A stretch of DNA of 64,000 nucleotides from Actinomycetes bacterium (GCA_029782025.1 JAKOVR010000143.1:1-64000), one strand, 5' to 3'; counted from the stretch's first letter, positions 1-64,000 are shown. Numbers and translations: made by a program. The notes: generated by a model not told the origin, from the sequence alone.

Positions 1-476
1 GGCGAGCCCCCGGAGAAGATGGCGTTGTAGCCCTGGCCGGAGAGGACGAAGCGCCAGTTGGCCACGTAGGCCAGGGCGCCGAGCACGTCGCCCTGGATGT
101 TCTTGCGCTGCAAGTCGCTGGCGGCGAGCAGCCCGAACAGGGCCACCAGCGCGAGGGCGGCGAGCGAGGCGGGCATCAGCCGGCGGAAGCGCCGGACCCA
201 GAAGCTGGCCAGGTCGATGGTGCGGGTGGCGCTGCGCTCGGCCAGGAGGAGGCTGGTGATGAGGAAGCCCGACAGCGTGAAGAAGGTCGACACGCCGAGG
301 TAGCCGCCGGCAGCCCACTCGAACCCGCCGTGGAAGCAGAGCACGGCGATGACGGCGACCGCCCGGATCCCGTCGAGGGCCGGGAAGTACGGGAGGTGCC
401 CGCCGCGGGGCCGGGCGCCGGGGGCGGCGGCGGGCGTGGCGGGCTGGGCGGTGGGGTCGGATGCGGTGGTGGCCAC
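1..476 (-). CDS. Acyltransferase 3 (OafA/YrhL) family membrane protein, N-terminal part, cut by window edge
   Basis: This is the first 158 or so codons of an integral-membrane O-acyltransferase of the OafA/YrhL type, which moves acyl groups onto cell-surface sugars. After a Pro/Ala-rich cytoplasmic leader comes the family opening YFPALDGIRAVAVIAV, then the conserved H of LCFHGGF, the segment FFTLSGFLITSLLL, and the RRFRRLMPA motif that follows the first helices. The GTG start has GGGAG about 11 bases upstream on the reverse strand. The remaining helices lie outside the window. Many actinobacterial members carry a C-terminal SGNH domain, but whether this one does cannot be seen. The family call is firm and the substrate is unknown. 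Confidence 0.85.
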   Translation of the reverse strand, partial: MATTASDPTAQPATPAAAPGARPRGGHLPYFPALDGIRAVAVIAVLCFHGGFEWAAGGYLGVSTFFTLSGFLITSLLLAERSATRTIDLASFWVRRFRRLMPASLAALALVALFGLLAASDLQRKNIQGDVLGALAYVANWRFVLSGQGYNAIFSGGS

Positions 477-585
477 GCGGCCGCAGGCTCCCGTGGGGGC
501 GGAGGGACCGGCGATGGTAGCGCCGGACCGACGCTCCGGGCAGGTCAGCAGCGGTGCCGGTTGGCCCCCGCCCCTCGACGCTCGG

Positions 586-591
586 TAGGGT
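586..591 (+). promoter_or_regulatory. TAGGGT -10 box of the acyl-CoA dehydrogenase gene
   Basis: TAGGGT matches the TAnnnT -10 boxes found before many genes here. Transcription would start near 598, giving a leader of about 30 nt that contains the palindrome at 603-618 and a GGGGGAG ribosome site. Confidence 0.5.
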
Positions 592-602
592 GCACGCCGT
601 TG

Positions 603-618
603 TTGATTCCCGAATCAA
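603..618. promoter_or_regulatory. Perfect 7-2-7 palindrome, candidate operator of the acyl-CoA dehydrogenase gene
   Basis: The bases read TTGATTCCCGAATCAA, a perfect inverted repeat with 7-base arms and a 2-base centre. It is AT-rich against a very GC-rich background and lies between the -10 box and the ribosome site of the downstream gene. Size and placement fit a dimeric TetR- or GntR-type repressor. No regulator gene is adjacent. Confidence 0.5.
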
Positions 619-627
619 GGGGGAGCC

Positions 628-1866
628 GTGTTCGACTGGACCGACGAGCAGAAGATGCTCCGCGATGCGGTGCGCCAGTTCATCGAGAAGGAGCTGGTAC
701 CGATCCACGAGGAGCTCGAGCACGGCGACACCCCGCCCTATGACCTGCTCCGCAAGCTCTTCGCCACCTTCGGCATGGACGCGATGGCCCGCGACGGGTT
801 CAAGAAGCGCATCGAGGCCGAGAAGGCGGCAGCCGAGGCCAAGGCCCGCGGCGAGGAGCCCCCGGCCAAGAAGGAGCGCGAGGGCGGGATGGATCCGTCC
901 TTCACGATGATCCCCATCATCGAGCTCTGCCGCTACTCGCCCGGCATCGTCACGGCGATGGGCGTGTCGATGGGGCTCACCGCCGCCGCCATCTCCAGCC
1001 GGGGCACGATCGCCCAGAAGGAGCGGTGGGTCCCCGAGCTCCTCACGATGGAGAAGGTCGGGGCCTGGGCCATCACGGAACCGAACTCGGGGTCCGACGC
1101 CTTCGGCTCGATGAAGTCCACCGCCCGGCGCGACGGCGACGAGTACGTGCTCAACGGCTCGAAGACCTTCATCACCAACGGCCCCTACGCCGACACCATC
1201 GTGTTCATCTGCAAGCTCGACGAGGGCAACCCGCCGGCCGAGCGCAAGATCCTCTCGTTCGTGCTCGACCGGGGCATGCCCGGCCTCGAGCAGAGCAAGC
1301 CGCTGCGCAAGATGGGCATGCACTCCTCGCCCACGGGCGAGCTGTTCCTCTCCGACGTCCGGGTCGGGCGCGACCGGCTCATCGGCGAGACCGAGGACGT
1401 CCCGTCCGGCGGCCGCGAGGGCGCCAAGGACACGTTCTCCATGGAGCGCTCCGGCGTCGCCGCCATGGCGCTCGGCATCATCTCGCAGTGCCTCGAGCTC
1501 TCCGTCGAGTACGCCAAGAACCGCGTGCAGTTCGGCCAGCCCATCGGCGAGTTCCAGCTGATCCAGGAGAAGCTGGCCAAGATGGAGGTGCACCGCCTCA
1601 ACGTGCAGAACCTCGTGTTCCGCTACATCGAGATGGGCCAGGCCGGCGTGGGGCTCACCCTGGCCGAGGCGTCGGCCATGAAGCTGTACTCGGCCCGTGC
1701 CGCCATGGAGGTGGCCCTCGAGGCGGTGCAGCTCTTCGGGGGCAACGGCTACATGTCGGAGTTCAAGGTCGAGCAGCTCTGCCGCGACGCCAAGGTGCTC
1801 CAGATCTACGCCGGCACCGACGAGATCCAGATCACCCACATCGCCAAGGACCTGCTGCGCCGGTAG
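628..1866 (+). CDS. Acyl-CoA dehydrogenase (isovaleryl/long-chain type catalytic base)
   Basis: This 412-residue FAD enzyme should introduce the trans-2,3 double bond into an acyl-CoA during beta-oxidation or branched-chain catabolism. The flavin loop AITEPNSGSD (148-157), NGSKTFITNG (176-185), KNRVQFGQPIGEFQ and the C-terminal GGNGY are all present. The usual catalytic Glu of the YEGT motif is replaced (YAGT, 394-397), while a Glu sits at MERS (E273), the position used by isovaleryl- and long-chain acyl-CoA dehydrogenases. Residues 57-90 are an unusual Lys/Glu/Ala-rich insertion in the N-terminal helical domain. The GTG start has GGGGGAG just upstream. Chain-length specificity is not clear from sequence. 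Confidence 0.9.
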   Translation: MFDWTDEQKMLRDAVRQFIEKELVPIHEELEHGDTPPYDLLRKLFATFGMDAMARDGFKKRIEAEKAAAEAKARGEEPPAKKEREGGMDPSFTMIPIIELCRYSPGIVTAMGVSMGLTAAAISSRGTIAQKERWVPELLTMEKVGAWAITEPNSGSDAFGSMKSTARRDGDEYVLNGSKTFITNGPYADTIVFICKLDEGNPPAERKILSFVLDRGMPGLEQSKPLRKMGMHSSPTGELFLSDVRVGRDRLIGETEDVPSGGREGAKDTFSMERSGVAAMALGIISQCLELSVEYAKNRVQFGQPIGEFQLIQEKLAKMEVHRLNVQNLVFRYIEMGQAGVGLTLAEASAMKLYSARAAMEVALEAVQLFGGNGYMSEFKVEQLCRDAKVLQIYAGTDEIQITHIAKDLLRR

Positions 1867-1892
1867 GGGACGCCACCTGGCATCATGCACCG

Positions 1893-2837
1893 GTGCAGGT
1901 CCTGGTCACCGGTGCCGCCGGGTTCATCGGCTCCCATCTCGTCGAGGCGCTCGTCGCCCGGGGCGACGTCGTGCGCGCCGTCGACTGCTTCACGCCGTAC
2001 TACGACCGGGCGGTGAAGGAGGCCAACCTCGCCGCCGCCCTCGGCGCGCCGGGGGCGGAGCGGATCGAGCGGGTCGACGCCGACCTGCGGGTGGCCGACC
2101 TCCCCGCCCTGCTCGACGGCGTCGAGGTCGTCTACCACCTGGCCGGCCAGCCCGGCGTGCGGCTCTCGTGGGCCGACGGGTTCGCCGAGTACGACAGCCA
2201 CAACATCCTCGCCACCCAGCGGCTCCTCGAGGCCTGCCGGGCCACCGGCACCCGCCGGCTGGTGTTCGCGTCGAGCTCGTCGGTGTACGGCAACGCCGAG
2301 CGCTATCCCACCCTCGAGACCGACACCCCGCGCCCCCGTAGCCCCTACGGCGTCACCAAGCTCGCGGCCGAGTTCCTGTGCCGCACCTACGCCGACAACT
2401 GGGGCGTCCCGTCGGTGGTGCTGCGCTACTTCACCGTGTACGGGCCCCGGCAGCGCCCCGACATGGCCTTCCACCGGTTGCTCACCGCCGGGGTCCGGGG
2501 CGAGCCGTTCCCGATGTACGGCGACGGCAGCCAGGTGCGGGAGTTCACCTACGTGGGCGACGTCGTGGCCGCCAACCTCGCCGCCGGCGACGCCGATGTG
2601 GCCCCGGCCGAGGTCTTCAACGTGTCGGGCGGCAGCGCCGTGTCGCTGGCCGAGGCCATCGGCGTGGCCGAGGACCTGCTCGGTGGGCCGATCGCCCTCG
2701 ACCGCCGCGACGCCGCCCCGGGCGATGCCTACCGCACGGGCGGGTCGATCGACAAGGCCCGGTCGCTGCTCGGCTGGGCGCCGGTCACCGGGCTGCGCGA
2801 CGGCATGGCGGCCGAGCTGGCCTGGCTCCAGCGCTGA
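1893..2837 (+). CDS. NAD-dependent epimerase/dehydratase, UDP-glucuronate 4-epimerase-like
   Basis: An extended short-chain dehydrogenase of 314 residues that binds NAD through TGAAGFIG at its N-terminus and uses the Tyr-Lys pair of SPYGVTK (Y152, K156) with the serine run before VYG. The sequence HLAGQPGVRLSW resembles the AGQ-GVR motif of UDP-glucuronate 4-epimerases, so a nucleotide-sugar epimerase supplying surface polysaccharide is the best guess; dTDP-glucose dehydratase is an alternative. It starts with GTG only 27 bases after the acyl-CoA dehydrogenase stop, so the two may be co-transcribed although no shared pathway is obvious. It is convergent with the next gene, with a 12-base gap. 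Confidence 0.8.
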   Translation: MQVLVTGAAGFIGSHLVEALVARGDVVRAVDCFTPYYDRAVKEANLAAALGAPGAERIERVDADLRVADLPALLDGVEVVYHLAGQPGVRLSWADGFAEYDSHNILATQRLLEACRATGTRRLVFASSSSVYGNAERYPTLETDTPRPRSPYGVTKLAAEFLCRTYADNWGVPSVVLRYFTVYGPRQRPDMAFHRLLTAGVRGEPFPMYGDGSQVREFTYVGDVVAANLAAGDADVAPAEVFNVSGGSAVSLAEAIGVAEDLLGGPIALDRRDAAPGDAYRTGGSIDKARSLLGWAPVTGLRDGMAAELAWLQR

Positions 2838-2849
2838 TCGGGGGCGCCG

Positions 2850-3350
2850 CTACGTCTCCCGCACCGTGCCGTCGGCCCCGACGGCGACGACGGCGACGAG
2901 GCAGAAGGGCGGGCAGTCCGGGGCGGTGAGCGGGACCCGCTGCGGTCGGATCCGGGCGGGCCCGGCGGTGAGGACCGCTCGGCCGCCCGCATCGGTCACC
3001 GTCAGCGAGTCGACCACCAGCTCCTCGGAGGGCGAGGGGAGGGGAAGGGTGACGACGGTGGCGGAGAGCCGAACGGTCGTGCAGGCGCGGTCGTGGAGGC
3101 ACAGACGGAGCTGGAGGCAGTCGCCGCCCGGCAGGCACACGAGCGAGAGCGGGTGGCCGGCCACGGCCGGGAACCCCGACAGATCGATCCGCACCTCGGG
3201 CTGGCACGGCCACGCGCACCGGGCCGGGGTGTCGTCCCGGAGAGCCCCGAAGAGTCCGCCCGCGACGAGGACGAGGAGCGCCAACCCGAGGCCGATCACC
3301 GCGAGGTCGATCGGGCGGGGACCGTCCCGCTCGCCGGCGGTGTCGTCCAC
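2850..3350 (-). CDS. Hypothetical single-pass membrane protein with Cys-rich exported domain
   Basis: I do not recognise this 166-residue protein. A short charged N-terminus is followed by one hydrophobic segment (about residues 15-36). The remainder, predicted to lie outside the membrane, carries about eight cysteines (among them 45, 49, 72, 78, 84 and 90), which suggests disulfide bonding. The start is supported by a TACCGT box ending 6 bases upstream of the GTG on the reverse strand. It stands alone between a convergent epimerase gene and a divergent HNH gene. That it is a real gene rests on the start signal and the sensible membrane topology. Confidence 0.6.
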   Translation of the reverse strand: MDDTAGERDGPRPIDLAVIGLGLALLVLVAGGLFGALRDDTPARCAWPCQPEVRIDLSGFPAVAGHPLSLVCLPGGDCLQLRLCLHDRACTTVRLSATVVTLPLPSPSEELVVDSLTVTDAGGRAVLTAGPARIRPQRVPLTAPDCPPFCLVAVVAVGADGTVRET

Positions 3351-3356
3351 CCGGCG

Positions 3357-3362
3357 ACGGTA
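3357..3362 (-). promoter_or_regulatory. TACCGT -10 box, leaderless, for the gene at 2850-3350
   Basis: On the reverse strand TACCGT is followed by 6 bases and then the GTG start at 3350, the spacing of a leaderless transcript. Confidence 0.5.
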
Positions 3363-3472
3363 CCACCGGGCCCACGGGCCGTGACCGCGCCAGCCGGCTC
3401 GGTACGGCCAGGGGTGACACCTTCAACTGCAGCAGTTCGTCGGTATTAATTGCGAACGTACGTATGGGGCAA

Positions 3473-3478
3473 TATGCT
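3473..3478 (+). promoter_or_regulatory. TATGCT -10 box, leaderless, for the HNH gene
   Basis: TATGCT ends 7 bases before the ATG at 3486. An identical box with the same spacing precedes ruvC. It lies in an AT-richer stretch (about 3443-3478). The ATG at 3474 falls inside the box and is therefore an unlikely start. Confidence 0.55.
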
Positions 3479-3485
3479 GTCGGTC

Positions 3486-4796
3486 ATGGATGGATCGGTG
3501 GTGGCGATGAGCGAGCTCGGGGGCGGCGCCCCCGGTGCCGGCTCGGGCTACCCGCGGGTGGAGCAGCTCGCCGTCCGGGCCCGGGAGCTGGCCATGCAGA
3601 TCTCGGTGCTGCAGGCCGAGCTGGTGTCGGTCGCCGCCGAGATCGAGACCGACCTGGCCGACTTCCTCGGCGGGACCACCCCCCGCTGGTGGCTCGCCCA
3701 CGAGGCCGGGCTCGACAACGCCGAGGCAGGGCAGTTGTGCGAGGCGGCGGCGGCGATCGAGCGGTGCCCTCGGGTCTTCGAGGAGCTGCGGATCGGTCGG
3801 ATCTCGCTCGGGTCGTTCCGGCGGCTGGCGCGCGTGGCCTCGCCGGCCAACGAGGAGGAGATCCTCACCACCGTGGCCAGCGCCTCGGCACCGCAGCTGG
3901 AGATCTTCGTCCGTGACGTGGCCCGGTCGATGCGCGACGCCGAGCCGTCAGCCGACCGCCCGGACCGAGTGTCGTGGGGCTTCGGGCGCGATGGCCGCTG
4001 GCGGATCCGGGGCGACGTGTCGCCCGAGCTGGGGGCCACGATGGACGCGGCGCTGGCAGCGTGCCGCGCCTCGCTGATCGCGTCCGGCCCGGCCCATGAC
4101 GTGGAGCCGGGGCGGGAGACGCCGTCGCCGCTCGACGTGTTCACCGAGGCGGCGGAGCGGGCGCTCTTCGCCGAGGCGGTGGAGGGTCGGCTGCCCGATC
4201 ACCACCAGGTGGTCGTCCACTGCGACCTCGGCACCTTCCTCGCCGCCCACGGCGTCCCGGTCGAGGAACCGGTGGCGGGTTGGATCCAGGGCGGGGGCTG
4301 GGTCGGGCCCGGGTTCGTCGGGTCGATCCTCGCCTCCTCCTCGATCCGCTTCCTGCTCGAGACCGTGCGGGGCGACCCGGTGTTCCTCACCAAGCCGTCG
4401 CGGGTGGCCACGGCGAACCAGCTCCGGGCCCTGTGGGGGCGCGACCGCGGGTGCCAGTGGGAGGACTGCGGACGCACCGACCGGTTGCGGGCCCACCACA
4501 TCCAGTGGGCGTCGCATGGCGGCCCCACGCAGCTCGACAACCTCGTGCTCCTGTGCCCGTACCACCACCGGAAGATCCACGTCGACGGGTGGGGGATCCG
4601 GCGCGATGCCGACACCGGGGCGTTCACCGTCATCCGTCCCGACGGCCGACCGTACGATCCGTGCGGTCGTCGATGGTGGCTCCCCCCGCCGGCGCCTCCG
4701 CCCCCGGTGGGGGTGGAGCGGGCCACCGGGTGCGGCGACCGCGCCACCCACTACGCCCGCGACGTGATCGTCGCGGCCTGGACCCGGGCGGCCTGA
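3486..4796 (+). CDS. DUF222 domain protein with C-terminal HNH endonuclease motif (13E12-repeat type)
   Basis: This 436-residue protein belongs to the actinobacterial DUF222/HNH family, often present in many copies per genome. The first 300 or so residues are the helical DUF222 region. The C-terminus has the HNH core from about residue 320: CQWEDCG, then AHHIQW, LDNLVLLCPYHHR and KIHVDGW, with both paired Cys and His sets kept, so it is probably an intact metal-dependent nuclease. The start was chosen from the TATGCT box 7 bases upstream. It stops one base before the neighbouring reverse-strand gene ends. The family is linked to mobile DNA, but I see no repeats or other mobile genes around it. 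Its biological role is not established. Confidence 0.85.
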   Translation: MDGSVVAMSELGGGAPGAGSGYPRVEQLAVRARELAMQISVLQAELVSVAAEIETDLADFLGGTTPRWWLAHEAGLDNAEAGQLCEAAAAIERCPRVFEELRIGRISLGSFRRLARVASPANEEEILTTVASASAPQLEIFVRDVARSMRDAEPSADRPDRVSWGFGRDGRWRIRGDVSPELGATMDAALAACRASLIASGPAHDVEPGRETPSPLDVFTEAAERALFAEAVEGRLPDHHQVVVHCDLGTFLAAHGVPVEEPVAGWIQGGGWVGPGFVGSILASSSIRFLLETVRGDPVFLTKPSRVATANQLRALWGRDRGCQWEDCGRTDRLRAHHIQWASHGGPTQLDNLVLLCPYHHRKIHVDGWGIRRDADTGAFTVIRPDGRPYDPCGRRWWLPPPAPPPPVGVERATGCGDRATHYARDVIVAAWTRAA

Positions 4797-5945
4797 CTAC
4801 ACGCCGAGGCTGCGGCCGATGATCTCCTTCATGATCTCGGTGGTGCCGCCGTAGATCGTCTGGATGCGGGCATCGACGAAGGCGCGCGCGATCGGGTACT
4901 CGATCATGTAGCCGTAGCCGCCGTGGAGCTGCACGCCCCGGTTCACGACGCGGAACTGCAGCTCCGTGCACCACCACTTGGCCATCGCCGCCTCCTCGGC
5001 CGTGAGCTCGCCGGCGGTGAGGGCCAGCACGCACCGGTCGACGAAGGTCTCGGCCACCGTGATCTCGGTAGCCATCTCGGCCAGCCAGAACCGGGAGTTC
5101 TGGAACGACCCGATGGGCTGGCCGAAGGCCTCCCGCTCCTTGCAGTAGGCGAGGGTCCACTCGAAGGCCTGCCGGGCGGCGGCCACGGCCGACATGGCGA
5201 TCGAGAGCCGCTCCTGCGGGAGGTTGCGCACCAGGTTGAGGAACCCGTCGCCCTCGGCTCCGAGGAGGTTGGCCGCCGGCACCCGCACGTCGGTGAAGAA
5301 CAGCTCGGCCGTGTCCTGCGCGTGCAGCCCCACCTTGTCGAGGTTGCGGCCCCGCTCGAAGCCCTCCATGCCCCGCTCGAGTACGAGCAGGCTCATGCCC
5401 TTGTGGCGCTGCCCCGGATCGGTCTTCACCGCGGTGATCACCAGGTCGGCGTTGATGCCGTTGGTGATGAAGGTCTTCGACCCGTTGACCACGTACACCT
5501 CGCCGTCGCGCAGGGCGGTGGTCTTCATGCCGGCAAGGTCGGAGCCGACCCCGGGCTCGGTCATGGCGACGGCGGTGATCAGCTCCCCGCGGCACATGCC
5601 CGGGAGCCACCGGGCCTTCTGCTCGTCGGTGGTGAGGTGCAGGAAGTAGGGCAGGCAGATGTCGTTGTGGAGGGTGAGCCCGAGGCCGCTGCCCGCGACC
5701 CCGGCCCGCTGGATCTCCTCGGAGATGATGAGGTTGTACCGGAAGTCGTCGACGCCGCCGCCGCCGTACTCCTCCGGTGCACCCATGCAGAGGAACCCGC
5801 TGGCCGCCGCGGCGGTGAACAGCGACCGGGGCACGACGCCGTCGGCCTCCCACTGCTCGTGGTGGGGCGCGATCTCGCGCTCGACGAAACGGCGGAAGCT
5901 GTCGCGGAACAGGTCGTGCTCGTCGGAGAACAGGGTGCGCTGCAT
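4797..5945 (-). CDS. Acyl-CoA dehydrogenase (long-chain type)
   Basis: A 382-residue flavoprotein of fatty-acid oxidation. The FAD/substrate motifs VAMTEPGVGSDLAGMKT (126-142) and NGSKTFITNG (154-163), and the C-terminal dehydrogenase domain with REAFGQPIGSFQ and HGGYGY, are intact. NLPQERLSIA carries Glu245 at the catalytic-base position of long-chain acyl-CoA dehydrogenase, and the C-terminal loop reads YGGT (365-368), not the YEGT of medium- and short-chain enzymes. The start is fixed by a TAACGT box ending 7 bases upstream of the ATG. It is convergent with the HNH gene with no gap and appears monocistronic. Confidence 0.9.
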   Translation of the reverse strand: MQRTLFSDEHDLFRDSFRRFVEREIAPHHEQWEADGVVPRSLFTAAAASGFLCMGAPEEYGGGGVDDFRYNLIISEEIQRAGVAGSGLGLTLHNDICLPYFLHLTTDEQKARWLPGMCRGELITAVAMTEPGVGSDLAGMKTTALRDGEVYVVNGSKTFITNGINADLVITAVKTDPGQRHKGMSLLVLERGMEGFERGRNLDKVGLHAQDTAELFFTDVRVPAANLLGAEGDGFLNLVRNLPQERLSIAMSAVAAARQAFEWTLAYCKEREAFGQPIGSFQNSRFWLAEMATEITVAETFVDRCVLALTAGELTAEEAAMAKWWCTELQFRVVNRGVQLHGGYGYMIEYPIARAFVDARIQTIYGGTTEIMKEIIGRSLGV

Positions 5946-5952
5946 GGGAGCG

Positions 5953-5958
5953 ACGTTA
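5953..5958 (-). promoter_or_regulatory. TAACGT -10 box, leaderless, for the acyl-CoA dehydrogenase at 4797-5945
   Basis: On the reverse strand TAACGT is followed by 7 bases and the ATG at 5945. Confidence 0.5.
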
Positions 5959-6013
5959 CGGGATGCCCGCCGACCGTCGGTAATGCCCCGCGACGTGGTG
6001 GAATAGGTCCGAT

Positions 6014-6865
6014 GTGCACCCGGAACCGACGCTCGCGGCCACCCACGCCATGACGCTGCCCGACCAGCACTGGGCCGGGGAATGGGCCTACGACCCCACC
6101 CGCGGGTGGGTGCCGACCGGCGCGCCGCCCCCGCGCACCATGCGGTGGGGCTGCGGCGACATCGGGTTCGGCCTGCTGGCCATGTTCGTGCTCACGTTCG
6201 TCGCCATCCTGCCGGTGGTGATGGTGGCCGCCGTCCAGGGCGGCGGCGCGGCGTCCGAGATCGACACCAACTCGCCGGTCATCGCCATCCTCGGGCTGGC
6301 GGCCACGTGGGGCGGGCTCGGGGGGTGGTCGCTGATCGCGTCCAAGTGGCGGGGGCTCGGCACCCTCCGCGACGACTTCCAGTACTGGTTCCGCTGGCCC
6401 GACGACCTCGGGCTGGGGCTGGTCGGCGGCGTGGTGGCCATCGTGGCCGGCGCGCTGGTCGCCGCCGCCGAATCGGCGCTGAAGATCGAGGCCATCAGCA
6501 ACGGGCAGTTCCTCACCGACTCCTGGTCGACCAGCCGCAGGGTGTTCGTGGTGCTGGGCCTCGGCGCCGCCGTCGGCGCCCCCGTGGTGGAGGAGCTGTT
6601 CTTCCGGGGGTTGGCCTTCACCGCCATCCAGCGCCGGCTCGGCACCGGGTGGGCCGTCGCCCTCTCCACGGTGCTGTTCGGGATCCTCCACTTCCAGGCC
6701 GCGCCGTCGGCCGCCGCCGCCGCCTTCCTCGTGATCCACATCACCGTCTTCGGGCTGGTCCTCGGCCTCCTGCGGGCCCGCACCGGCCGCTGCGGGGCCG
6801 GGGTGATCGCCCACATGACGATCAACTCCTTCGGCGTGCTGCTCGTGATGTTCGGGGTCGGCTGA
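6014..6865 (+). CDS. CPBP family intramembrane glutamic endopeptidase (Abi/Rce1 type)
   Basis: A polytopic membrane protease of 283 residues. All three CPBP motifs are visible: EELFFRG (E193, E194, R198), FGILH (H226) and HMTIN (H267, N271), so it is probably active. The N-terminal 45 residues are cytoplasmic and contain WAYDPTRGWVP, a Trp-rich segment. The GTG at 6014 was taken as start; an ATG at 6050 is possible. The stop is 2 bases before the next gene, so the two are an operon. Bacterial CPBP proteins act in peptide processing or bacteriocin immunity; the substrate here cannot be inferred. Confidence 0.85.
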   Translation: MHPEPTLAATHAMTLPDQHWAGEWAYDPTRGWVPTGAPPPRTMRWGCGDIGFGLLAMFVLTFVAILPVVMVAAVQGGGAASEIDTNSPVIAILGLAATWGGLGGWSLIASKWRGLGTLRDDFQYWFRWPDDLGLGLVGGVVAIVAGALVAAAESALKIEAISNGQFLTDSWSTSRRVFVVLGLGAAVGAPVVEELFFRGLAFTAIQRRLGTGWAVALSTVLFGILHFQAAPSAAAAAFLVIHITVFGLVLGLLRARTGRCGAGVIAHMTINSFGVLLVMFGVG

Positions 6866-6867
6866 GG

Positions 6868-7314
6868 GTGGACCTCACCGCCGACCTGGCCGCGCCGTGC
6901 CCGCCCGCCCGCCTCTTCGCCGAGGTCCGTGACCTGGCCACGTACCCGCTCTGGCTCGGCATCGTCACCCGGGTGGTGCCCGACCCCGACGAGCCCGACG
7001 TCTGGTCGGTCGACCTGCGGGGCCGGCTCGGCCCGCTGGCCCGGTCCAAGCGGCTGCGGATGGTGTGCACCGAACGGGTCGAGGGCGAGCGGGTCCGCTT
7101 CGAGCGCCGGGAGCTCGACGGCCGGACCCATTCGGCCTGGGTCCTGGAGGCCGAGGTGCGGGCCGATGATGACCAGGGGGACCCGGCCAGCACGCTCGTG
7201 ATGCGGCTCCACTACGGCGGCAGCTTCGGCGGTGCGCTGCTCGAGCGCATGCTCCGAGACGAGATCGCTCAGAGCCGTCCCCGCCTGCGGGCCAGGGTCA
7301 CCGAGACGGACTGA
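6868..7314 (+). CDS. SRPBCC/START-like polyketide-cyclase family protein
   Basis: This 148-residue protein starts with PCPPARLFAEVRDLATYPLWLGIV, the usual opening of SRPBCC proteins that bind a hydrophobic ligand in a helix-grip fold. It ends with a typical long helix (LLERMLRDEIAQSRPRL). The GTG start is 2 bases after the CPBP protease stop, so translation is probably coupled. Its last 17 bases overlap the 3' end of the reverse-strand ABC ATPase gene. No catalytic residues can be assigned, and the ligand is unknown. Confidence 0.75.
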   Translation: MDLTADLAAPCPPARLFAEVRDLATYPLWLGIVTRVVPDPDEPDVWSVDLRGRLGPLARSKRLRMVCTERVEGERVRFERRELDGRTHSAWVLEAEVRADDDQGDPASTLVMRLHYGGSFGGALLERMLRDEIAQSRPRLRARVTETD

Positions 7315-8107
7315 CCCGGGCCCACCACCGACCGCCGTCGCGCTCCACGGTCACCGAACGGCCGAAGGCCTCGCTCAGCACGGCGCCCGTGAGGACGGCC
7401 TCGACCGGGCCGGTCGCCAGCACCCGGCCGGCCCGCAGCACGAGGGCGTGGGTGGCGGTCGGCGGCACCTCCTCGAGGTGATGGGTGACGAGCAGGCTGG
7501 CCGGGGCCGACGGTTGGGCGGCCAGCGCGGCGAGGGTGTCGACGACCTCCTCCCGGCCCGGGAAGTCGAGGCCGGCGGCGGGCTCGTCGAGGCACACCAG
7601 GGCCGGGTCGAGGACGAGCGCCCGGGCCAGGAGCACCCGTTGGCGCTCGCCCGACGACAGCGTGCCCAACGCATGGTCGGCGAGGTGGGCCATGCCCACC
7701 CGCGTCAACGCCGCGTTGGTGGCGGCCCGGTCGTCGTCGTCGTAGGTGTGCCACCAGGGTTCGAGGGCGGCCCGGCGGCCGGTGAGCACGGCGTCGAAGG
7801 CGCTGAGCCCGGGGCGGAGGCTGGCCGCCACCGCGGCGCTGGCGAACCCGACCCGCCGGCGCAGCGTGCGCACGTCGGTCCGGCCGAGCACCTCGCCGAG
7901 CACGGCCACGGTGCCGGTGGTCGGGTGGAGGGTGAGGCTGGCGATCCGCAGCAGGGTGGTCTTCCCGCAGCCGTTGGGCCCGATCACCACCCAGTGCTGA
8001 CCGGGGCCGACCTCGAGATCGAGGGGAGCGAGCACGGGGCGGTCGCCGTAGCGGTGCGACACCCCCTCGAGGCGCAGGGGGAGGGGCGGCGGGCCCGGCA
8101 CCGTCAT
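7298..8107 (-). CDS. ABC transporter ATP-binding protein (ModF/YlmA-like, stand-alone)
   Basis: A 269-residue nucleotide-binding subunit. Walker A is GPNGCGKT (43-50), the signature is LSSGERQ (about 150-156), Walker B is ALVCLDEPAAGLD and the switch His lies in LLVTHH. No ABC permease is adjacent. The neighbour is instead a TauE-like permease whose stop overlaps this ATG by 4 bases (ATGA), so the two are translationally coupled. Single-domain ATPases of this kind are annotated as molybdate- or iron-related without firm proof. A link between the ATPase and the TauE protein would be unusual, because TauE proteins are secondary carriers. Confidence 0.8.
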   Translation of the reverse strand: MTVPGPPPLPLRLEGVSHRYGDRPVLAPLDLEVGPGQHWVVIGPNGCGKTTLLRIASLTLHPTTGTVAVLGEVLGRTDVRTLRRRVGFASAAVAASLRPGLSAFDAVLTGRRAALEPWWHTYDDDDRAATNAALTRVGMAHLADHALGTLSSGERQRVLLARALVLDPALVCLDEPAAGLDFPGREEVVDTLAALAAQPSAPASLLVTHHLEEVPPTATHALVLRAGRVLATGPVEAVLTGAVLSEAFGRSVTVERDGGRWWARVSPSR

Positions 8108-8841
8108 CGGCTGGCGATGTGCACGAGGGCCTGCCCGATGGTGGCCAGGGCCGAGGCGGCCGACAGGGCGAGGACGGCGACGCGCACGTGGTGGCCGTCG
8201 ACGCGGCGGGCGAGCGGTCCGGACAGGACGAAGCCAAGCACCGTCCCGGGGAGGAGGAGCACGCCGACGGTGAGGTCGTGGACGTGGAACCGGTCGAAGA
8301 CGGCGAGCAGGGCCAGTGACACCACCGAGCCGAAGAGGAAGAACCGGGCCAGCGCGCCGCGGACGTCGGCCCCGGCGTGGCGCTGGAACATCATGGCGAT
8401 CGGGGGGCCGCCGATGCCGACGGCAGTGCCCATGAAGCCCGATGCCGCCCCGGCCCCCAGCATCGCCGGGTCGGTGGGGCGGGGGTGCAGGCCCGACGCT
8501 GAGAGCAGCACCGCGAGCAGGATCAACCCGCCGAAGAAGAGGCCGAGGACGTCGCCGTTGCCGTCGAGCGTGCGCAGCGTCCACGCACCGAGCACCGCCC
8601 CGGGCACGGAGCCGATCAGCGGCCAGCGCACCGCGCCCCAGTGGTGGCTGCCCTGCTCTCGTCGGATCAGCAGCAGGTTGAGGACGAACGACGCCACGAT
8701 CATCGGCGCCGGCACGAAGTCGTGGCTGATGAGCACCAACAGCGGGGCGGCGAAGAGGTTGACGCCGAACCCCACGGCGCCCTGGATGGCCGATCCGGCC
8801 GCGATCACGAGACAGGCAAGGAGGAGTGCGCCGCCGTCCAC
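8104..8841 (-). CDS. TauE/SafE family sulfite/anion exporter-like membrane protein
   Basis: A 245-residue membrane protein with seven or eight hydrophobic segments. It has the internal repeat typical of TauE/SafE: QGAVGFGVNLFAAPLL near the N-terminus and GFMGTAVGIGGPPIAMMF in the second half. Members move small sulfur-containing or carboxylate anions out of the cell. The GTG start has a TAGCGT box 9 bases upstream on the reverse strand. It overlaps the following ABC ATPase gene by 4 bases. The substrate is not predictable. Confidence 0.85.
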   Translation of the reverse strand: MDGGALLLACLVIAAGSAIQGAVGFGVNLFAAPLLVLISHDFVPAPMIVASFVLNLLLIRREQGSHHWGAVRWPLIGSVPGAVLGAWTLRTLDGNGDVLGLFFGGLILLAVLLSASGLHPRPTDPAMLGAGAASGFMGTAVGIGGPPIAMMFQRHAGADVRGALARFFLFGSVVSLALLAVFDRFHVHDLTVGVLLLPGTVLGFVLSGPLARRVDGHHVRVAVLALSAASALATIGQALVHIASR

Positions 8842-8850
8842 AGGGGCGCC

Positions 8851-8856
8851 ACGCTA
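8851..8856 (-). promoter_or_regulatory. TAGCGT -10 box for the TauE-like gene
   Basis: On the reverse strand TAGCGT is followed by 9 bases and the GTG at 8841. The transcript would be leaderless or carry a leader of one or two bases. Confidence 0.4.
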
Positions 8857-8892
8857 CGGGAGGGTGGACGAGGGGGCGAATCGTGGCCTTGC

Positions 8893-8898
8893 TACCGT
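8893..8898 (+). promoter_or_regulatory. TACCGT -10 box, leaderless, for the lipoprotein at 8905
   Basis: TACCGT ends 6 bases before the ATG at 8905. It lies about 50 bases from the divergent TauE start. Confidence 0.5.
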
Positions 8899-8904
8899 CG
8901 GGGG

Positions 8905-9564
8905 ATGCGGGTTGTCGTGGCGGTCTCGGTCCTGGTCCTGGCGGCCGGGTGCGGCGGGTCGGCGTCGCCGCCCGCGGCCAGCGAACGACCGAGCGACCAG
9001 CCCGCGGCGACGGCCCCGGGCACGACGGCCCGGCCGTCCGGGGGGCGGGTGGCGCGTCTCGGTCGGGGGCCGGCGCCGGCCACGGTGGCGACCCCTGCGG
9101 CCCCCGGCACGATCCGCCAGTGGGCGTCGAGCGCCACCGCCACCTCCAACTACGGCGCCGAGCCCGGGAGCTCGTGGAACGCCACGTCCGCCATCGGTGC
9201 GCCCGACGTGGACCCGTCCTGCGCCGACGATCCCAAGGCCTGGGCCTCCAAGGCCCGGGACGAGCGGGCGACGTTGACCGTGCGGTTCCCGCGGCCGGTC
9301 CGGGCGACCGAGCTGCAGGTGTACCAGACCTACAACCCCGGTCAGGTCGTGGAGCTGGCGCTGCTCGGGCCGGACGGCCAGCGCACCGTCGTGTACCAGG
9401 GCGCCCCGGCGGCCCCCGACGGGTGCCCGGTGCAGGGGTACCTGAAGGGCCTCGAGGTTGCCCATCCGGTCGACGCCGTGGCCATCACCGTCGACCAGTC
9501 GGTGCTCGGCACCGGCTGGGCCGAGATCGACGCCGTCGAGTTGGTGGGCACGCCGGTCGCCTGA
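8905..9564 (+). CDS. Lipoprotein with discoidin-like (galactose-binding fold) domain
   Basis: This 219-residue protein has a lipoprotein signal peptide ending LVLAAGC, with Cys16 as the predicted lipidated residue, followed by an Ala/Pro/Thr-rich linker to about residue 70. The rest resembles the beta-sandwich of discoidin or carbohydrate-binding modules: SSWNATSAIGAPDV, then ATLTVRFPRPVRATELQVYQTYNPG and a C-terminal WAEIDAVELVG. It probably binds a surface ligand outside the membrane. The start is set by a TACCGT box 6 bases upstream. It lies 69 bases ahead of the CNNM pair and may be unrelated to it. Confidence 0.7.
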   Translation: MRVVVAVSVLVLAAGCGGSASPPAASERPSDQPAATAPGTTARPSGGRVARLGRGPAPATVATPAAPGTIRQWASSATATSNYGAEPGSSWNATSAIGAPDVDPSCADDPKAWASKARDERATLTVRFPRPVRATELQVYQTYNPGQVVELALLGPDGQRTVVYQGAPAAPDGCPVQGYLKGLEVAHPVDAVAITVDQSVLGTGWAEIDAVELVGTPVA

Positions 9565-9582
9565 CCGGTCGGGGCGGGCCGG

Positions 9583-9588
9583 TACGCT
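9583..9588 (+). promoter_or_regulatory. TACGCT -10 box upstream of the CNNM/CorC pair
   Basis: TACGCT would start a transcript near 9595 with a leader of about 40 bases. GGGAG at 9610-9614 is the only ribosome site seen. It is 19 bases from the GTG at 9634 but 10 bases from an in-frame ATC at 9625. Confidence 0.35.
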
Positions 9589-9633
9589 CGCGGCACTCGT
9601 ACCCCGAACGGGAGCTGCACCGACATCGATTCC

Positions 9634-10920
9634 GTGCTCGGCCTGCTGGCCATCGGCCTGCTGATCTTCGCCACCGGCGTGTTCGTCGCCGCCGAGTTCG
9701 CCCTCGTGGCCTCCGACCGGGGGCGGGTGGAGGCGATGGCGGAAGCGGGGAGCCGGCGCGCCCGCGCCGCCCGGGGCGTGCTGAAGCACGCCGCGTTCCA
9801 CCTGTCCGGGGTGCAGTTCGGGATCACCGTGGCCAGCCTGCTCCTCGGCTTCGTGGCCGAGCCGTCGCTGGCCCACCTCATCGAGCCGGTGCTCGAGCCG
9901 GTGCTCCACGGCGCCACCCCGTTCGTCGGGGTGGTGGTGGCCCTCACCATCGCCACCCTGGCCGAGATGGTGCTCGGCGAGCTCGTCCCCAAGACGCTCG
10001 CCATCGCCGGGCCCGAGCGCGCCGCCCTCCTGCTCGCCCCCTTCCTCCGGGTGTACGGGGCCGTGTTCGGGCCGGTGATCCGGGTGCTCAACCGGGCGGC
10101 CAACGGGGTGGTGCGCAAGCTCGGCATCGAACCCCGCGAGGAGCTCCAGGCCGTGCGGAGCCTCTCGGAGCTGGCCGTGCTGATCGAGACGTCGGCCGAG
10201 GAGGGCACCATCGCCGACTCGGCGTCGCGCCTCCTGGCCCGGTCGATCCGCTTCACCGAGAAGTCCGCGGCCGACGTGCTCGTCCCCCGGGTCGAGGTGG
10301 TGGGCATCGGCGAGGGCGACTCGGCGGCCGACCTCGTGGCCCTGTCGATCGCCACCGGGCACAGCCGGTTCCCCGTGTACGGGGCCGACCTCGACGACGT
10401 CCGGGGCGTCGTCTGGGTGAAGTCCGTGCACCGGCTCGCCCCCGAGGACCGCGGCGGCACGACGGTGGGGGAGCTGATGGACGAGGCCCGGGCCGTTCCC
10501 GAGAGCCTGCTCCTCCAGCCGCTGCTGGCCGACATGCAGCAGTCGCGGTCCCACCTCGTGGTCGTGGTCGACGAGTACGGCGGGACGGCGGGGATCGTGA
10601 CCCTCGAGGATCTCGTGGAGGAGATCGTCGGGGAGATCGCCGACGAGTTCGACCCGCTCACCCCGGAGTACACCCCGGCGCTCCCGGGTCGCAGCCAGGT
10701 GATCCCGGCCGCGCTGCACCCCGACGAGGTGGAGGATGCCACCGGGTTCGAGATGCCCGACGGCGACTTCGAGACGCTGGCCGGCTTCCTGCTCGACGAG
10801 CTCGGCCACGTGCCCGAGCAGGGCGAGGTCGTCGACTACGGCCCGTGGCGCTTCGAGGTGGTCACGGTCGACAAGCGCCGCATCGTGGACGTGCGGGTCA
10901 CGCGGGAGCTCGACGCGTGA
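9634..10920 (+). CDS. CNNM/HlyC-CorC family transporter, full-length
   Basis: A 428-residue membrane protein of the CNNM (CorB/CorC, DUF21) family, linked to Mg2+ or Co2+ transport. The DUF21 transmembrane region covers about residues 1-180 (FVAAEFALVASDRGR, GITVASLLLGFVAEPSLA, LGELVPKTLAIAGPE). A CBS pair follows at about 195-325 (MVPRVEVVG-like start LVPRVEVVGI, then VVVDEYGGTAGIVTLEDLVEEIVGEI). A CorC/HlyC C-terminal domain ends the protein. The GTG at 9634 is used; an in-frame ATC at 9625 fits the ribosome site better but would be a rare start. Its stop overlaps the next start (GTGA). Confidence 0.85.
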   Translation: MLGLLAIGLLIFATGVFVAAEFALVASDRGRVEAMAEAGSRRARAARGVLKHAAFHLSGVQFGITVASLLLGFVAEPSLAHLIEPVLEPVLHGATPFVGVVVALTIATLAEMVLGELVPKTLAIAGPERAALLLAPFLRVYGAVFGPVIRVLNRAANGVVRKLGIEPREELQAVRSLSELAVLIETSAEEGTIADSASRLLARSIRFTEKSAADVLVPRVEVVGIGEGDSAADLVALSIATGHSRFPVYGADLDDVRGVVWVKSVHRLAPEDRGGTTVGELMDEARAVPESLLLQPLLADMQQSRSHLVVVVDEYGGTAGIVTLEDLVEEIVGEIADEFDPLTPEYTPALPGRSQVIPAALHPDEVEDATGFEMPDGDFETLAGFLLDELGHVPEQGEVVDYGPWRFEVVTVDKRRIVDVRVTRELDA

Positions 10921-11969
10921 ACACCGCCACCGTCGTCGTCGGCCTCCTGCTCCTGCTGGTCAACGGGTTCTTCGTGGCCGTCGAGTTCTCGCTCGTCGGG
11001 TCCCGCCGGTCGAAGCTGGCGGCGCTGGCCGACGACGGCGCCCGGGCGGCGGAGACCGCGCTGGACGCCACCGCCGACCTCACGATGCAGCTTGCCGGCT
11101 CGCAGCTCGGGATCACGATCGCGTCCCTCGCCATCGGCTTCGTGGCCGAGCCGGCGGTGGTCGACGGGCTGGCCCAGCTGCTGGCACCCACGGGGATCAA
11201 CGAAAGCGTCCTCCACGCCGTCGCCCTGCTCGTCGGCCTCGGGATCGTCGCCTTCCTCCACCTGCTGATCGGCGAGATGGTGCCGAAGAGCATCGCCCTC
11301 GCCAACCCCGAGCGCACCCTGCTCCTCCTGGCCCGGCCGGCCCGCGCCTACTTGTCGGTGTGCCGCCCGCTGGTGCGGGTGCTTAACGGGGCGGCGTGGT
11401 TCATCTCCCGCCGCTTCTTCCGGGTCGAGCCCCGGGACGAGCTGGGGGAGGCCCGCACCGTCGAGGAGTTCGCCGTGATGCTGGCCGAGTCGCACGAGGA
11501 AGGCGTGATCGAGGACTTCGCCCACGAGCTGCTCACCGGGGTGCTCGACTTCGGCGGCCGGGACGCCGCCTCGGTGATGGTCCCCCGGGACGACATCGTG
11601 TGGGTGCCGGCTTCGGCCTCGGTCGGCGAGGCCGAGGCGCTGGTGGTCACCTCGGGCCACTCGAGGCTGCTGGTGGCCGACGCCGGCGACATCGACCGCT
11701 ACCGCGGCTTCATCCACAGCAAGGACCTGCTCACCGTCCCGGCCGAGGGGCGCGACGCCCCGGTGCCGCCCCGCCTCGTGCGCCGTCTCCTGAAGGTGCG
11801 GGTCGACTGGTCGCTCGAGGACGTGCTCCTGCGCATGCGGCGGGCCCGGGTGCACCTGGCCGTCGTCCTCGGCGAGGACGAGGCCGTGGCCGGCCTGCTC
11901 ACGCTCGAGGACCTCCTCGAGGAGCTGGTCGGCGACATCCTCGACGAGACCGACGGTGACCATGGCTGA
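10917..11969 (+). CDS. CNNM/HlyC-CorC family protein, short form without the C-terminal CorC domain
   Basis: A 350-residue paralogue of the preceding protein, starting with the GTG of a GTGA overlap, so translation is coupled. DUF21 motifs are clear (FFVAVEFSLVGSRRSK, GITIASLAIGFVAEPAVV, LIGEMVPKSIALANPE), followed by a CBS pair ending LLTLEDLLEELVGDILDE. The chain stops there and lacks the CorC/HlyC domain of its partner. Adjacent long and short members are common in actinobacteria, and a heteromeric complex is a reasonable inference. The 3' end overlaps the following phosphotransferase gene by a few bases. Confidence 0.85.
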   Translation: MNTATVVVGLLLLLVNGFFVAVEFSLVGSRRSKLAALADDGARAAETALDATADLTMQLAGSQLGITIASLAIGFVAEPAVVDGLAQLLAPTGINESVLHAVALLVGLGIVAFLHLLIGEMVPKSIALANPERTLLLLARPARAYLSVCRPLVRVLNGAAWFISRRFFRVEPRDELGEARTVEEFAVMLAESHEEGVIEDFAHELLTGVLDFGGRDAASVMVPRDDIVWVPASASVGEAEALVVTSGHSRLLVADAGDIDRYRGFIHSKDLLTVPAEGRDAPVPPRLVRRLLKVRVDWSLEDVLLRMRRARVHLAVVLGEDEAVAGLLTLEDLLEELVGDILDETDGDHG

Positions 11970-13317
11970 CCTCGATCCCGCCCCCCTGGCCGCCTTCCTG
12001 CAGGCCGAGCTCGGGGACCCCACCCTCCGGGTGGCCGGCCACGCCCGGCTGTCGGGCGGCGCGTCACGGGAGACCTTCGCCGTCGACGTGGTCGGCCAGG
12101 ACGGCCCGCGGGCGCTCGTGCTCCAGCGCGTCCGGGCCGGGGCCCTGAGCGCCACCTTCAGCATGGAGGCCGAGGCCCGGCTGCTCCGCGCCGCCGCGAC
12201 CCACGGCGTGGCCGTCGCCCCGGTCGTGGCCGCCACCGACGATCCGGCCGTGGCCGGCGCCGCCGTCCTCGTGATGGCCCGGGTGGGAGGCGAGGCCATC
12301 GCCCGGCGCATCCTCCGGGACGACGACTACGCCGAGGCCCGCCGGCGCCTGGTCGGCCAGTGCGCCGATGCGCTGGCCGCCATCCACCGCATCCCGCTGG
12401 CCGAGGTCGGGCACCTCCGACCCCAGGATCCCCTCGACGCCAGCGTGGCGCTGCTCGACTCGTTGGGTGAGCCCCACCCGGCCTTCGAGCTGGCCTTGCG
12501 CTGGCTCCGGGCCAACCGGCCCCCGCCCCGCCCGCCGGCGGTCGTGCACGGCGACTTCCGCCTCGGCAACCTCCTGGTCGACGCCGACGGGCTGGCCGCC
12601 GTGCTCGACTGGGAGCTGGCCCACGTCGGCGACCCGCTGGAGGACCTCGGCTGGTTCTGCACCCGGGCCTGGCGGTTCGGCGGCGCCGAACCGGTGGCGG
12701 GGCTCGGTCCGTACGACGAGCTGCTCGACGGCTACGCCGCGGCCGGGGGCGCGCCGGTCGACCTCCCGGCGTTGCGGTGGTGGGAGACGGTGGGCTGCCT
12801 GCGCTGGGGGGCCATCTGCATCCTGCAGGCCCACACCCACCTCAGCGGCGCGTCGCGCTCGGTCGAGCTGGCCACTATCGGCCGGCGGGTGTGCGAGACC
12901 GAGCACGACCTGCTCGACCTGCTCGGGGTGCCCGCCGCCCTCCCCGCCGGCGATCGGCCGACCCCGGCCGCGCCCGGGCTGCACGGCCGTCCCACCGCGG
13001 CCGAGCTGGCCGAGGCCGTGCGCGAGCACCTCGAACGCGACGTGCTCGACGCCACGTCGGGGCGCGTGCAGTTCCACACCCGGGTCGCCGTCAACGCCCT
13101 GCGCATGCTCGAGCGGGAGCTCCAGCTCGGCCCGGGCCAGGCCGTGGCCCACGCCGCCCGGCTGGCCGCCCTCGGGTTCGACGACGACGCCGCGCTGGCG
13201 GCGGCCATCCGGGCCGGCGCCCTCGACGACCGCCTCGACGAGGTGGCGGCGTCGGTGCGGGCCGACGTGGCCGACAAGCTGGCGGTGGCGAACCCCGGCT
13301 ACGCGCCCATGGCGTGA
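11962..13317 (+). CDS. Aminoglycoside phosphotransferase (APH)-fold kinase with C-terminal DUF6285-like domain
   Basis: A 451-residue protein with an APH/choline-kinase-like fold in the first 320 residues: HGDFRLGNLLVD (catalytic loop, D198) and AVLDWELAHVGDPLEDLGWF (metal site D216). The last 115 residues (QFHTRVAVNALRMLEREL onward) match the helical DUF6285 type often fused to these kinases. Family members frequently sit near acyl-CoA dehydrogenases and are thought to act on acyl or small-molecule substrates, not antibiotics. It overlaps the preceding gene by 8 bases; a GTG at 11956 is an alternative start. Its last 19 bases overlap the convergent fabI gene. Confidence 0.8.
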   Translation: MADLDPAPLAAFLQAELGDPTLRVAGHARLSGGASRETFAVDVVGQDGPRALVLQRVRAGALSATFSMEAEARLLRAAATHGVAVAPVVAATDDPAVAGAAVLVMARVGGEAIARRILRDDDYAEARRRLVGQCADALAAIHRIPLAEVGHLRPQDPLDASVALLDSLGEPHPAFELALRWLRANRPPPRPPAVVHGDFRLGNLLVDADGLAAVLDWELAHVGDPLEDLGWFCTRAWRFGGAEPVAGLGPYDELLDGYAAAGGAPVDLPALRWWETVGCLRWGAICILQAHTHLSGASRSVELATIGRRVCETEHDLLDLLGVPAALPAGDRPTPAAPGLHGRPTAAELAEAVREHLERDVLDATSGRVQFHTRVAVNALRMLERELQLGPGQAVAHAARLAALGFDDDAALAAAIRAGALDDRLDEVAASVRADVADKLAVANPGYAPMA

Positions 13318-14066
13318 TACCCGCCGTCGACGTGGATGATCTCGCCCGTCGTCATCGGGAACCAGTCCGAGAGCAGCGCGACCGTGGAGCGGGCCACGGC
13401 GGAGGGGTCCTTCACGTTCCACCCGAGCGGGGCCCGGGTGTCCCACACGTCCTCGAACTGGTGGAACCCGGGGATCGACCGGGCCGCCACCGTCTTGATC
13501 GGGCCGGCCGAGATGAGGTTGACCCGCACGCCCTGGGGCCCGAGGTAGCGGGCCAGGTAGCGGGCCGTGCTCTCGAAGGCAGCCTTGGCCACGCCCATCC
13601 AGTCGTAGGCGGGCCAGCTCACGGTGGCGTCGAAGTCGAGCCCGACGATCGACCCGCCGTCGGTCATCAGCGGCGCGACGGCGTCGGCCAGCGCCTTGAG
13701 CGAGTAGGCCGACACGTTCACGGCGACGGCGACGTCGTCCCACTGGGCCTCGAGGAAGGTGCCGCCGAGGCACACCGGCGGGGCGAACCCGATGGCGTGC
13801 AGGGCGCCGTCGACGCGGTCCCACTTGGCGGCGAGGGCGTCGCGGAGGGTGGCCACCTGGGCGGGGTCGGACACGTCGAAGGCCAGCAGCTCGGGCTCGA
13901 CCGGCAGCTTCCGCGCCGCCCGGGCCGTGTGCTTCATCATCGATTCGAGGCTGGTGAGGACCACCTCGGCCCCCTCCTCCTGGGCCAGCTTGGCCACGCC
14001 GAAGGCCAGCGAGGCCTCGGTGAGGACACCGGTGATGACGATGCGCTTTCCGTCCAACAGGGGCAT
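13299..14066 (-). CDS. fabI: Enoyl-[acyl-carrier-protein] reductase, FabI/InhA type
   Basis: A 255-residue short-chain dehydrogenase that reduces trans-2-enoyl-ACP with NADH in type II fatty-acid synthesis. It has the FabI-style nucleotide site (GKRIVITGVLTEASLAFGVA), GALHAIGFAPP, and the catalytic pair of YDWMGVAK (Y154, K161), closely matching the InhA sequence YNWMTVAK, then VRVNLISAGPIKTVAA. Length and motifs are complete. The ATG is preceded by GGAGG on the reverse strand. It follows the kinase/GTPase genes on the same strand with a 31-base gap. Its 3' end overlaps the convergent phosphotransferase gene by 19 bases. Confidence 0.92.
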   Translation of the reverse strand: MPLLDGKRIVITGVLTEASLAFGVAKLAQEEGAEVVLTSLESMMKHTARAARKLPVEPELLAFDVSDPAQVATLRDALAAKWDRVDGALHAIGFAPPVCLGGTFLEAQWDDVAVAVNVSAYSLKALADAVAPLMTDGGSIVGLDFDATVSWPAYDWMGVAKAAFESTARYLARYLGPQGVRVNLISAGPIKTVAARSIPGFHQFEDVWDTRAPLGWNVKDPSAVARSTVALLSDWFPMTTGEIIHVDGGYHAMGA

Positions 14067-14097
14067 GGGTCCTCCGACTCGTGGCGTCGGCGGCACG

Positions 14098-15587
<1,490 letters not shown>

Positions 15588-15591
<4 letters not shown>

Positions 15592-17291
15592 GGGGTGTCC
15601 GGCCCGTGGCGCAGATCGACCACGGCGTCGGGATCGCCGGCGGCCCACGGGAAGGCGGTGAGCACGGCGAGGTCGGTGCTGAGGACGGCCTCGCGGCGGG
15701 CGATGGCTGCGGGGTCGACGCCGCGCAGCACCGTCAGCGACGTGAGGACCTCGACCAGCGACCGGTGCAACTCGGTCGCCCGGTCGCGGCACCGCAGGTC
15801 GATGTCGTGGGCCACGTCGGTGAGGATCCGCTCGGTGTCGGCCTCGAGGAAGCGCTGCGCGGCGTGGACCCACCCGCTGGCCAGGTCGCGCAGGTCGATC
15901 GGGGGCAGCGACTCGCTGACGCCGACCGGCAGCGTGGTGACGGTGCCCCGCCCGTCGAGATCGGGCCGGTCGAGGCGGGGGTGGAGGAGGGCGTGGGCCT
16001 CGGGCGACACGGCGAGGGCGGCGACCACGGCGCTGCAGTCGTCGCGGAACTGCTGGGCCACCCGGTCGCACAGCGCCCGCAGTGACAGCTTGCGCACCCG
16101 CTGGAAGCGGACGGCGGCCCGGGCGATGCGGGTGTGCAGGTGGACGGTGAAGGCGGCAGGGTCGCCGACGCCGGCCGCCAGGTCGTCGCCGGCGTCGAGC
16201 CGGAGCTGCTCGATCTCCGAGCGCAGGTCGGCGGCGAGATCGGCCCGCAGCCGCCGCATGCCGTCGTCGAGCGCCCGTGACCAGCCGGCGTCGGCCCCGC
16301 ACAGATCGTGGGCATGGCCGGCGGCCGCCCGCAGCCGCGCCAGGGTGGCGTCGAGGGCGGCGTCGTCGCCGATCAGGGCCCGCTCGGCCACCAGCCGCAT
16401 GCGGAGGCGGTCGGCGGCCCAGAAGGTCTCGGTCAGCGCCCGGCTGATCCGGGCCTGCTCGTGGTCGAGCACCACCTGCTCGCCCAGGTGGGCGAGCAGC
16501 ATCGCCATGCCGGGGTCGGGCCCCGGCGGGCGCCCCCCGGCGGGACCCCAGTACGGCGCGGCGTCGAGCGGGATCACCGTGGCCGAGATGCCGGCCCGCT
16601 CGAGCAGGAGCTGGTCGCGCTCGACCACCGAGGGCCACTGCCGGTAGGTGGTGGTGCCGTTGACCGCCACGACGATCTGCTGGCAGAGGCCGTGGGCGAC
16701 CCGCAGCACGTCGAGCTCGGTCGCCGTGAGCTCGGCGCTGGCGCTGGTCACCAGCACGACCGCGGCGGCGCTGCCGAAGGCGGCGACGGTGCGCAGCGCC
16801 GCGGCGTTCCACAGCCTCGACAGGGGAGGTGTGTCGACCAGGCACAGCCCGCGGTGCAGGGTGGACGACGGCACGGCCAGCTCGATGGCGTGCAGGCGCC
16901 AGCGGTTGCCGGGGTTGACGACCTCGCTGGCCAGCCCGTGGGCGTCGGCGAAGGACACGGCGCGGCGGGTGGCCCCCGACGCGCTGTCGACGCTGTCGGT
17001 CCAGAGGGCGGCCTCGTAGGTTTCGCCGAGGTGGACCTCGACGGGCACGGCGGTGGTGGCCCCCACCGGCAGCACCGGCGCACCGACGAGGGCGTTGACC
17101 ACGCTGGTCTTGCCCTGGGCCGGCTCGCCGACGAACACGACCCGCACCGGCGCCACGGTGAGGCCCGACCGGATGCGGTCGAGCGCGGCGACCAGATCGT
17201 CTCGCCCCTGGGCATCGGCCTGGCGCCGGACGAGGGCGACCACCTCGGCGGCACCGGCCAGCGCGGGTGAATGCGTCGACACGCCGGCCAC
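15588..17291 (-). CDS. Dynamin-like GTPase
   Basis: A 567-residue protein with an N-terminal large-GTPase domain: P-loop GEPAQGKTS (55-63), the switch threonines in VGATTAV, and the G3 motif LVDTPP (151-156). The G4 position reads AVNGTT in place of the usual NKxD or TKxD. The remaining 340 residues are mostly helical, rich in Ala, Arg and Leu, as expected for a dynamin stalk, with no clear transmembrane segment. The GTG start follows a TACCCT box by 7 bases. It is translationally coupled to the kinase downstream. Mycobacterial IniA/IniC are relatives in kind, but close homology cannot be claimed from reading alone. A membrane-remodelling or stress role is inferred. Confidence 0.75.
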
Positions 17292-17298
17292 GAGGACC

Positions 17299-17304
17299 AG
17301 GGTA
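17299..17304 (-). promoter_or_regulatory. TACCCT -10 box, leaderless, for the dynamin-like GTPase and kinase operon
   Basis: On the reverse strand TACCCT is followed by 7 bases and the GTG at 17291. Confidence 0.5.
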
Positions 17305-17376
17305 GACCAGCGCGTCGCCCGTCGCCGTTCGCCTGATGGTCCGTCAGCAGTTGGACCTGCATGGCGGACCGGCGTC

Positions 17377-17382
17377 TAGGGT
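17377..17382 (+). promoter_or_regulatory. TAGGGT -10 box, leaderless, for npdG
   Basis: TAGGGT ends 6 bases before the ATG at 17389. It lies back to back with the dynamin-operon promoter. Confidence 0.5.
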
Positions 17383-17388
17383 GCCGCC

Positions 17389-18048
17389 ATGCAAATCGGG
17401 ATTCTCGGTGCCACGGGCCCAGCCGGCAGCGGCCTGGCTGCCCGCCTCGCGTCGGTCGGCTTCGACGTCGTCGTCGGGTCGCGCTCGAAGTACAAGGCGA
17501 TGGAGGTGCGCGACCACCTCCTCGAGCGGTGGGACGGGATGAACCTCCCGATCGAGGCGGCCGACAACATCGGGGCGGCCAACGCCGACCTCGTCGTGAT
17601 CGCCACCCCGTGGGACGCGGCGGGGGCCACCGCGGCGTCGGTGAGCCGCCAGCTCCAGGGCAAGGTCGTGATCTCCATGGCCAACGCCCTCGCCAAGGTG
17701 GGCAACGAGTTCCAGCCGCTCGTGCCGCCGCGGGGGTCGGTGGCGGCGAGCGTCCAGGCCGCGGTGCCCCGCTCGCTCGTGTCGGCGGCGTTCCACCACG
17801 TCCCGGCCAAGGAGCTCGGCGACCTCAACGAGCCGGTCGACTCCGACGTGCTGATCTGCTCGGACCACAAGACCGCCACCGAGGCCACGATCGACATCGT
17901 GAACCGGATCCCCGACATGAACCCGCTCGACGCCGGCCAGCTGTCCAACGCCGCGCCCATCGAGGCCTTCGCCGCGGTGCTGCTCCAGCTGAACGTCCGC
18001 TACAAGACGCGGGTGGCGGTGCGATTCAGCGGGCTCAAGCACGGGTAG
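17389..18048 (+). CDS. npdG: NADPH:coenzyme F420 oxidoreductase (NpdG/FNO type)
   Basis: A 219-residue Rossmann enzyme that exchanges hydride between NADP(H) and the deazaflavin F420. The N-terminus carries the NADP motif ILGATGPAGSGLA, followed by VVVGSRSKYKA, whose Arg and Ser suit the 2'-phosphate. VIATPW and AAFHHVPAKELGD (F420 side) match the NpdG family. The start is fixed by a TAGGGT box. It implies that this organism makes F420, although no F420 biosynthesis gene lies in the window. Its TAG stop also forms the start of the -10 box of the next gene. Confidence 0.82.
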   Translation: MQIGILGATGPAGSGLAARLASVGFDVVVGSRSKYKAMEVRDHLLERWDGMNLPIEAADNIGAANADLVVIATPWDAAGATAASVSRQLQGKVVISMANALAKVGNEFQPLVPPRGSVAASVQAAVPRSLVSAAFHHVPAKELGDLNEPVDSDVLICSDHKTATEATIDIVNRIPDMNPLDAGQLSNAAPIEAFAAVLLQLNVRYKTRVAVRFSGLKHG

Positions 18049-18051
18049 CCT
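18046..18051 (+). promoter_or_regulatory. TAGCCT -10 box for mshC, overlapping the npdG stop codon
   Basis: The first three bases are the TAG stop of npdG. The box ends 8 bases before the GTG at 18060. Confidence 0.4.
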
Positions 18052-18059
18052 TCGCCCCT

Positions 18060-19250
18060 GTGCCCGAAGCAGATCTCCGACGGCCGCCGGTTGCGGCCGA
18101 ACCCAACCAGGCCGACCAGCCGATGCGGCTCTACTGCACCAGCCGGCAGGAGATCGTGCCCTTCACGCCGGGGCCCACGGTGCTCATGTACACGTGCGGC
18201 ATCACGCCGTACGACGCCACCCATCTGGGGCACGCCGCCACGTACGTGACCTACGACGTGCTCCAGCGGCGGCTGCGCGACCGGGGGCACGACACGCGCT
18301 GCGTCCGCAACGTCACCGACGTCGACGACGACCTGCTCCGCAAGGCGCGGGAGCTCGGCGTCCACTACCTCGACCTGGCGGCAGCCGAGACGGCCCGCTT
18401 CGACAGCGACATGGAGGCCCTCGACGTGGTCGAGTGCTGGAGCGAGCCGCGGGCCACCTCGGCCATCGCCGACATCCGCGGCTTCATCGGCATGGTGCTC
18501 GACCGGGGCCACGCCTACGTGCGGGGTGGGGCCGTGTACTTCGACGTGAGTTCCTTCCCGGGCTTCGGGCAGGTGAGCCACATGAGCCGCGACGACATGC
18601 TGCGCTACGCGGCCGAGCGGGGCGGCAACGTCGAGGATCCCAACAAGGACGACCCGCTCGACTTCGTCCTGTGGCAGCCCTCGCTGCCCGACGAACCGGC
18701 GTGGGAGTCGCTGTGGGGCCCGGGCCGGCCGGGCTGGCACATCGAGTGCTCCGCCCTCGCCCTCCGCGAGCTCGACACCACGATCGACCTCCACGGCGGC
18801 GGCGGCGATCTGATCTTCCCCCACCACGAGTGCGAGGCGGCCCAGTCCGAGGCGGCCACCGGTGTGCCCTTCGTGCGCCACTGGATGCACCAGGCGATGG
18901 TGCGCATGGACGGCGAGAAGATGTCGAAGAGCCTCGGCAACCTGGTGTTCGTGAGCGAGCTGCGCAAGACCTTCGACACGCGCGCCATCCGCCTCGCCAT
19001 CGTGTCGCACCACTACCGGGATTCGTGGGAGTGGAACGACTCGATCATGCCCGCGGCTGCGCAGCGCCTCGAGCGGTGGCAGGCGGCGTCCGGGCCCTCC
19101 TCGGTGGAGAGCGAGTCCGCCCTGGCCGCCGTCCGGGCGGCGCTCGACGACGACCTCGACACCCCCGCCGCCGTGTCGGCCATCGATGCCGCGGCCGACG
19201 CCGGCGAGGGCGTCCGCCTGGCCGCACGCCTGCTCGGCGTCGGGCTGTAG
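18060..19250 (+). CDS. mshC: Cysteine:1D-myo-inosityl 2-amino-2-deoxy-glucopyranoside ligase (mycothiol synthesis)
   Basis: A 396-residue class I synthetase-fold ligase that joins cysteine to GlcN-inositol with ATP, the third step of mycothiol synthesis. The N-terminal signature CGITPYDATHLGHAATY (46-62) is that of MshC and differs from the CGPTVYD-type signature of cysteinyl-tRNA synthetase. HLGH (55-58) and KMSKS (285-289) are the ATP motifs. C46, C228 and the HH/E of FPHHECE form the likely zinc and cysteine site. The chain lacks the C-terminal tRNA-binding domain, again as in MshC. The GTG start is supported by the TAGCCT box; an ATG at 18123 is a weaker option. Confidence 0.88.
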   Translation: MPEADLRRPPVAAEPNQADQPMRLYCTSRQEIVPFTPGPTVLMYTCGITPYDATHLGHAATYVTYDVLQRRLRDRGHDTRCVRNVTDVDDDLLRKARELGVHYLDLAAAETARFDSDMEALDVVECWSEPRATSAIADIRGFIGMVLDRGHAYVRGGAVYFDVSSFPGFGQVSHMSRDDMLRYAAERGGNVEDPNKDDPLDFVLWQPSLPDEPAWESLWGPGRPGWHIECSALALRELDTTIDLHGGGGDLIFPHHECEAAQSEAATGVPFVRHWMHQAMVRMDGEKMSKSLGNLVFVSELRKTFDTRAIRLAIVSHHYRDSWEWNDSIMPAAAQRLERWQAASGPSSVESESALAAVRAALDDDLDTPAAVSAIDAAADAGEGVRLAARLLGVGL

Positions 19251-19253
19251 TGT
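19248..19253 (+). promoter_or_regulatory. TAGTGT -10 box for the acyltransferase gene, overlapping the mshC stop codon
   Basis: The mshC stop TAG is the first half of the box, which ends 8 bases before the ATG at 19262. Confidence 0.4.
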
Positions 19254-19261
19254 TCGGCCCG

Positions 19262-19972
19262 ATGGGAGATCGGGATGCCGGACAACTGCACGAGGTGGCC
19301 AAGGCCGTGCTCCGGCCGGTGTTCACCTTCTTCACCCGGGTCAAGGTGCAGGGCCAGGAGCACGTCCCGACCACCGGTGGCGCGCTGATCTGCCCGAACC
19401 ACGTGTCGGTCCTCGACTCGTTCTTCCTCCCGGCCGCCCTCGAGCGTCGGATCACCTACGTGGGCAAGGCCGAGTACCTCGACTCCTGGAAGACCAAGTA
19501 CCTGTTCCCGGCCATGGGCATGATCCCCATCGACCGCTCGGGGGGCGACGCGTCCCGGGCGGCGCTCGACGCCGCGGCGTCGGTGCTCGAACGGGGTGAG
19601 CTCTTCGGCATCTACCCCGAGGGCACCCGGTCGCGCAGCGGCAAGCTCCACAAGGGCCACACCGGAGCCGCCCGCCTCGCGCTGCGGACGGGATGCCCGA
19701 TCATCCCGGTGGGGATCCAGGGCACCGTCGACATCATGCCACCGGACGCCAAGGTGCCCAAGCTGTTCGGCTACGTCCGGCTCCGCTTCGGTCGGCCCAT
19801 CGACGTCAAGCGGTACGTCGACCGGCCCGACGACCGGCTGGTGCTGCGCCAGATCACCGACGAGCTGATGTACGAGATCCGCGAGCTCTCGGGTCAGGAG
19901 TACGTCGACGAGTACGCCACCAAGAAGAGCGAGGCGCTCCCGGCCGAGACCGCGGTCATCCGTTCGGCCTGA
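19262..19972 (+). CDS. 1-acyl-sn-glycerol-3-phosphate acyltransferase (PlsC family)
   Basis: A 236-residue membrane-associated acyltransferase that adds the second acyl chain to lysophosphatidate on the way to phospholipids. The catalytic NHVSVLDS (N46, H47, D52), the substrate motif around YLFPAMGMIPIDRSGG, and PEGTRSRSGKLHKGHTG (119-135) are complete. The C-terminal 30 residues are charged and specific to this protein. It lies 11 bases after mshC. Phospholipid supply fits the pgsA/PIM genes some 6 kb downstream. Confidence 0.88.
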   Translation: MGDRDAGQLHEVAKAVLRPVFTFFTRVKVQGQEHVPTTGGALICPNHVSVLDSFFLPAALERRITYVGKAEYLDSWKTKYLFPAMGMIPIDRSGGDASRAALDAAASVLERGELFGIYPEGTRSRSGKLHKGHTGAARLALRTGCPIIPVGIQGTVDIMPPDAKVPKLFGYVRLRFGRPIDVKRYVDRPDDRLVLRQITDELMYEIRELSGQEYVDEYATKKSEALPAETAVIRSA

Positions 19973-19981
19973 GGCGGGTGG

Positions 19982-19987
19982 TACCCT
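19982..19987 (+). promoter_or_regulatory. TACCCT -10 box upstream of the binding-protein gene
   Basis: TACCCT is followed by a leader of about 40 bases that ends with GGAAGGGG (20021-20028) before the ATG at 20035, so this gene would have a normal leadered transcript. Confidence 0.35.
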
Positions 19988-20034
19988 CGGGCTCCGAGGC
20001 GGTTACGGCGGAACACCGAGGGAAGGGGTGCCGC

Positions 20035-21672
20035 ATGCGCAAGACCCTGCTGTTGATCGTGGCCGCGGCTGCGCTGGTCGTGGCCCTGCCGGGGTGTTCG
20101 AAGTCGAACGACGCCGTCGGCAACGCCGGGGGCGCCACGTCGACCACCGGCCAGCCCCGATCCGGGGGCACGCTCGTCGTGGGGCTGACGGGTGAATCGT
20201 CGGGTTGGTCGCCCCAGGCCGACCGGTGGGGTCCCGGGCCCATCGCCGTGGCCCGAGCCATCTTCGACCCGCTCGTCGTCACCGGGGAGGACGGCCAGCT
20301 CCATCCCTGGCTGGCCGAGTCGTTCGAGTCGCAGGACAAGAACAAGACCTGGCTGATCAAGGTGCGCAAGGGGATCTCGTTCACCAACGGGGAGCCGGTC
20401 GACGGCCACGCCGTGGTGTTCAACCTCGGCGTCTACAAGAAGTCCGCGCTCACGGCGTTCGCCTTCCAGCCCGTCACCGACATCAGCAAGGTCGACGACT
20501 ACACGGCCAAGGTCACCCTCGACCAGGAGTGGGCCAACTTCCCGGCCCTGTTCACGGGCCAGGCCGGGTTCATCGTCGCCCCCGAGATGCTCCGCAACGA
20601 GGACCACGCCCACCCCATCGGGTCCGGGCCGTTCAAGATGCAGGACTGGACCCCCGACAACAAGTTCGTCGCCGTCAAGAACCCCAACTACTGGCGGAAG
20701 GACGCGGCGGGTCGCCCGCTCCCGTACCTCGATCAGGTGACCTTCAAGCCGATGCCGGACGCCAGCTCCCGGATGGCGGCGTTGAAGGCGGGCGACATCG
20801 ACATGCTCACCGACAACTCGCCCGGCGCGCTGGCCAAGGTGGTCAAGGGCGAGGTCCCGGCCGGGTTCAACGCCATCATCGACGAATCCGAGGGCGACGA
20901 GGAGGTGCTGATCATCAACTGCCAGACCGGGCCGACCGCCGACGAGGGTCTGCGCAAGGCCCTGCTGCTCGCCACCGACCGCAAGCAGATCTCGGCCATC
21001 TACGAGGACGCGTTCGACATCGCCGACGGTCCGTTCACGAAGAAGTCGCCCTGGTACAGCGACGCCGGCTACCCGGAGCCGGACATGGCCAAGGCCAAGG
21101 CGCTGGTCGACGCGTGGAAGGCCAAGAACGGCGGCGCCGCACCCAAGATCAACATCGCCGTCATCGGTACGGCCGACGGCCTCCAGCTCGGGCAGGCCCT
21201 CCAATCGATGTGGCGGGGCGCCGGCTTCGAGGTCGGGGTCGACTCCCAGGAGGAGACCAAGTTCTCGGGCACCGTCGTCGGTGGCCAGTTCAACGTCCTG
21301 ATGTTCCAGTTCTGGAACGGCGAGGACCCCGACATCAACTACCACTTCTGGACCGGCAAGAACGTCGGCCCGGAGGGCGGGATCTCGCTCAACTTCCCCC
21401 GGTGGACCAACGCCGAGACCGACGCCGCGCTCAACGCCGGCCGGGCCGAGACCGACCCGGCCAAGCGCAAGGCCGACTACGCCACGGTGTGGAAGCAGTG
21501 GGCCGAGCACGTGCCCTACATCTACCTCTTCCACGCCAAGTGGGCGGTGCTGGCCCGCACCGGCGTGCACGGCATCGACGAGGTCAACATGCCCGACGGG
21601 AAGGGCGAGGCCCAGCCCCTGACCTGGGGCACGTTCAACCTGTCGAACACCTGGGTCGAGACCACGAAGTAG
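20035..21672 (+). CDS. ABC transporter substrate-binding lipoprotein, family 5 (oligopeptide/dipeptide type)
   Basis: A 545-residue periplasm-side binding protein. The signal peptide ends LVVALPGC with Cys21 lipidated, followed by a Gly/Ser/Thr linker. Family-5 features include LVVGLTGESSGWSP, a WLAESFESQDKNKTWLIKVRKGI-like block (residues about 96-117), FTNGEPVDGHAVVFNL and RKALLLATDRKQI. It probably binds a peptide or similar solute. No permease or ATPase gene of a peptide transporter adjoins it, so it is an orphan binding protein. A strong GGAAGGGG ribosome site precedes the ATG. Confidence 0.88.
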   Translation: MRKTLLLIVAAAALVVALPGCSKSNDAVGNAGGATSTTGQPRSGGTLVVGLTGESSGWSPQADRWGPGPIAVARAIFDPLVVTGEDGQLHPWLAESFESQDKNKTWLIKVRKGISFTNGEPVDGHAVVFNLGVYKKSALTAFAFQPVTDISKVDDYTAKVTLDQEWANFPALFTGQAGFIVAPEMLRNEDHAHPIGSGPFKMQDWTPDNKFVAVKNPNYWRKDAAGRPLPYLDQVTFKPMPDASSRMAALKAGDIDMLTDNSPGALAKVVKGEVPAGFNAIIDESEGDEEVLIINCQTGPTADEGLRKALLLATDRKQISAIYEDAFDIADGPFTKKSPWYSDAGYPEPDMAKAKALVDAWKAKNGGAAPKINIAVIGTADGLQLGQALQSMWRGAGFEVGVDSQEETKFSGTVVGGQFNVLMFQFWNGEDPDINYHFWTGKNVGPEGGISLNFPRWTNAETDAALNAGRAETDPAKRKADYATVWKQWAEHVPYIYLFHAKWAVLARTGVHGIDEVNMPDGKGEAQPLTWGTFNLSNTWVETTK

Positions 21673-21707
21673 CACGAACCGGCTTCGGGGGCGTCGCGGC
21701 CGCTGGG

Positions 21708-21713
21708 TAGCAT
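21708..21713 (+). promoter_or_regulatory. TAGCAT -10 box for thrS
   Basis: TAGCAT ends 9 bases before the ATG at 21723. No T-box leader or other riboswitch fits in the 50-base gap. Confidence 0.4.
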
Positions 21714-21722
21714 CGGCCGCCT

Positions 21723-23669
21723 ATGGCAGACGAGATCACGATCACCCTCCCCGATGGCGCGACCAGGCAGCTCCCGGCCGGCGCCACCGGCACCGATCTC
21801 GCCGCTGCGATCGGCCCCAAGCTGGCCAAGGCCGCCCTCGTCGTGGCGGTCGACGGCCAGCTCGCCGATCTGTCCGCCCCGCTGCCCGACGGCGCCACCG
21901 TGGCCGTGGTCACCGCCGACTCCGACGCCGGGCGGGAGGTGCTGCGCCACTCCACCAGCCACGTGCTGGCCCAGGCGGTCACGGCGCTGTTCCCCGGGGC
22001 GCGCTACGCCATCGGCCCGGCCATCGAGCACGGCTTCTACTACGACTTCGAGCTGCCCGGCGGCCAGACCTTCTCCGATGCCGACCTCGAGGCCATCGAC
22101 GCCAAGATGCGCGAGATCGTCGCCGCCGACCAGCCCTTCGTGCGGGGGGTGGCCACGATGGCCGAGGGCCTCGAGCTCTTCGCCGACCAGCCCTACAAGC
22201 GCGAGATCATCGAGAAGGTCGACGCCTCGGAGGTGGCCGGCGACGGCACCGTGAGCACCTACCGCAACACCGACGCCTTCGTCGACCTGTGCCTCGGCCC
22301 CCACGTGCCGTCGACCAGCCGGCTCGGTCACTTCAAGCTCATGAAGGTGGCCGGTGCCTACTGGCGGGGCAACGAGAAGGGCCCCATGCTCCAGCGGATC
22401 TACGGCACGGCGTGGGAGTCCAAGAAGGCGCTCGACGCCCACCTCCACATGCTCGAGGAGGCCGAGAAGCGCGACCACCGCCGCCTCGGCGTGGAGCTCG
22501 ACCTGTTCTCCTTCCCCGAGGAGATCGGGTCCGGGCTCGCCGTGTTCCACCCGAAGGGCGGGATCGTGCGCCGCCTGATGGAGGACTACAGCCGTGCGCG
22601 CCACGAGGCCGCCGACTACGAGTTCGTGTACTCGCCCCACATCACCCGGGCGAATCTGTTCGAGACGAGCGGGCACCTCGACTGGTACGCCGACGGCATG
22701 TACCCGCCCATGGAGCTCGACGGGGGCACCGACTACTACCTCAAGCCGATGAACTGCCCGTTCCACATCCTGATCTTCAGGAGCCGGCAGCGCTCGTACC
22801 GGGAGCTGCCACTGCGGCTGTTCGAGTTCGGCACGGTGTACCGCTACGAGAAGAGCGGCGTCGTCCACGGGCTGACGCGGGGCCGGGGCTTCACCCAGGA
22901 CGACGCCCACATCTTCACCACCAAGGAGCAGATGGTCGAGGAGCTCCAGGGCCTCCTCGTCTTCGTGCTCGACCTGCTGCGCGACTACGGCCTCGACGAC
23001 TTCTACCTCGAGCTGTCCACCAAGCCCGAGACCAAGGCCGTCGGCACCGACGAGGAGTGGGCCGAGGCCACCGAAGCGCTGCGGTCGGTGGCCGAGGCGA
23101 TGGAGCTCGACTTGGTCCTCGACGAAGGGGGCGGAGCGTTCTACGGGCCCAAGATCTCGGTGCAGGCCCGCGATGCCATCGGCCGCACGTGGCAGATGTC
23201 CACCATCCAGGTCGACTTCCAGCTGCCCCAGCGCTTCGAGCTCGAGTACGTCGGCCGCGACGGCGGCCGCCACCGCCCGATCATGATCCACCGCGCCCTC
23301 TTCGGGTCGATCGAACGGTTCTTCGCGGTGCTGGTGGAGCACTACGCCGGCGCCTTCCCGGCCTGGCTGGCCCCGGTGCAGGTGCGGGTGCTCCCCGTCC
23401 GCGACGACCACGAGCCCTATGCCGCCGACGTGGTGCGGCGCCTCCGCGACGCCGGGTTCCGGGCCGACAGCGTCCGCGCCGACGAGCCGCTGGGCGGCCG
23501 CATCCGCAAGGCCAAGCTCGAGAAGCTCCCCTATGTCCTCGTGGTCGGCGACGACGACATGGCCGCCGGCACGGCCGGCGTCAACCCCCGCGGCGGCGAC
23601 GTGGAGCGGGGCGTCACGATCGACGCCTTCGTCGAGCGCCTCGCCGCCGACGTGGCGGCGCACCGGTGA
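21723..23669 (+). CDS. thrS: Threonyl-tRNA synthetase
   Basis: A full-length 648-residue class II synthetase that charges tRNA-Thr. It has an N-terminal TGS domain (residues 1-60), the editing domain starting with [11 protein letters not shown], the catalytic core with [13 protein letters not shown] (zinc Cys and His), [26 protein letters not shown], and a C-terminal anticodon-binding domain ([15 protein letters not shown] onward). It opens the conserved actinobacterial thrS-HIT-pgsA-patA-pimA neighbourhood. Its TGA stop overlaps the GTG of a lipoprotein gene that is not usually part of this cluster. Confidence 0.97.
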
Positions 23670-24409
23670 GCCTCGGACGCCGCTGGGCGCGGCCGATCGG
23701 GTTCGCGTCCGGCCTGCTGTCCGCCGCGGTGCTCGCGAGCTGCGGGAGCACCGCCGGGTCCTCGGCTGGTGGGGGAGGGGCGCCGGCGGCGTCCGCCAAC
23801 GCGGCCGCGGCGGCGGGAACTTCGGCGCCGGCGGCCACGCAGGAGACGCCCTTTTGCGCCGAGGCGGCGCGCTACTGGAGTGCCCGTCCCGAGGTGGCGC
23901 CGTCCACCACGCCGAGCACCACCAAACAGCAGGGGGTCGCCGACGCCGAACGATTCCTCGCCAGCGCACCGGACGAGATCAAGAGCGACCTGTCGCCGCT
24001 CGTCGAGCTGTACCGGTCGGAATCCAACGGCGCGTCGCCGGCCCGGTCCGCCATCGCCGAAGCGCTGGCGCGGTACGAGAAGGTTGCGGCGTACGCGGCG
24101 ACGCATTGCCCCGCGGGTGCGCCGTACTTCGCCTGCGCGACGCCGATGCAGCTGTTCGAGGGAGTCGGCGGCTTCGATCCGTCGGGCCGGAACGTGACCA
24201 CCACCCAGAAGGCCTATGAGGGGGCGTCGCCCGAAGATGCGGCGGCCCGCGCGCCGGCGGCGGTCGGGTCCCGCACCGAGCTGAGCCGGACGGCGAGCGA
24301 GGTGGTGTTCGTGTGGAAGGACGACTCGGGCCGCGTCACCCAGCGCATGATCGTGACGAGGACCGGGTCGGGTTGGTCGGTCGGGCCGCGCACGGCCTGC
24401 CGGCGCTGA
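23666..24409 (+). CDS. Putative lipoprotein of unknown function, coupled to thrS
   Basis: I do not recognise this 247-residue protein. The N-terminus has two Arg, a hydrophobic stretch and the lipobox VLASC (Cys26), then a low-complexity Ala/Gly/Ser linker. The globular part (about residues 55-247) begins with FCAEAARYW, a start often seen in exported actinobacterial helical proteins, and holds three further Cys before a fourth near the C-terminus. It starts at the GTG of a GTGA overlap with the thrS stop, so its translation is coupled to a tRNA synthetase. The next gene (HIT) follows 11 bases later. Confidence 0.7.
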
Positions 24410-24420
24410 GAGGAACACCG

Positions 24421-24936
24421 GTGAGCCTCGACCACCTCTGGGCCGGCTGGCGCAGCGCCTACATCCAGCAGGTCACCAACGACGACTCGGTGCTGGCGCC
24501 CGACGCGTCGGGCTCGCTGTTCGAGCGGATCCTCGGGTCGGGCCGACCCGACGAGGAGACCTTCATCGTGCACCGGGGCGAGACCTGCTTCGTGATCCTC
24601 AACGCCTACCCGTACACCAACGGCCACGTGCTGGTGCTGCCCAACCGGGCCGAGCCGGCGCTGAGCGGGTTGGGCCGGGAGGAGCACACCGAGCTCTGGG
24701 AGCTGGTCACGGCGTCGGTGTCGGCCATCACGGCGGCCTACCGATGCGACGGGGTGAACGTCGGGATGAACCTCGGCCGGGCCGGCGGCGCCGGCGTGCC
24801 CGACCACCTCCACGTGCACTGCCTGCCCCGCTGGGACGGCGACACCAACTTCATGACCGCCATCGCCGAGACGAGGGTGCTGCCCGAGACGCTGGGGCAG
24901 AGCTGGGCCAAGCTCCGCGCGGCCTGGCCCCGCTGA
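24421..24936 (+). CDS. HIT domain protein (diadenosine tetraphosphate phosphorylase-like)
   Basis: A 171-residue nucleotide hydrolase or transferase with the histidine-triad motif HLHVHCLP (H129, H131, H133) and the preceding NVGMNLGRAGGAGVPD block. The tail WDGDTNFMTAIAETRVLPETL matches the actinobacterial group next to pgsA (Rv2613c in M. tuberculosis), shown in that organism to be an Ap4A phosphorylase. The GTG start has GAGAGGAA upstream. It is syntenic with the mycobacterial order thrS-HIT-pgsA-patA-pimA. Confidence 0.88.
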   Translation: MSLDHLWAGWRSAYIQQVTNDDSVLAPDASGSLFERILGSGRPDEETFIVHRGETCFVILNAYPYTNGHVLVLPNRAEPALSGLGREEHTELWELVTASVSAITAAYRCDGVNVGMNLGRAGGAGVPDHLHVHCLPRWDGDTNFMTAIAETRVLPETLGQSWAKLRAAWPR

Positions 24937-24947
24937 GGCGGCCCCGC

Positions 24948-24953
24948 TACCGT
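24948..24953 (+). promoter_or_regulatory. TACCGT -10 box for the membrane protein at 24962
   Basis: TACCGT ends 8 bases before the ATG at 24962. Confidence 0.4.
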
Positions 24954-24961
24954 CGCCCCCG

Positions 24962-25465
24962 ATGCCCGACGACGCCCCCCTCTCCGAGGACCAGATCCGC
25001 GACGCGCTGCCCGCCGACCTCGACGCCGCCGGGTACGTCGGGCCCTACCTGTTCCCCAACAACAACCGGCGCCGGATCCCCGCGGTGCTCTACTGGGTCG
25101 TCGCCGCGCTGTGCATCGGGTTGTGGGCCACCCAGCGCGACGGCGGCTCGGCCCTGGTCAACAGCGGGTTCCTGTGGGCCGGCATCGGTCTGGCCGCCCT
25201 CGGCGTCTACAGCTTCGCCGCCGGCTGGGACCTCGCCGTCGACGAGCGCGACGCGCTGGTCGCCGCCGTCGCCCAGGTGGGGTTCCCGGTGGGCCACGCG
25301 TCGGCCCAGATGGGGTGGCGGGGCATCCGGAGCCGCCCGACCTGGCGCCTCCTGCTCTACTCGGCCGAGAACCCGCCCGAGAAGCGCGGCCTGGTGCTGA
25401 TCGACGGCGTCGACGGGTCCGTGGTCGAGTGGTTCGTCGAGGACAACCCCGAAGACTGGAGCTGA
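24962..25465 (+). CDS. Conserved-looking membrane protein, function unknown
   Basis: A 167-residue protein with an acidic N-terminus, two hydrophobic segments (about 41-57 and 68-88) and a C-terminal domain of about 75 residues rich in Trp and acidic residues, ending SVVEWFVEDNPEDWS. I cannot assign a family. It sits inside the thrS-pgsA cluster and has its own promoter-like box. It converges with the next gene across a 12-base gap. Confidence 0.65.
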   Translation: MPDDAPLSEDQIRDALPADLDAAGYVGPYLFPNNNRRRIPAVLYWVVAALCIGLWATQRDGGSALVNSGFLWAGIGLAALGVYSFAAGWDLAVDERDALVAAVAQVGFPVGHASAQMGWRGIRSRPTWRLLLYSAENPPEKRGLVLIDGVDGSVVEWFVEDNPEDWS

Positions 25466-25477
25466 GGCCGGACCGGC

Positions 25478-25990
25478 TCAGCGCCGGGACGCGGCCATCG
25501 CCGCCTCGGCCCGGTGGAGATCGTCGGCCACGGTGCGCACGGCCTCCCGCAGCACGTCGAGTGCCGTGACGGTGGCGGCCGAGCCCGCCACGGAGCCGGT
25601 GCGGCGCCAGTCCCGCCCGCCGAGCTTCCCCGCGGCGTCGGCCAGCTCGGTGGCGTCGTCGTCGAGCTCGGTGAGGGCGTCGGCCACCCCACCCACGATC
25701 GCCTGTTCCCAGTGGCGGGCCGCCGGGTCCATCACGCCGGGGTGGAGCACCGGGTCGTCGGTGTAGACGATCTGGTGGAGCGCCCGGCCGGCCACGCCGA
25801 GGGTGCGGACGGCGTCGACGAGCAGGTCGAGGGCGCTGTGGCCATCGGGGCCGGCCCGCAGGGCCAGGGCGTCGACGCCGTCGGGATCGTCGGGGAGGGG
25901 GCCGAGCACGGCCCGGAACCGGCGGGGATAGGAGCGCAGGGCGACGACGGCGTCGCCCGGGGGGAGCTGAGACACATCGGGCCCGGTCAT
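25478..25990 (-). CDS. DinB/mycothiol-dependent maleylpyruvate isomerase-like helical protein
   Basis: A 170-residue, mainly helical protein resembling DinB-like four-helix proteins: FRAVLGPLPDDPDG near the N-terminus, GHSALDLLVDAVRTLGVAGRALHQIV as a long helix, and a C-terminal helical pair. The usual His triad that binds metal is not obvious, so enzymatic activity is doubtful. The start at 25990 is set by a TAGGGT box 7 bases upstream. Members of this fold often work with mycothiol, which this genome can apparently make, but no direct link is visible. Confidence 0.5.
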   Translation of the reverse strand: MTGPDVSQLPPGDAVVALRSYPRRFRAVLGPLPDDPDGVDALALRAGPDGHSALDLLVDAVRTLGVAGRALHQIVYTDDPVLHPGVMDPAARHWEQAIVGGVADALTELDDDATELADAAGKLGGRDWRRTGSVAGSAATVTALDVLREAVRTVADDLHRAEAAMAASRR

Positions 25991-25997
25991 CCCTGCC

Positions 25998-26003
25998 ACC
26001 CTA
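25998..26003 (-). promoter_or_regulatory. TAGGGT -10 box, leaderless, for the DinB-like gene
   Basis: On the reverse strand TAGGGT is followed by 7 bases and the ATG at 25990. Confidence 0.5.
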
Positions 26004-26067
26004 CGGGCCGCGCGGTACCGTCACGCATGTCACAGCGCCCTGCTGGTTCGGGCTATCAATCAGCTGT

Positions 26068-26073
26068 TAGCCT
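26068..26073 (+). promoter_or_regulatory. TAGCCT -10 box upstream of pgsA
   Basis: TAGCCT is followed by about 29 bases, including a CAGGAG ribosome site, before the ATG at 26103. The surrounding 26030-26080 is AT-richer than average. A second box, TACCGT at 26016-26021, lies farther upstream. Confidence 0.4.
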
Positions 26074-26102
26074 GTAGCAAGCACCCCGCGTCAGGAGTAC
26101 GA

Positions 26103-26795
26103 ATGATCGACGGTCGCTTCCGGGCCACGTTCGAGAAGAGCATCCGGCCGGTCGGCTCCAAGATCCGCAAGACCGGCATCACCGCCGACCATCTCACCGC
26201 CTTCGGCGGGGCCATGGCCATCGGCGTGTGCCTGTCCTTCGGCTTCGGGAACCTGCCCCTCGCGTTCCTGTTCGGGGTGTTCTCGGCCGTACCCGACGTG
26301 CTCGACGGTGCGGTAGCCAAGGCCTCCGGGACCGCCTCCCCCCGCGGCGCCTTCTTCGACTCGGTCGTCGACCGGGTGTCCGACGCCCTCATCCTCATCG
26401 GTGTGGCCTGGTACTTCTCCAACACCCACGGTGGGAACTGGGCGCTGCTGCCGATGGCCGTCCTCGCCGCCAGCATGCTGATCTCCTACGAGCGGGCCCG
26501 GGCCGAGTCGCTCGGCTTCGATGCCCGCGGGGGCCTGATGGAGCGGGCCGAGCGGCTGATCCTCCTCGGGCTCGGCGCCCTCTTCCCGGTGCTGCTGGTC
26601 CCGATCCTCGTGCTGATGCTCGTCCTGACCCTCGTCACCGCGGGCCAGCGCTTCGCCAAGGTCTGGCACCAGGCCAGCGCCGGCCGTCCGCTCTCGGAGG
26701 GCAGCCGTCGGCGTCAGGCCCGGCGTCGGCAGGCCCGCCAGAGCCGTGCCCTGCGCCGCGGCGACGGCGTGAGGGTGCGCCGCCCGCGGACCTGA
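26103..26795 (+). CDS. pgsA: CDP-alcohol phosphatidyltransferase (phosphatidylinositol phosphate synthase-like)
   Basis: A 230-residue membrane enzyme that should condense CDP-diacylglycerol with inositol phosphate, the entry step to phosphatidylinositol and PIMs. The CDP-alcohol motif is present as D65, D68, G69, A72, G82, D86 and D90 (sequence PDVLDGAVAKASG ... GAFFDSVVDR), but the usual Arg after A72 is Lys73. Several transmembrane segments follow, ending with an Arg-rich tail. The position between HIT and patA supports the PI role. The Lys substitution is conservative and activity is still expected. Confidence 0.88.
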   Translation: MIDGRFRATFEKSIRPVGSKIRKTGITADHLTAFGGAMAIGVCLSFGFGNLPLAFLFGVFSAVPDVLDGAVAKASGTASPRGAFFDSVVDRVSDALILIGVAWYFSNTHGGNWALLPMAVLAASMLISYERARAESLGFDARGGLMERAERLILLGLGALFPVLLVPILVLMLVLTLVTAGQRFAKVWHQASAGRPLSEGSRRRQARRRQARQSRALRRGDGVRVRRPRT

Positions 26796-26801
26796 TCCGG
26801 C

Positions 26802-27722
26802 GTGGACGTCGTCACCCCCAGCTACCGGGCCGCCTCCCGCCTCGCCCGCACGCTGCCCCGGGTGGGGGCCGATTCGCTCAGCGACAACCTCAGCAAGCTG
26901 GCCGTGCGGGGCTCGGCCGAGCGGCGGATGCTGGTGGAGCGCAACCTCCGGCGCGTGCTCGGCCCGGACCTGCCCGCCGACGAGCTCGACCGGCTGGTCC
27001 TGGCGTCGTTCCAGGCCTACGGCCGCTACTGGGTCGACTCGTTCCGGTTGCCGGGCATGAGCGTGCCCGAGATCGACTGGGGCATCGACTACGAGGGCTA
27101 CGAGCACATCGCCCGGGCCCGCGCCCGGGGGTTCGGGCCGCTGATCGTGCTGCCCCACCTCGGCGGCTGGGAGTGGGCCGGGTTCTGGATCACCCGGGTG
27201 GAGCGGATCCCGCTCACCGCCGTGGTCGAGCCGGTGGAGCCGCCGGCCCTCTTCGACTTCTTCGCCGACTTCCGGCGCACGCTCGGCATGCACGTGGTGC
27301 CCCTCGGCCCCGAGGCCGGCACCGCCGTGCTGCGGGCCATCAAGGAGCGCCACGTGATCTGCCTCCTGTCCGACCGTGACATCGAGGGCAACGGGGTGGA
27401 GGTCGAGTTCTTTGGCGAGGTCACCAAGCTCCCCGCCGGCCCGGCCACCCTGGCTCTGCGCACCGGCGCCCCGATCATCCCGATGGCCACCTACTTCAAG
27501 CCCGAGGGCGGGATCTGGTGCACGGTGCGCCCGCCGCTGCCCGTCGAGCGCCGGGCCAAGCGGCTGCGCGAGGACGTCGTGCGCATCACCCAGTCGATCG
27601 CCCACGCCCTCGAGGACCTGATCCGGGTGGCGCCGGAGCAGTGGCACATCCAGCAGCCGAACTGGCCCTCCGACTACGAGGCCCTCGAGGCGATGGGCAA
27701 GCCCCACCCCCGCCCGGGTTAG
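26802..27722 (+). CDS. patA: Phosphatidylinositol mannoside acyltransferase (PatA type)
   Basis: A 306-residue LpxL/HtrB-type acyltransferase that acylates the mannose of phosphatidylinositol mannosides on the inner membrane face. The catalytic LPHLGGWEWAG (H119, E124), FFADFRRTLGMHVVPLG, LLSDRDIEGNGVEVEFFGE and the C-terminal QQPNWPSD are family hallmarks. It starts with GTG 6 bases after pgsA, an operon. It ends with 4 bases of overlap with the reverse-strand aldehyde dehydrogenase gene, marking the left border of the inserted cassette. Confidence 0.88.
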   Translation: MDVVTPSYRAASRLARTLPRVGADSLSDNLSKLAVRGSAERRMLVERNLRRVLGPDLPADELDRLVLASFQAYGRYWVDSFRLPGMSVPEIDWGIDYEGYEHIARARARGFGPLIVLPHLGGWEWAGFWITRVERIPLTAVVEPVEPPALFDFFADFRRTLGMHVVPLGPEAGTAVLRAIKERHVICLLSDRDIEGNGVEVEFFGEVTKLPAGPATLALRTGAPIIPMATYFKPEGGIWCTVRPPLPVERRAKRLREDVVRITQSIAHALEDLIRVAPEQWHIQQPNWPSDYEALEAMGKPHPRPG

Positions 27723-29188
27723 CCGGCCAGCCAGATGCTCTTGGCCCGGGTGTAGGCGTCGAGGGAGTGGATGCCCATCTCCTTGCCCCACCCGCTGCCC
27801 TTGGTGCCCCCGAACGGGGCGGCGAAGTCGTAGCAGCCGTAGCGGTTGACGAACACCTGCCCGGCGTCGAGGGCCGTGGCCACCCGCCGGGCCCGGCCGA
27901 GGTCGCCCGTGTACACCCCGGCGGCGAGGCCGTAGGGCGTGTCGTTGGCCAGGGCGACGGCTTCCTCCTCGGTGCGGAACGAGGTGACGGCCAGCACCGG
28001 CCCGAAGAGCTCGTCCCGGAACAGGGCCATCGCCGGGGTGACGCCGGTGAAGATGGTGGGGCGGAGGAACAGCCCCCGGCCGTTGTCGCCGGTCGTGTCG
28101 CGCCCGCCCCCGGCCACGAGGGTGGCGCCTTCGTCGTGGGCGGCGGCGATGCCGGCCAGCAACCGGTCGAGCTGGGCCTCGTTGCACTGCGGGCCCTGGG
28201 TGGCGGCGGGATCGAAGGGGTCGCCGCAGACGACGGCGTCGGCCTTGGCCACCAGCGCGGCGACGAACTCGTCGTGCACCGACTCGTGGAGCAGGAACCG
28301 GGTGGGCTCCGAGCACTTCTCGCCCTTCTGGGAGAACATGAGGTGGAACGAGCGCTCGATGCAGGCCTCGAGGTCGGGCACGTCGCCGAAGACGATGTTC
28401 GGGGACTTGCCCCCCAGCTCCAGGGTCGTCGCCGCGAGGTTGGTGGCGGCGACGTCGGACAGGATCCGGCGTCCCACCGCGGTGGACCCGGTGAAGCTGA
28501 CCTTGGCGACGCCGGGGTGGGTCACCAGGGCGGCGCCGGTGTCGGCGTCGCCGACCACCACCTCGAGCACGCCGTCGGGCAGCACGCCGGCCTCGGCCAC
28601 GAGCTCGGTGAGGCGCAGCAGCGAGAAGGGGGTGAACGGCGACGGCTTCACGACCACGGTGTTGCCCATGGCGAGGGCGGGGGCGATCTTCCACGCGGCG
28701 AGGAGCAGCGGGAAGTTCCACGGGACGAGCAGGGCGCACACCCCGGCCGGATCGCGCGTGACGATGTTCCAGGCGTCGCCCTCGACCGGCGAGAGCTCCC
28801 CGTAGAGCTTGTCGGTCCACCCGGCGTAGTAGTCGAACACGTCGGCGGTGTCGGGCATGTCGTCCTCGAGCGCCTCGCGGAGGAGCTTGCCGTTCTCGAG
28901 GCTCACGAGCGCGGCGAGCTCGTCGGCGTTGGCCCGCACGACCTCGCCCACGGCGCGGAGGGCGGCGGCCCGGTCGCGGCGGGACAGGCGCCGCCAGGGC
29001 GAGTCGGGGGCGAAGGCGCTGCCGGCGCGCCGCACGGCCCGGTCGACGGCGGCGGCGTCGTCGAAGGCCACCCAGGCCAGGGGAGCGCCGGTGGCCGGGT
29101 TCGTGCGGTGCCACCCGGGGGCGGCCGGGTCGACCGGGGCCTGGGGGCGGGTGGCGAGCCACCGGTCGGCGAGTGCTCGGCCGTTCAT
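27719..29188 (-). CDS. Aldehyde dehydrogenase (NAD(P)+, semialdehyde/betaine-type)
   Basis: A complete 489-residue aldehyde dehydrogenase that oxidises an aldehyde to the acid. Catalytic residues are N158 (VPWNFP), K181 (VVKPSPF), E257 (TLELGGKSPN) and nucleophile C292 (KGEKCSEPTR). It is the last gene of a four-gene reverse-strand cassette; its ATG overlaps the lyase stop by 4 bases. The setting points to a pathway-specific semialdehyde, not general detoxification, but the substrate is unknown. It stops in convergent overlap with patA. Confidence 0.92.
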   Translation of the reverse strand: MNGRALADRWLATRPQAPVDPAAPGWHRTNPATGAPLAWVAFDDAAAVDRAVRRAGSAFAPDSPWRRLSRRDRAAALRAVGEVVRANADELAALVSLENGKLLREALEDDMPDTADVFDYYAGWTDKLYGELSPVEGDAWNIVTRDPAGVCALLVPWNFPLLLAAWKIAPALAMGNTVVVKPSPFTPFSLLRLTELVAEAGVLPDGVLEVVVGDADTGAALVTHPGVAKVSFTGSTAVGRRILSDVAATNLAATTLELGGKSPNIVFGDVPDLEACIERSFHLMFSQKGEKCSEPTRFLLHESVHDEFVAALVAKADAVVCGDPFDPAATQGPQCNEAQLDRLLAGIAAAHDEGATLVAGGGRDTTGDNGRGLFLRPTIFTGVTPAMALFRDELFGPVLAVTSFRTEEEAVALANDTPYGLAAGVYTGDLGRARRVATALDAGQVFVNRYGCYDFAAPFGGTKGSGWGKEMGIHSLDAYTRAKSIWLAG

Positions 29189-30294
29189 GGGGAAGCCTCC
29201 TTGGTGGGGTGGGCCAGCGCGGCGAGGGTGGCGCAGCGCTCGGCATCGACGGTGGCCGTCGTGACCGTGGCCGACAGGGCCCGGGCGGCGGCGGCGACGG
29301 CCTGGGCCTGCCCGAGCACGGCGACGGCGCTGGCCAACCCGAACACGTCGAGGTGGAGCTCCGCCGCGGCGGCGAGGTGGGTGACGGTGGCGTGGGCGCC
29401 GAGGGCGGCGCACCCGAGCTGGATCGCCGTCTCGGCGTCGATCGGGTTGGTCTTGCTCGCGAAGAAGGTCGATCCGTCGCCGGTGGCGGGGAGCCGGAGC
29501 TCCCCGAAGCCCCCGTCCGGACCCGACAGGAGCAGGCGGAGATCGCGGCCGATGCGCACGACCCGGGTGGCGGCGGCGGCCAGCGCGGCGGCCAGGGCGA
29601 GCAGGTCGTCGTCGTGCTGCAGGGCGCCGGCCGGATCGGGATGCGGCCCGAGGTCGTGGCCGGTGCGGTGGGCGAGCTCGGGGACGACGGCGGCGCGGTA
29701 GGCCTCGGTGGCGCCGGACCCCGTGCCGACGACGGTGGCGCCCAGCACCACCGACCGGAGGGGCTCGAGCCTACCGGCGACGCCCGCGGCGGCGCGGGCC
29801 ACGGCCCGGCCCGTGCCGGTGGGCCACAGCGAGGTGGGCACGGCGAGGGCGTCCTGGAGGCAGGTGCGGGCCAGGGTGTGCGGTGCCGCCGCCTCCCACC
29901 GCTGCCCCGCCGCCTCGAGGTCGGCGGCCAGCTGGTCGAGCGCCCCGACGGTGGCCGGCACCTCGGCCAGGAGGGCGAGCCGGGCGGCGGTGTGCACGAC
30001 GTCGGCCGTGCTCTGGCTGCGGTTGAGCTCGGCCGGGGCGACGTCGGCCCGCCGGGCCAGCTCCTCGTTGACGGCGACGTTGACGGCGACGCTGCCGCCT
30101 CCCCGCAGCAGCGGCACGCCGGTCAGCCCCCGGCCGTCGCCGGCGATCACGGTGTCGGCGGCGGCGGCGATGGCCTGCGCCGAGGTCGGGGCGATGGTGC
30201 CCGCCCGGGCGTTGGCGAGCGCCGCCGCGGCCTTCACGTGGGCGAGGGCCGCGACGAGAGCGGGGTGGTCGGCCAGGTCGGTGCCGGGGATCAC
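29185..30294 (-). CDS. Fumarase/aspartase-superfamily lyase, divergent
   Basis: A 369-residue member of the class II fumarase / aspartase fold, which eliminates fumarate or a similar group from amino acids or diacids. Recognisable blocks are VNVAVNEELARRA, RSQSTADVVHTA (92-103), GATVVGTGSGA and the signature loop GSTFFASKTNP (274-284) with catalytic Ser275 and Lys281. Differences from true fumarases are marked: the THLQDA histidine is Cys145 (TCLQDA), the QSSND Asn is Ala, and the chain is about 90 residues short, apparently mostly at the C-terminal domain. A non-fumarate substrate is likely. The GTG start overlaps the oxygenase stop (GTGA). Confidence 0.75.
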   Translation of the reverse strand: MIPGTDLADHPALVAALAHVKAAAALANARAGTIAPTSAQAIAAAADTVIAGDGRGLTGVPLLRGGGSVAVNVAVNEELARRADVAPAELNRSQSTADVVHTAARLALLAEVPATVGALDQLAADLEAAGQRWEAAAPHTLARTCLQDALAVPTSLWPTGTGRAVARAAAGVAGRLEPLRSVVLGATVVGTGSGATEAYRAAVVPELAHRTGHDLGPHPDPAGALQHDDDLLALAAALAAAATRVVRIGRDLRLLLSGPDGGFGELRLPATGDGSTFFASKTNPIDAETAIQLGCAALGAHATVTHLAAAAELHLDVFGLASAVAVLGQAQAVAAAARALSATVTTATVDAERCATLAALAHPTKEASP

Positions 30295-31112
30295 CGCGCC
30301 ACCGGCTCGGTGCGGCCGTACCGGAGCTGCTTGAGCAGGTCGCTGCTCATGGTGCCCGGCGCGGTGTCGTAGCCCAGCAACCCGATGAGTCGGGTGGTGG
30401 CGCCCCCGATGGGGCTCACCCGGTGCAGCGAGTGGCGACCCTCGAAGACGAGCAGCGTGCCCGGGGTGAGGCCGAGGGTGACCACGCGGCTGCGGTCCCC
30501 GCCGAGGACGGCGGCGACCTCGTCGTAGCGCTCGTCGTCGGCCGTCCGGATCCGGGGCACCACCTCGAAGTCGCCTCCGTCGTCGGCATCACGCACGGCC
30601 AGGGACACCACGAAGTCGGTCTGGTCGAAGTGCCACTGCAGCTCGTCGCCGGCGCCCATCGACGCCAGGTTCAACCCGCCCAGTGGGTCGGCGTAGCGGT
30701 AGAGGGTCCCACGGTCGAGCACCTGCTCGATGAAGCGCAGCATCGGCTCCCACTCGTAGAGGCGGCGCAGCGGCGACGACGGGGGGAACAGGTCCCACGC
30801 CACCGCCCGGACGGCGGCGTGGCCGAGCCACCGGCGGGGGTGGCCGGGCGGCGCCTCCTGGTCGGGCAGCGCGAGGTAGGCGGTGGCCGGTCCGGCGTTG
30901 CGGTAGCCGAGCGGTTCGACCTCGATGGCGTCGGCCAGGACGGCGGCCAGGCCCTCCTCGGTGAGGAAGCCCGGGAGCTCGGCCGCGCCGAGCTCGGCCA
31001 GCCCCTCCCGGGCTTCGGCCACGACGGCGGCGAAGGCCGCGCCGTCGGGGTCGAGGAGCGGGTAGCGGCGCAGGTCGACGAGGGCCTCGAGGGGCAGGTC
31101 AGGGGTGGGCAT
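30291..31112 (-). CDS. Fe(II)/2-oxoglutarate oxygenase of the HalD/BesD-like family
   Basis: A 273-residue protein whose C-terminal half has the layout of the HalD/BesD amino-acid oxygenase family: LQWHFDQTDF, GGDFEVVPRIR, RSRVVTLGLTPGTLLVFEGRHSLHRV and an Arg for the 2-oxoglutarate carboxylate. The iron triad is H161, D163 and H230, with R241 for the cosubstrate. Because Asp163 is present, where halogenases have Gly or Ala, hydroxylation is expected, not chlorination. The N-terminal 110 residues form the usual cap. It overlaps tetR by 14 bases and the lyase by 4. A free amino acid or similar small substrate is inferred from the family. Confidence 0.78.
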   Translation of the reverse strand: MPTPDLPLEALVDLRRYPLLDPDGAAFAAVVAEAREGLAELGAAELPGFLTEEGLAAVLADAIEVEPLGYRNAGPATAYLALPDQEAPPGHPRRWLGHAAVRAVAWDLFPPSSPLRRLYEWEPMLRFIEQVLDRGTLYRYADPLGGLNLASMGAGDELQWHFDQTDFVVSLAVRDADDGGDFEVVPRIRTADDERYDEVAAVLGGDRSRVVTLGLTPGTLLVFEGRHSLHRVSPIGGATTRLIGLLGYDTAPGTMSSDLLKQLRYGRTEPVAR

Positions 31113-31722
31113 CGTGGTCTCCGGGGGGTACGAGCGCGGCGCGGGCGATCTCGCCGAGGTGGTCGAGCAGGCGCCGTTCCGCCGCGGCGACATGGCCGAT
31201 GCCGCGGCTGGCGGCCATGCCGTGCATCGTCTCCACCACGAGATCGAAGGCGCGGTGGAAGGCCGGGGCGGCGGCGGACTCGGGGAACAAGGTCTCGGCC
31301 ACGGCCCGGATCCGGGCGGCGTGGCGGGCCGCCGCCGGCGCCAGCGCGGCCCGCAGCGAGGCGTCCGTGCGGGCGGCGGCTTCGAGCTCGAGCGCCGCCG
31401 CCATCTCCCGGGAGCAGAACAGCTGCCACAGGAGCCGCAGGGCGCGGTCGAGGCGGTCGGCCGGGTCGGCGGTGGTGGCGAGGCGCCCGAAGCGTCCCAC
31501 GTAGCGGGCGATCAGCTCGTCGTGGAGGTGTTCGGCCGCGGCGACGATCAGCTCGTCCTTGGAGGCGAAGTGCTTGAAGAGGGCGCCCTGGGAGACGCCG
31601 GCCTCCTGCACCACGGCGGTGGTGGTGGTCCCGGCGTAGCCCCGGGTCACGAGGCATCGGGTCGTGGCGTCGAGCAGGGCCTGGCGGGTGCCGGCCCGGC
31701 GCTCCTCCTGCGTCCTCGGCAC
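31099..31722 (-). CDS. TetR family transcriptional regulator
   Basis: A 207-residue repressor-type regulator. The N-terminal helix-turn-helix (about residues 13-58) reads TRQALLDATTRCLVTRGYAG, then VVQEAGVSQGALFKHFASKDEL, and the C-terminal ligand domain is helical. The GTG at 31722 was chosen because TACGGT lies 6 bases upstream, giving a leaderless message; an earlier in-frame start at 31758 would lie inside the operator. It heads the oxygenase-lyase-ALDH cassette and probably represses it, and itself, through the palindromes at 31742-31765. Confidence 0.88.
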   Translation of the reverse strand: MPRTQEERRAGTRQALLDATTRCLVTRGYAGTTTTAVVQEAGVSQGALFKHFASKDELIVAAAEHLHDELIARYVGRFGRLATTADPADRLDRALRLLWQLFCSREMAAALELEAAARTDASLRAALAPAAARHAARIRAVAETLFPESAAAPAFHRAFDLVVETMHGMAASRGIGHVAAAERRLLDHLGEIARAALVPPGDHDAHP

Positions 31723-31728
31723 CGGGGG

Positions 31729-31734
31729 ACCGTA
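31729..31734 (-). promoter_or_regulatory. TACGGT -10 box of the tetR cassette promoter
   Basis: On the reverse strand TTGTCA (31753-31758) and TACGGT are 18 bases apart, and the GTG at 31722 follows after 6 bases. This is the best-formed -35/-10 pair I found in the window. The -35 element lies within the operator palindrome. Confidence 0.6.
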
Positions 31735-31741
31735 CCACGAC

Positions 31742-31765
31742 CACTTAAGAAGTGACAAGTCACTT
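31742..31765. promoter_or_regulatory. Two overlapping palindromes, candidate TetR operator
   Basis: CACTTAAGAAGTG (31742-31754) and AAGTGACAAGTCACTT (31750-31765) share the half-site AAGTG, giving three CACTT/AAGTG half-sites in 24 bases. The second palindrome has perfect 7-base arms around AA. The region is AT-rich and covers the -35 element of the tetR promoter. It lies about 37 bases upstream of the divergent pimA -10 box. Confidence 0.6.
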
Positions 31766-31802
31766 TCTAAACTCGGGGGACCGCCGGCGTCCCGGCCCTG
31801 AG

Positions 31803-31808
31803 TAGCCT
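31803..31808 (+). promoter_or_regulatory. TAGCCT -10 box, leaderless, for pimA
   Basis: TAGCCT ends 6 bases before the ATG at 31815. This gives pimA its own promoter downstream of the inserted cassette. Confidence 0.5.
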
Positions 31809-31814
31809 GCCCGG

Positions 31815-32906
31815 ATGCGGATCGGCCTGGTGTGCCCCTACAGCCTGACCGTGCCCGGCGGGGTCCAGGGCCAGGTGCTCGGCCTCGCCCGCACGCTGCG
31901 CCGGGGGGGCCACGAGGTGCGCGTCCTCGGGCCCTGCGACGGTCCGCCTCCCGACGCCGGGGTGACGCCCCTCGGCGTGAGCATGCCCACGGCGTCGAAC
32001 GGGTCGGTGGCGCCGATCGCCCCCGACATCTCGGCCCAGCTCCGCACCATCCGCGCCCTGCGCGACGAGGAGTTCGACGTGGTGCACGTCCACGAGCCGT
32101 TCTGCCCGGGCCCCACGCAGACGGCCGTGCTGTTCAAGAGCGCGCCGATCGTGGCCACCTACCACGCCGCCGGCAACCTCCTCTACAAGTACTTCAAGCC
32201 CCTCATCGTCCGGGCCGCCCGCAACATCGACGTGTCGTGCGCGGTGTCGACCGACGCCCGCGACACCGCCGCGGCCTACATCGACGCCGACTTCCGCGTG
32301 CTGTGGAACGGGGTGGAGCTCGACGCCTTCCGCGATGCCACGCCCGTTCCCACTACGGGGCCGACCATCGTCTTCGTCGGCCGGCACGAGCCCCGCAAGG
32401 GGCTCGAGGTGCTCCTCGACGCCATGCGCCTCCTGCCGCCCGAGGTGCGGTTGTGGGTGGCCGGCGACGGGCCCGACACCGCCCGGCTGCAGGCCGCCCA
32501 CGCCGGCGACCAGCGCATCAGCTGGCTGGGCCGGGTGAGCGACGAGGAGAAGGCGCGACGGATCCGCGGCGCCGACGTGTTCTGCACGCCGTCCCTCGGC
32601 GGCGAGTCCTTCGGCATCGTGCTGCTCGAGGGCATGGCGTCGGGCACGCCGGTGGTGGCCAGCGACCTCCCCGGCTACCGGGCGGTGGCCGGCGACGGCC
32701 GCTACGCCGCCCTGTTCCCGCCCGGCGACGTCGACGCCCTGGCGGCGACGCTGCAGGCCGTGCTCGGCGACGTCGACGGGCGGGCGAAGGCGCTCGTCGA
32801 GGCCGGGGCCGAGCGGGCCGACCAGTACTCGATGGACCGCCTGGCCGAGGCCTACCTCGGCTGCTACCGGGACGCGGTGGCCCGGCACGCCGCCGCCCGC
32901 CGATGA
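31815..32906 (+). CDS. pimA: Phosphatidylinositol alpha-mannosyltransferase
   Basis: A 363-residue GT-B (GT4) enzyme that transfers the first mannose from GDP-mannose to phosphatidylinositol on the cytoplasmic face. It has PYSLTVPGGVQGQV at the N-terminus, H118 in TYHAAG at the same number as the catalytic His of mycobacterial PimA, GRHEPRKGLEVLL (R190, K195 at the phosphate site) and the E-x7-E motif E264 to E272 in GGESFGIVLLEG. The ATG follows a leaderless TAGCCT box. It is separated from patA by the reverse cassette, whereas in mycobacteria the two are adjacent. Its stop overlaps the next start (ATGA). Confidence 0.92.
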   Translation: MRIGLVCPYSLTVPGGVQGQVLGLARTLRRGGHEVRVLGPCDGPPPDAGVTPLGVSMPTASNGSVAPIAPDISAQLRTIRALRDEEFDVVHVHEPFCPGPTQTAVLFKSAPIVATYHAAGNLLYKYFKPLIVRAARNIDVSCAVSTDARDTAAAYIDADFRVLWNGVELDAFRDATPVPTTGPTIVFVGRHEPRKGLEVLLDAMRLLPPEVRLWVAGDGPDTARLQAAHAGDQRISWLGRVSDEEKARRIRGADVFCTPSLGGESFGIVLLEGMASGTPVVASDLPGYRAVAGDGRYAALFPPGDVDALAATLQAVLGDVDGRAKALVEAGAERADQYSMDRLAEAYLGCYRDAVARHAAARR

Positions 32907-33682
32907 CGGCTCGTCCGGCGGCGCCGCCGCGTGCGACGATACCCGTCCCCATGGTCGACGACGAGGTGCTCGAGGAGGTGGCGCGCAACAGGGAGCGCAC
33001 CATCCGGGGCCGCGCCCTGCTGCTGGCGCCGCCCGGCGCGCTCGTGCTGCTCGGGCTGGTCCTCACGGTGCTCCTCGGCCCCGCGCTCCTCCTGCTCGTG
33101 CTGGCCGGCCTCGGCGGTGTCGCCTTCGGCGTCGACCGCATCCGTCACGCCGACCGGCGGGCGCTGGCCCTCCTCGGCGCCACCCCCGCCGCCGAGGAGA
33201 CCTTCCCGCGCCTGCACAACCTCGTCGACGGGCTCTGTGCCTCCACCGGCATCCCGCGGCCCGATCTCTACGTCGTGAACGACGCCGCCCCCGACGCCTG
33301 CACCGTGGCCGTCGACCCCCGGGCGCCGTCGCTGGTCGTCACCAGCGGCGCCGTCGAGTCGCTCAGCGTGGTGGAGCTCGAGGGGTTGGTGGCCCAGCAG
33401 CTCGCCCACATCCGGGTGCACGACCCCGTGGTCGGTGCGCTCGCCGTGGTGCTCCCGCCGCTGCGGTCCCAGCTCCCGGACCTGCGGGAGTGGCAGGCCG
33501 ACCGGGGGGCCATCGCCATCACCCGCTACCCGCCCGGGCTGGCCGGCGCCCTGGAGAAGGTGCTGGCCGGGCGGTCGGCCGCCGGGGTGCACCCGCCCGC
33601 CCTCGCCCACCTCTGGACCGGGCCCGCTGCGGTATCGTCCGCAGCGCTGGAGGTCCGCATCGACGCCCTCCGGGAGCTCTGA
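32903..33682 (+). CDS. M48 (HtpX-like) peptidase homologue that has lost HExxH
   Basis: A 259-residue protein built like the HtpX/M48 family. An amphipathic N-terminus and a hydrophobic hairpin (about 38-75) are followed by the protease-like domain with FPRLHNLVDGLCASTGIPRPDLYVV cut here into FPRLHNLVDGL and IPRPDLYVVND, then LVVTSGAVESLSVVELEG. Where HELAH should stand the sequence is QQLAHI (Q165, Q166, H169), so the first zinc His and the catalytic Glu are gone. The downstream REWQADRGA still keeps the third-ligand Glu and the Asp. Later membrane segments are missing. It is coupled to pimA by an ATGA overlap. A non-catalytic chaperone or scaffold role is inferred. Confidence 0.75.
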   Translation: MTARPAAPPRATIPVPMVDDEVLEEVARNRERTIRGRALLLAPPGALVLLGLVLTVLLGPALLLLVLAGLGGVAFGVDRIRHADRRALALLGATPAAEETFPRLHNLVDGLCASTGIPRPDLYVVNDAAPDACTVAVDPRAPSLVVTSGAVESLSVVELEGLVAQQLAHIRVHDPVVGALAVVLPPLRSQLPDLREWQADRGAIAITRYPPGLAGALEKVLAGRSAAGVHPPALAHLWTGPAAVSSAALEVRIDALREL

Positions 33683-33683
33683 C

Positions 33684-34955
33684 ATGCCGCCCTCCGACGA
33701 CGCCACCTGGGATGCCCGCGACTGGCAGCCACAGCATTGGGACGGCGAGCGCTGGGTCGACGCCGACGGGGCCGAGGTCGCCGCGCCCGACGACGGCGGC
33801 GACGGCGACGACTGGGAGGAGTCCTGGGAGTACGCCGATCCCGAAGCCGCCCGGCGCCGGCAGACGATCGTGGTCGCCGGCGCGGTCGCGAGCGCGCTGC
33901 TCCTCCTCGCCGCCGTCGTGGTGTTCCTGGTCACGGGCCAACCGGCGGAGCGGTCGACGGCGTCGGGCCCGGCCACCACGGCCGGCACCGCCCCCGGCAC
34001 CACGGCGCCGGCCCGGAAGGTGAGCCCGCTCACTGGGCTCGCTGCCGACGCCACCAAGCTCGGCCGCCCCGCCCTCGTGGTGAAGGTCGACAACGCCGAC
34101 GCCAAGGCCCACCCGCCGTCGGGCATCAACCAGGCCGACATCGTCTTCGAGGAGAAGGTCGAGGGTGCGACCAGCCGGTTCGCCGCGGTGTTCCAGTCGG
34201 CCGACGCCGCCCGGGTGGGGCCGGTGCGCTCGGGTCGCCTGACCGACCTGTCGGTCCTGACCATGCTCAACCAGCCGCTGTTCGCCTTCTCGGGGGCCAA
34301 CACCGTGTTCCGGCCCCAGATCGCCCAGGCGGCGATCGTCGACCTCGGGGCCGACCAGGAGTCGGCGCTCTACACCCGGGACCAGAAGCAGCAGGCGCCG
34401 TACAACCTCTACACCGACACGGCGAAGGTCTACGCCGCCCGCCCGGGCGGCAGCGCCCCCAAGCCGGTCTTCCCCTACCGGAAGTCCGACGCAGGGCCGA
34501 AGAACGGCCGTCCGGTCGACGGGGTCGAGTACCAGTGGGGCGGCGGGAAGGGCGCGGTGAGCTTCCGCTGGGACGCCACCAAGCGCGTGTGGCAGCGCAG
34601 CCAGGCCGGCGAGGTCCACAAGGACGCCGACGGCGTGCCGATCGCGCCGACCAACGTGGTCGTGCTCATGGTCGAGTACGTCGACTCGGGTGTGCGCGAC
34701 ACCGCCGGGGCCGCCGTCCCCACGGCACAGTTCGACGGCGAGGGCGACGCGTTGGTCTTCACCGACGGCCAGCTGGTGCAGGGCCGGTGGTCCAAGCCCA
34801 ACGAGGACGAGGCCCCGGTCATCACCGACGGGGAGGGCAACGCCATCGCCCTGACCCCGGGCACCACCTGGGTCAGCCTCGTGCCCAAGGGCCTGGCCAA
34901 CGTGGTCAACCGCACCGACACCCCCGGGCAGCCCAAGCCCTCGGGCGCGCGCTGA
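33684..34955 (+). CDS. DUF3048 domain protein, membrane-anchored
   Basis: A 423-residue protein. The N-terminal 60 residues are cytoplasmic and rich in Trp and Asp (WDARDWQPQHWDGERWVDAD). A transmembrane helix follows (about 62-86), then a Thr/Ala/Pro linker, then a DUF3048 (YerB-like) domain from about residue 112: SPLTGLAADATKLGRPALVVKVDN, INQADIVFEEKVEGATSRFAAVF and GPVRSGRLTDL. These domains lie outside the membrane and are of unknown function, possibly wall-associated. It starts 1 base after the M48-like gene and so belongs to the pimA operon. A lipoprotein paralogue follows. Confidence 0.82.
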   Translation: MPPSDDATWDARDWQPQHWDGERWVDADGAEVAAPDDGGDGDDWEESWEYADPEAARRRQTIVVAGAVASALLLLAAVVVFLVTGQPAERSTASGPATTAGTAPGTTAPARKVSPLTGLAADATKLGRPALVVKVDNADAKAHPPSGINQADIVFEEKVEGATSRFAAVFQSADAARVGPVRSGRLTDLSVLTMLNQPLFAFSGANTVFRPQIAQAAIVDLGADQESALYTRDQKQQAPYNLYTDTAKVYAARPGGSAPKPVFPYRKSDAGPKNGRPVDGVEYQWGGGKGAVSFRWDATKRVWQRSQAGEVHKDADGVPIAPTNVVVLMVEYVDSGVRDTAGAAVPTAQFDGEGDALVFTDGQLVQGRWSKPNEDEAPVITDGEGNAIALTPGTTWVSLVPKGLANVVNRTDTPGQPKPSGAR

Positions 34956-34992
34956 GCGGCTGAGCATCCACCACCGACGCTCACCCTCGCCG

Positions 34993-34998
34993 TAACGT
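34993..34998 (+). promoter_or_regulatory. TAACGT -10 box upstream of the second DUF3048 gene
   Basis: TAACGT precedes a leader of about 55 bases with GGAGGTG (35045-35051) before the GTG at 35060. Confidence 0.35.
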
Positions 34999-35059
34999 CG
35001 CCGCCAGGCGGAGTGCACACCCGTGGCCACGCGCGGGCCGTTCCGGAGGTGACGCGACA

Positions 35060-36190
35060 GTGCGACCGATCTCTGCCCTCCTTGCCACCGGCGCGGTGCT
35101 CGTGCCCTCGGCGTGCTCGGCGGCCACCGCCGGGGTCCGGACCGGGGACCTCGACGCCGCGGCGAGCGGCAACGGCAAGGGGGTCGTGACCGCGGCGCCC
35201 GCCGTCCCGACCACGGAGGCGCCGATCACGGCGTGGCCGCTGACCGGGCTGCCCATCGCCGATCCGGCCCAGGCCCGGCACAGCGTCGTCGCCGTCAAGA
35301 TCGACAACTCGCCGCCGGCCCGGCCCCAGACCGGCCTGACCCAGGCCGACGACTGCATCGAGGAGCGGGTCGAGGGCATCACCCGGCTGATGTGCCTGTT
35401 CCACTCGGAGGACGCCGATCCGGTCGGCCCCATCCGCTCGGCCCGCAGCAGCGACGTCGACCTGATGGGCAACCTCAGCCGACCGGTGCTCATGTGGTCG
35501 GGGGGCAACGCCGGCGTCACGGCCGAGATCGACTGGGCCGTGTCCCAGGGCTTCATCATCGAAGCCGGCCACCCGCGGAACGACTCGCTGTACCACCGGG
35601 ACAACCGGCGCCAGATGCCCCACAACCTCTACGGCAGCACGGCGCCCGTCCGGGAGCAGTTCACGCCGGGGCCCCAGCCGGCGCCCCACCCGCTCTTCGC
35701 CTACCGGGCGCCCGGGGAGGCGCTGCCGCCCTCGGCCGCCGACACCCCCGGCTTCGTCGTCGACTTCGGCCGCGGCGTGCGGGCCGAGTACGTGTGGGAC
35801 CAGGAGCGCAAGGGCTGGGACCGCTTCCAGGTCGACGAGTCCCACCCCCGGGGCCGCAGCGCCTTCATGGACAGCAACGGCCGGCAGGTGGCTCCCGACA
35901 ACGTCGTGATCCTGGTGGTGCCCTACGGCCAGAGCGACGCCGACTCCCGCTCGCCCAAGGCCGTCAGCGTGGGGGAGGGCGACGCCATCGTCCTCACCGA
36001 CGGCAAGGCCGTGGTCGGCCGGTGGAAGCGGCCCGTGTCCTTCGCCAGCTGGGAGCTGGTCGACCCCGCCGGCGCCCCGATCCGGCTCACCCCGGGGCGC
36101 ACCTGGGTCGCCCTGCCCGAAGCGGGAGGCCCGGCGCCGGTGCCGCTGGACCCGGCCACCGCCGCGTCCCTCCTCGGCGAGCGCCGCTGA
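35060..36190 (+). CDS. DUF3048 domain lipoprotein
   Basis: A 376-residue paralogue of the preceding protein with a different anchor: a short signal peptide ending LVPSAC (Cys19), so probably a lipoprotein. The DUF3048 domain runs from about residue 60 (WPLTGLPIADPAQARHSVVAVKIDN, shortened here to its start WPLTGLPIADP) through LTQADDCIEERVEGITRLM and GPIRSARSSDVDL, to RLTPGRTWVALP near the end. The GTG has GGAGGTG upstream. Tandem copies with membrane-helix and lipid anchors suggest two proteins working together at the membrane surface. Function is unknown. Confidence 0.82.
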   Translation: MRPISALLATGAVLVPSACSAATAGVRTGDLDAAASGNGKGVVTAAPAVPTTEAPITAWPLTGLPIADPAQARHSVVAVKIDNSPPARPQTGLTQADDCIEERVEGITRLMCLFHSEDADPVGPIRSARSSDVDLMGNLSRPVLMWSGGNAGVTAEIDWAVSQGFIIEAGHPRNDSLYHRDNRRQMPHNLYGSTAPVREQFTPGPQPAPHPLFAYRAPGEALPPSAADTPGFVVDFGRGVRAEYVWDQERKGWDRFQVDESHPRGRSAFMDSNGRQVAPDNVVILVVPYGQSDADSRSPKAVSVGEGDAIVLTDGKAVVGRWKRPVSFASWELVDPAGAPIRLTPGRTWVALPEAGGPAPVPLDPATAASLLGERR

Positions 36191-36246
36191 CCCGACGCCG
36201 TCGCCGGTCGCCGGATTCGACTACCGGGGATCGGTCCGGGGGGCCA

Positions 36247-36252
36247 TAGACT
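36247..36252 (+). promoter_or_regulatory. TAGACT -10 box, leaderless, for pdxS
   Basis: TAGACT ends 7 bases before the ATG at 36260. Confidence 0.5.
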
Positions 36253-36259
36253 CGGCCCC

Positions 36260-37165
36260 ATGACCGACGGTGCCGCTGCAGGGCTGTCACGTGAGACGGG
36301 CTCGGTGCTCGTCAAGCGCGGGCTGGCCGAGATGTTGAAGGGCGGGGTGATCATGGACGTGGTCACGCCCGACCAGGCCAAGATCGCCGAGGACGCCGGC
36401 GCCTCGGCGGTGATGGCGCTCGAGCGGGTGCCGGCCGACATCCGCCGGGACGGCGGCGTGGCCCGCATGAGCGATCCCGAGATGATCGAGGGGATCAAGG
36501 CCGCGGTCACGATCCCGGTGATGGCCAAGGCCCGCATCGGCCACTTCGTGGAGGCCCAGATCCTCCAGGCCCTCGGGGTCGACTACGTCGACGAGAGCGA
36601 GGTCCTGACGCCGGCCGACGAGACCCACCACATCGACAAGTGGGCCTTCACCGTGCCGTTCGTGTGCGGCGCCACCAACCTCGGCGAGGCCCTCCGGCGG
36701 ATCAGCGAAGGGGCGGCGATGATCCGTTCCAAGGGCGAGGCCGGCACCGGCAACATCGTCGAGGCCGTCCGCCACCTCCGCACCATCCTCGGCGACATCC
36801 GCAAGATCACCCAGGCCGACGCCGCCGAGCTGTTCGACTGGGCCAAGCGGCTCCAGGCGCCGCTCCCGCTGGTCCAGGAGCTGGCCGAGACAGCCACCCT
36901 CCCCGTCCCCTTGTTCTGCGCCGGCGGCATCGCCACGCCGGCCGACGCCGCCCTGGTGATGCAGCTCGGCGCCCAGGCCGTGTTCGTGGGCTCGGGCATC
37001 TTCAAGAGCGACGACCCGGCGCCCCGGGCGAAGGCCATCGTGGAGGCCACCACCCACTTCCAGGATCCCGACATCCTGGTGAAGGTGAGTCGGGGCCTGG
37101 GGCCGGCCATGCCCGGTCTCGAGATCGGCGGTCTGGAGCAGACCTTCGCCGATCGCGGCTGGTGA
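36260..37165 (+). CDS. pdxS: Pyridoxal 5'-phosphate synthase, PdxS subunit
   Basis: A 301-residue TIM-barrel synthase subunit that makes pyridoxal phosphate from ribose 5-phosphate, glyceraldehyde 3-phosphate and ammonia. Family blocks are [23 protein letters not shown], split here as [20 protein letters not shown], then [51 protein letters not shown] (catalytic-lysine region) and [20 protein letters not shown]. It is full length. It overlaps pdxT by 4 bases and sits in the usual actinobacterial order before yebC. Confidence 0.97.
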
Positions 37166-37764
37166 AGGTCGGGGTCCTCGCCGTCCAGGGGGCCTTCGCC
37201 CTCCACGCCCGGCGGATCGAGGGTCTCGGCGCCGTCGCCGTCGAGGTCCGGACCGCGGCCGCGCTGGCCGAGGTCGACGCCCTCGTCCTCCCCGGCGGCG
37301 AGTCGACCGCCATCTCGATGCTGCTCGAGCGCTCCGGGTTGGTGGCGCCGCTCCGGGAGCGGCTGGCCGCCGGGATGCCGGCGCTCGGCACCTGCGCCGG
37401 GATGATCCTGCTGGCCGGCGAGGTGGTGGACGGGCGGCCCGACCAGATCTCCCTCGGAGCCATCGACGTGGCCGTGCGCCGCAACGCTTTCGGTCGCCAG
37501 GTCGACAGCTTCGAGGCCGACCTGCCCGTCCGCGGCCTCGGCGGGGGCGACGACGACCCGGCCGTGGTGCGGGCGGTGTTCATCCGGGCCCCGGTGGTGG
37601 AGCGCGTCGGCCCCGGCGTCGAGGTCCTGGCCGAGGTCGACGGGCGGGCCGTGGCCTGCCGGCAGGGGGCGGTGATGGTCACCGCGTTCCACCCCGAGCT
37701 CACCGCCGACGACCGCCTCCACCGCGCCTTCCTGAGGTCGGCGGGGTGGGAGGCCGCACGCTAG
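37162..37764 (+). CDS. pdxT: Pyridoxal 5'-phosphate synthase glutaminase subunit PdxT
   Basis: A 200-residue class I glutaminase that feeds ammonia to PdxS. The catalytic triad is C78 (LGTCAGMI), with H177 and E179 in [20 protein letters not shown] is the glutamine-loop motif. The GTG overlaps the pdxS stop (GTGA). Its TAG stop is the first half of the yebC -10 box. Confidence 0.96.
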
Positions 37765-37767
37765 GGT
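37762..37767 (+). promoter_or_regulatory. TAGGGT -10 box, leaderless, for yebC, overlapping the pdxT stop codon
   Basis: The pdxT stop TAG is the first half of TAGGGT, which ends 7 bases before the ATG at 37775. Confidence 0.5.
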
Positions 37768-37774
37768 CCCCGCC

Positions 37775-38524
37775 ATGTCCGGCCACTCCAAATGGGCGAC
37801 CATCAAGCACAAGAAGGCCGCCACCGACAAGGCGCGCGGGAAGCTCTTCGCCAAGATCATCCGGCAGGTGGAGGTCGCGGCGCGACAGGGCGGGGGCGAC
37901 CCCGACAGCAACCCGGCGCTGCGCACGATGTTCCAGAAGGCCCGCGACAACTCCATCCCGCTCGACACCATCAAGCAGGCCGTCAAGCGGGGCACGGGGG
38001 AGCTCGAGGGCGTCACCTACGAGTCGATCACCTACGAGGGCTACGCCCCCAACGGGGTGGCGGTGCTCATCGAGGTCCTCACCGACAACCGCAACCGGTC
38101 GGGCTCGGAGGTCCGGAGCATCCTCAAGAAGAACGGGGGCTCGATCGCCGAGCCGGGTGCGGTTTCGTGGCAGTTCGAGCGCAAGGGCGTCATGGTGATC
38201 GCCGGCGGCGCGTCCGAGGACGAGATCATGGAGGCCGCGCTCGATGCCGGGCTCGAGGACCTCGTCGCCGAGGGCGACACCTGGCGGCTCACCTGCGCCC
38301 CCGGTGACCTGCCGGCCGTGCGCGAGGCCCTGGAGACCGCGGGCATCGCCTTCGAGTCGGCCGACGTCACCATGCTCCCCACGTCGACGGTGGCGCTCGA
38401 CACCGCCGAAGCGGCCCGGGCCGTGCTGCGGGTGGTCGACGCCCTCGAGGAGAACGACGACGTCCAGGACGTCTACGCCAACTTCGACATCGGCGACGAG
38501 TTGCTGGCGGCGCTCGAGGCGTGA
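37775..38524 (+). CDS. yebC: YebC/PmpR family protein (transcriptional/translational regulator)
   Basis: A 249-residue YebC-family protein with the conserved start MSGHSKWATIKHKKAATDKA and the internal YEGYAPNGVAVLIE and KKNGGSIAEPGAVSWQF. Family members have been described as DNA-binding regulators and, more recently, as factors that relieve ribosome stalling at proline stretches. Its place between pdxT and ruvC is conserved in actinobacteria. The following peroxiredoxin gene overlaps its stop by 4 bases. Confidence 0.95.
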   Translation: MSGHSKWATIKHKKAATDKARGKLFAKIIRQVEVAARQGGGDPDSNPALRTMFQKARDNSIPLDTIKQAVKRGTGELEGVTYESITYEGYAPNGVAVLIEVLTDNRNRSGSEVRSILKKNGGSIAEPGAVSWQFERKGVMVIAGGASEDEIMEAALDAGLEDLVAEGDTWRLTCAPGDLPAVREALETAGIAFESADVTMLPTSTVALDTAEAARAVLRVVDALEENDDVQDVYANFDIGDELLAALEA

Positions 38525-39030
38525 GCGACGACGTCGCCGCCGCGACCCCGACGATCGGCGCGCCGGCGCCCCCGATCGTGCTGCCCGGCACCACCGGGTC
38601 GCCCTCGACGCGGCGGACCTACACCCTGACGGAGTTCCGGGGCCGGCCGGTGGTGCTGGCCTTCTACCCGGCCGACTCCTCCCCGGTCTGCACCGTCCAG
38701 CTGTCGAGCTACACGGCCGAGATCGCCCGCTTCGAGGCCCTCGACGCGCAGGTGCTGGCCGTCAGCCCCCAGTCCCTCGACGACCACGAAGCCTTCTCGG
38801 CCGCCAACGGCGGCTTCCGGTTCCCGCTGCTGGCCGACACCGAGCGGGTGGCCGGCACCGCCTACGACGTGCTCGGCCCCCTCGGGTTCTACCGGCGGTC
38901 GGTGTTCGTGATCGACGCCGACGGCGTGCTGCGGTGGGCCCACCGCAGCGCCGCCGGGTTCACCTTCCGCTCGGTGGACGAGCTGGTCGGGGTGGTGTCA
39001 GGCCTCGTCGGCCACCCCGAGCAGCGATGA
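38521..39030 (+). CDS. Peroxiredoxin, BCP/AhpE-like, single cysteine
   Basis: A 169-residue thiol peroxidase. FYPADSSPVCTVQLSSY holds the peroxidatic Cys57 within the P-x3-S-x2-C motif, with Ser in place of the usual Thr. No other Cys exists in the chain, so it must work as a 1-Cys enzyme and be reduced by an outside thiol; mycothiol or a mycoredoxin is a reasonable candidate given mshC. GTG start in GTGA overlap with yebC. Its last 33 bases overlap the convergent ABC permease gene, the longest overlap in the window. Confidence 0.88.
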   Translation: MSDDVAAATPTIGAPAPPIVLPGTTGSPSTRRTYTLTEFRGRPVVLAFYPADSSPVCTVQLSSYTAEIARFEALDAQVLAVSPQSLDDHEAFSAANGGFRFPLLADTERVAGTAYDVLGPLGFYRRSVFVIDADGVLRWAHRSAAGFTFRSVDELVGVVSGLVGHPEQR

Positions 39031-39837
39031 CCGCTTGATCGAGCGCACCCCCGAGGCCAGCGAGACCAACGCCACCACCCAGGCGACGGCGCCGAGGATC
39101 ATCCCCAACCGCACGGTGCCGGCCCCGAAGAGCGCGCCGGTCGACTGCCCGTAGCCGATGAGGATGAGGGGCAAGGTGACGAGCCCGGTGGCCTGCTGGG
39201 CCGCCGCCGTGGACTTCACCCGGGCCGAGAGCCGCAGCACGAGCGACAGGGCGATGGCGATGAAGGGCGGGAGCTCCCACAGGATCAGCACCCACCAGGC
39301 CGGGGTGGGGAAGAACAGGTAGCCGATCTTGCCGATGAGCATGGCGTTGACCAGCAGGGAGTAGGCGCCGAACCCCACCGCCGTGGTGATGTAGCCGGGG
39401 ATGCAGCTGGCGATCAGCTTGCCGAGGTAGATCTCGCGGGTGTCGGCGGGGGTGTGGGCGAGGAACTCGCCGGTACCCCGCTCGCGCTCGCCGACGATGC
39501 TCGACGCGCCGACGGCGGAGGAGATGGTGAGCGGCACGACCACGGCCACCGGCGCCAGCAGGAACACGGCGAGGGTGAACGACACCTTCGCCTCCTCGGG
39601 GATGCCCTGGGGGACGGCCTGCTTGGCCGCGGCCGGGAGCACGTCGAGGGCCTTGCTCACCTGCTGGAGTGCCTGCTGGTTGCCGATGTTGTTGATCAGC
39701 AGCAGCAGGATGGCCGGGATCACCACGAAGAAGATCCCGCCCAGCAGCGCCATCGGCACCCAGAAGTCCTTGGCCTGCAGGAGCTGGCGCAGCTCCGTGC
39801 GGGCGACGGTCCACATGCGTTCACGCCGGAAGGCCAT
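38998..39837 (-). CDS. ABC-2 type transporter permease
   Basis: A 279-residue permease with about six transmembrane helices, an N-terminal cytoplasmic start (MWTVARTELRQLLQAKDFW) and a large first extracytoplasmic loop. SSIVGERERGTGEFLAHTP is the ABC-2 motif after the second helix. It follows the ATPase gene by 19 bases on the same strand, so the two form an exporter of unknown substrate. Its 3' end overlaps the peroxiredoxin gene by 33 bases. The pair splits the yebC-ruvC neighbourhood. Confidence 0.85.
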   Translation of the reverse strand: MAFRRERMWTVARTELRQLLQAKDFWVPMALLGGIFFVVIPAILLLLINNIGNQQALQQVSKALDVLPAAAKQAVPQGIPEEAKVSFTLAVFLLAPVAVVVPLTISSAVGASSIVGERERGTGEFLAHTPADTREIYLGKLIASCIPGYITTAVGFGAYSLLVNAMLIGKIGYLFFPTPAWWVLILWELPPFIAIALSLVLRLSARVKSTAAAQQATGLVTLPLILIGYGQSTGALFGAGTVRLGMILGAVAWVVALVSLASGVRSIKRSSLLGVADEA

Positions 39838-39856
39838 CAGCGCGCTCCTCTCTCGG

Positions 39857-40954
39857 TCACAGCGGTGTCTCCACGCCCATGGCCCGGCGCTCGCGGCGCA
39901 CGGCGAAGTAGAGCTCCTCCAGCGTCGGGTGGTGGGGTTCGACGCGGGTGAGCCGCACGCCGTCGGCCACGAGCCGGTCGACGATGTCGGGCACCCGGTC
40001 GAAGCTGTCGAGGCTCACGTCGGCGGCCGCCCCGTTGCGCTGGTAGCCGACGACGCCCTCCATGCCCTGCACGCGGTCGAGGGCGGCGCGGTCGGTGGCG
40101 TCGAGCCGGAGCAGGTCGTGGGGCCAGTAGCGCCGGATGAGGGTCTCCTGGCTGCCCGACATCAGGTCGGTGCCGGCCTCGAGGACCACGATCTGGTCGG
40201 CGAGCCCCTCGGCCTCGACGAGCAGGTGGGTGCACATCACCACCGTGCGGCCGTCGCTCGTCATCTCCCGGATGAGCTCGAGCACGGCGTGGCTGCTCTC
40301 CGGGTCGAGCCCGGAGGTGGGCTCGTCGAAGAGGAGGAGCTCGGGGCCGTGGAGCACGCTGCGGGCCAGGGCCAGCCGGGTCTTCATGCCGGTGCTGTAG
40401 CCGCCGACCTGCTGGTCGAGGGCCTCGAGGATGCCGAAGCGCCCGGCGGCGTCACGGATCTGGGCCGACGCCTCCCGCCCCAGGCCGTAGAGCTCGGCGC
40501 TGTACTGCAGGTTGTCCCAGCCGGTGAGCCGGTCGTACAGCGCCGGCTTGGCCGACACGATCCCGATCCGCCGCCGCACGGACTCGCCGTCCCGCTCGGG
40601 GTCGAGGCCGAACGTGCGCACCATCCCGCGGTTGGGGGACAGCGCCCCGGTGATGACCCGGATGGCGGTGGTCTTGCCCGCGCCGTTGGGACCGAGGAGC
40701 ACGGTGATCCGGCCCTGGGGGGCCAGGATCGACAGGTTGGAGAGGGCGAGCACGTTGCCGAACTGCCGCGTGACGTTCCGGAGCTCGACGACGAGCGGGC
40801 CCTCGGGGGCGGCGACGAGGGGTTGGCGGTGGTCCTCGTCGGCCGGGGCGACGGCGGTGGTCGTGGCGCCGCCGACCGGGGGGAAGTAGACCCCGGCCTG
40901 CTCTCGGTCGTTGGCGCTCACGGGGCCCGTGAGGGATTCGGCATCGGAGGTCAC
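39857..40954 (-). CDS. ABC transporter ATP-binding protein (ABC-2/CcmA-like)
   Basis: A 365-residue ATPase with Walker A GPNGAGKT (88-95), signature YSTGMKTRLALARS, Walker B LLLFDEPTSGLD, and a C-terminal domain of the kind found in drug or lipid exporters. The first 55 residues are a low-complexity extension (VTSDAESLTGPVSAND onward) not typical of the family. The GTG start at 40954 was chosen because it has AAAGG upstream (GCCGAAAGGCAACC). It works with the permease downstream. Confidence 0.85.
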   Translation of the reverse strand: MTSDAESLTGPVSANDREQAGVYFPPVGGATTTAVAPADEDHRQPLVAAPEGPLVVELRNVTRQFGNVLALSNLSILAPQGRITVLLGPNGAGKTTAIRVITGALSPNRGMVRTFGLDPERDGESVRRRIGIVSAKPALYDRLTGWDNLQYSAELYGLGREASAQIRDAAGRFGILEALDQQVGGYSTGMKTRLALARSVLHGPELLLFDEPTSGLDPESSHAVLELIREMTSDGRTVVMCTHLLVEAEGLADQIVVLEAGTDLMSGSQETLIRRYWPHDLLRLDATDRAALDRVQGMEGVVGYQRNGAAADVSLDSFDRVPDIVDRLVADGVRLTRVEPHHPTLEELYFAVRRERRAMGVETPL

Positions 40955-41047
40955 GGTTGCCTTTCGGCATCGGGAGGCGGCGCTGAAGCATTGTGCACAG
41001 GTCCCGCACATCCGGGCGGGATCCGCCACCGGGTCGCGGGCCGTCGG

Positions 41048-41053
41048 TATGCT
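41048..41053 (+). promoter_or_regulatory. TATGCT -10 box, leaderless, for ruvC
   Basis: TATGCT ends 7 bases before the GTG at 41061. An in-frame ATG (41049) lies within the box and is rejected as start. Confidence 0.55.
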
Positions 41054-41060
41054 CGCACAC

Positions 41061-41570
41061 GTGTTCGTCCTCGGCATCGACCCCGGCCTGTCGCGGTGCG
41101 GCTACTGCGTGCTCGCCGCCGACGGGCGGCGCAACCGGGCCGTGGCCCTCGGGGTGATCACCACGCCCGTGTCCGCCCCCGTGCCGGACCGCCTCGTCGA
41201 GCTCCAGCGCGAGGTCCGGGGCCTCCTCGAGGAGTTCCGGCCGTCGGTGCTGGCGGTCGAACGGGTGCTGTTCCAGGTGAACGCCCGCACGGCGATGGCG
41301 GTGGGGCAGGCCAGCGGCATCTGCATGGCCGAAGCGGCCGGGCGCGGGTGCGAGGTGGTGCAGTACTCGCCCAACCAGGTCAAGCAGGTCGTCGCCGGGT
41401 GGGGCGGCGCCGACAAGCAGCAGGTGCAGCGCATGGTCCAGTCCCTCCTCGATCTCCCGGCGCCGCCCCGGCCGGCCGACGCCGCCGATGCCGCCGCCCT
41501 GGCCCTGTGCCACCTCGCCATGGCCCCCATGCAGCGGGCCGTCGCTGCCGCCTCGGGGTCCCGGCCGTGA
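41061..41570 (+). CDS. ruvC: Holliday junction resolvase RuvC
   Basis: A 169-residue endonuclease that cuts Holliday junctions bound by RuvAB. All four acidic residues are visible: D7 ([13 protein letters not shown]), E67 (LAVERVLFQ), D140 and D143 ([13 protein letters not shown]). The GTG start is supported by the TATGCT box. Its stop overlaps the ruvA start (GTGA); ruvCAB form one operon. Confidence 0.96.
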
Positions 41571-42172
41571 TCGGGTCGCTGCGGGGCACGTTGCTCGACC
41601 GGGCCGACGGCGAGGTGCTGGTCGAGGTGGCCGGCATCGGCTACCGGGTCGCGGTGTCGCCCACCACGTCGGTCACCCTCGGCGACCTCGGGAGCGAGGT
41701 GTTCGTCTTCGTCCACCACCACTTCCGGGAGGACCAGCAGACGCTCTACGGGTTCGGGACCGCGGCCGAGCGGTCGTGCTTCGAGATCCTCATCGCCACC
41801 CACGGCGTCGGGCCGGCCCTGGCCCAGGCCATCCTCTCGGTCCACGACCCCGCCGCCCTGGCCCGCGTGATCCACGACGACGACGTCGATGCGCTGTGCC
41901 TCGTGCCCGGCGTGGGCAAGAAGACAGCGGCCCGCCTCCTCGTCGAGCTCACGTCCAAGCTCGGCGCCGTCGAGGGGCCGGGCTCGGCCGGTGCCCCGGC
42001 CAGCGCGCCCGGCACGCCGGCGGTGGCCTCGGCCCGGGCCGACGTGCGCGACGCCCTCGCCGGGTTGGGGTACGGCCCCGACGAGGTGGCGGCGGTGCTG
42101 CGCGACCTCCCCGACGGGGGCGACACGTCCGTCCTGCTGCGCGAGGCCCTCCAGCGCCTCGCCGTCTCCTGA
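41567..42172 (+). CDS. ruvA: Holliday junction branch migration protein RuvA
   Basis: A 201-residue junction-binding subunit. It has the N-terminal OB domain ([20 protein letters not shown]), two helix-hairpin-helix segments ([16 protein letters not shown] and [19 protein letters not shown]), a Gly/Ala/Pro linker and the C-terminal domain that contacts RuvB ([20 protein letters not shown]). Starts with the GTG of GTGA. RuvB follows 8 bases later. Confidence 0.96.
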
Positions 42173-42180
42173 GGCGGGCC

Positions 42181-43212
42181 GTGCGCGACGAACTGCTCCG
42201 CCCCGACGCCACCGACGACGACGAGATCGCCGACGCCGTCGACGTGCTGAGCGAGGAAGGGGGGCTGCGGCCCCGCACGCTGGCCGACTTCGTCGGGCAG
42301 GCCGAGCTCAAGGAGCACCTGTCGATCATCCTCGAGGCGGCGCGCCGCCGGGGCCAGGCCGTCGACCACCTCCTGTTCGCCGGACCCCCCGGCCTCGGGA
42401 AGACCACGCTGGCCGGGATCGTGGCCAACGAGGTCGGCGTGGCGCTGCACATCACGTCGGGCCCGGCCCTCGAGCGGGCCGGCGACCTGGCGGCGATCCT
42501 CACCCGGTTGGAGGAGGGCGACGTCCTCTTCATCGACGAGATCCACCGGCTGTCCCGGGCCGTGGAAGAGGTCCTGTACCCGGCGATGGAGGACTTCGAG
42601 CTCGACATCGTGCTGGGCAAGGGCCCGGCCGCCCGGTCGATCCGCCTCGACCTGCCCCGCTTCACCCTGGTGGGCGCCACCACCCGCACCGGGCTGATCA
42701 CCGGGCCGCTGCGCGACCGCTTCGGCCTCGTCGCCCGCCTCGACTACTACGAGCCCCGCGACCTCGAGGCCATCGTGGTGCGGGCGGCGGGGATCCTCGG
42801 GGTCGACGTCGACCCGGCCGGGGCGGGCGAGATCGCCCGGCGGGCCCGGGGCACGCCCCGGATCGCCAACCGGCTGCTCCGGCGCGTCCGCGACTTCGCC
42901 GAGGTGCGGGCCGGCGGGCACATCGACGCCCGCACCGCCCACGACGGTCTCGCCCTGTTCGGGGTCGACGGGCTCGGCCTCGACAAGGTCGACCGGGCCA
43001 TCCTCTCGGCCCTCTGCGAGCGCTTCGGCGGCGGGCCGGTGGGCCTGTCCACGCTCGCCATCGGGGTGGGGGAGCCGACCGAGACGGTCGAGGACGTCTA
43101 CGAGCCGTTCCTCATCCAGCAGGGGTTGCTGTTGCGCACGCCCCGCGGCCGGGTGGCCACGCCGGCGGCATGGCGGCACCTGGGCCTGGCTGCGCCCAAC
43201 GCGCTCTTCTGA
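42181..43212 (+). CDS. ruvB: Holliday junction branch migration ATPase RuvB
   Basis: A 343-residue AAA+ motor. [18 protein letters not shown], Walker [10 protein letters not shown] (from about residue 66), Walker [10 protein letters not shown], the arginine-finger region [18 protein letters not shown] and the C-terminal winged helix ([15 protein letters not shown]) are all present. It is the last gene of ruvCAB and converges with the next gene across 12 bases. No terminator hairpin is evident. Confidence 0.97.
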
Positions 43213-43224
43213 TCGCCGGGCGGG

Positions 43225-44931
43225 TCAGGCGGCGGGGGCCGGCCGGTGCAGGAAGATGGCGATGGCGGGGCCGAGCTGGTGGAACCGCTCGGCCCGCTCG
43301 CGGTCGGGCATCGGGACCGGGTCGGGCGGACGCACGCCCTGCAGCACGAGGTCGTACTCCGAGGCCAGGCGCAGGCGCAGCGCGTCGAAGTCGGCGCGCT
43401 CCGCGGGGGAGAGTGGGTCCCAGGCCACGAGGGGCTGTTCCCCCCGGGCCAGATGGGCCCCGATGGCCTTGCTGTCGATGGCCACGATGAGCTCGGCGTC
43501 GGGGCGGCGTTCGATGGGCGTGCGGTAGGCGCCGAGCTGGAAGGCCTGGTCGTCGGTGCCGAGCCCGACGCGCCCTTCGCGTTCGAGGGCGGCGATGTAG
43601 CCGGTCTGCTCCTCGGCCCAGCCCGGCCCCTCGTACCGCACCAGCACGGCCTCGCCGGCGGGGACGGCGGCCAGGACGGCATCGAGGGTGTGGTCGATGC
43701 GGAGCGACGCGTCGGGGCGGGGATAGGTCGCCCGGCTGCCGGCGACGGCGGCCACCACGGCCACGAGCCCGACGGCGACCATGCCGGCGCGCCCGGCCGA
43801 CCGGGGCGGCGGCCGGTCGGGCCGGCCCGCCAGCCAGGCGTCGAGCCCGCTCCAGGCGGCGCTGGCCCACACGAGGGCGCCGACCACCCACAGCCATCGG
43901 GTGATGTACGGGTAGGGCTCGCCGGTGATGTTGGCGACGGCGACGAAGGCGGCGACGGCACTCCCCACGGCGATGCCCTGCAGCACCAGCGCGTCGTGGC
44001 GACGACGACGCCGGGCGAAAGCGGCGGCGCTCCCCACGGCCAGCACCGTGGGGAGCAGGGTCCACAGCGGCGCACCGCTGACCCGGTTGGTGAACGGCTC
44101 GAGCTGCTCCGCCCCGGTCAGCCAGGGGGCCCGCACCCCCAGCGTCTGGGTGATGGCGTCGGCGGCCTTGCCCCACCCGGCGGCCGGCTCCGAGGGCTCC
44201 CGTGCGGCCCGGAGGATCAGCGAGAGGTTCCCCGGGTCGCGGCGCACCTGCTCGAGGAGGGGGAGGCACCACAGGACGACGGCCACGCCGGCCGCCACCA
44301 GCAGCACTGGCGTCGGGCACCGGGGCCGCCGGTGCAGGGCGAGGGCGGCGAGGGCCACGCCGACGAGGGCGATGGTGACGATCCCGTAGCTGAGGTGCGT
44401 CTGCACCACGAACGACACGACGCCGACGAGTGGGGGGAGGGCCCACCAGTCCTCGCACCACACCGACCAGGCCAGCAGGGCGGCGAGGGCGAAGGGGGTG
44501 AGCGCCAGCCACGGGTTCCACACGTCGACGAGCTCGGAGGCCATCGACCGCTCGAGGAGGAGGAGGGTGGCCGTCCCGAGCAGGAGCAGCGGCCGGCCGC
44601 CCCGCCGGTGCAGGACCCAGGCGCAGGCGGCGAGGGTCAGGGCGTGGAGCACGGCCGGGCCGACGATCAGGCCCCGCACACCGAGGGCCCGGTAGAACGG
44701 CGCGAGCCACAGGAACATGGCCGGGCCCGGGTGGTGGAACCCGAAGCGGGAGTAGACCCCGTAGAGGGGCAGGTGCGAGGGCACGTCCCGCACCTGCAGC
44801 TCGATGATGGCGTTGTCGGCCGTGGGGAACGACCGGGGGGCGGCCACGACGACCACGGCGACGGCCAGTGGGACCGCCATCGCCGCGGCGGCGAGGGCCA
44901 CGTCGCGGCGGCGGGTGCGGTCGTCGGCCAT
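43225..44931 (-). CDS. Polytopic membrane protein, possible GT-C type glycosyltransferase
   Basis: A 568-residue protein with about ten hydrophobic segments in the first 400 residues and a soluble C-terminal domain of about 150 residues outside the membrane. After the first helix an acidic loop reads FPTADNAIIELQVRDV, followed by YGVYSRFGFHHPGPAMFLWL. Acidic first loops and such FHHPGP sequences occur in GT-C-like actinobacterial proteins, so transfer of a lipid-linked sugar is possible but not shown. The ATG is 8 bases after a TAGGGT box and divergent from the TerY triad. Confidence 0.6.
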   Translation of the reverse strand: MADDRTRRRDVALAAAAMAVPLAVAVVVVAAPRSFPTADNAIIELQVRDVPSHLPLYGVYSRFGFHHPGPAMFLWLAPFYRALGVRGLIVGPAVLHALTLAACAWVLHRRGGRPLLLLGTATLLLLERSMASELVDVWNPWLALTPFALAALLAWSVWCEDWWALPPLVGVVSFVVQTHLSYGIVTIALVGVALAALALHRRPRCPTPVLLVAAGVAVVLWCLPLLEQVRRDPGNLSLILRAAREPSEPAAGWGKAADAITQTLGVRAPWLTGAEQLEPFTNRVSGAPLWTLLPTVLAVGSAAAFARRRRRHDALVLQGIAVGSAVAAFVAVANITGEPYPYITRWLWVVGALVWASAAWSGLDAWLAGRPDRPPPRSAGRAGMVAVGLVAVVAAVAGSRATYPRPDASLRIDHTLDAVLAAVPAGEAVLVRYEGPGWAEEQTGYIAALEREGRVGLGTDDQAFQLGAYRTPIERRPDAELIVAIDSKAIGAHLARGEQPLVAWDPLSPAERADFDALRLRLASEYDLVLQGVRPPDPVPMPDRERAERFHQLGPAIAIFLHRPAPAA

Positions 44932-44939
44932 CGGTGGTC

Positions 44940-44945
44940 ACCCTA
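44940..44945 (-). promoter_or_regulatory. TAGGGT -10 box for the polytopic membrane protein gene
   Basis: On the reverse strand TAGGGT is followed by 8 bases and the ATG at 44931. Confidence 0.45.
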
Positions 44946-45006
44946 GTGAGCGGTCAAGATCGGGCTGAGATCGGCAGCGGACCCCCGTCGGGCCCGGGGA
45001 GTGGTC

Positions 45007-45012
45007 TACCGT
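45007..45012 (+). promoter_or_regulatory. TACCGT -10 box for the vWA/PP2C/kinase triad
   Basis: TACCGT ends 8 bases before the ATG at 45021. It is the only promoter seen for the three genes. Confidence 0.45.
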
Positions 45013-45020
45013 GCTGCCCG

Positions 45021-45761
45021 ATGAGCAACGACGACATCCAGATCCTGCCGTTCTACCTGGTCGCCGACGTGTCGTACTCGATGCAGCAGGACGGCAAGAT
45101 CGACACGCTCAACCAGCTGCTCCCCCAACTCCGGGACGAGCTGGTGCGCAACCCGGTGGTGGGCGACATGGTGCGCTTCGGGCTGATCGACTTCTCCGAC
45201 GAGGCCACCGTGGTGCTGCCGCTCACCGACATCCGGGCCATCGAAGTGCTGCCCACCCTCACCGTCCGCGGCGGCACCTCCTACGCCCAGGCCTTCCACG
45301 CCCTGCGCCAGCAGATCGAGGTCGACTACCAGCAGCTGCGGGCCGACGGGTTCACCATCAAGCGCACCACCGCGGTCTTCCTCTCCGACGGCGCGCCCAC
45401 CGACGACGAGGCATCGTGGCGCCAGGCCTACGCCATGCTCACCGAGTTCGAGGGTGAGACCGGCGCCGGCTTCCGGCTGTTCCCCAACTTCATCCCGATC
45501 GGGATCGGCGACGCCGACCGCGCCATCCTGAGCGACCTCCGCCACCGCAAGACCGGCGACGCGGCGATGCCGGCGATGTTCATGGCCGACGGCGGCAACC
45601 CGGCCAAGGCCATCGCCGAGCTCATCCCGCTCCTCATCAAGAGCATCGTCAACTCCTCGCTGGCCCAGGTCGGCAGCGGCGAGTCGGATCAGGGGGCGGC
45701 GGCGCAGGCGATGGCCACCACCCTGGCCAACGCCGACGGCTTCGACGTCGAGCTCGACTGA
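45021..45761 (+). CDS. TerY-like von Willebrand factor A domain protein
   Basis: A 246-residue single-domain vWA protein of the TerY kind. The metal-ion site is complete: D16-V-S18-Y-S20 (LVADVSYSM), T86 (RGGTSYAQAF) and D123 (FLSDGAPTD). LLPQLRDELVRNP and FIPIGIGDAD are typical. TerY proteins belong to the Ter stress systems and occur with a PP2C phosphatase and a kinase, as here. The next gene starts 4 bases after the stop. It has no signal peptide and is cytoplasmic. It may bind the partners or their phosphorylated targets. Confidence 0.85.
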   Translation: MSNDDIQILPFYLVADVSYSMQQDGKIDTLNQLLPQLRDELVRNPVVGDMVRFGLIDFSDEATVVLPLTDIRAIEVLPTLTVRGGTSYAQAFHALRQQIEVDYQQLRADGFTIKRTTAVFLSDGAPTDDEASWRQAYAMLTEFEGETGAGFRLFPNFIPIGIGDADRAILSDLRHRKTGDAAMPAMFMADGGNPAKAIAELIPLLIKSIVNSSLAQVGSGESDQGAAAQAMATTLANADGFDVELD

Positions 45762-45765
45762 CGGC

Positions 45766-46764
45766 GTGACGGACCCGGCCGCGTCCGGCTTCATCGGCGC
45801 CGACCCCGTGACCTTCGGGGACGGCGGCGGTGCGAGCGCGATCGAGGGCATGCCGGCCATGCTCGGCAGCCAGCAGCCCGACACGGTCATGGACGCCGGC
45901 GTGTACGGGAGCCTCACCGTCCGCGCCGCCAGCGTGCGGGGGGCCAGCCACCGCTACGAGGGCACGCCCCGCCAGGACGACTTCTGCCTGGCCGTGTCGC
46001 CGGACGGGCGCTGGTTCGTGGTCGTGGTGGCCGACGGCGTGTCGGCCGGGGCCCGCTCCCACGTCGCCGCCCGCCTCATCGTGCGGTCGGGCGCCCGGAT
46101 GGTGGCCGACCAGCTCGCCACCGCCGACCCGGCCGCCCTGGCCTGGGACGAGATCGTCGGCCGGCTGGCCGGTCAGGTCCTGCTCCAAGCCCGGCGCGAC
46201 ACCGGTGACGACACCCTCGAGGCCCGCGACGCAGCCCGCCTGATGGCGTCGACGGTGGTGTTCGCCGCCGTCCCGACCGTGCCCGACGCGTCCGGGGTCC
46301 GGCGCATGGCCGCGCTCGCCGTCGGCGACACGTCGGCCTGGGTGCTGCGGCAGGGCGGCGGGTGGGAAAATCTCACCGGTGTGAAGAACGCCGGCGAGGC
46401 CGTGGCGTCCTCGGCCACGATCGCCCTCCCGTTGCTGCCCGGCGGCCCGCTCGTGCCGGTGGCGACCGACCTCCTCCCCGGCGACGCCGCGGTCGTGGTG
46501 ACCGACGGCGTCGGCGACGCCCTGGGCGACGGCACGGGCGAGGTAGGGGCCGCCCTCGCCGGTCTGTGGCGGCTGCCCCCGTCCCGCCACCAGTTCACCG
46601 CCCACGTCGACTTCGCCCGCCGCTCCCACGCCGACGACCGCACCGCGGTCGCGGTGTGGATCGACGCCTCGGCGACGCAACCGGCCCCGCCGGCCCGCGT
46701 GGCCGCGCCACCCGTCGAGCCCACCCCGGCCCCCGATCCGGGGCCGGGCTGGGACGCGCCCTGA
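45766..46764 (+). CDS. PP2C-family protein phosphatase of the TerY-P triad
   Basis: A 332-residue Ser/Thr phosphatase. Metal-binding motifs are RQDDF (69-73), VVADGVSAG (D90, G91), VTDGVGDAL (D247, G248) and DDRTAVAV (D290, D291). The core Asp residues are kept, so activity is expected. A 45-residue Gly/Ala-rich N-terminus and a Pro-rich tail flank the domain. It lies 4 bases after the vWA gene and 13 bases before the kinase gene, a tight operon. Its likely job is to reverse phosphorylation by the kinase. Confidence 0.85.
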   Translation: MTDPAASGFIGADPVTFGDGGGASAIEGMPAMLGSQQPDTVMDAGVYGSLTVRAASVRGASHRYEGTPRQDDFCLAVSPDGRWFVVVVADGVSAGARSHVAARLIVRSGARMVADQLATADPAALAWDEIVGRLAGQVLLQARRDTGDDTLEARDAARLMASTVVFAAVPTVPDASGVRRMAALAVGDTSAWVLRQGGGWENLTGVKNAGEAVASSATIALPLLPGGPLVPVATDLLPGDAAVVVTDGVGDALGDGTGEVGAALAGLWRLPPSRHQFTAHVDFARRSHADDRTAVAVWIDASATQPAPPARVAAPPVEPTPAPDPGPGWDAP

Positions 46765-46777
46765 CCGGGGGCGGCCG

Positions 46778-48565
46778 GTGCGCGTCGACCGGGCCGACCT
46801 GCGCGTCGGCAAGAAGCTGGGGGAGGGCTCGCAAGGGGTGGTGTACCGCGCCGAGCTCCCCGGCCGCGCCCTCCCGTTCACGTCGCTCATCTACAAGGAG
46901 TTCGACCGGCGCACGTCGGTCAGCGGGCCGGCGCTCGAGGTGCTCACCGCGCTCCGCGACGGGCTGACGGAGGCCGAGCGGGCGGTGATCGACGCCTACA
47001 CCGTGTGGCCCGCCATCGTGGTCGAGGACGGGGGGCGGATCAGCGGCTACCTCATGCAGGAGATCCCGCCGCAGTACCTCCAGACCATCGCCACCAGCGC
47101 CGGCCAGGACGTGATCCCCCGTGAGGTGCAGCACCTCTTCGTGGCCGACGCCATCACCCAGCGCAACCTGGGCGAGACGCCGACCCGGCTCGAACGGTTC
47201 GCCCTGTGCCGGGAGATGGCCTTCGCCCTCGGGTTCCTCCACGGCCGCAACGTGGTGTTCGGGGACCTGTCGTACAAGAACGCCGTCTACTGCCTCCGCC
47301 CCACGCCGACGGTGATGCTCCTCGACTGCGACGCTGTGCGGGTCCAGGGCCAGGGCTCGGCCGTCCCCCAGCTCAACTCGCCGGGCTGGACCGCGCCGGA
47401 GAAGGGCCCGCAGACCAAGCAGACCGACCGCTACAAGCTCGGGCTGTTCGTCCTGCGCTGCTGCACGCCGGAGGTCAACGCCCAGACGCGGGACCCGTCC
47501 AAGGCCGCCGCCGTCCTCGACGCCACCGGCATGGGCCTGCTCCGGCGGGCCCTCGGCGACGACCCCGACCAGCGCACGAGCGGGAAGGAGTGGGTCGCCT
47601 ACTTCGACGGCGTCCTGGCCCGGGCCGGCGGGGTGGCGGTCCGCCGCAACCCCGCCCCGGCGCCGCCCTCGCCGAGCTACCGCCTCGCCCGCCCCGGCGA
47701 GGCCGGCCACGGCGCCGGGCGCCAGCCCTCGGTGCCGCGGCCGGCGCCCCGTCCCGTGGTGGCCCCCCAGCCGGTGCGGGTCCCGGTGCCCGTGTACCCC
47801 GCACCGTCCCCGCCCCCGTGGGTCCCGCCCGTGCGCCACGGGCCGACGGTCGTCCCGACCGGCTTCCCGCCGCCCGGCGCCGGCAACCCGAGCATCAAGG
47901 GCTGGCAGTGGGTGGCCGCCCTGTGGGCGACGGCTATCGCCCTGCTCTTCCTCACGGTGGCGTTCGGCGGGGGCCGTGCGCCCGAGAGCCTGTCCCGGCC
48001 GACGGTGCTCGGGACGACCGAGCGGCCCGACGCGGCGGCGTCGACCGTGGCCGCGACGGTCGCCTCCTCGCCCCGCGCGCTTCCGGTGTCCAACCCCGCG
48101 GTTTGCCCGGCCTCGAACACGACGCCCGTGGCGGGCCTGGTCATCGGCAGCCCACCCCCGGTGTGCGTCGACCCCGGCCGCCAGTACGCGGCCGAGATGG
48201 AGACCACGGTCGGACCGATCCGGATGCTCCTGCGGCCGGGCCCATCCGATGCGGTGAACCTCTTCGTCCTGTTGGCGCGCTACGGCGCCTACGACGACGA
48301 GCCGTTCGACGCCCGCCTGACCGTGTTGCCCCGGGCGGAGCTGGTCGACGACCCCGTCGCCCGCGGGTCGGGGGCCCGGGGCACCGCCGATGCGGGCACG
48401 GTCGTGCTGGTGCCGGGGGGAGGGGTCCGGGTGCTGCGGGCCCCGGAGGAGGTCGGAGCGGACGCCGTGGTCGGTCGGGTGGAGGCCGGGCTCGACGTGA
48501 CCCTCCCCCTGCTGGGGCCGGACCAGCGCGTCGTGCGGGTGACGGTGCGTGAGGTCGGGAGCTAG
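46778..48565 (+). CDS. TerY-P type protein kinase fused to a transmembrane helix and degenerate cyclophilin-like domain
   Basis: A 595-residue fusion. The kinase domain (about 1-285) has GEGSQGVVY (15-23), K40, FGDLSYKN in place of HRDxxxxN (D163, N168) and DCD (183-185) in place of DFG, as in TerY-associated kinases. A long Pro-rich linker leads to one transmembrane helix (about 376-396). The exported part (469-595) reads YAAEMETTVGPIRM, NLFVLLARYGAYDDEPF and VVGRVEAGLDV, the frame of a cyclophilin, but the FHR and QFF catalytic motifs are missing, so isomerase activity is unlikely. A sensor role for this domain is inferred. Convergent with the M18 gene by a 4-base overlap. Confidence 0.8.
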   Translation: MRVDRADLRVGKKLGEGSQGVVYRAELPGRALPFTSLIYKEFDRRTSVSGPALEVLTALRDGLTEAERAVIDAYTVWPAIVVEDGGRISGYLMQEIPPQYLQTIATSAGQDVIPREVQHLFVADAITQRNLGETPTRLERFALCREMAFALGFLHGRNVVFGDLSYKNAVYCLRPTPTVMLLDCDAVRVQGQGSAVPQLNSPGWTAPEKGPQTKQTDRYKLGLFVLRCCTPEVNAQTRDPSKAAAVLDATGMGLLRRALGDDPDQRTSGKEWVAYFDGVLARAGGVAVRRNPAPAPPSPSYRLARPGEAGHGAGRQPSVPRPAPRPVVAPQPVRVPVPVYPAPSPPPWVPPVRHGPTVVPTGFPPPGAGNPSIKGWQWVAALWATAIALLFLTVAFGGGRAPESLSRPTVLGTTERPDAAASTVAATVASSPRALPVSNPAVCPASNTTPVAGLVIGSPPPVCVDPGRQYAAEMETTVGPIRMLLRPGPSDAVNLFVLLARYGAYDDEPFDARLTVLPRAELVDDPVARGSGARGTADAGTVVLVPGGGVRVLRAPEEVGADAVVGRVEAGLDVTLPLLGPDQRVVRVTVREVGS

Positions 48566-49854
48566 CGCCGGTCGGCCAGGAAGGCGGCCAGCGCGTCGAC
48601 GAACCAGGCCGGATCGGCGCTGCCGCACAGCTCGCGGGCCGAGTGCATCGACAGCTGGGCGACGCCGACGTCGACGACCGGGATGCCCAGGCGGGCGGCG
48701 GTGATCGGGCCGATGGTGGAGCCGCAGGGCAGGTCGGAGCGCACCACGAAGTCCTGCACGGGGACGCCGGCGGCGGCGGCCGCGGTACGGAAGACGGCCG
48801 CGCTCTCGGCGTCGGTGGCGTAGCGGGCGTTGCTGTTGTGCTTGAGCACCGGCCCGGCGTTGATCGCGATCCGGTGCCCCGGTTCGTGCCGGTCGAGGTA
48901 GTTGGGGTGGGTGGCGTGGGCCCCGTCGGCCGACACGCAGATCGACCCCGCCAGCGCCCGGTGGAGCTCCTCGCGCCCGCCGCCCCGGGCGAGGACGATC
49001 CGCTCGAGCACGGTGGGCAGCAGCGGCGACCCGGCCCCGGCCGCCGTTTCGGACCCGACCTCCTCGTGGTCGAACAGGGTGACGACCCCCGTGGGACCGG
49101 CGTCGGGCCCGCCCACCAGCGCCTCGACCGCGGCCCAGCACGACAGCAGGTTGTCGATGCGGGGCGCGCTGAGCAGGGCCTCGTCGGCGCCGAGGAGCGC
49201 CGGCGGGGTGAGGTCGTGGAGCATCAGGTCGTGGCCGGCGACGGCGGCGGGGTCGACCCCGGCGGCGTCGGCCACGAAGGCCAGGAGGTCGCCGGCGCCG
49301 GCGGGGCCCACGCCCCACACCGGGACGAGGTGGAGCTGGGGGTTGAGCTTGAGCCCGGTGTCGTTGACGCCCCGGTCGAGGTGGATGGCGAGCTGGGGGA
49401 TTCGGGCCAGGGGGCGGTCGATGCGGACGAGGACGCTCCGGACCCCGTCCGGCCCGGTCACCGTGAGCCGGCCCGACAGCCCGAGGTCGCGGTCGAGCCA
49501 GGAGTTCCACAGGGCGCCGCCGTAGACCTCGACCCCGAGCTGGCGGAACCCGGCGGCGCCGGTGTCGGGCCGGGGCTTGAGCCGCAGGTTGGGGCTGTCG
49601 GTGTGGGCCCCGACGATGCGGAACCCGTCGGTGGCGCCGGCCCGGGGCGCCGAGCGCCACGCCACGAGGGCGCCGGCGCGGCGGAGGTAGAACCCGCCGG
49701 GCTCCTCGGGCCAGGGCCCGGCGGGATCGACCGGCCGGAACCCGGCCGCACCGAGGCGGCGGGCGGCCTCGGCGGTGGCGTGGAAGGGCGACGGGGCGGC
49801 CTCGATGAAGGCGGCGAGGTCCCGGGCCCGGGCGAGCGGGGCGAGTTCGGGCAT
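48562..49854 (-). CDS. M18 family aspartyl aminopeptidase
   Basis: A 430-residue cytosolic dizinc aminopeptidase (ApeB/DAP type) that removes N-terminal acidic residues. Metal and catalytic motifs are [13 protein letters not shown] (H84, D86), [17 protein letters not shown] (262-269) and MHSARELCG (H404). Length is typical. The ATG at 49854 was chosen because TAGTGT lies 8 bases upstream; a GTG at 49866 falls inside that box. It stands alone, divergent from gltB. Confidence 0.92.
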
Positions 49855-49862
49855 CGCCCCGG

Positions 49863-49868
49863 ACACTA
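49863..49868 (-). promoter_or_regulatory. TAGTGT -10 box for the M18 aminopeptidase gene
   Basis: On the reverse strand TAGTGT is followed by 8 bases and the ATG at 49854. Confidence 0.4.
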
Positions 49869-49934
49869 CCGGAAGGGGTACAGGTGCGCGGTTACCGGCG
49901 GGAAACAGGTTCGCTCCCTCGGCGCCGGCTCGGC

Positions 49935-49940
49935 TACATT
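49935..49940 (+). promoter_or_regulatory. TACATT -10 box upstream of gltB
   Basis: TACATT would give a leader of about 50 bases before the gltB start. No riboswitch fold is evident in that short leader. Confidence 0.4.
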
Positions 49941-49999
49941 CACCGACTCGCGCAAACGGGCCAGTGTCGTCCCGAACGGTTCCTCCCAGGATGTCAGGA

Positions 50000-54586
<4,587 letters not shown>

Positions 54587-54596
54587 GGAGGACACG

Positions 54597-56060
54597 ATGG
54601 GCGATCCGCAGGGATTCCTGAAGCACACACGCGAGCTGCCCACCCGGCGGCCGGTGCCGGTGCGGCTCCGGGACTGGAACGAGGTCTACGAGGACTTCGA
54701 CATCTCCAAGATCCGCACGCAGGCCAGCCGTTGCATGGACTGCGGCATCCCGTTCTGCAACAACGGCTGCCCCCTCGGGAACCTCATCCCGGACTGGAAC
54801 GACCTCGTCTACCGCGACCGCTGGCGCGACGCCATCGAGCGTCTGCACGCCACCAACAACTTCCCGGAGTTCACCGGCCGCCTGTGCCCCGCGCCGTGCG
54901 AGGCGGCGTGCGTGCTCGGCATCAACCAGCCCGCCGTCACCATCAAGCAGGTCGAGGTCGAGATCATCGACCGGGCCTTCTCCGAGGGATGGGTGCGCCC
55001 GATCCGGCCGTCGAAGCTCACGGGCAAGAAGGTGGCCGTGATCGGCTCGGGCCCGTCGGGGCTCGCCGCCGCCCAGCAGCTCACCCGGGCCGGCCACGCC
55101 GTCACCGTCTTCGAGCGTGACGACCGGCTCGGCGGCCTCCTGCGCTACGGCATCCCCGAGTTCAAGATGGAGAAGCGGGTGCTCGACCGCCGCCTCGACC
55201 AGATGCGGGGCGAGGGCACCGAGTTCCGCACCTCGGTCAACGCCGGCGTCGACATCACCGCAGCCGAGCTGCGCGAGCAGTTCGACGCCGTCGTCCTCGC
55301 CGGTGGCGCCACCGTCCGGCGCGACCTGCCCATCCCCGGTCGGGAGCTGGCGGGGATCCACCAGGCCATGGAGTACCTGCCCAGCGCCAACCGGGTGCAG
55401 CAGGGCGACCTGCCCGCCCCCACCATCACCGCCGAGGGCAAGCACGTCGTGATCATCGGCGGCGGCGACACCGGGGCCGACTGCATCGGCACCGCCCACC
55501 GGCAAGGTGCGGTGAGCGTCACGTCGTTCGAGATCATGCCCAAGCCCCCGGAGGACCGTCCGGCCGCCAACCCCTGGCCCACCTGGCCCGTGATCTTCCG
55601 CACCGCCTCGGCCCACGAGGAGGGCGGCGAGCGGATCTACTCCGTCAACACCCTCGAGTTCATCGACGACGGCGAGGGCAACGTCCGGGCGCTGCGGGCC
55701 ACCGAGGTCGAGATGCAGACCGTCGACGGTCGCCCGCAGTTCGTGCCGGTCGAAGGCCGCGAGTTCGAGATCCCGGCCGACCTCGTCCTCCTGGCCATGG
55801 GCTTCACCGGGGCGGAGCGGGAGGGCCTGCTCGACGGCCTCGGGGTGGAGATCGACGACCGCGGCAACGTGGCCCGCGACGGCGGCTGGGCCACCAACGT
55901 GCCCGGCGTGTTCGTCTGCGGCGACATGGGCCGGGGGCAGAGCCTCATCGTGTGGGCCATCGCCGAGGGGCGGTCGTGCGCCGCCGCGGTCGACGCCCAC
56001 CTCGAGGGCCGCACCGATCTCCCGGCGCCGATCACGCCGTCGGCCCGCCCGCTCACCTGA
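54597..56060 (+). CDS. gltD: Glutamate synthase (NADPH) small subunit
   Basis: A 487-residue flavoprotein that passes electrons from NADPH to GltB. N-terminal iron-sulfur cysteines are C46, C49, C54, C58 and C97, C101, C105 (RCMDCGIPFCNNGCP; LCPAPCEAAC). The FAD site is VAVIGSGPSGLAAA, the NADPH site VVIIGGGDTGADC, and the final FAD motif VFVCGDMGRGQSL. GAGGAGG precedes the ATG. A strong hairpin 27 bases after the stop ends the operon. Confidence 0.97.
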   Translation: MGDPQGFLKHTRELPTRRPVPVRLRDWNEVYEDFDISKIRTQASRCMDCGIPFCNNGCPLGNLIPDWNDLVYRDRWRDAIERLHATNNFPEFTGRLCPAPCEAACVLGINQPAVTIKQVEVEIIDRAFSEGWVRPIRPSKLTGKKVAVIGSGPSGLAAAQQLTRAGHAVTVFERDDRLGGLLRYGIPEFKMEKRVLDRRLDQMRGEGTEFRTSVNAGVDITAAELREQFDAVVLAGGATVRRDLPIPGRELAGIHQAMEYLPSANRVQQGDLPAPTITAEGKHVVIIGGGDTGADCIGTAHRQGAVSVTSFEIMPKPPEDRPAANPWPTWPVIFRTASAHEEGGERIYSVNTLEFIDDGEGNVRALRATEVEMQTVDGRPQFVPVEGREFEIPADLVLLAMGFTGAEREGLLDGLGVEIDDRGNVARDGGWATNVPGVFVCGDMGRGQSLIVWAIAEGRSCAAAVDAHLEGRTDLPAPITPSARPLT

Positions 56061-56086
56061 GCCCGCCCGCCTGACCCCGGACGCGG

Positions 56087-56112
56087 AACGGCCCCGCCGG
56101 AGCGGGGCCGTT
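56087..56112. terminator. Perfect 11-bp hairpin between gltD and a convergent gene
   Basis: AACGGCCCCGC, loop CGGA, GCGGGGCCGTT forms an 11-base-pair stem without mismatch. It lies between two converging genes and could stop transcription in both directions. No long T run follows, as is common in high-GC actinobacteria. Confidence 0.8.
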
Positions 56113-56135
56113 CGACGGTCGTGGACCGGGGTCGG

Positions 56136-56879
56136 TCAGGGAGCGACAGGCTCGCCCTTGAACGACTTCCAGATGTAGGCACCGACGAGCGACCCGAACG
56201 GGGCCATGAACACGGCCAGCAGGGTGCCGAAGCGGGACCCGCCGCCGATGAAGAACCCGCCGCCGGCGAAGATCAAGTACACGAGCATCGGCACGAAGGT
56301 CACGCCGAGGCCGGGGCCCATCGTGAGCTCCTTGGACCGGTTCAGCGCGTCCATCGCCGACTTGCCCTCCTCGACCACGGCGTAGGGCCAGAGGCCGAAG
56401 ATGAGGTAGACGAACACGAGGCCGATGCAGAGCAGGAGGCAGCCCAGGAAGGCCAGGATGGCGAAGAGGATCGACGTGATGATGAACGCGCCGATGTTGG
56501 CCCGGGGCGTGAACATCGTCTGCTGGTTGAGCGAACCGGTCCCGGCCACCTCGAGCCCGGCCTGGACCGTGAGCAGCTGCAGGATGAACCCGGCGGCGAT
56601 GCCGAGGCCGAGCAGGGCGAAGGAGGTGATGCCACCGGTGAAGGAGCTCACGACGGCGATGACGAACGGCACGCCGCCGACGACGGCGCCGAGGATCAGC
56701 ATCGGGGTCAGGTTGGCCTGGTACTTGGCCCACGCCCACTGGAAGCACTGGCCGATGTCGACCTGGCCACCGCCGCCCGCGGCGGGTGCACCGGCGTTGA
56801 AGCCGGGTGCCTGCTCAGGCGGATACCACTTCCCATCGGACGCTTGCCACCAACCGGGGCCCTGCGGACTGTCGCTCAC
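56136..56879 (-). CDS. Multi-pass membrane protein with N-terminal Trp-rich DUF2510-like motif
   Basis: A 247-residue protein that starts with GPGWWQASDGKWYPPE (8-23), a short Trp motif seen at the N-terminus of many actinobacterial membrane proteins, then a Gly/Ala linker and about five transmembrane segments. QCFQWAWAKYQANLTPMLIL begins the membrane part, and VVEEGKSAMDALNRSKEL resembles the glycerophosphodiester phosphodiesterase-like membrane domain family. AAGGAGA precedes the GTG start. Convergent with gltD across the terminator. Function is unknown. Confidence 0.75.
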   Translation of the reverse strand: MSDSPQGPGWWQASDGKWYPPEQAPGFNAGAPAAGGGGQVDIGQCFQWAWAKYQANLTPMLILGAVVGGVPFVIAVVSSFTGGITSFALLGLGIAAGFILQLLTVQAGLEVAGTGSLNQQTMFTPRANIGAFIITSILFAILAFLGCLLLCIGLVFVYLIFGLWPYAVVEEGKSAMDALNRSKELTMGPGLGVTFVPMLVYLIFAGGGFFIGGGSRFGTLLAVFMAPFGSLVGAYIWKSFKGEPVAP

Positions 56880-57000
56880 GGCGATCTCCTTCGTCTACCT
56901 GTCTGGTCGTCGGGGCCGGGCGGGGGGCCGGCGCGACGGGCGAAGCCTAGTGGGTTCGCGGCCTCGCGTCGGCCATCCTGACGGGCGGACGTCCGGGCGG
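56880..57000. other. Intergenic gap of 121 bases, nothing further seen
   Basis: Apart from the AAGGAGA ribosome site of the gene to its left (56883-56889 on the reverse strand), I see no convincing hairpin, palindrome or small gene here. Confidence 0.4.
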
Positions 57001-57723
57001 TTACCCGGGGTCGGGGTGGGGCTGCAGGAGGCCACGGGCCACGAGCCCGGCGAGGACCTCCCACGCCCGCACCTCGCTCCAGCCCGTCGAGGCGGCGACG
57101 TGCGCGGCGTCAGCCCCGGCGCCGAGGCAGGCCACGGCGCGCCACTCGTCGGGGGAGAGGGTGACCGGGGCATCGACGTCCAGCCGGAACGCCACCGGGG
57201 TGGCGGCCGACGGGAGGGACCCGGCCAGCCCGGCGACCATCGTGCCGCGACGGTCGAGCGCGGCGATGAGCTCGTCGACGGCGAACCCGCTCGTCGAACC
57301 CGTGCCGGCCGGGTGGCTGGCGCCGGCGTCGAACACGAAGGTGGTCGCCCCGGCTCGCACGGGGTCGGTGTGGAGGGGGAGGAGCGTCGCCGTGAGGTGG
57401 TCGGCCACGAGCTCGCCCAGCGCGTCGGGGTCGACCCCGGCGGTGAGCAGCTCAGGTACCAGTTGGCCGGTCCGCTTGGCGCCGGCCAGCGCGGCGGCGC
57501 GTTGGTCGGCGGTGGCCACGCCGGCCAGCGCGGCCAGCTCGTCGAGCGGCGGGGCCCCCGGCGGCTCGGCCCAGGCGACGTGGGGCGGCGACACGACCAC
57601 CGTGGCCGGGACCGCGCCGCGGCAGATGATCACCCCGGGCCGCGCCGCCGCCACGATGAGCGACAGCACGTCACCGAGGGTGAGGTCGGCGAACGTTCCC
57701 TCCAGCGCGTGGCCGTGCCCCAT
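57001..57723 (-). CDS. DUF4388-like domain protein divergent from the conservon
   Basis: A 240-residue cytoplasmic protein. Its N-terminus HALEGTFADLTLGDVLSLIVAA resembles the DUF4388 (PatA N-terminal-like) domain, known from regulators that work with small Ras-like GTPases in myxobacteria and cyanobacteria. The C-terminal 70 residues look like a winged helix (LSPDEWRAVACLG, then ASTGWSEVRAWEVLAGLVARGLL). The ATG at 57723 follows a TACGGT box by 6 bases. Its position next to a conservon GTPase system suggests a functional link, which is inference. Confidence 0.65.
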   Translation of the reverse strand: MGHGHALEGTFADLTLGDVLSLIVAAARPGVIICRGAVPATVVVSPPHVAWAEPPGAPPLDELAALAGVATADQRAAALAGAKRTGQLVPELLTAGVDPDALGELVADHLTATLLPLHTDPVRAGATTFVFDAGASHPAGTGSTSGFAVDELIAALDRRGTMVAGLAGSLPSAATPVAFRLDVDAPVTLSPDEWRAVACLGAGADAAHVAASTGWSEVRAWEVLAGLVARGLLQPHPDPG

Positions 57724-57974
57724 CGCCAGACCGTACCCCAGCGTCGGCCCGGCGCGTGGGCCGTTCGACCCAATTCGGCCCCCCTCGGCGCTGCCATCCA
57801 CCAGCGGCGACGTCGCGGAGGGGACAATCGGCGCCGGGCGGAACTTCCGACTCCGTCATTCCTCAACATCACGCAGGGGTGTCCGATGGAGTCGGGGCGC
57901 AGTCACCGCGCGCCGCACCGATGGTGCGCTGGGGGAACGGACCACCACGTGATCGAACATCGCAGAGGCTCGAC
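57724..57974. other. Divergent intergenic region before the conservon, about 250 bases
   Basis: Apart from the TACGGT box at 57730 it contains the inverted repeat CGACTCC ... GGAGTCG with a loop of about 35 bases (near 57848-57896), and a short hairpin CGCACCGATGGTGCG near 57914-57928. AGAGG at about 57964 serves the conservon start. No small gene is convincing. Confidence 0.4.
57730..57735 (-). promoter_or_regulatory. TACGGT -10 box, leaderless, for the DUF4388-like gene
   Basis: On the reverse strand TACGGT is followed by 6 bases and the ATG at 57723. The tetR promoter has the same box and spacing. Confidence 0.5.
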
Positions 57975-60650
57975 ATGCTGAAGAACCTGAAAGTCGGCAC
58001 GAAGCTCTTCGCCATCCTCGTTCCGCCCGTGCTCGTGCTGCTCTACCTCGCCTCCGTGGGTGTGCGGGACCGGCTCGACACCTCGGCGGCGGCCACCCGG
58101 GTCGGCGAGCTCACGTCGTTCGCCGAGAAGGACATGGACTTCATGTACGCCCTCCAGGTCGAGGGCGTGTATTCGGCCCAGTACATGGCGAGCAAGAAGG
58201 AGGCGGGCAAGGCCGAGCTCGACGCCGCCCGCACCAAGACCGACGCCGCCCTCAGCGCCTACAAGGACGCCGTGCGCGACTTCCGCCCCGAGGAGGTGGG
58301 CGCCACCGTCGGGAGCGACAAGAACGAGGTGAAGGACGAGCTGAGCCGGGTGGACAACCGGATCAAGTCGCTGACCACCAACCGCAAGTCCGTCGACGAG
58401 CTCCAGACCGACCCCGACCTCGCCATCGAGCAGTACGGCAGCATCACCAACGAGCTGATGAAGCTCAACAACCTGATCGCTCTGAACATCGAAGAGCCGA
58501 CGCTGGCCCGCACGTTCCTGGCCTCGGCGTCCCTGCAGGAATCGGTCGAGGCCCGCGGCCAGGAGGCGATGTACCTCACCGCCGTCGCGCAGATCGGCAT
58601 GGTCCCCACCAAGTCCCAGTGGGGGAGCAGCAAGACCGAGACCGACGGCACCGTCACCAAGACCGATCCGGTGCCCTGCAACGATCTCAACAGCAGCGAC
58701 CAGTGCCCGCTCTACGCCAAGATCATCGAGCTGAACTTCAAGGCCGACAGCGCCCTCGACACCTTCACCTCGCGGTCCACCGTCGACCAGAAGACCCTCG
58801 TCCGCGACCTGACGGCCAACGCCAAGTTCACGACGCACTACTCCAACAACTTCTTCGATCCGAGCACGAGCCAGATCAAGGCCGGGCAGAAGAGCGACCT
58901 GCCGCAGCTGAAGACCGATCGGGCGGCGGTCACCAAGGACTCCGTCGACCTGCTCGGCATCTACCGCTCCGCCCTCATCGACCCCAACAAGTCGCTGAAC
59001 AAGGAGCTCAAGGACGGGGCGGCGAGCCTCAAGAACGACGCCGACACCTCGGCCCGCCTCTACGCCGTGGGCGCCATCGGCGCCATCCTGGCCGCCTTCA
59101 TCCTCGCCTTCCTGGTGTACCGGGCCACCACCGTCCCGCTGAAGAAGCTCACCAGCGCCGCCTACACGCTCTCCACCGAACGGCTCCCCGGCCTGGTCGA
59201 GCGCCTGCGAAATCCCGAGGAGGCCGAGGGGCAGAGCCTGGCCGAGACGCTCACCCCGATCGACATCTCGTCGAAGGACGAGATCGGCCAGCTGGCCGAC
59301 GCCTTCAACTCGATCCAGCACGTGACCGTCGAAGTGGCCGAGGAGCAGGCCCAGCTGCTCCGCAAGGGCATCGGCGACATCTTCATCAACCTGGCCCGTC
59401 GCAACCAGACCCTCCTCGACCGCCAGATCGAGTTCATCGATCAGCTCGAAGCCAACGAGGAGGACCCCGACCAGCTCGACAACCTCTTCAAGCTCGACCA
59501 CCTCGCCACCCGCATGCGACGCAACGCCGAGTCGCTGCTGGTGCTCGCCGGCGCCGAGCCGCCCCGCCGTCGAGGCCGGCCCGTCGCCCTGGCCGACGTG
59601 GTGCGCGTCGCCATCGGCGAGGTCGAGGACTTCGCCCGGATCCAGCTCCTGGCCCTCGACGACGCCACCGTGGGCGGCAACGTGGCCGTCGACCTCGCCC
59701 ACCTCCTGTCGGAGTTGATGGAGAACGCCACCCACTTCTCGCCGCCCGACACCATGGTCGAGGTGGTGGGGCACCGGGCCGACGACGGCAGCTACATCAT
59801 CTCGGTGTCCGACCAGGGCATCGGCATGAGCGCCGATCAGCTCTCCGAGGCCAACGTCCAGCTGGCCAACCCCCCGCTCGTCGGCCTGGCCCTGTCCCGG
59901 TCGCTGGGCTTCATCGTCATCGGCCGTCTGGCCCAGCGCTTCGCCATCAGCGTGAAGCTCACGGCCAGCCCCAGCGGCGGCGTCACCGCGCTGGTCACGC
60001 TCCCCGACGACCTCGTCACCTACGAGGGTGAGCCGCCCCGCCCGGCGCCGGCCGCCGAGAGCGCGCCCCAGGCGGACGCCGAGCCGGTCTTCGCCCCCGA
60101 GGAGCCCGCCATCGTCCTCGAGGACGAGGTCGTGGTGCTCGACGAGCCGGCGGCCGACGAGGAGCTCGAGGAGGAGCTGGTCGGCGCCGACGACGGCGAC
60201 GACCTCGACATGCTCGACGAGCTCGGCGGCGACCTGCTCGACGAGCTGGTCGAGGTGCCCGAAGGGGAGGACTTCGACGAGGGTCTCCGCACCATGGTCG
60301 AGGAGGAGATGGCCGACGCCCCGGTCGAGCCGGCGGTCGAGATGGCCGCCGAGCCCGAGCCCGTGGCCGAGGCACCCGCCGTCAACACCACCGGCAAGAC
60401 CGTGGCCGAGCAGATCGCGGCGGCGTCCCGCGCCGAGGCCAAGGTGGCCGAGCTCACGGCGTCCGGCCTCGTTCGGCGCACGCCCAAGCAGCGTTCGAGC
60501 GCAGGTGGTCCCGGCTCGGCTACCGTCCCCACCAAATCCGCGGGTCAGAGCACGCGCTCGCCGGAGGAGGTGCGGAAGATGCTCTCCCGTTACCGCGCCG
60601 GCATGAACCGCGGCCGCGACGAGGTCAATGCCGACAAGACGGACAGCTGA
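57975..60650 (+). CDS. cvnA: Conservon sensor histidine kinase-like protein (CvnA)
   Basis: An 891-residue membrane protein heading the conservon. TM1 (about 10-28), an extracytoplasmic nitrate/sulfonate-sensor-like domain (30-355), TM2 (about 362-383) and HAMP (SKDEIGQLADAFN) lead to a kinase-like core. H509 (FKLDHLATRMRRNAE) and the N box N584 (LLSELMENATHFSPP) are kept, and SDQGIGM marks the G1 box. The last 200 residues are acidic and Pro-rich with a basic end, of unknown role. In Streptomyces CvnA anchors the system and is thought to act on the GTPase through CvnB/C; true kinase activity is uncertain. Confidence 0.9.
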   Translation: MLKNLKVGTKLFAILVPPVLVLLYLASVGVRDRLDTSAAATRVGELTSFAEKDMDFMYALQVEGVYSAQYMASKKEAGKAELDAARTKTDAALSAYKDAVRDFRPEEVGATVGSDKNEVKDELSRVDNRIKSLTTNRKSVDELQTDPDLAIEQYGSITNELMKLNNLIALNIEEPTLARTFLASASLQESVEARGQEAMYLTAVAQIGMVPTKSQWGSSKTETDGTVTKTDPVPCNDLNSSDQCPLYAKIIELNFKADSALDTFTSRSTVDQKTLVRDLTANAKFTTHYSNNFFDPSTSQIKAGQKSDLPQLKTDRAAVTKDSVDLLGIYRSALIDPNKSLNKELKDGAASLKNDADTSARLYAVGAIGAILAAFILAFLVYRATTVPLKKLTSAAYTLSTERLPGLVERLRNPEEAEGQSLAETLTPIDISSKDEIGQLADAFNSIQHVTVEVAEEQAQLLRKGIGDIFINLARRNQTLLDRQIEFIDQLEANEEDPDQLDNLFKLDHLATRMRRNAESLLVLAGAEPPRRRGRPVALADVVRVAIGEVEDFARIQLLALDDATVGGNVAVDLAHLLSELMENATHFSPPDTMVEVVGHRADDGSYIISVSDQGIGMSADQLSEANVQLANPPLVGLALSRSLGFIVIGRLAQRFAISVKLTASPSGGVTALVTLPDDLVTYEGEPPRPAPAAESAPQADAEPVFAPEEPAIVLEDEVVVLDEPAADEELEEELVGADDGDDLDMLDELGGDLLDELVEVPEGEDFDEGLRTMVEEEMADAPVEPAVEMAAEPEPVAEAPAVNTTGKTVAEQIAAASRAEAKVAELTASGLVRRTPKQRSSAGGPGSATVPTKSAGQSTRSPEEVRKMLSRYRAGMNRGRDEVNADKTDS

Positions 60651-60704
60651 ACACCGAAGACCGCAACCCTGTGGCCCGACCCTTTATCTGGAGGACTGCC
60701 AACA

Positions 60705-61127
60705 ATGGCTGAACTGAGCGCAGAAGCCCGAAACCTGAACTGGCTGCTGCAGAACTTCGCCGAGCGTGTGCCTGGCGTGAACGAGGCGGTCGTCGTCTCG
60801 TCCGACGGTCTGCCGATCGCCAAGTCCTCCGGTCTCGACCGTGACGGCGCCGACCGCTTCGCGGCCATGTCGTCCGGCCTCATCGGCCTGGCCTACGGTG
60901 CGGCCGGCCAGCACGGCGGCGGCGCCGTCAACCAGGTCATCATCGAGATGGAGAACGCCTTCATCTTCGTGACCGGGATCTCCGACGGCTCCTGCCTCGC
61001 CTGTGTAGCGTCGGCTGACTGCGACATGGGCCTGATCGCCTACGAGATGGCGGTGCTGGTCGACAAGGCCGGCAACGTCCTCACCCCGGAGATCCGGGCC
61101 GAACTGCAGTCGGCGCTGCCCACCTGA
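60705..61127 (+). CDS. cvnB: Roadblock/LC7 domain protein (CvnB)
   Basis: A 140-residue roadblock/LC7 protein with LNWLLQNFAERVPGVNEAV and VVSSDGLPIAKSSGLDRDGA. Such proteins act as partners or activating factors of MglA-type GTPases. A strong ribosome site TCTGGAGGA precedes the ATG. It is in its canonical place after cvnA and before the DUF742 gene. Confidence 0.93.
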   Translation: MAELSAEARNLNWLLQNFAERVPGVNEAVVVSSDGLPIAKSSGLDRDGADRFAAMSSGLIGLAYGAAGQHGGGAVNQVIIEMENAFIFVTGISDGSCLACVASADCDMGLIAYEMAVLVDKAGNVLTPEIRAELQSALPT

Positions 61128-61173
61128 GCGGCACCGCCTGCGGAACCCCCTTGCCAGCACGGGAGACACCCAG

Positions 61174-61548
61174 ATGAGCGACTTCGGCGACAACGACGAC
61201 GACGAACCCAGGTTCAAGGTCCGCAGCTACGTCGTCACGCGCGGGCGCACGAAGTCCAACGTCGACCTGCCGCTCGAGACGCTGGTCAAGGTGACCCCCC
61301 AGGGGCAGGCCAACGCGCCTCGCCTCGCTCTCGAACGCAAGAAGATCGTGGCGTTGTGCTCCTCGCCGCTGTCGATTGCCGAGATCTCCGCCCACCTGAG
61401 CGTTCCCCTCGGGGTCGCCAAGGTCCTGGTGGGCGACATGGCCGAGGAGGGTTTCCTCCAGAGCTACAAGCCCCAGCATTCCCAGAACGGCGAACGTCCC
61501 GACCTGAAACTCCTCGAAAGGGTTCTCCATGGCCTTCAAGCGCTCTGA
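61174..61548 (+). CDS. cvnC: DUF742 protein (CvnC)
   Basis: A 124-residue DUF742 protein. The C-terminal two thirds look like a winged helix: IVALCSSPLSIAEISAHLSV, then LGVAKVLVGDMAEEGFLQ. VRSYVVTRGRT at the N-terminus is the family start. It is a fixed member of conservons. The GTPase gene begins 20 bases before its stop. Confidence 0.93.
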   Translation: MSDFGDNDDDEPRFKVRSYVVTRGRTKSNVDLPLETLVKVTPQGQANAPRLALERKKIVALCSSPLSIAEISAHLSVPLGVAKVLVGDMAEEGFLQSYKPQHSQNGERPDLKLLERVLHGLQAL

Positions 61549-62137
61549 GGCTCCGATGGCTGAAGAAGAAGAAGAGTCCGGTGGCGGTCCGCTTCCCGTA
61601 AAGATCATCGTCGCCGGTGGCTTTGCGGTGGGCAAGACCACCTTCGTGGGCTCGATCTCCGAGATCGCTCCCCTCACCACCGAGGCGGCCATGACGAAGA
61701 TGGCCGAGGGCATCGACGAGACCGGCGGCACCAACACGGGCAAGACGTCGACCACCGTGGCGATGGACTTCGGCCGCATCACGCTCGGCGCCGACCTGAT
61801 CCTCTACCTGTTCGGCACGCCCGGCCAGGACCGGTTCAAGTTCATGTGGGACGACCTGGTCCGGGGCGCCATCGGGTCCGTGGTGCTGGTCGACACGTCC
61901 CGCCTGGCCGACTGCTTCCCTGCCGTCGACTACATGGAGACCCAGGGCGTGCCCTTCATCGTGGCCGTCAACCTGTTCCACGGGAAGCAGTACCACTCGA
62001 TCGACGACGTCCGTGAGGCGCTGGCCATCCCCGAGGATGTGCCGATCATCACGACGGACGCCCGGGACCGGGCCGCCACCAAGTCCGCGCTGCTCGAGCT
62101 CGTGCAGCACGCGCTCATCAAGGCGACGATGGGCTGA
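61529..62137 (+). CDS. cvnD: Conservon MglA-like small GTPase (CvnD)
   Basis: A 202-residue Ras-like GTPase with the P-loop GGFAVGKTT (30-38), switch 1 threonines in GKTSTTVAMDFG, G3 LFGTPGQDRFKFMW, and VAVNLFHG at the G4 site where NKxD is usual, as in other conservon GTPases. The N-terminal Glu run (EEEEES) is specific. GAAAGGG lies before the ATG inside cvnC. The conservon P450 genes (cvnE/F) of some Streptomyces loci do not follow. Confidence 0.93.
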   Translation: MAFKRSEAPMAEEEEESGGGPLPVKIIVAGGFAVGKTTFVGSISEIAPLTTEAAMTKMAEGIDETGGTNTGKTSTTVAMDFGRITLGADLILYLFGTPGQDRFKFMWDDLVRGAIGSVVLVDTSRLADCFPAVDYMETQGVPFIVAVNLFHGKQYHSIDDVREALAIPEDVPIITTDARDRAATKSALLELVQHALIKATMG

Positions 62138-62159
62138 CACCCGTCGGCTTCCGCGGCCG

Positions 62160-62196
62160 TGGGTGCGGCACCCTCTCCCGGAGGGTGACGCACCCA
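62160..62196 (+). terminator. Nested 15-bp hairpin ending the conservon operon
   Basis: TGGGTGCG, G, CACCCTC, loop TCCCG, GAGGGTG, A, CGCACCCA folds into 8 plus 7 base pairs separated by one G/A mismatch, 22 bases after the cvnD stop. It is the strongest hairpin seen on the right side of the window. Confidence 0.8.
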
Positions 62197-62221
62197 TTGC
62201 CGCGTCTGGGGCCGGGTGTGC

Positions 62222-62227
62222 GATGCT
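62222..62227 (+). promoter_or_regulatory. GATGCT -10-like box for the GT2 gene
   Basis: GATGCT ends 6 bases before the ATG at 62234. It differs from the TAnnnT consensus at the first base. Confidence 0.3.
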
Positions 62228-62233
62228 CCGCCG

Positions 62234-63109
62234 ATGGTCTGGGTCGTCGTCGTCCACTGGAACCAGCCGCGGTGGTGCGAGGGGTCGCTGGCCGCGCTGG
62301 CCGAGCAGGGGCTCGACCTGCACGTCGTGGTGGTGGACAACGGCTCGGAGCCCGAGCGCCTCGCCGAGCTGCGCGCCGTGGTGGCCGCGTCGCCGGTCTC
62401 CACCGAGCTGCTCGAGCTGGGCCGCAACACCGGGTTCGGTCCGGGGGCCAACGCCGGGTTCCGGCGCTGGCTGGCCGACGGCGAGCGGGCCGAGTGGTGC
62501 GCCCTGATGCCCCACGACGCCCTGCCCGCGCCGGGCACGATCGGCCGGCTCATCGCCATGGCCGAGGCCCGGCCCCGGGCCGGCCTGGCCTGCGCCGACG
62601 TCGGTGACGGCGAGACCCCGGTGTTCGACCCCTACTTCGGGGGCATGACCGTGGCGTCATCCGGGGCCGAGGGGTGGGAGCCGGTCGACTACCCGCATGG
62701 CACGTTGCTCCTCGCCCGGCGGGCCTGCATGGAGGAGATCGGCCTGTTCGACGAGCGCTACTTCGCCTACTGCGAGGAGGCCGACCTCGGCCTGCGGGCC
62801 TGGGCTGCGGGCTGGGAGGTCGGGCTGGCCCACGGGGTCATGGTGACCAACCCGACGATGCGGTCCGGGAGCCCGGCCGTCGACTACCTGATGCACCGCA
62901 ACACCCTGCTGCTCGTCCGTGAGCACTCCGGGCGCTACCACGCCTTCATCCGGGGCTGCATCGCCGTGTGGCAGTTGGGCCGCGGCCTGGTGCAGCCCTC
63001 GAGTCGGGGGTGGATGTTCGACGCCCGGGGCCGGGCGTGGGGCATCGTCGACTTCCTGCGGCGACGGTTCGGCCCCCCGCCGCCCCACCTCGCCGTGCCG
63101 GTGCACTAG
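62234..63109 (+). CDS. Family 2 glycosyltransferase (rhamnosyl/WbbL-like)
   Basis: A 291-residue GT-A enzyme with VVVVHWNQPRWCEGSLAAL, VVVVDNGSEP (DNGS 35-38), ELGRNTGFGPGANAGFR and a C-terminal YPHGTLLLARRACMEEIGLFDERYFAYCEEADLGLR, quoted here as GTLLLARRACMEEIGLFDE and CEEADLGLR. These are hallmarks of GT2 enzymes building surface polysaccharide. The usual DxD is less clear (MPHDALP, 92-98). It is separated from the conservon by a terminator. A GTG at 62216 is a weaker start. Convergent with the SGNH gene. Confidence 0.82.
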   Translation: MVWVVVVHWNQPRWCEGSLAALAEQGLDLHVVVVDNGSEPERLAELRAVVAASPVSTELLELGRNTGFGPGANAGFRRWLADGERAEWCALMPHDALPAPGTIGRLIAMAEARPRAGLACADVGDGETPVFDPYFGGMTVASSGAEGWEPVDYPHGTLLLARRACMEEIGLFDERYFAYCEEADLGLRAWAAGWEVGLAHGVMVTNPTMRSGSPAVDYLMHRNTLLLVREHSGRYHAFIRGCIAVWQLGRGLVQPSSRGWMFDARGRAWGIVDFLRRRFGPPPPHLAVPVH

Positions 63110-63119
63110 CCCCGGCGGG

Positions 63120-64000
63120 TCAGGCCCGGAGCACCGTGCCGGCCAGCCCCTGGGCCACGGCCCACGTCCCGACGATCACGCCGGCCGGCCCGTCGTAGTG
63201 GAGGCCGTCCTTGCGCATCGTCACACCGTTGACGGTCGTGCGGCAGGTGCGCCCCTCCGGGCACACGTACCGGGCGAGGTCGATGGTGGCCACGACCCGG
63301 GCCCGCTGCCCCGCCGCGGTGGCCTTGGCGTTCTCGTCGGCGATGATCCGGGCGTACTCGGCGTTGAGGCAGTCGACGTTGTCGTCGTTGCCGGGCGGGG
63401 CCTTCTCGGAGCGGTAGTACGGGACGTCGATCATCGACAGCGGGACGCCGGTGGACCGGAGCACCTCGAGCCCGAGGCGCACCTCGCTCTCGTACCACTG
63501 GTCGAAGACGGGGTCGCAGGGCCGGCGGAACTCGCCCTGCAGCTCCCGGGCCGTGCTGCCCGGCCACCCGACCATGAGCACGACCAGATCGGGCTTGTGC
63601 TCCTCGAGGGCCTGCTTCCAGGTGGTGGGCCACTGCTGGCAGGCGTCGGGCTCGGTGATGATGTTGCCGTCGGGGAACCGCACCCGCCCGCCCCGGGCGA
63701 ATCCGCAGCCGATGGCCACCTTCGACGAGATGTCCAGCCCGAGCTGGGCCTGCACGGGGATCATCTCCTTGGCGATGGAGTAGGCCACCGAGTCGCCGAC
63801 GATGAGCACCTTGGGGGTGTGGCCGAGGGCGGCGGTGGCCTGCCGGATGACCGCCGCTGGCGCCTCGCCGGTGGTGGTGGGCGTGCTGGCCGGGCGGGCG
63901 GTCGTGGCGGTGCCGACGGCCGTGCCCCCGGTGGTGCCGATGGTGCCCGCGGACCCGGTGGTCCCGGTGGTGGTCGGAGGTGCGTCGGTGCCGGCGGGGG
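63120..64000 (-). CDS. SGNH-type hydrolase domain with Thr-rich linker, 5' end outside the window
   Basis: About 293 codons are visible, open to the window edge on the 5' side. A Thr/Gly/Pro/Ala linker leads into VLIVGDSVAYSIAKEM, the block I SGNH motif (Ser of GDS). PDLVVLMVGW is close to block III, and KDGLHYDG supplies the Asp and His near the C-terminus. Such domains form the C-terminal part of OafA-type acyltransferases, where they help transfer acyl groups outside the membrane. The missing N-terminal part may be an acyltransferase 3 domain or only a signal anchor. Six Cys suggest disulfides. Confidence 0.75.
   Translation of the reverse strand, partial: PAGTDAPPTTTGTTGSAGTIGTTGGTAVGTATTARPASTPTTTGEAPAAVIRQATAALGHTPKVLIVGDSVAYSIAKEMIPVQAQLGLDISSKVAIGCGFARGGRVRFPDGNIITEPDACQQWPTTWKQALEEHKPDLVVLMVGWPGSTARELQGEFRRPCDPVFDQWYESEVRLGLEVLRSTGVPLSMIDVPYYRSEKAPPGNDDNVDCLNAEYARIIADENAKATAAGQRARVVATIDLARYVCPEGRTCRTTVNGVTMRKDGLHYDGPAGVIVGTWAVAQGLAGTVLRA

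Follow-up and report, generated by a model that had tools for sequence, protein, structure and literature searches.

An oxygenase and an aldehyde dehydrogenase (ALDH) acting together on a betaine are known from the carnitine oxygenase CntA and malic-semialdehyde dehydrogenase. The HalD/BesD halogenases and the lysine hydroxylase Hydrox belong to the oxygenase family PF23169, with Hydrox carrying the HxD iron-binding triad of hydroxylases. In the aspartate ammonia-lyase AspB, the amine of the substrate is contacted by His188 and Asn142, the α-carboxylate is bound by Thr187, Lys324, and Asn326, and Ser318 serves as the base (PMC11744663). In the nitrosuccinate lyase CreD the leaving-group histidine is missing, as it is in the lyase described below, and Arg341 occupies the position of AspB Leu358 (PMC13411527).

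In the window, by which we mean the whole 64 kb stretch of DNA from an uncultured actinomycete analyzed here, an oxygenase of the HalD/BesD fold, an aspartase-fold lyase, and an ALDH are encoded in one cassette; the CntA system differs in having a Rieske-type oxygenase and no lyase. Four minus-strand genes sit between patA and pimA, encoding a TetR-family regulator (31722–31099; PF00440 TetR_N, 56.5 bits), the Fe(II)/2OG oxygenase (31112–30291; PF23169 HalD), the lyase (30294–29185; PF00206 Lyase_1, 115 bits), and the ALDH (29188–27719; PF00171 Aldedh, 518 bits). Consecutive genes overlap by exactly 14, 4, and 4 bases, and the ALDH stop overlaps that of the convergent patA by 4 bases. Coordinates and Pfam matches agree with the four overlapping genes reported in the first-pass annotation, and its description of a compact cassette in the PIM locus is confirmed by the gene order and the flanking families, the cassette being bordered by genes for a CDP-alcohol phosphatidyltransferase and a lipid A/PatA-type acyltransferase at one end and for a PimA-type glycosyltransferase at the other. 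Its probable role is the degradation of a methylated, betaine-like amino acid, because relatives of its enzymes cluster in distant bacteria, often near betaine transporters or a formaldehyde-handling protein (Fae). No pathway with these enzymes was found in the open-licence literature, and the first-pass annotation likewise knew of none with exactly these three.

The TetR protein is best matched among NCBIfam models by BetI, far below its cut-off (47.5 vs 201 bits). The gap between tetR and pimA contains an inverted repeat, AAGTGAC-AA-GTCACTT (31750–31765), a candidate TetR operator with arms of 7+7 nt that extend imperfectly to 12 nt; its pattern has a single match in the 64 kb, where a match within three mismatches would not be unusual by chance. 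Expression of pimA could be affected by this candidate operator as well. A search for a sigma-70 promoter found none. Downstream of pimA lies a DUF3048 protein (35060–36190), preceded by a protein at about 33680–34960 that resembles it by eye.

Membership of the oxygenase in the HalD family is indicated by its Pfam score (40.5 bits against a cut-off of 26) and by its fold. An AlphaFold model (pLDDT 96.8) superimposes on HalB, Hydrox, HalD, and BesD with Z-scores of 22–24 (19.1 for one Hydrox entry), compared with at most 17.3 for other folds, at a structural identity of 14–18% to HalD, BesD, and Hydrox. The iron ligands H161, D163, and H230, together with R241, are invariant in 43 homologues (WHFD motif). 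A radical halogenase was rejected on this basis, given that halogenases have Gly or Ala in place of the Asp (HxG), and the invariant HxD...H triad marks the oxygenase as hydroxylase-type. We take the lysine-binding residues of BesD to be His134, Asp140, Asn219, and Thr221; in a profile alignment to 6nie these correspond to Leu, Gln, Leu, and Gly in the oxygenase. Action on a free amino acid in the manner of HalD/BesD, as the first-pass annotation had it, thus loses its sequence support, although HxD is kept.

Oxygenases of this family occur widely in the class, in 51 of 395 genomes at E 1e-40. In a sister genus of the same family (L053, 7550–8620), an oxygenase occupies the same patA–pimA gap and lacks codons 121–168, which include the HxD motif, an absence that may reflect decay or misassembly; a run of N lies exactly beside it and hides the remainder of the gap, including any lyase or ALDH. 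To place the cassette more broadly, contigs of 84,980 species were scanned with the oxygenase alignment, which returned 80 related loci (L096–L175). Most of the underlying genomes are metagenome-assembled, and gene calls in these loci are heuristic ORF picks, with argument-bearing genes checked by profile search. The oxygenase and neighbors in L162 are near-identical to those of actinobacterium IMCC26256 (L165), and the record title of L162, Bifidobacterium breve, looks wrong.

Co-occurrence of the oxygenase and lyase families in other genomes, on which the first-pass annotation had staked its proposal, was found in this neighborhood scan: the same lyase subfamily directly follows the oxygenase in 9/80 loci from several phyla, comprising Obscuribacterales (L148, L153, L160, L166), Binataceae (L133, L137, L140), and "Deltaproteobacteria" (L100, L134). 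ALDHs orthologous to that of the window adjoin or closely follow the oxygenase in seven of the 80, and Binataceae have the lyase without such an ALDH. The complete order oxygenase–lyase–ALDH, as in the window, recurs in three Obscuribacterales genomes (L148, L153, L166), and all three genes share one 8.7 kb contig of a groundwater "Deltaproteobacteria" MAG (L100/L195). An ALDH comes directly after the oxygenase in L138, L139, L150, L159, and L197, and three of these loci, in Bdellovibrionota (L138, L159, L197), continue with a methylaspartate ammonia-lyase (MAL). Such co-occurrence is far beyond chance. No TetR homologue was found near the 80 related oxygenases, so of the regulated three-enzyme cassette first proposed, the enzymes recur in unrelated genomes and the regulator is not conserved with them.

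The most frequent partner of the oxygenase is Fae, whose gene overlaps it or lies within 50 bp in 47 of the 80 loci, with one more at 3.9 kb, mainly in Acidimicrobiia-type Actinomycetota. Against Pfam PF08714 (cut-off 27), eight Fae proteins, seven of them from related loci, reach 129–165 bits; a conserved oxygenase–Fae pair was not found described in the open-licence literature. The oxygenase of the window is itself nested within the Fae-linked clade, grouping with Fae-linked L096 (support 98; 67% identity), and has Fae-type residues flanking its iron ligands (E157, Q159, V184). No Fae was found in its own genome, and in none of the 80 loci does Fae occur together with the lyase or the orthologous ALDH. 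Placing the lyase on the oxygenase tree takes five changes while the linked lyases form one clade; the association was thus made or lost several times. The simplest account of Fae alternating with ALDH is that they are two ways to handle the same aldehyde, most likely formaldehyde from oxidative N-demethylation; that the oxygenase is an N-demethylase releasing formaldehyde is something we infer from one observation, Fae adjacency.

Transporters of betaine type adjoin in four loci: BCCT (betaine/carnitine/choline) transporters lie within the operon in L197 and L139, and OpuAC/ProV-type glycine-betaine ABC transporters come immediately after the oxygenase in L154 and immediately after the ALDH in L150. 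In L052 and L061, trimethylamine-methyltransferase-like genes are found in the vicinity of more distantly related oxygenases of this family. Together these neighbors point to a methylated, betaine-like substrate, though these are wide-ranging transporter families: ectoine, choline, carnitine, and DMSP are also among the substrates of BCCT and OpuAC transporters, which weighs against a betaine specifically. Arginine deiminase/dimethylargininase-like genes were seen near oxygenase relatives in alphaproteobacterial MAGs (L142, 8994–10058; L127, 5069–5974), and no tie to the cassette was found for these or for acyl-CoA dehydrogenase or SDR neighbors of other relatives.

Fae and the betaine transporters also bear on the pathway first envisaged, in which hydroxylation of a free amino acid by a HalD/BesD-like enzyme is followed by cleavage of the product by the lyase and oxidation of the fragment by the ALDH. 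The fold and family of the oxygenase and its intact HxD triad fit such a scheme, which leaves the linkage to Fae and betaine transporters unexplained, predicts lysine-binding positions that are not conserved, and, to our knowledge, calls for a cleavage of β/γ-hydroxy amino acids that is not known aspartase-fold chemistry; we regard it as very unlikely. In place of simple hydroxylation, the Fae pairing of the closest relatives and the betaine transporters of others favor oxidative dealkylation of an N-methylated compound. The neighbors seen here, Fae or lyase and ALDH, differ from the halogenated-amino-acid biosynthesis of HalD/BesD.

The lyase of the window shares the fold of AspB and class II fumarases (model pLDDT 86.5; Z about 38, with 38.6 over 360 residues for aspartase/FumC residues 34–411), along with the SS-loop serine and the equivalents of Lys324, Asn326, and Thr187. 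Its scores against the NCBIfam models of these enzymes, 138/681 and 136/665 bits, lie far below the cut-offs. Together with the nine oxygenase-linked lyases it forms a single clade (100/100 support) that, judged by sequence, is a new subfamily. Members are recognized by the motifs GGGS, QSTAD, ARTCLQDA, and GS[ST]FFxxKxNP, by an end before domain 3, and by an adjacent oxygenase; variants are QSTSD in L153, IF for FF in L134, and changes around ARTCLQDA in a few members. In all cases where the end is known the proteins stop before the fumarase-type C-terminal domain, and the SS-loop Met-Pro of AspB and fumarase is replaced, by Phe-Phe in most. The window protein has these motifs, ends before domain 3, and adjoins the oxygenase; its loop, GSTFFASKTN, keeps Ser275, Lys281, and Asn283 of the superfamily with the proline changed.

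At AspB positions the clade keeps Ser318, Thr187, Lys324, and Asn326, whereas His188 is replaced by Cys, Asn142 by Ala, and Thr101 by Ile or Val. Retention of carboxylate-binding and catalytic residues with loss of the ammonia contacts points to a clade whose substrate is probably still a dicarboxylate and whose leaving group is probably neither ammonia nor water. Earlier assignment to the aspartase fold therefore stands for fold and catalytic residues, and not for an aspartase activity, since Cys145 and Ala97 of the window lyase replace His188 and Asn142. Identity with nitrosuccinate lyase was likewise rejected, the position of AspB Leu358 and CreD Arg341 being Leu315 in the window protein. 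One might still take the gene for a plain fumarase or aspartase of this genome, unrelated to its neighbors, in view of its superfamily and the failure to find another class II fumarase in the genome. A class I fumarase is present elsewhere in the genome, however, excluding a housekeeping fumarase role, the residues contacting ammonia and water are gone, and the link between lyase and oxygenase recurs across phyla, so this explanation is highly improbable.

Within its clade, the lyase of the window is the odd member. At 369 aa it is short, lacking about 35 N-terminal residues of its relatives; the LYGIxTxR segment with its conserved TxR motif is absent, and the upstream frame contains neither that segment nor a start codon before 30294. 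Its branch, at 4.37, is about four times as long as any other in the clade (at most 1.15), and it has changed 25 of the 94 clade-invariant residues (27%), compared with 1–13% in other members. Owing to this fast evolution, its relatives were missed by direct searching (98 relatives, 395 class and 396 phylum genomes, plasmids, and genome contigs gave nothing close) and surfaced only through the oxygenase alignment. Because of the lost N-terminus and the rapid divergence, the window lyase may have changed its function or be in decay, and the reaction of the clade may be gone from this protein. The cassette could then be a remnant in which the oxygenase and ALDH are still functional, for instance releasing and oxidizing an aldehyde, beside a decaying, functionless lyase. 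That outcome is unlikely, given that the frame is open and coupled by intact 4-base overlaps to both neighbors, that none of the catalytic residues (Ser, Lys, Asn, Thr) has been lost, and that the model folds.

The ALDH belongs to an orthologous group with the motifs KGEKCSEPTR, which varies in some members, and NRYGCYDF. Identity to the oxygenase-linked ALDHs of other phyla is 53–63% over most of the length (48–57% in one alignment) and peaks at 63% over 328 residues for L100/L195, compared with 40–44% for the nearest ALDHs in its own genome and four genomes of the class. Betaine-aldehyde dehydrogenase (BADH) is the best NCBIfam model at 446.1 bits; equivalog identity was rejected, the cut-off of 668.6 bits not being reached, and the catalytic motif is GEKC vs GQxC in BADH.

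In the Bdellovibrionota loci, MAL occupies the place of the lyase after the ALDH. MAL has an enolase fold unrelated to that of the lyase, and its subfamily here seems to stand in for the aspartase-fold enzyme. In the numbering of the C. amalonaticus enzyme, the three linked MALs (L138, 8345–9559; L159, 8361–9599; L197, 7995–9326) have altered pocket residues in common, with Gln73 changed to Ser, His194 to Gln, and Gln329 to His, and keep the catalytic Lys331. In Binataceae L137 (6910–8243), and with the same genes in L140, the oxygenase–lyase pair is followed by a MaoC (mesaconyl-CoA-hydratase-like) and an HpcH/HpaI (citramalyl-CoA-lyase-like) protein; these neighbors might hint at a mesaconate product.

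Reading substrate, step order, and activities from the genes, we tentatively favor, at somewhat less than an even chance, a cassette that is inducible and catabolizes an N-methylated amino acid of betaine type, built on an aspartate-like backbone. The oxygenase would hydroxylate an N-methyl or other heteroatom-bound carbon, and collapse of the hemiaminal would release an aldehyde, most likely formaldehyde. The ALDH would turn this aldehyde into its acid, a task for which Fae would be the sink in close relatives. Using Ser318-type base catalysis on the dicarboxylate, the lyase would then expel a methylated amine and leave fumarate (or mesaconate), a step that the unrelated MAL would take over in Bdellovibrionota. 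The oxygenase step is a likelier source of the aldehyde than the lyase step, to which the first-pass annotation had assigned it and for which we found no support.

The main rival has good chemical logic and starts from C4 of a four-carbon betaine or ether, such as the trimethylhomoserine ether head group of betaine lipids, which the oxygenase would convert to a semialdehyde. Oxidation by the ALDH would give an aspartate-betaine-like dicarboxylate, from which the lyase would expel trimethylamine, with no proton needed, to yield fumarate. Such a sequence would account for the second carboxylate required by the two unrelated lyases and would agree with an ALDH nearest to betaine-aldehyde dehydrogenases, with the suitability of the lost His and Asn of the lyase for a tertiary-amine leaving group, and with the betaine-type transporters at related loci. 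It leaves Fae beside nearly the same oxygenase unexplained, as well as the Binataceae lyases lacking an orthologous ALDH, and no such route was found in the open-licence literature; we consider it rather unlikely.

The missing Binataceae ALDH is what the favored N-dealkylation route would lead one to expect if the ALDH is only an aldehyde sink. Against that route, the ALDH is not of a known formaldehyde-specific type. Moreover, no other of the 395 class genomes has the lyase below 1e-38, and Fae-linked genomes thus seem to be without it; loci with Fae and loci with the lyase may therefore act on different substrates.

Beyond the window, the cassette could belong to an undescribed aerobic route that degrades quaternary-ammonium betaines of aspartate or homoserine type, perhaps betaine-lipid head groups, and is common to Actinomycetota, Obscuribacterales, Binataceae, and Bdellovibrionota. 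It would combine a HalD-fold dealkylase with a new aspartase-fold lyase that needs no proton donor to expel a methylated amine, and a methylaspartate lyase of unrelated fold would have been recruited for the same step; we hold this wider proposal to be possible, on the doubtful side. No description of such a route, or of betaine-lipid degradation by it, was found in the open-licence literature. If true, it would add a means of degrading betaines or N-methyl amino acids to lineages abundant in soil, groundwater, and lakes, and would give a HalD-fold family a demethylase or dealkylase role. It would also define a subfamily of lyases whose leaving-group pocket is altered, which is of interest for C–N bond-forming biocatalysis, and would tie Fae in non-methanogens to a specific source of formaldehyde in a way that can be tested.
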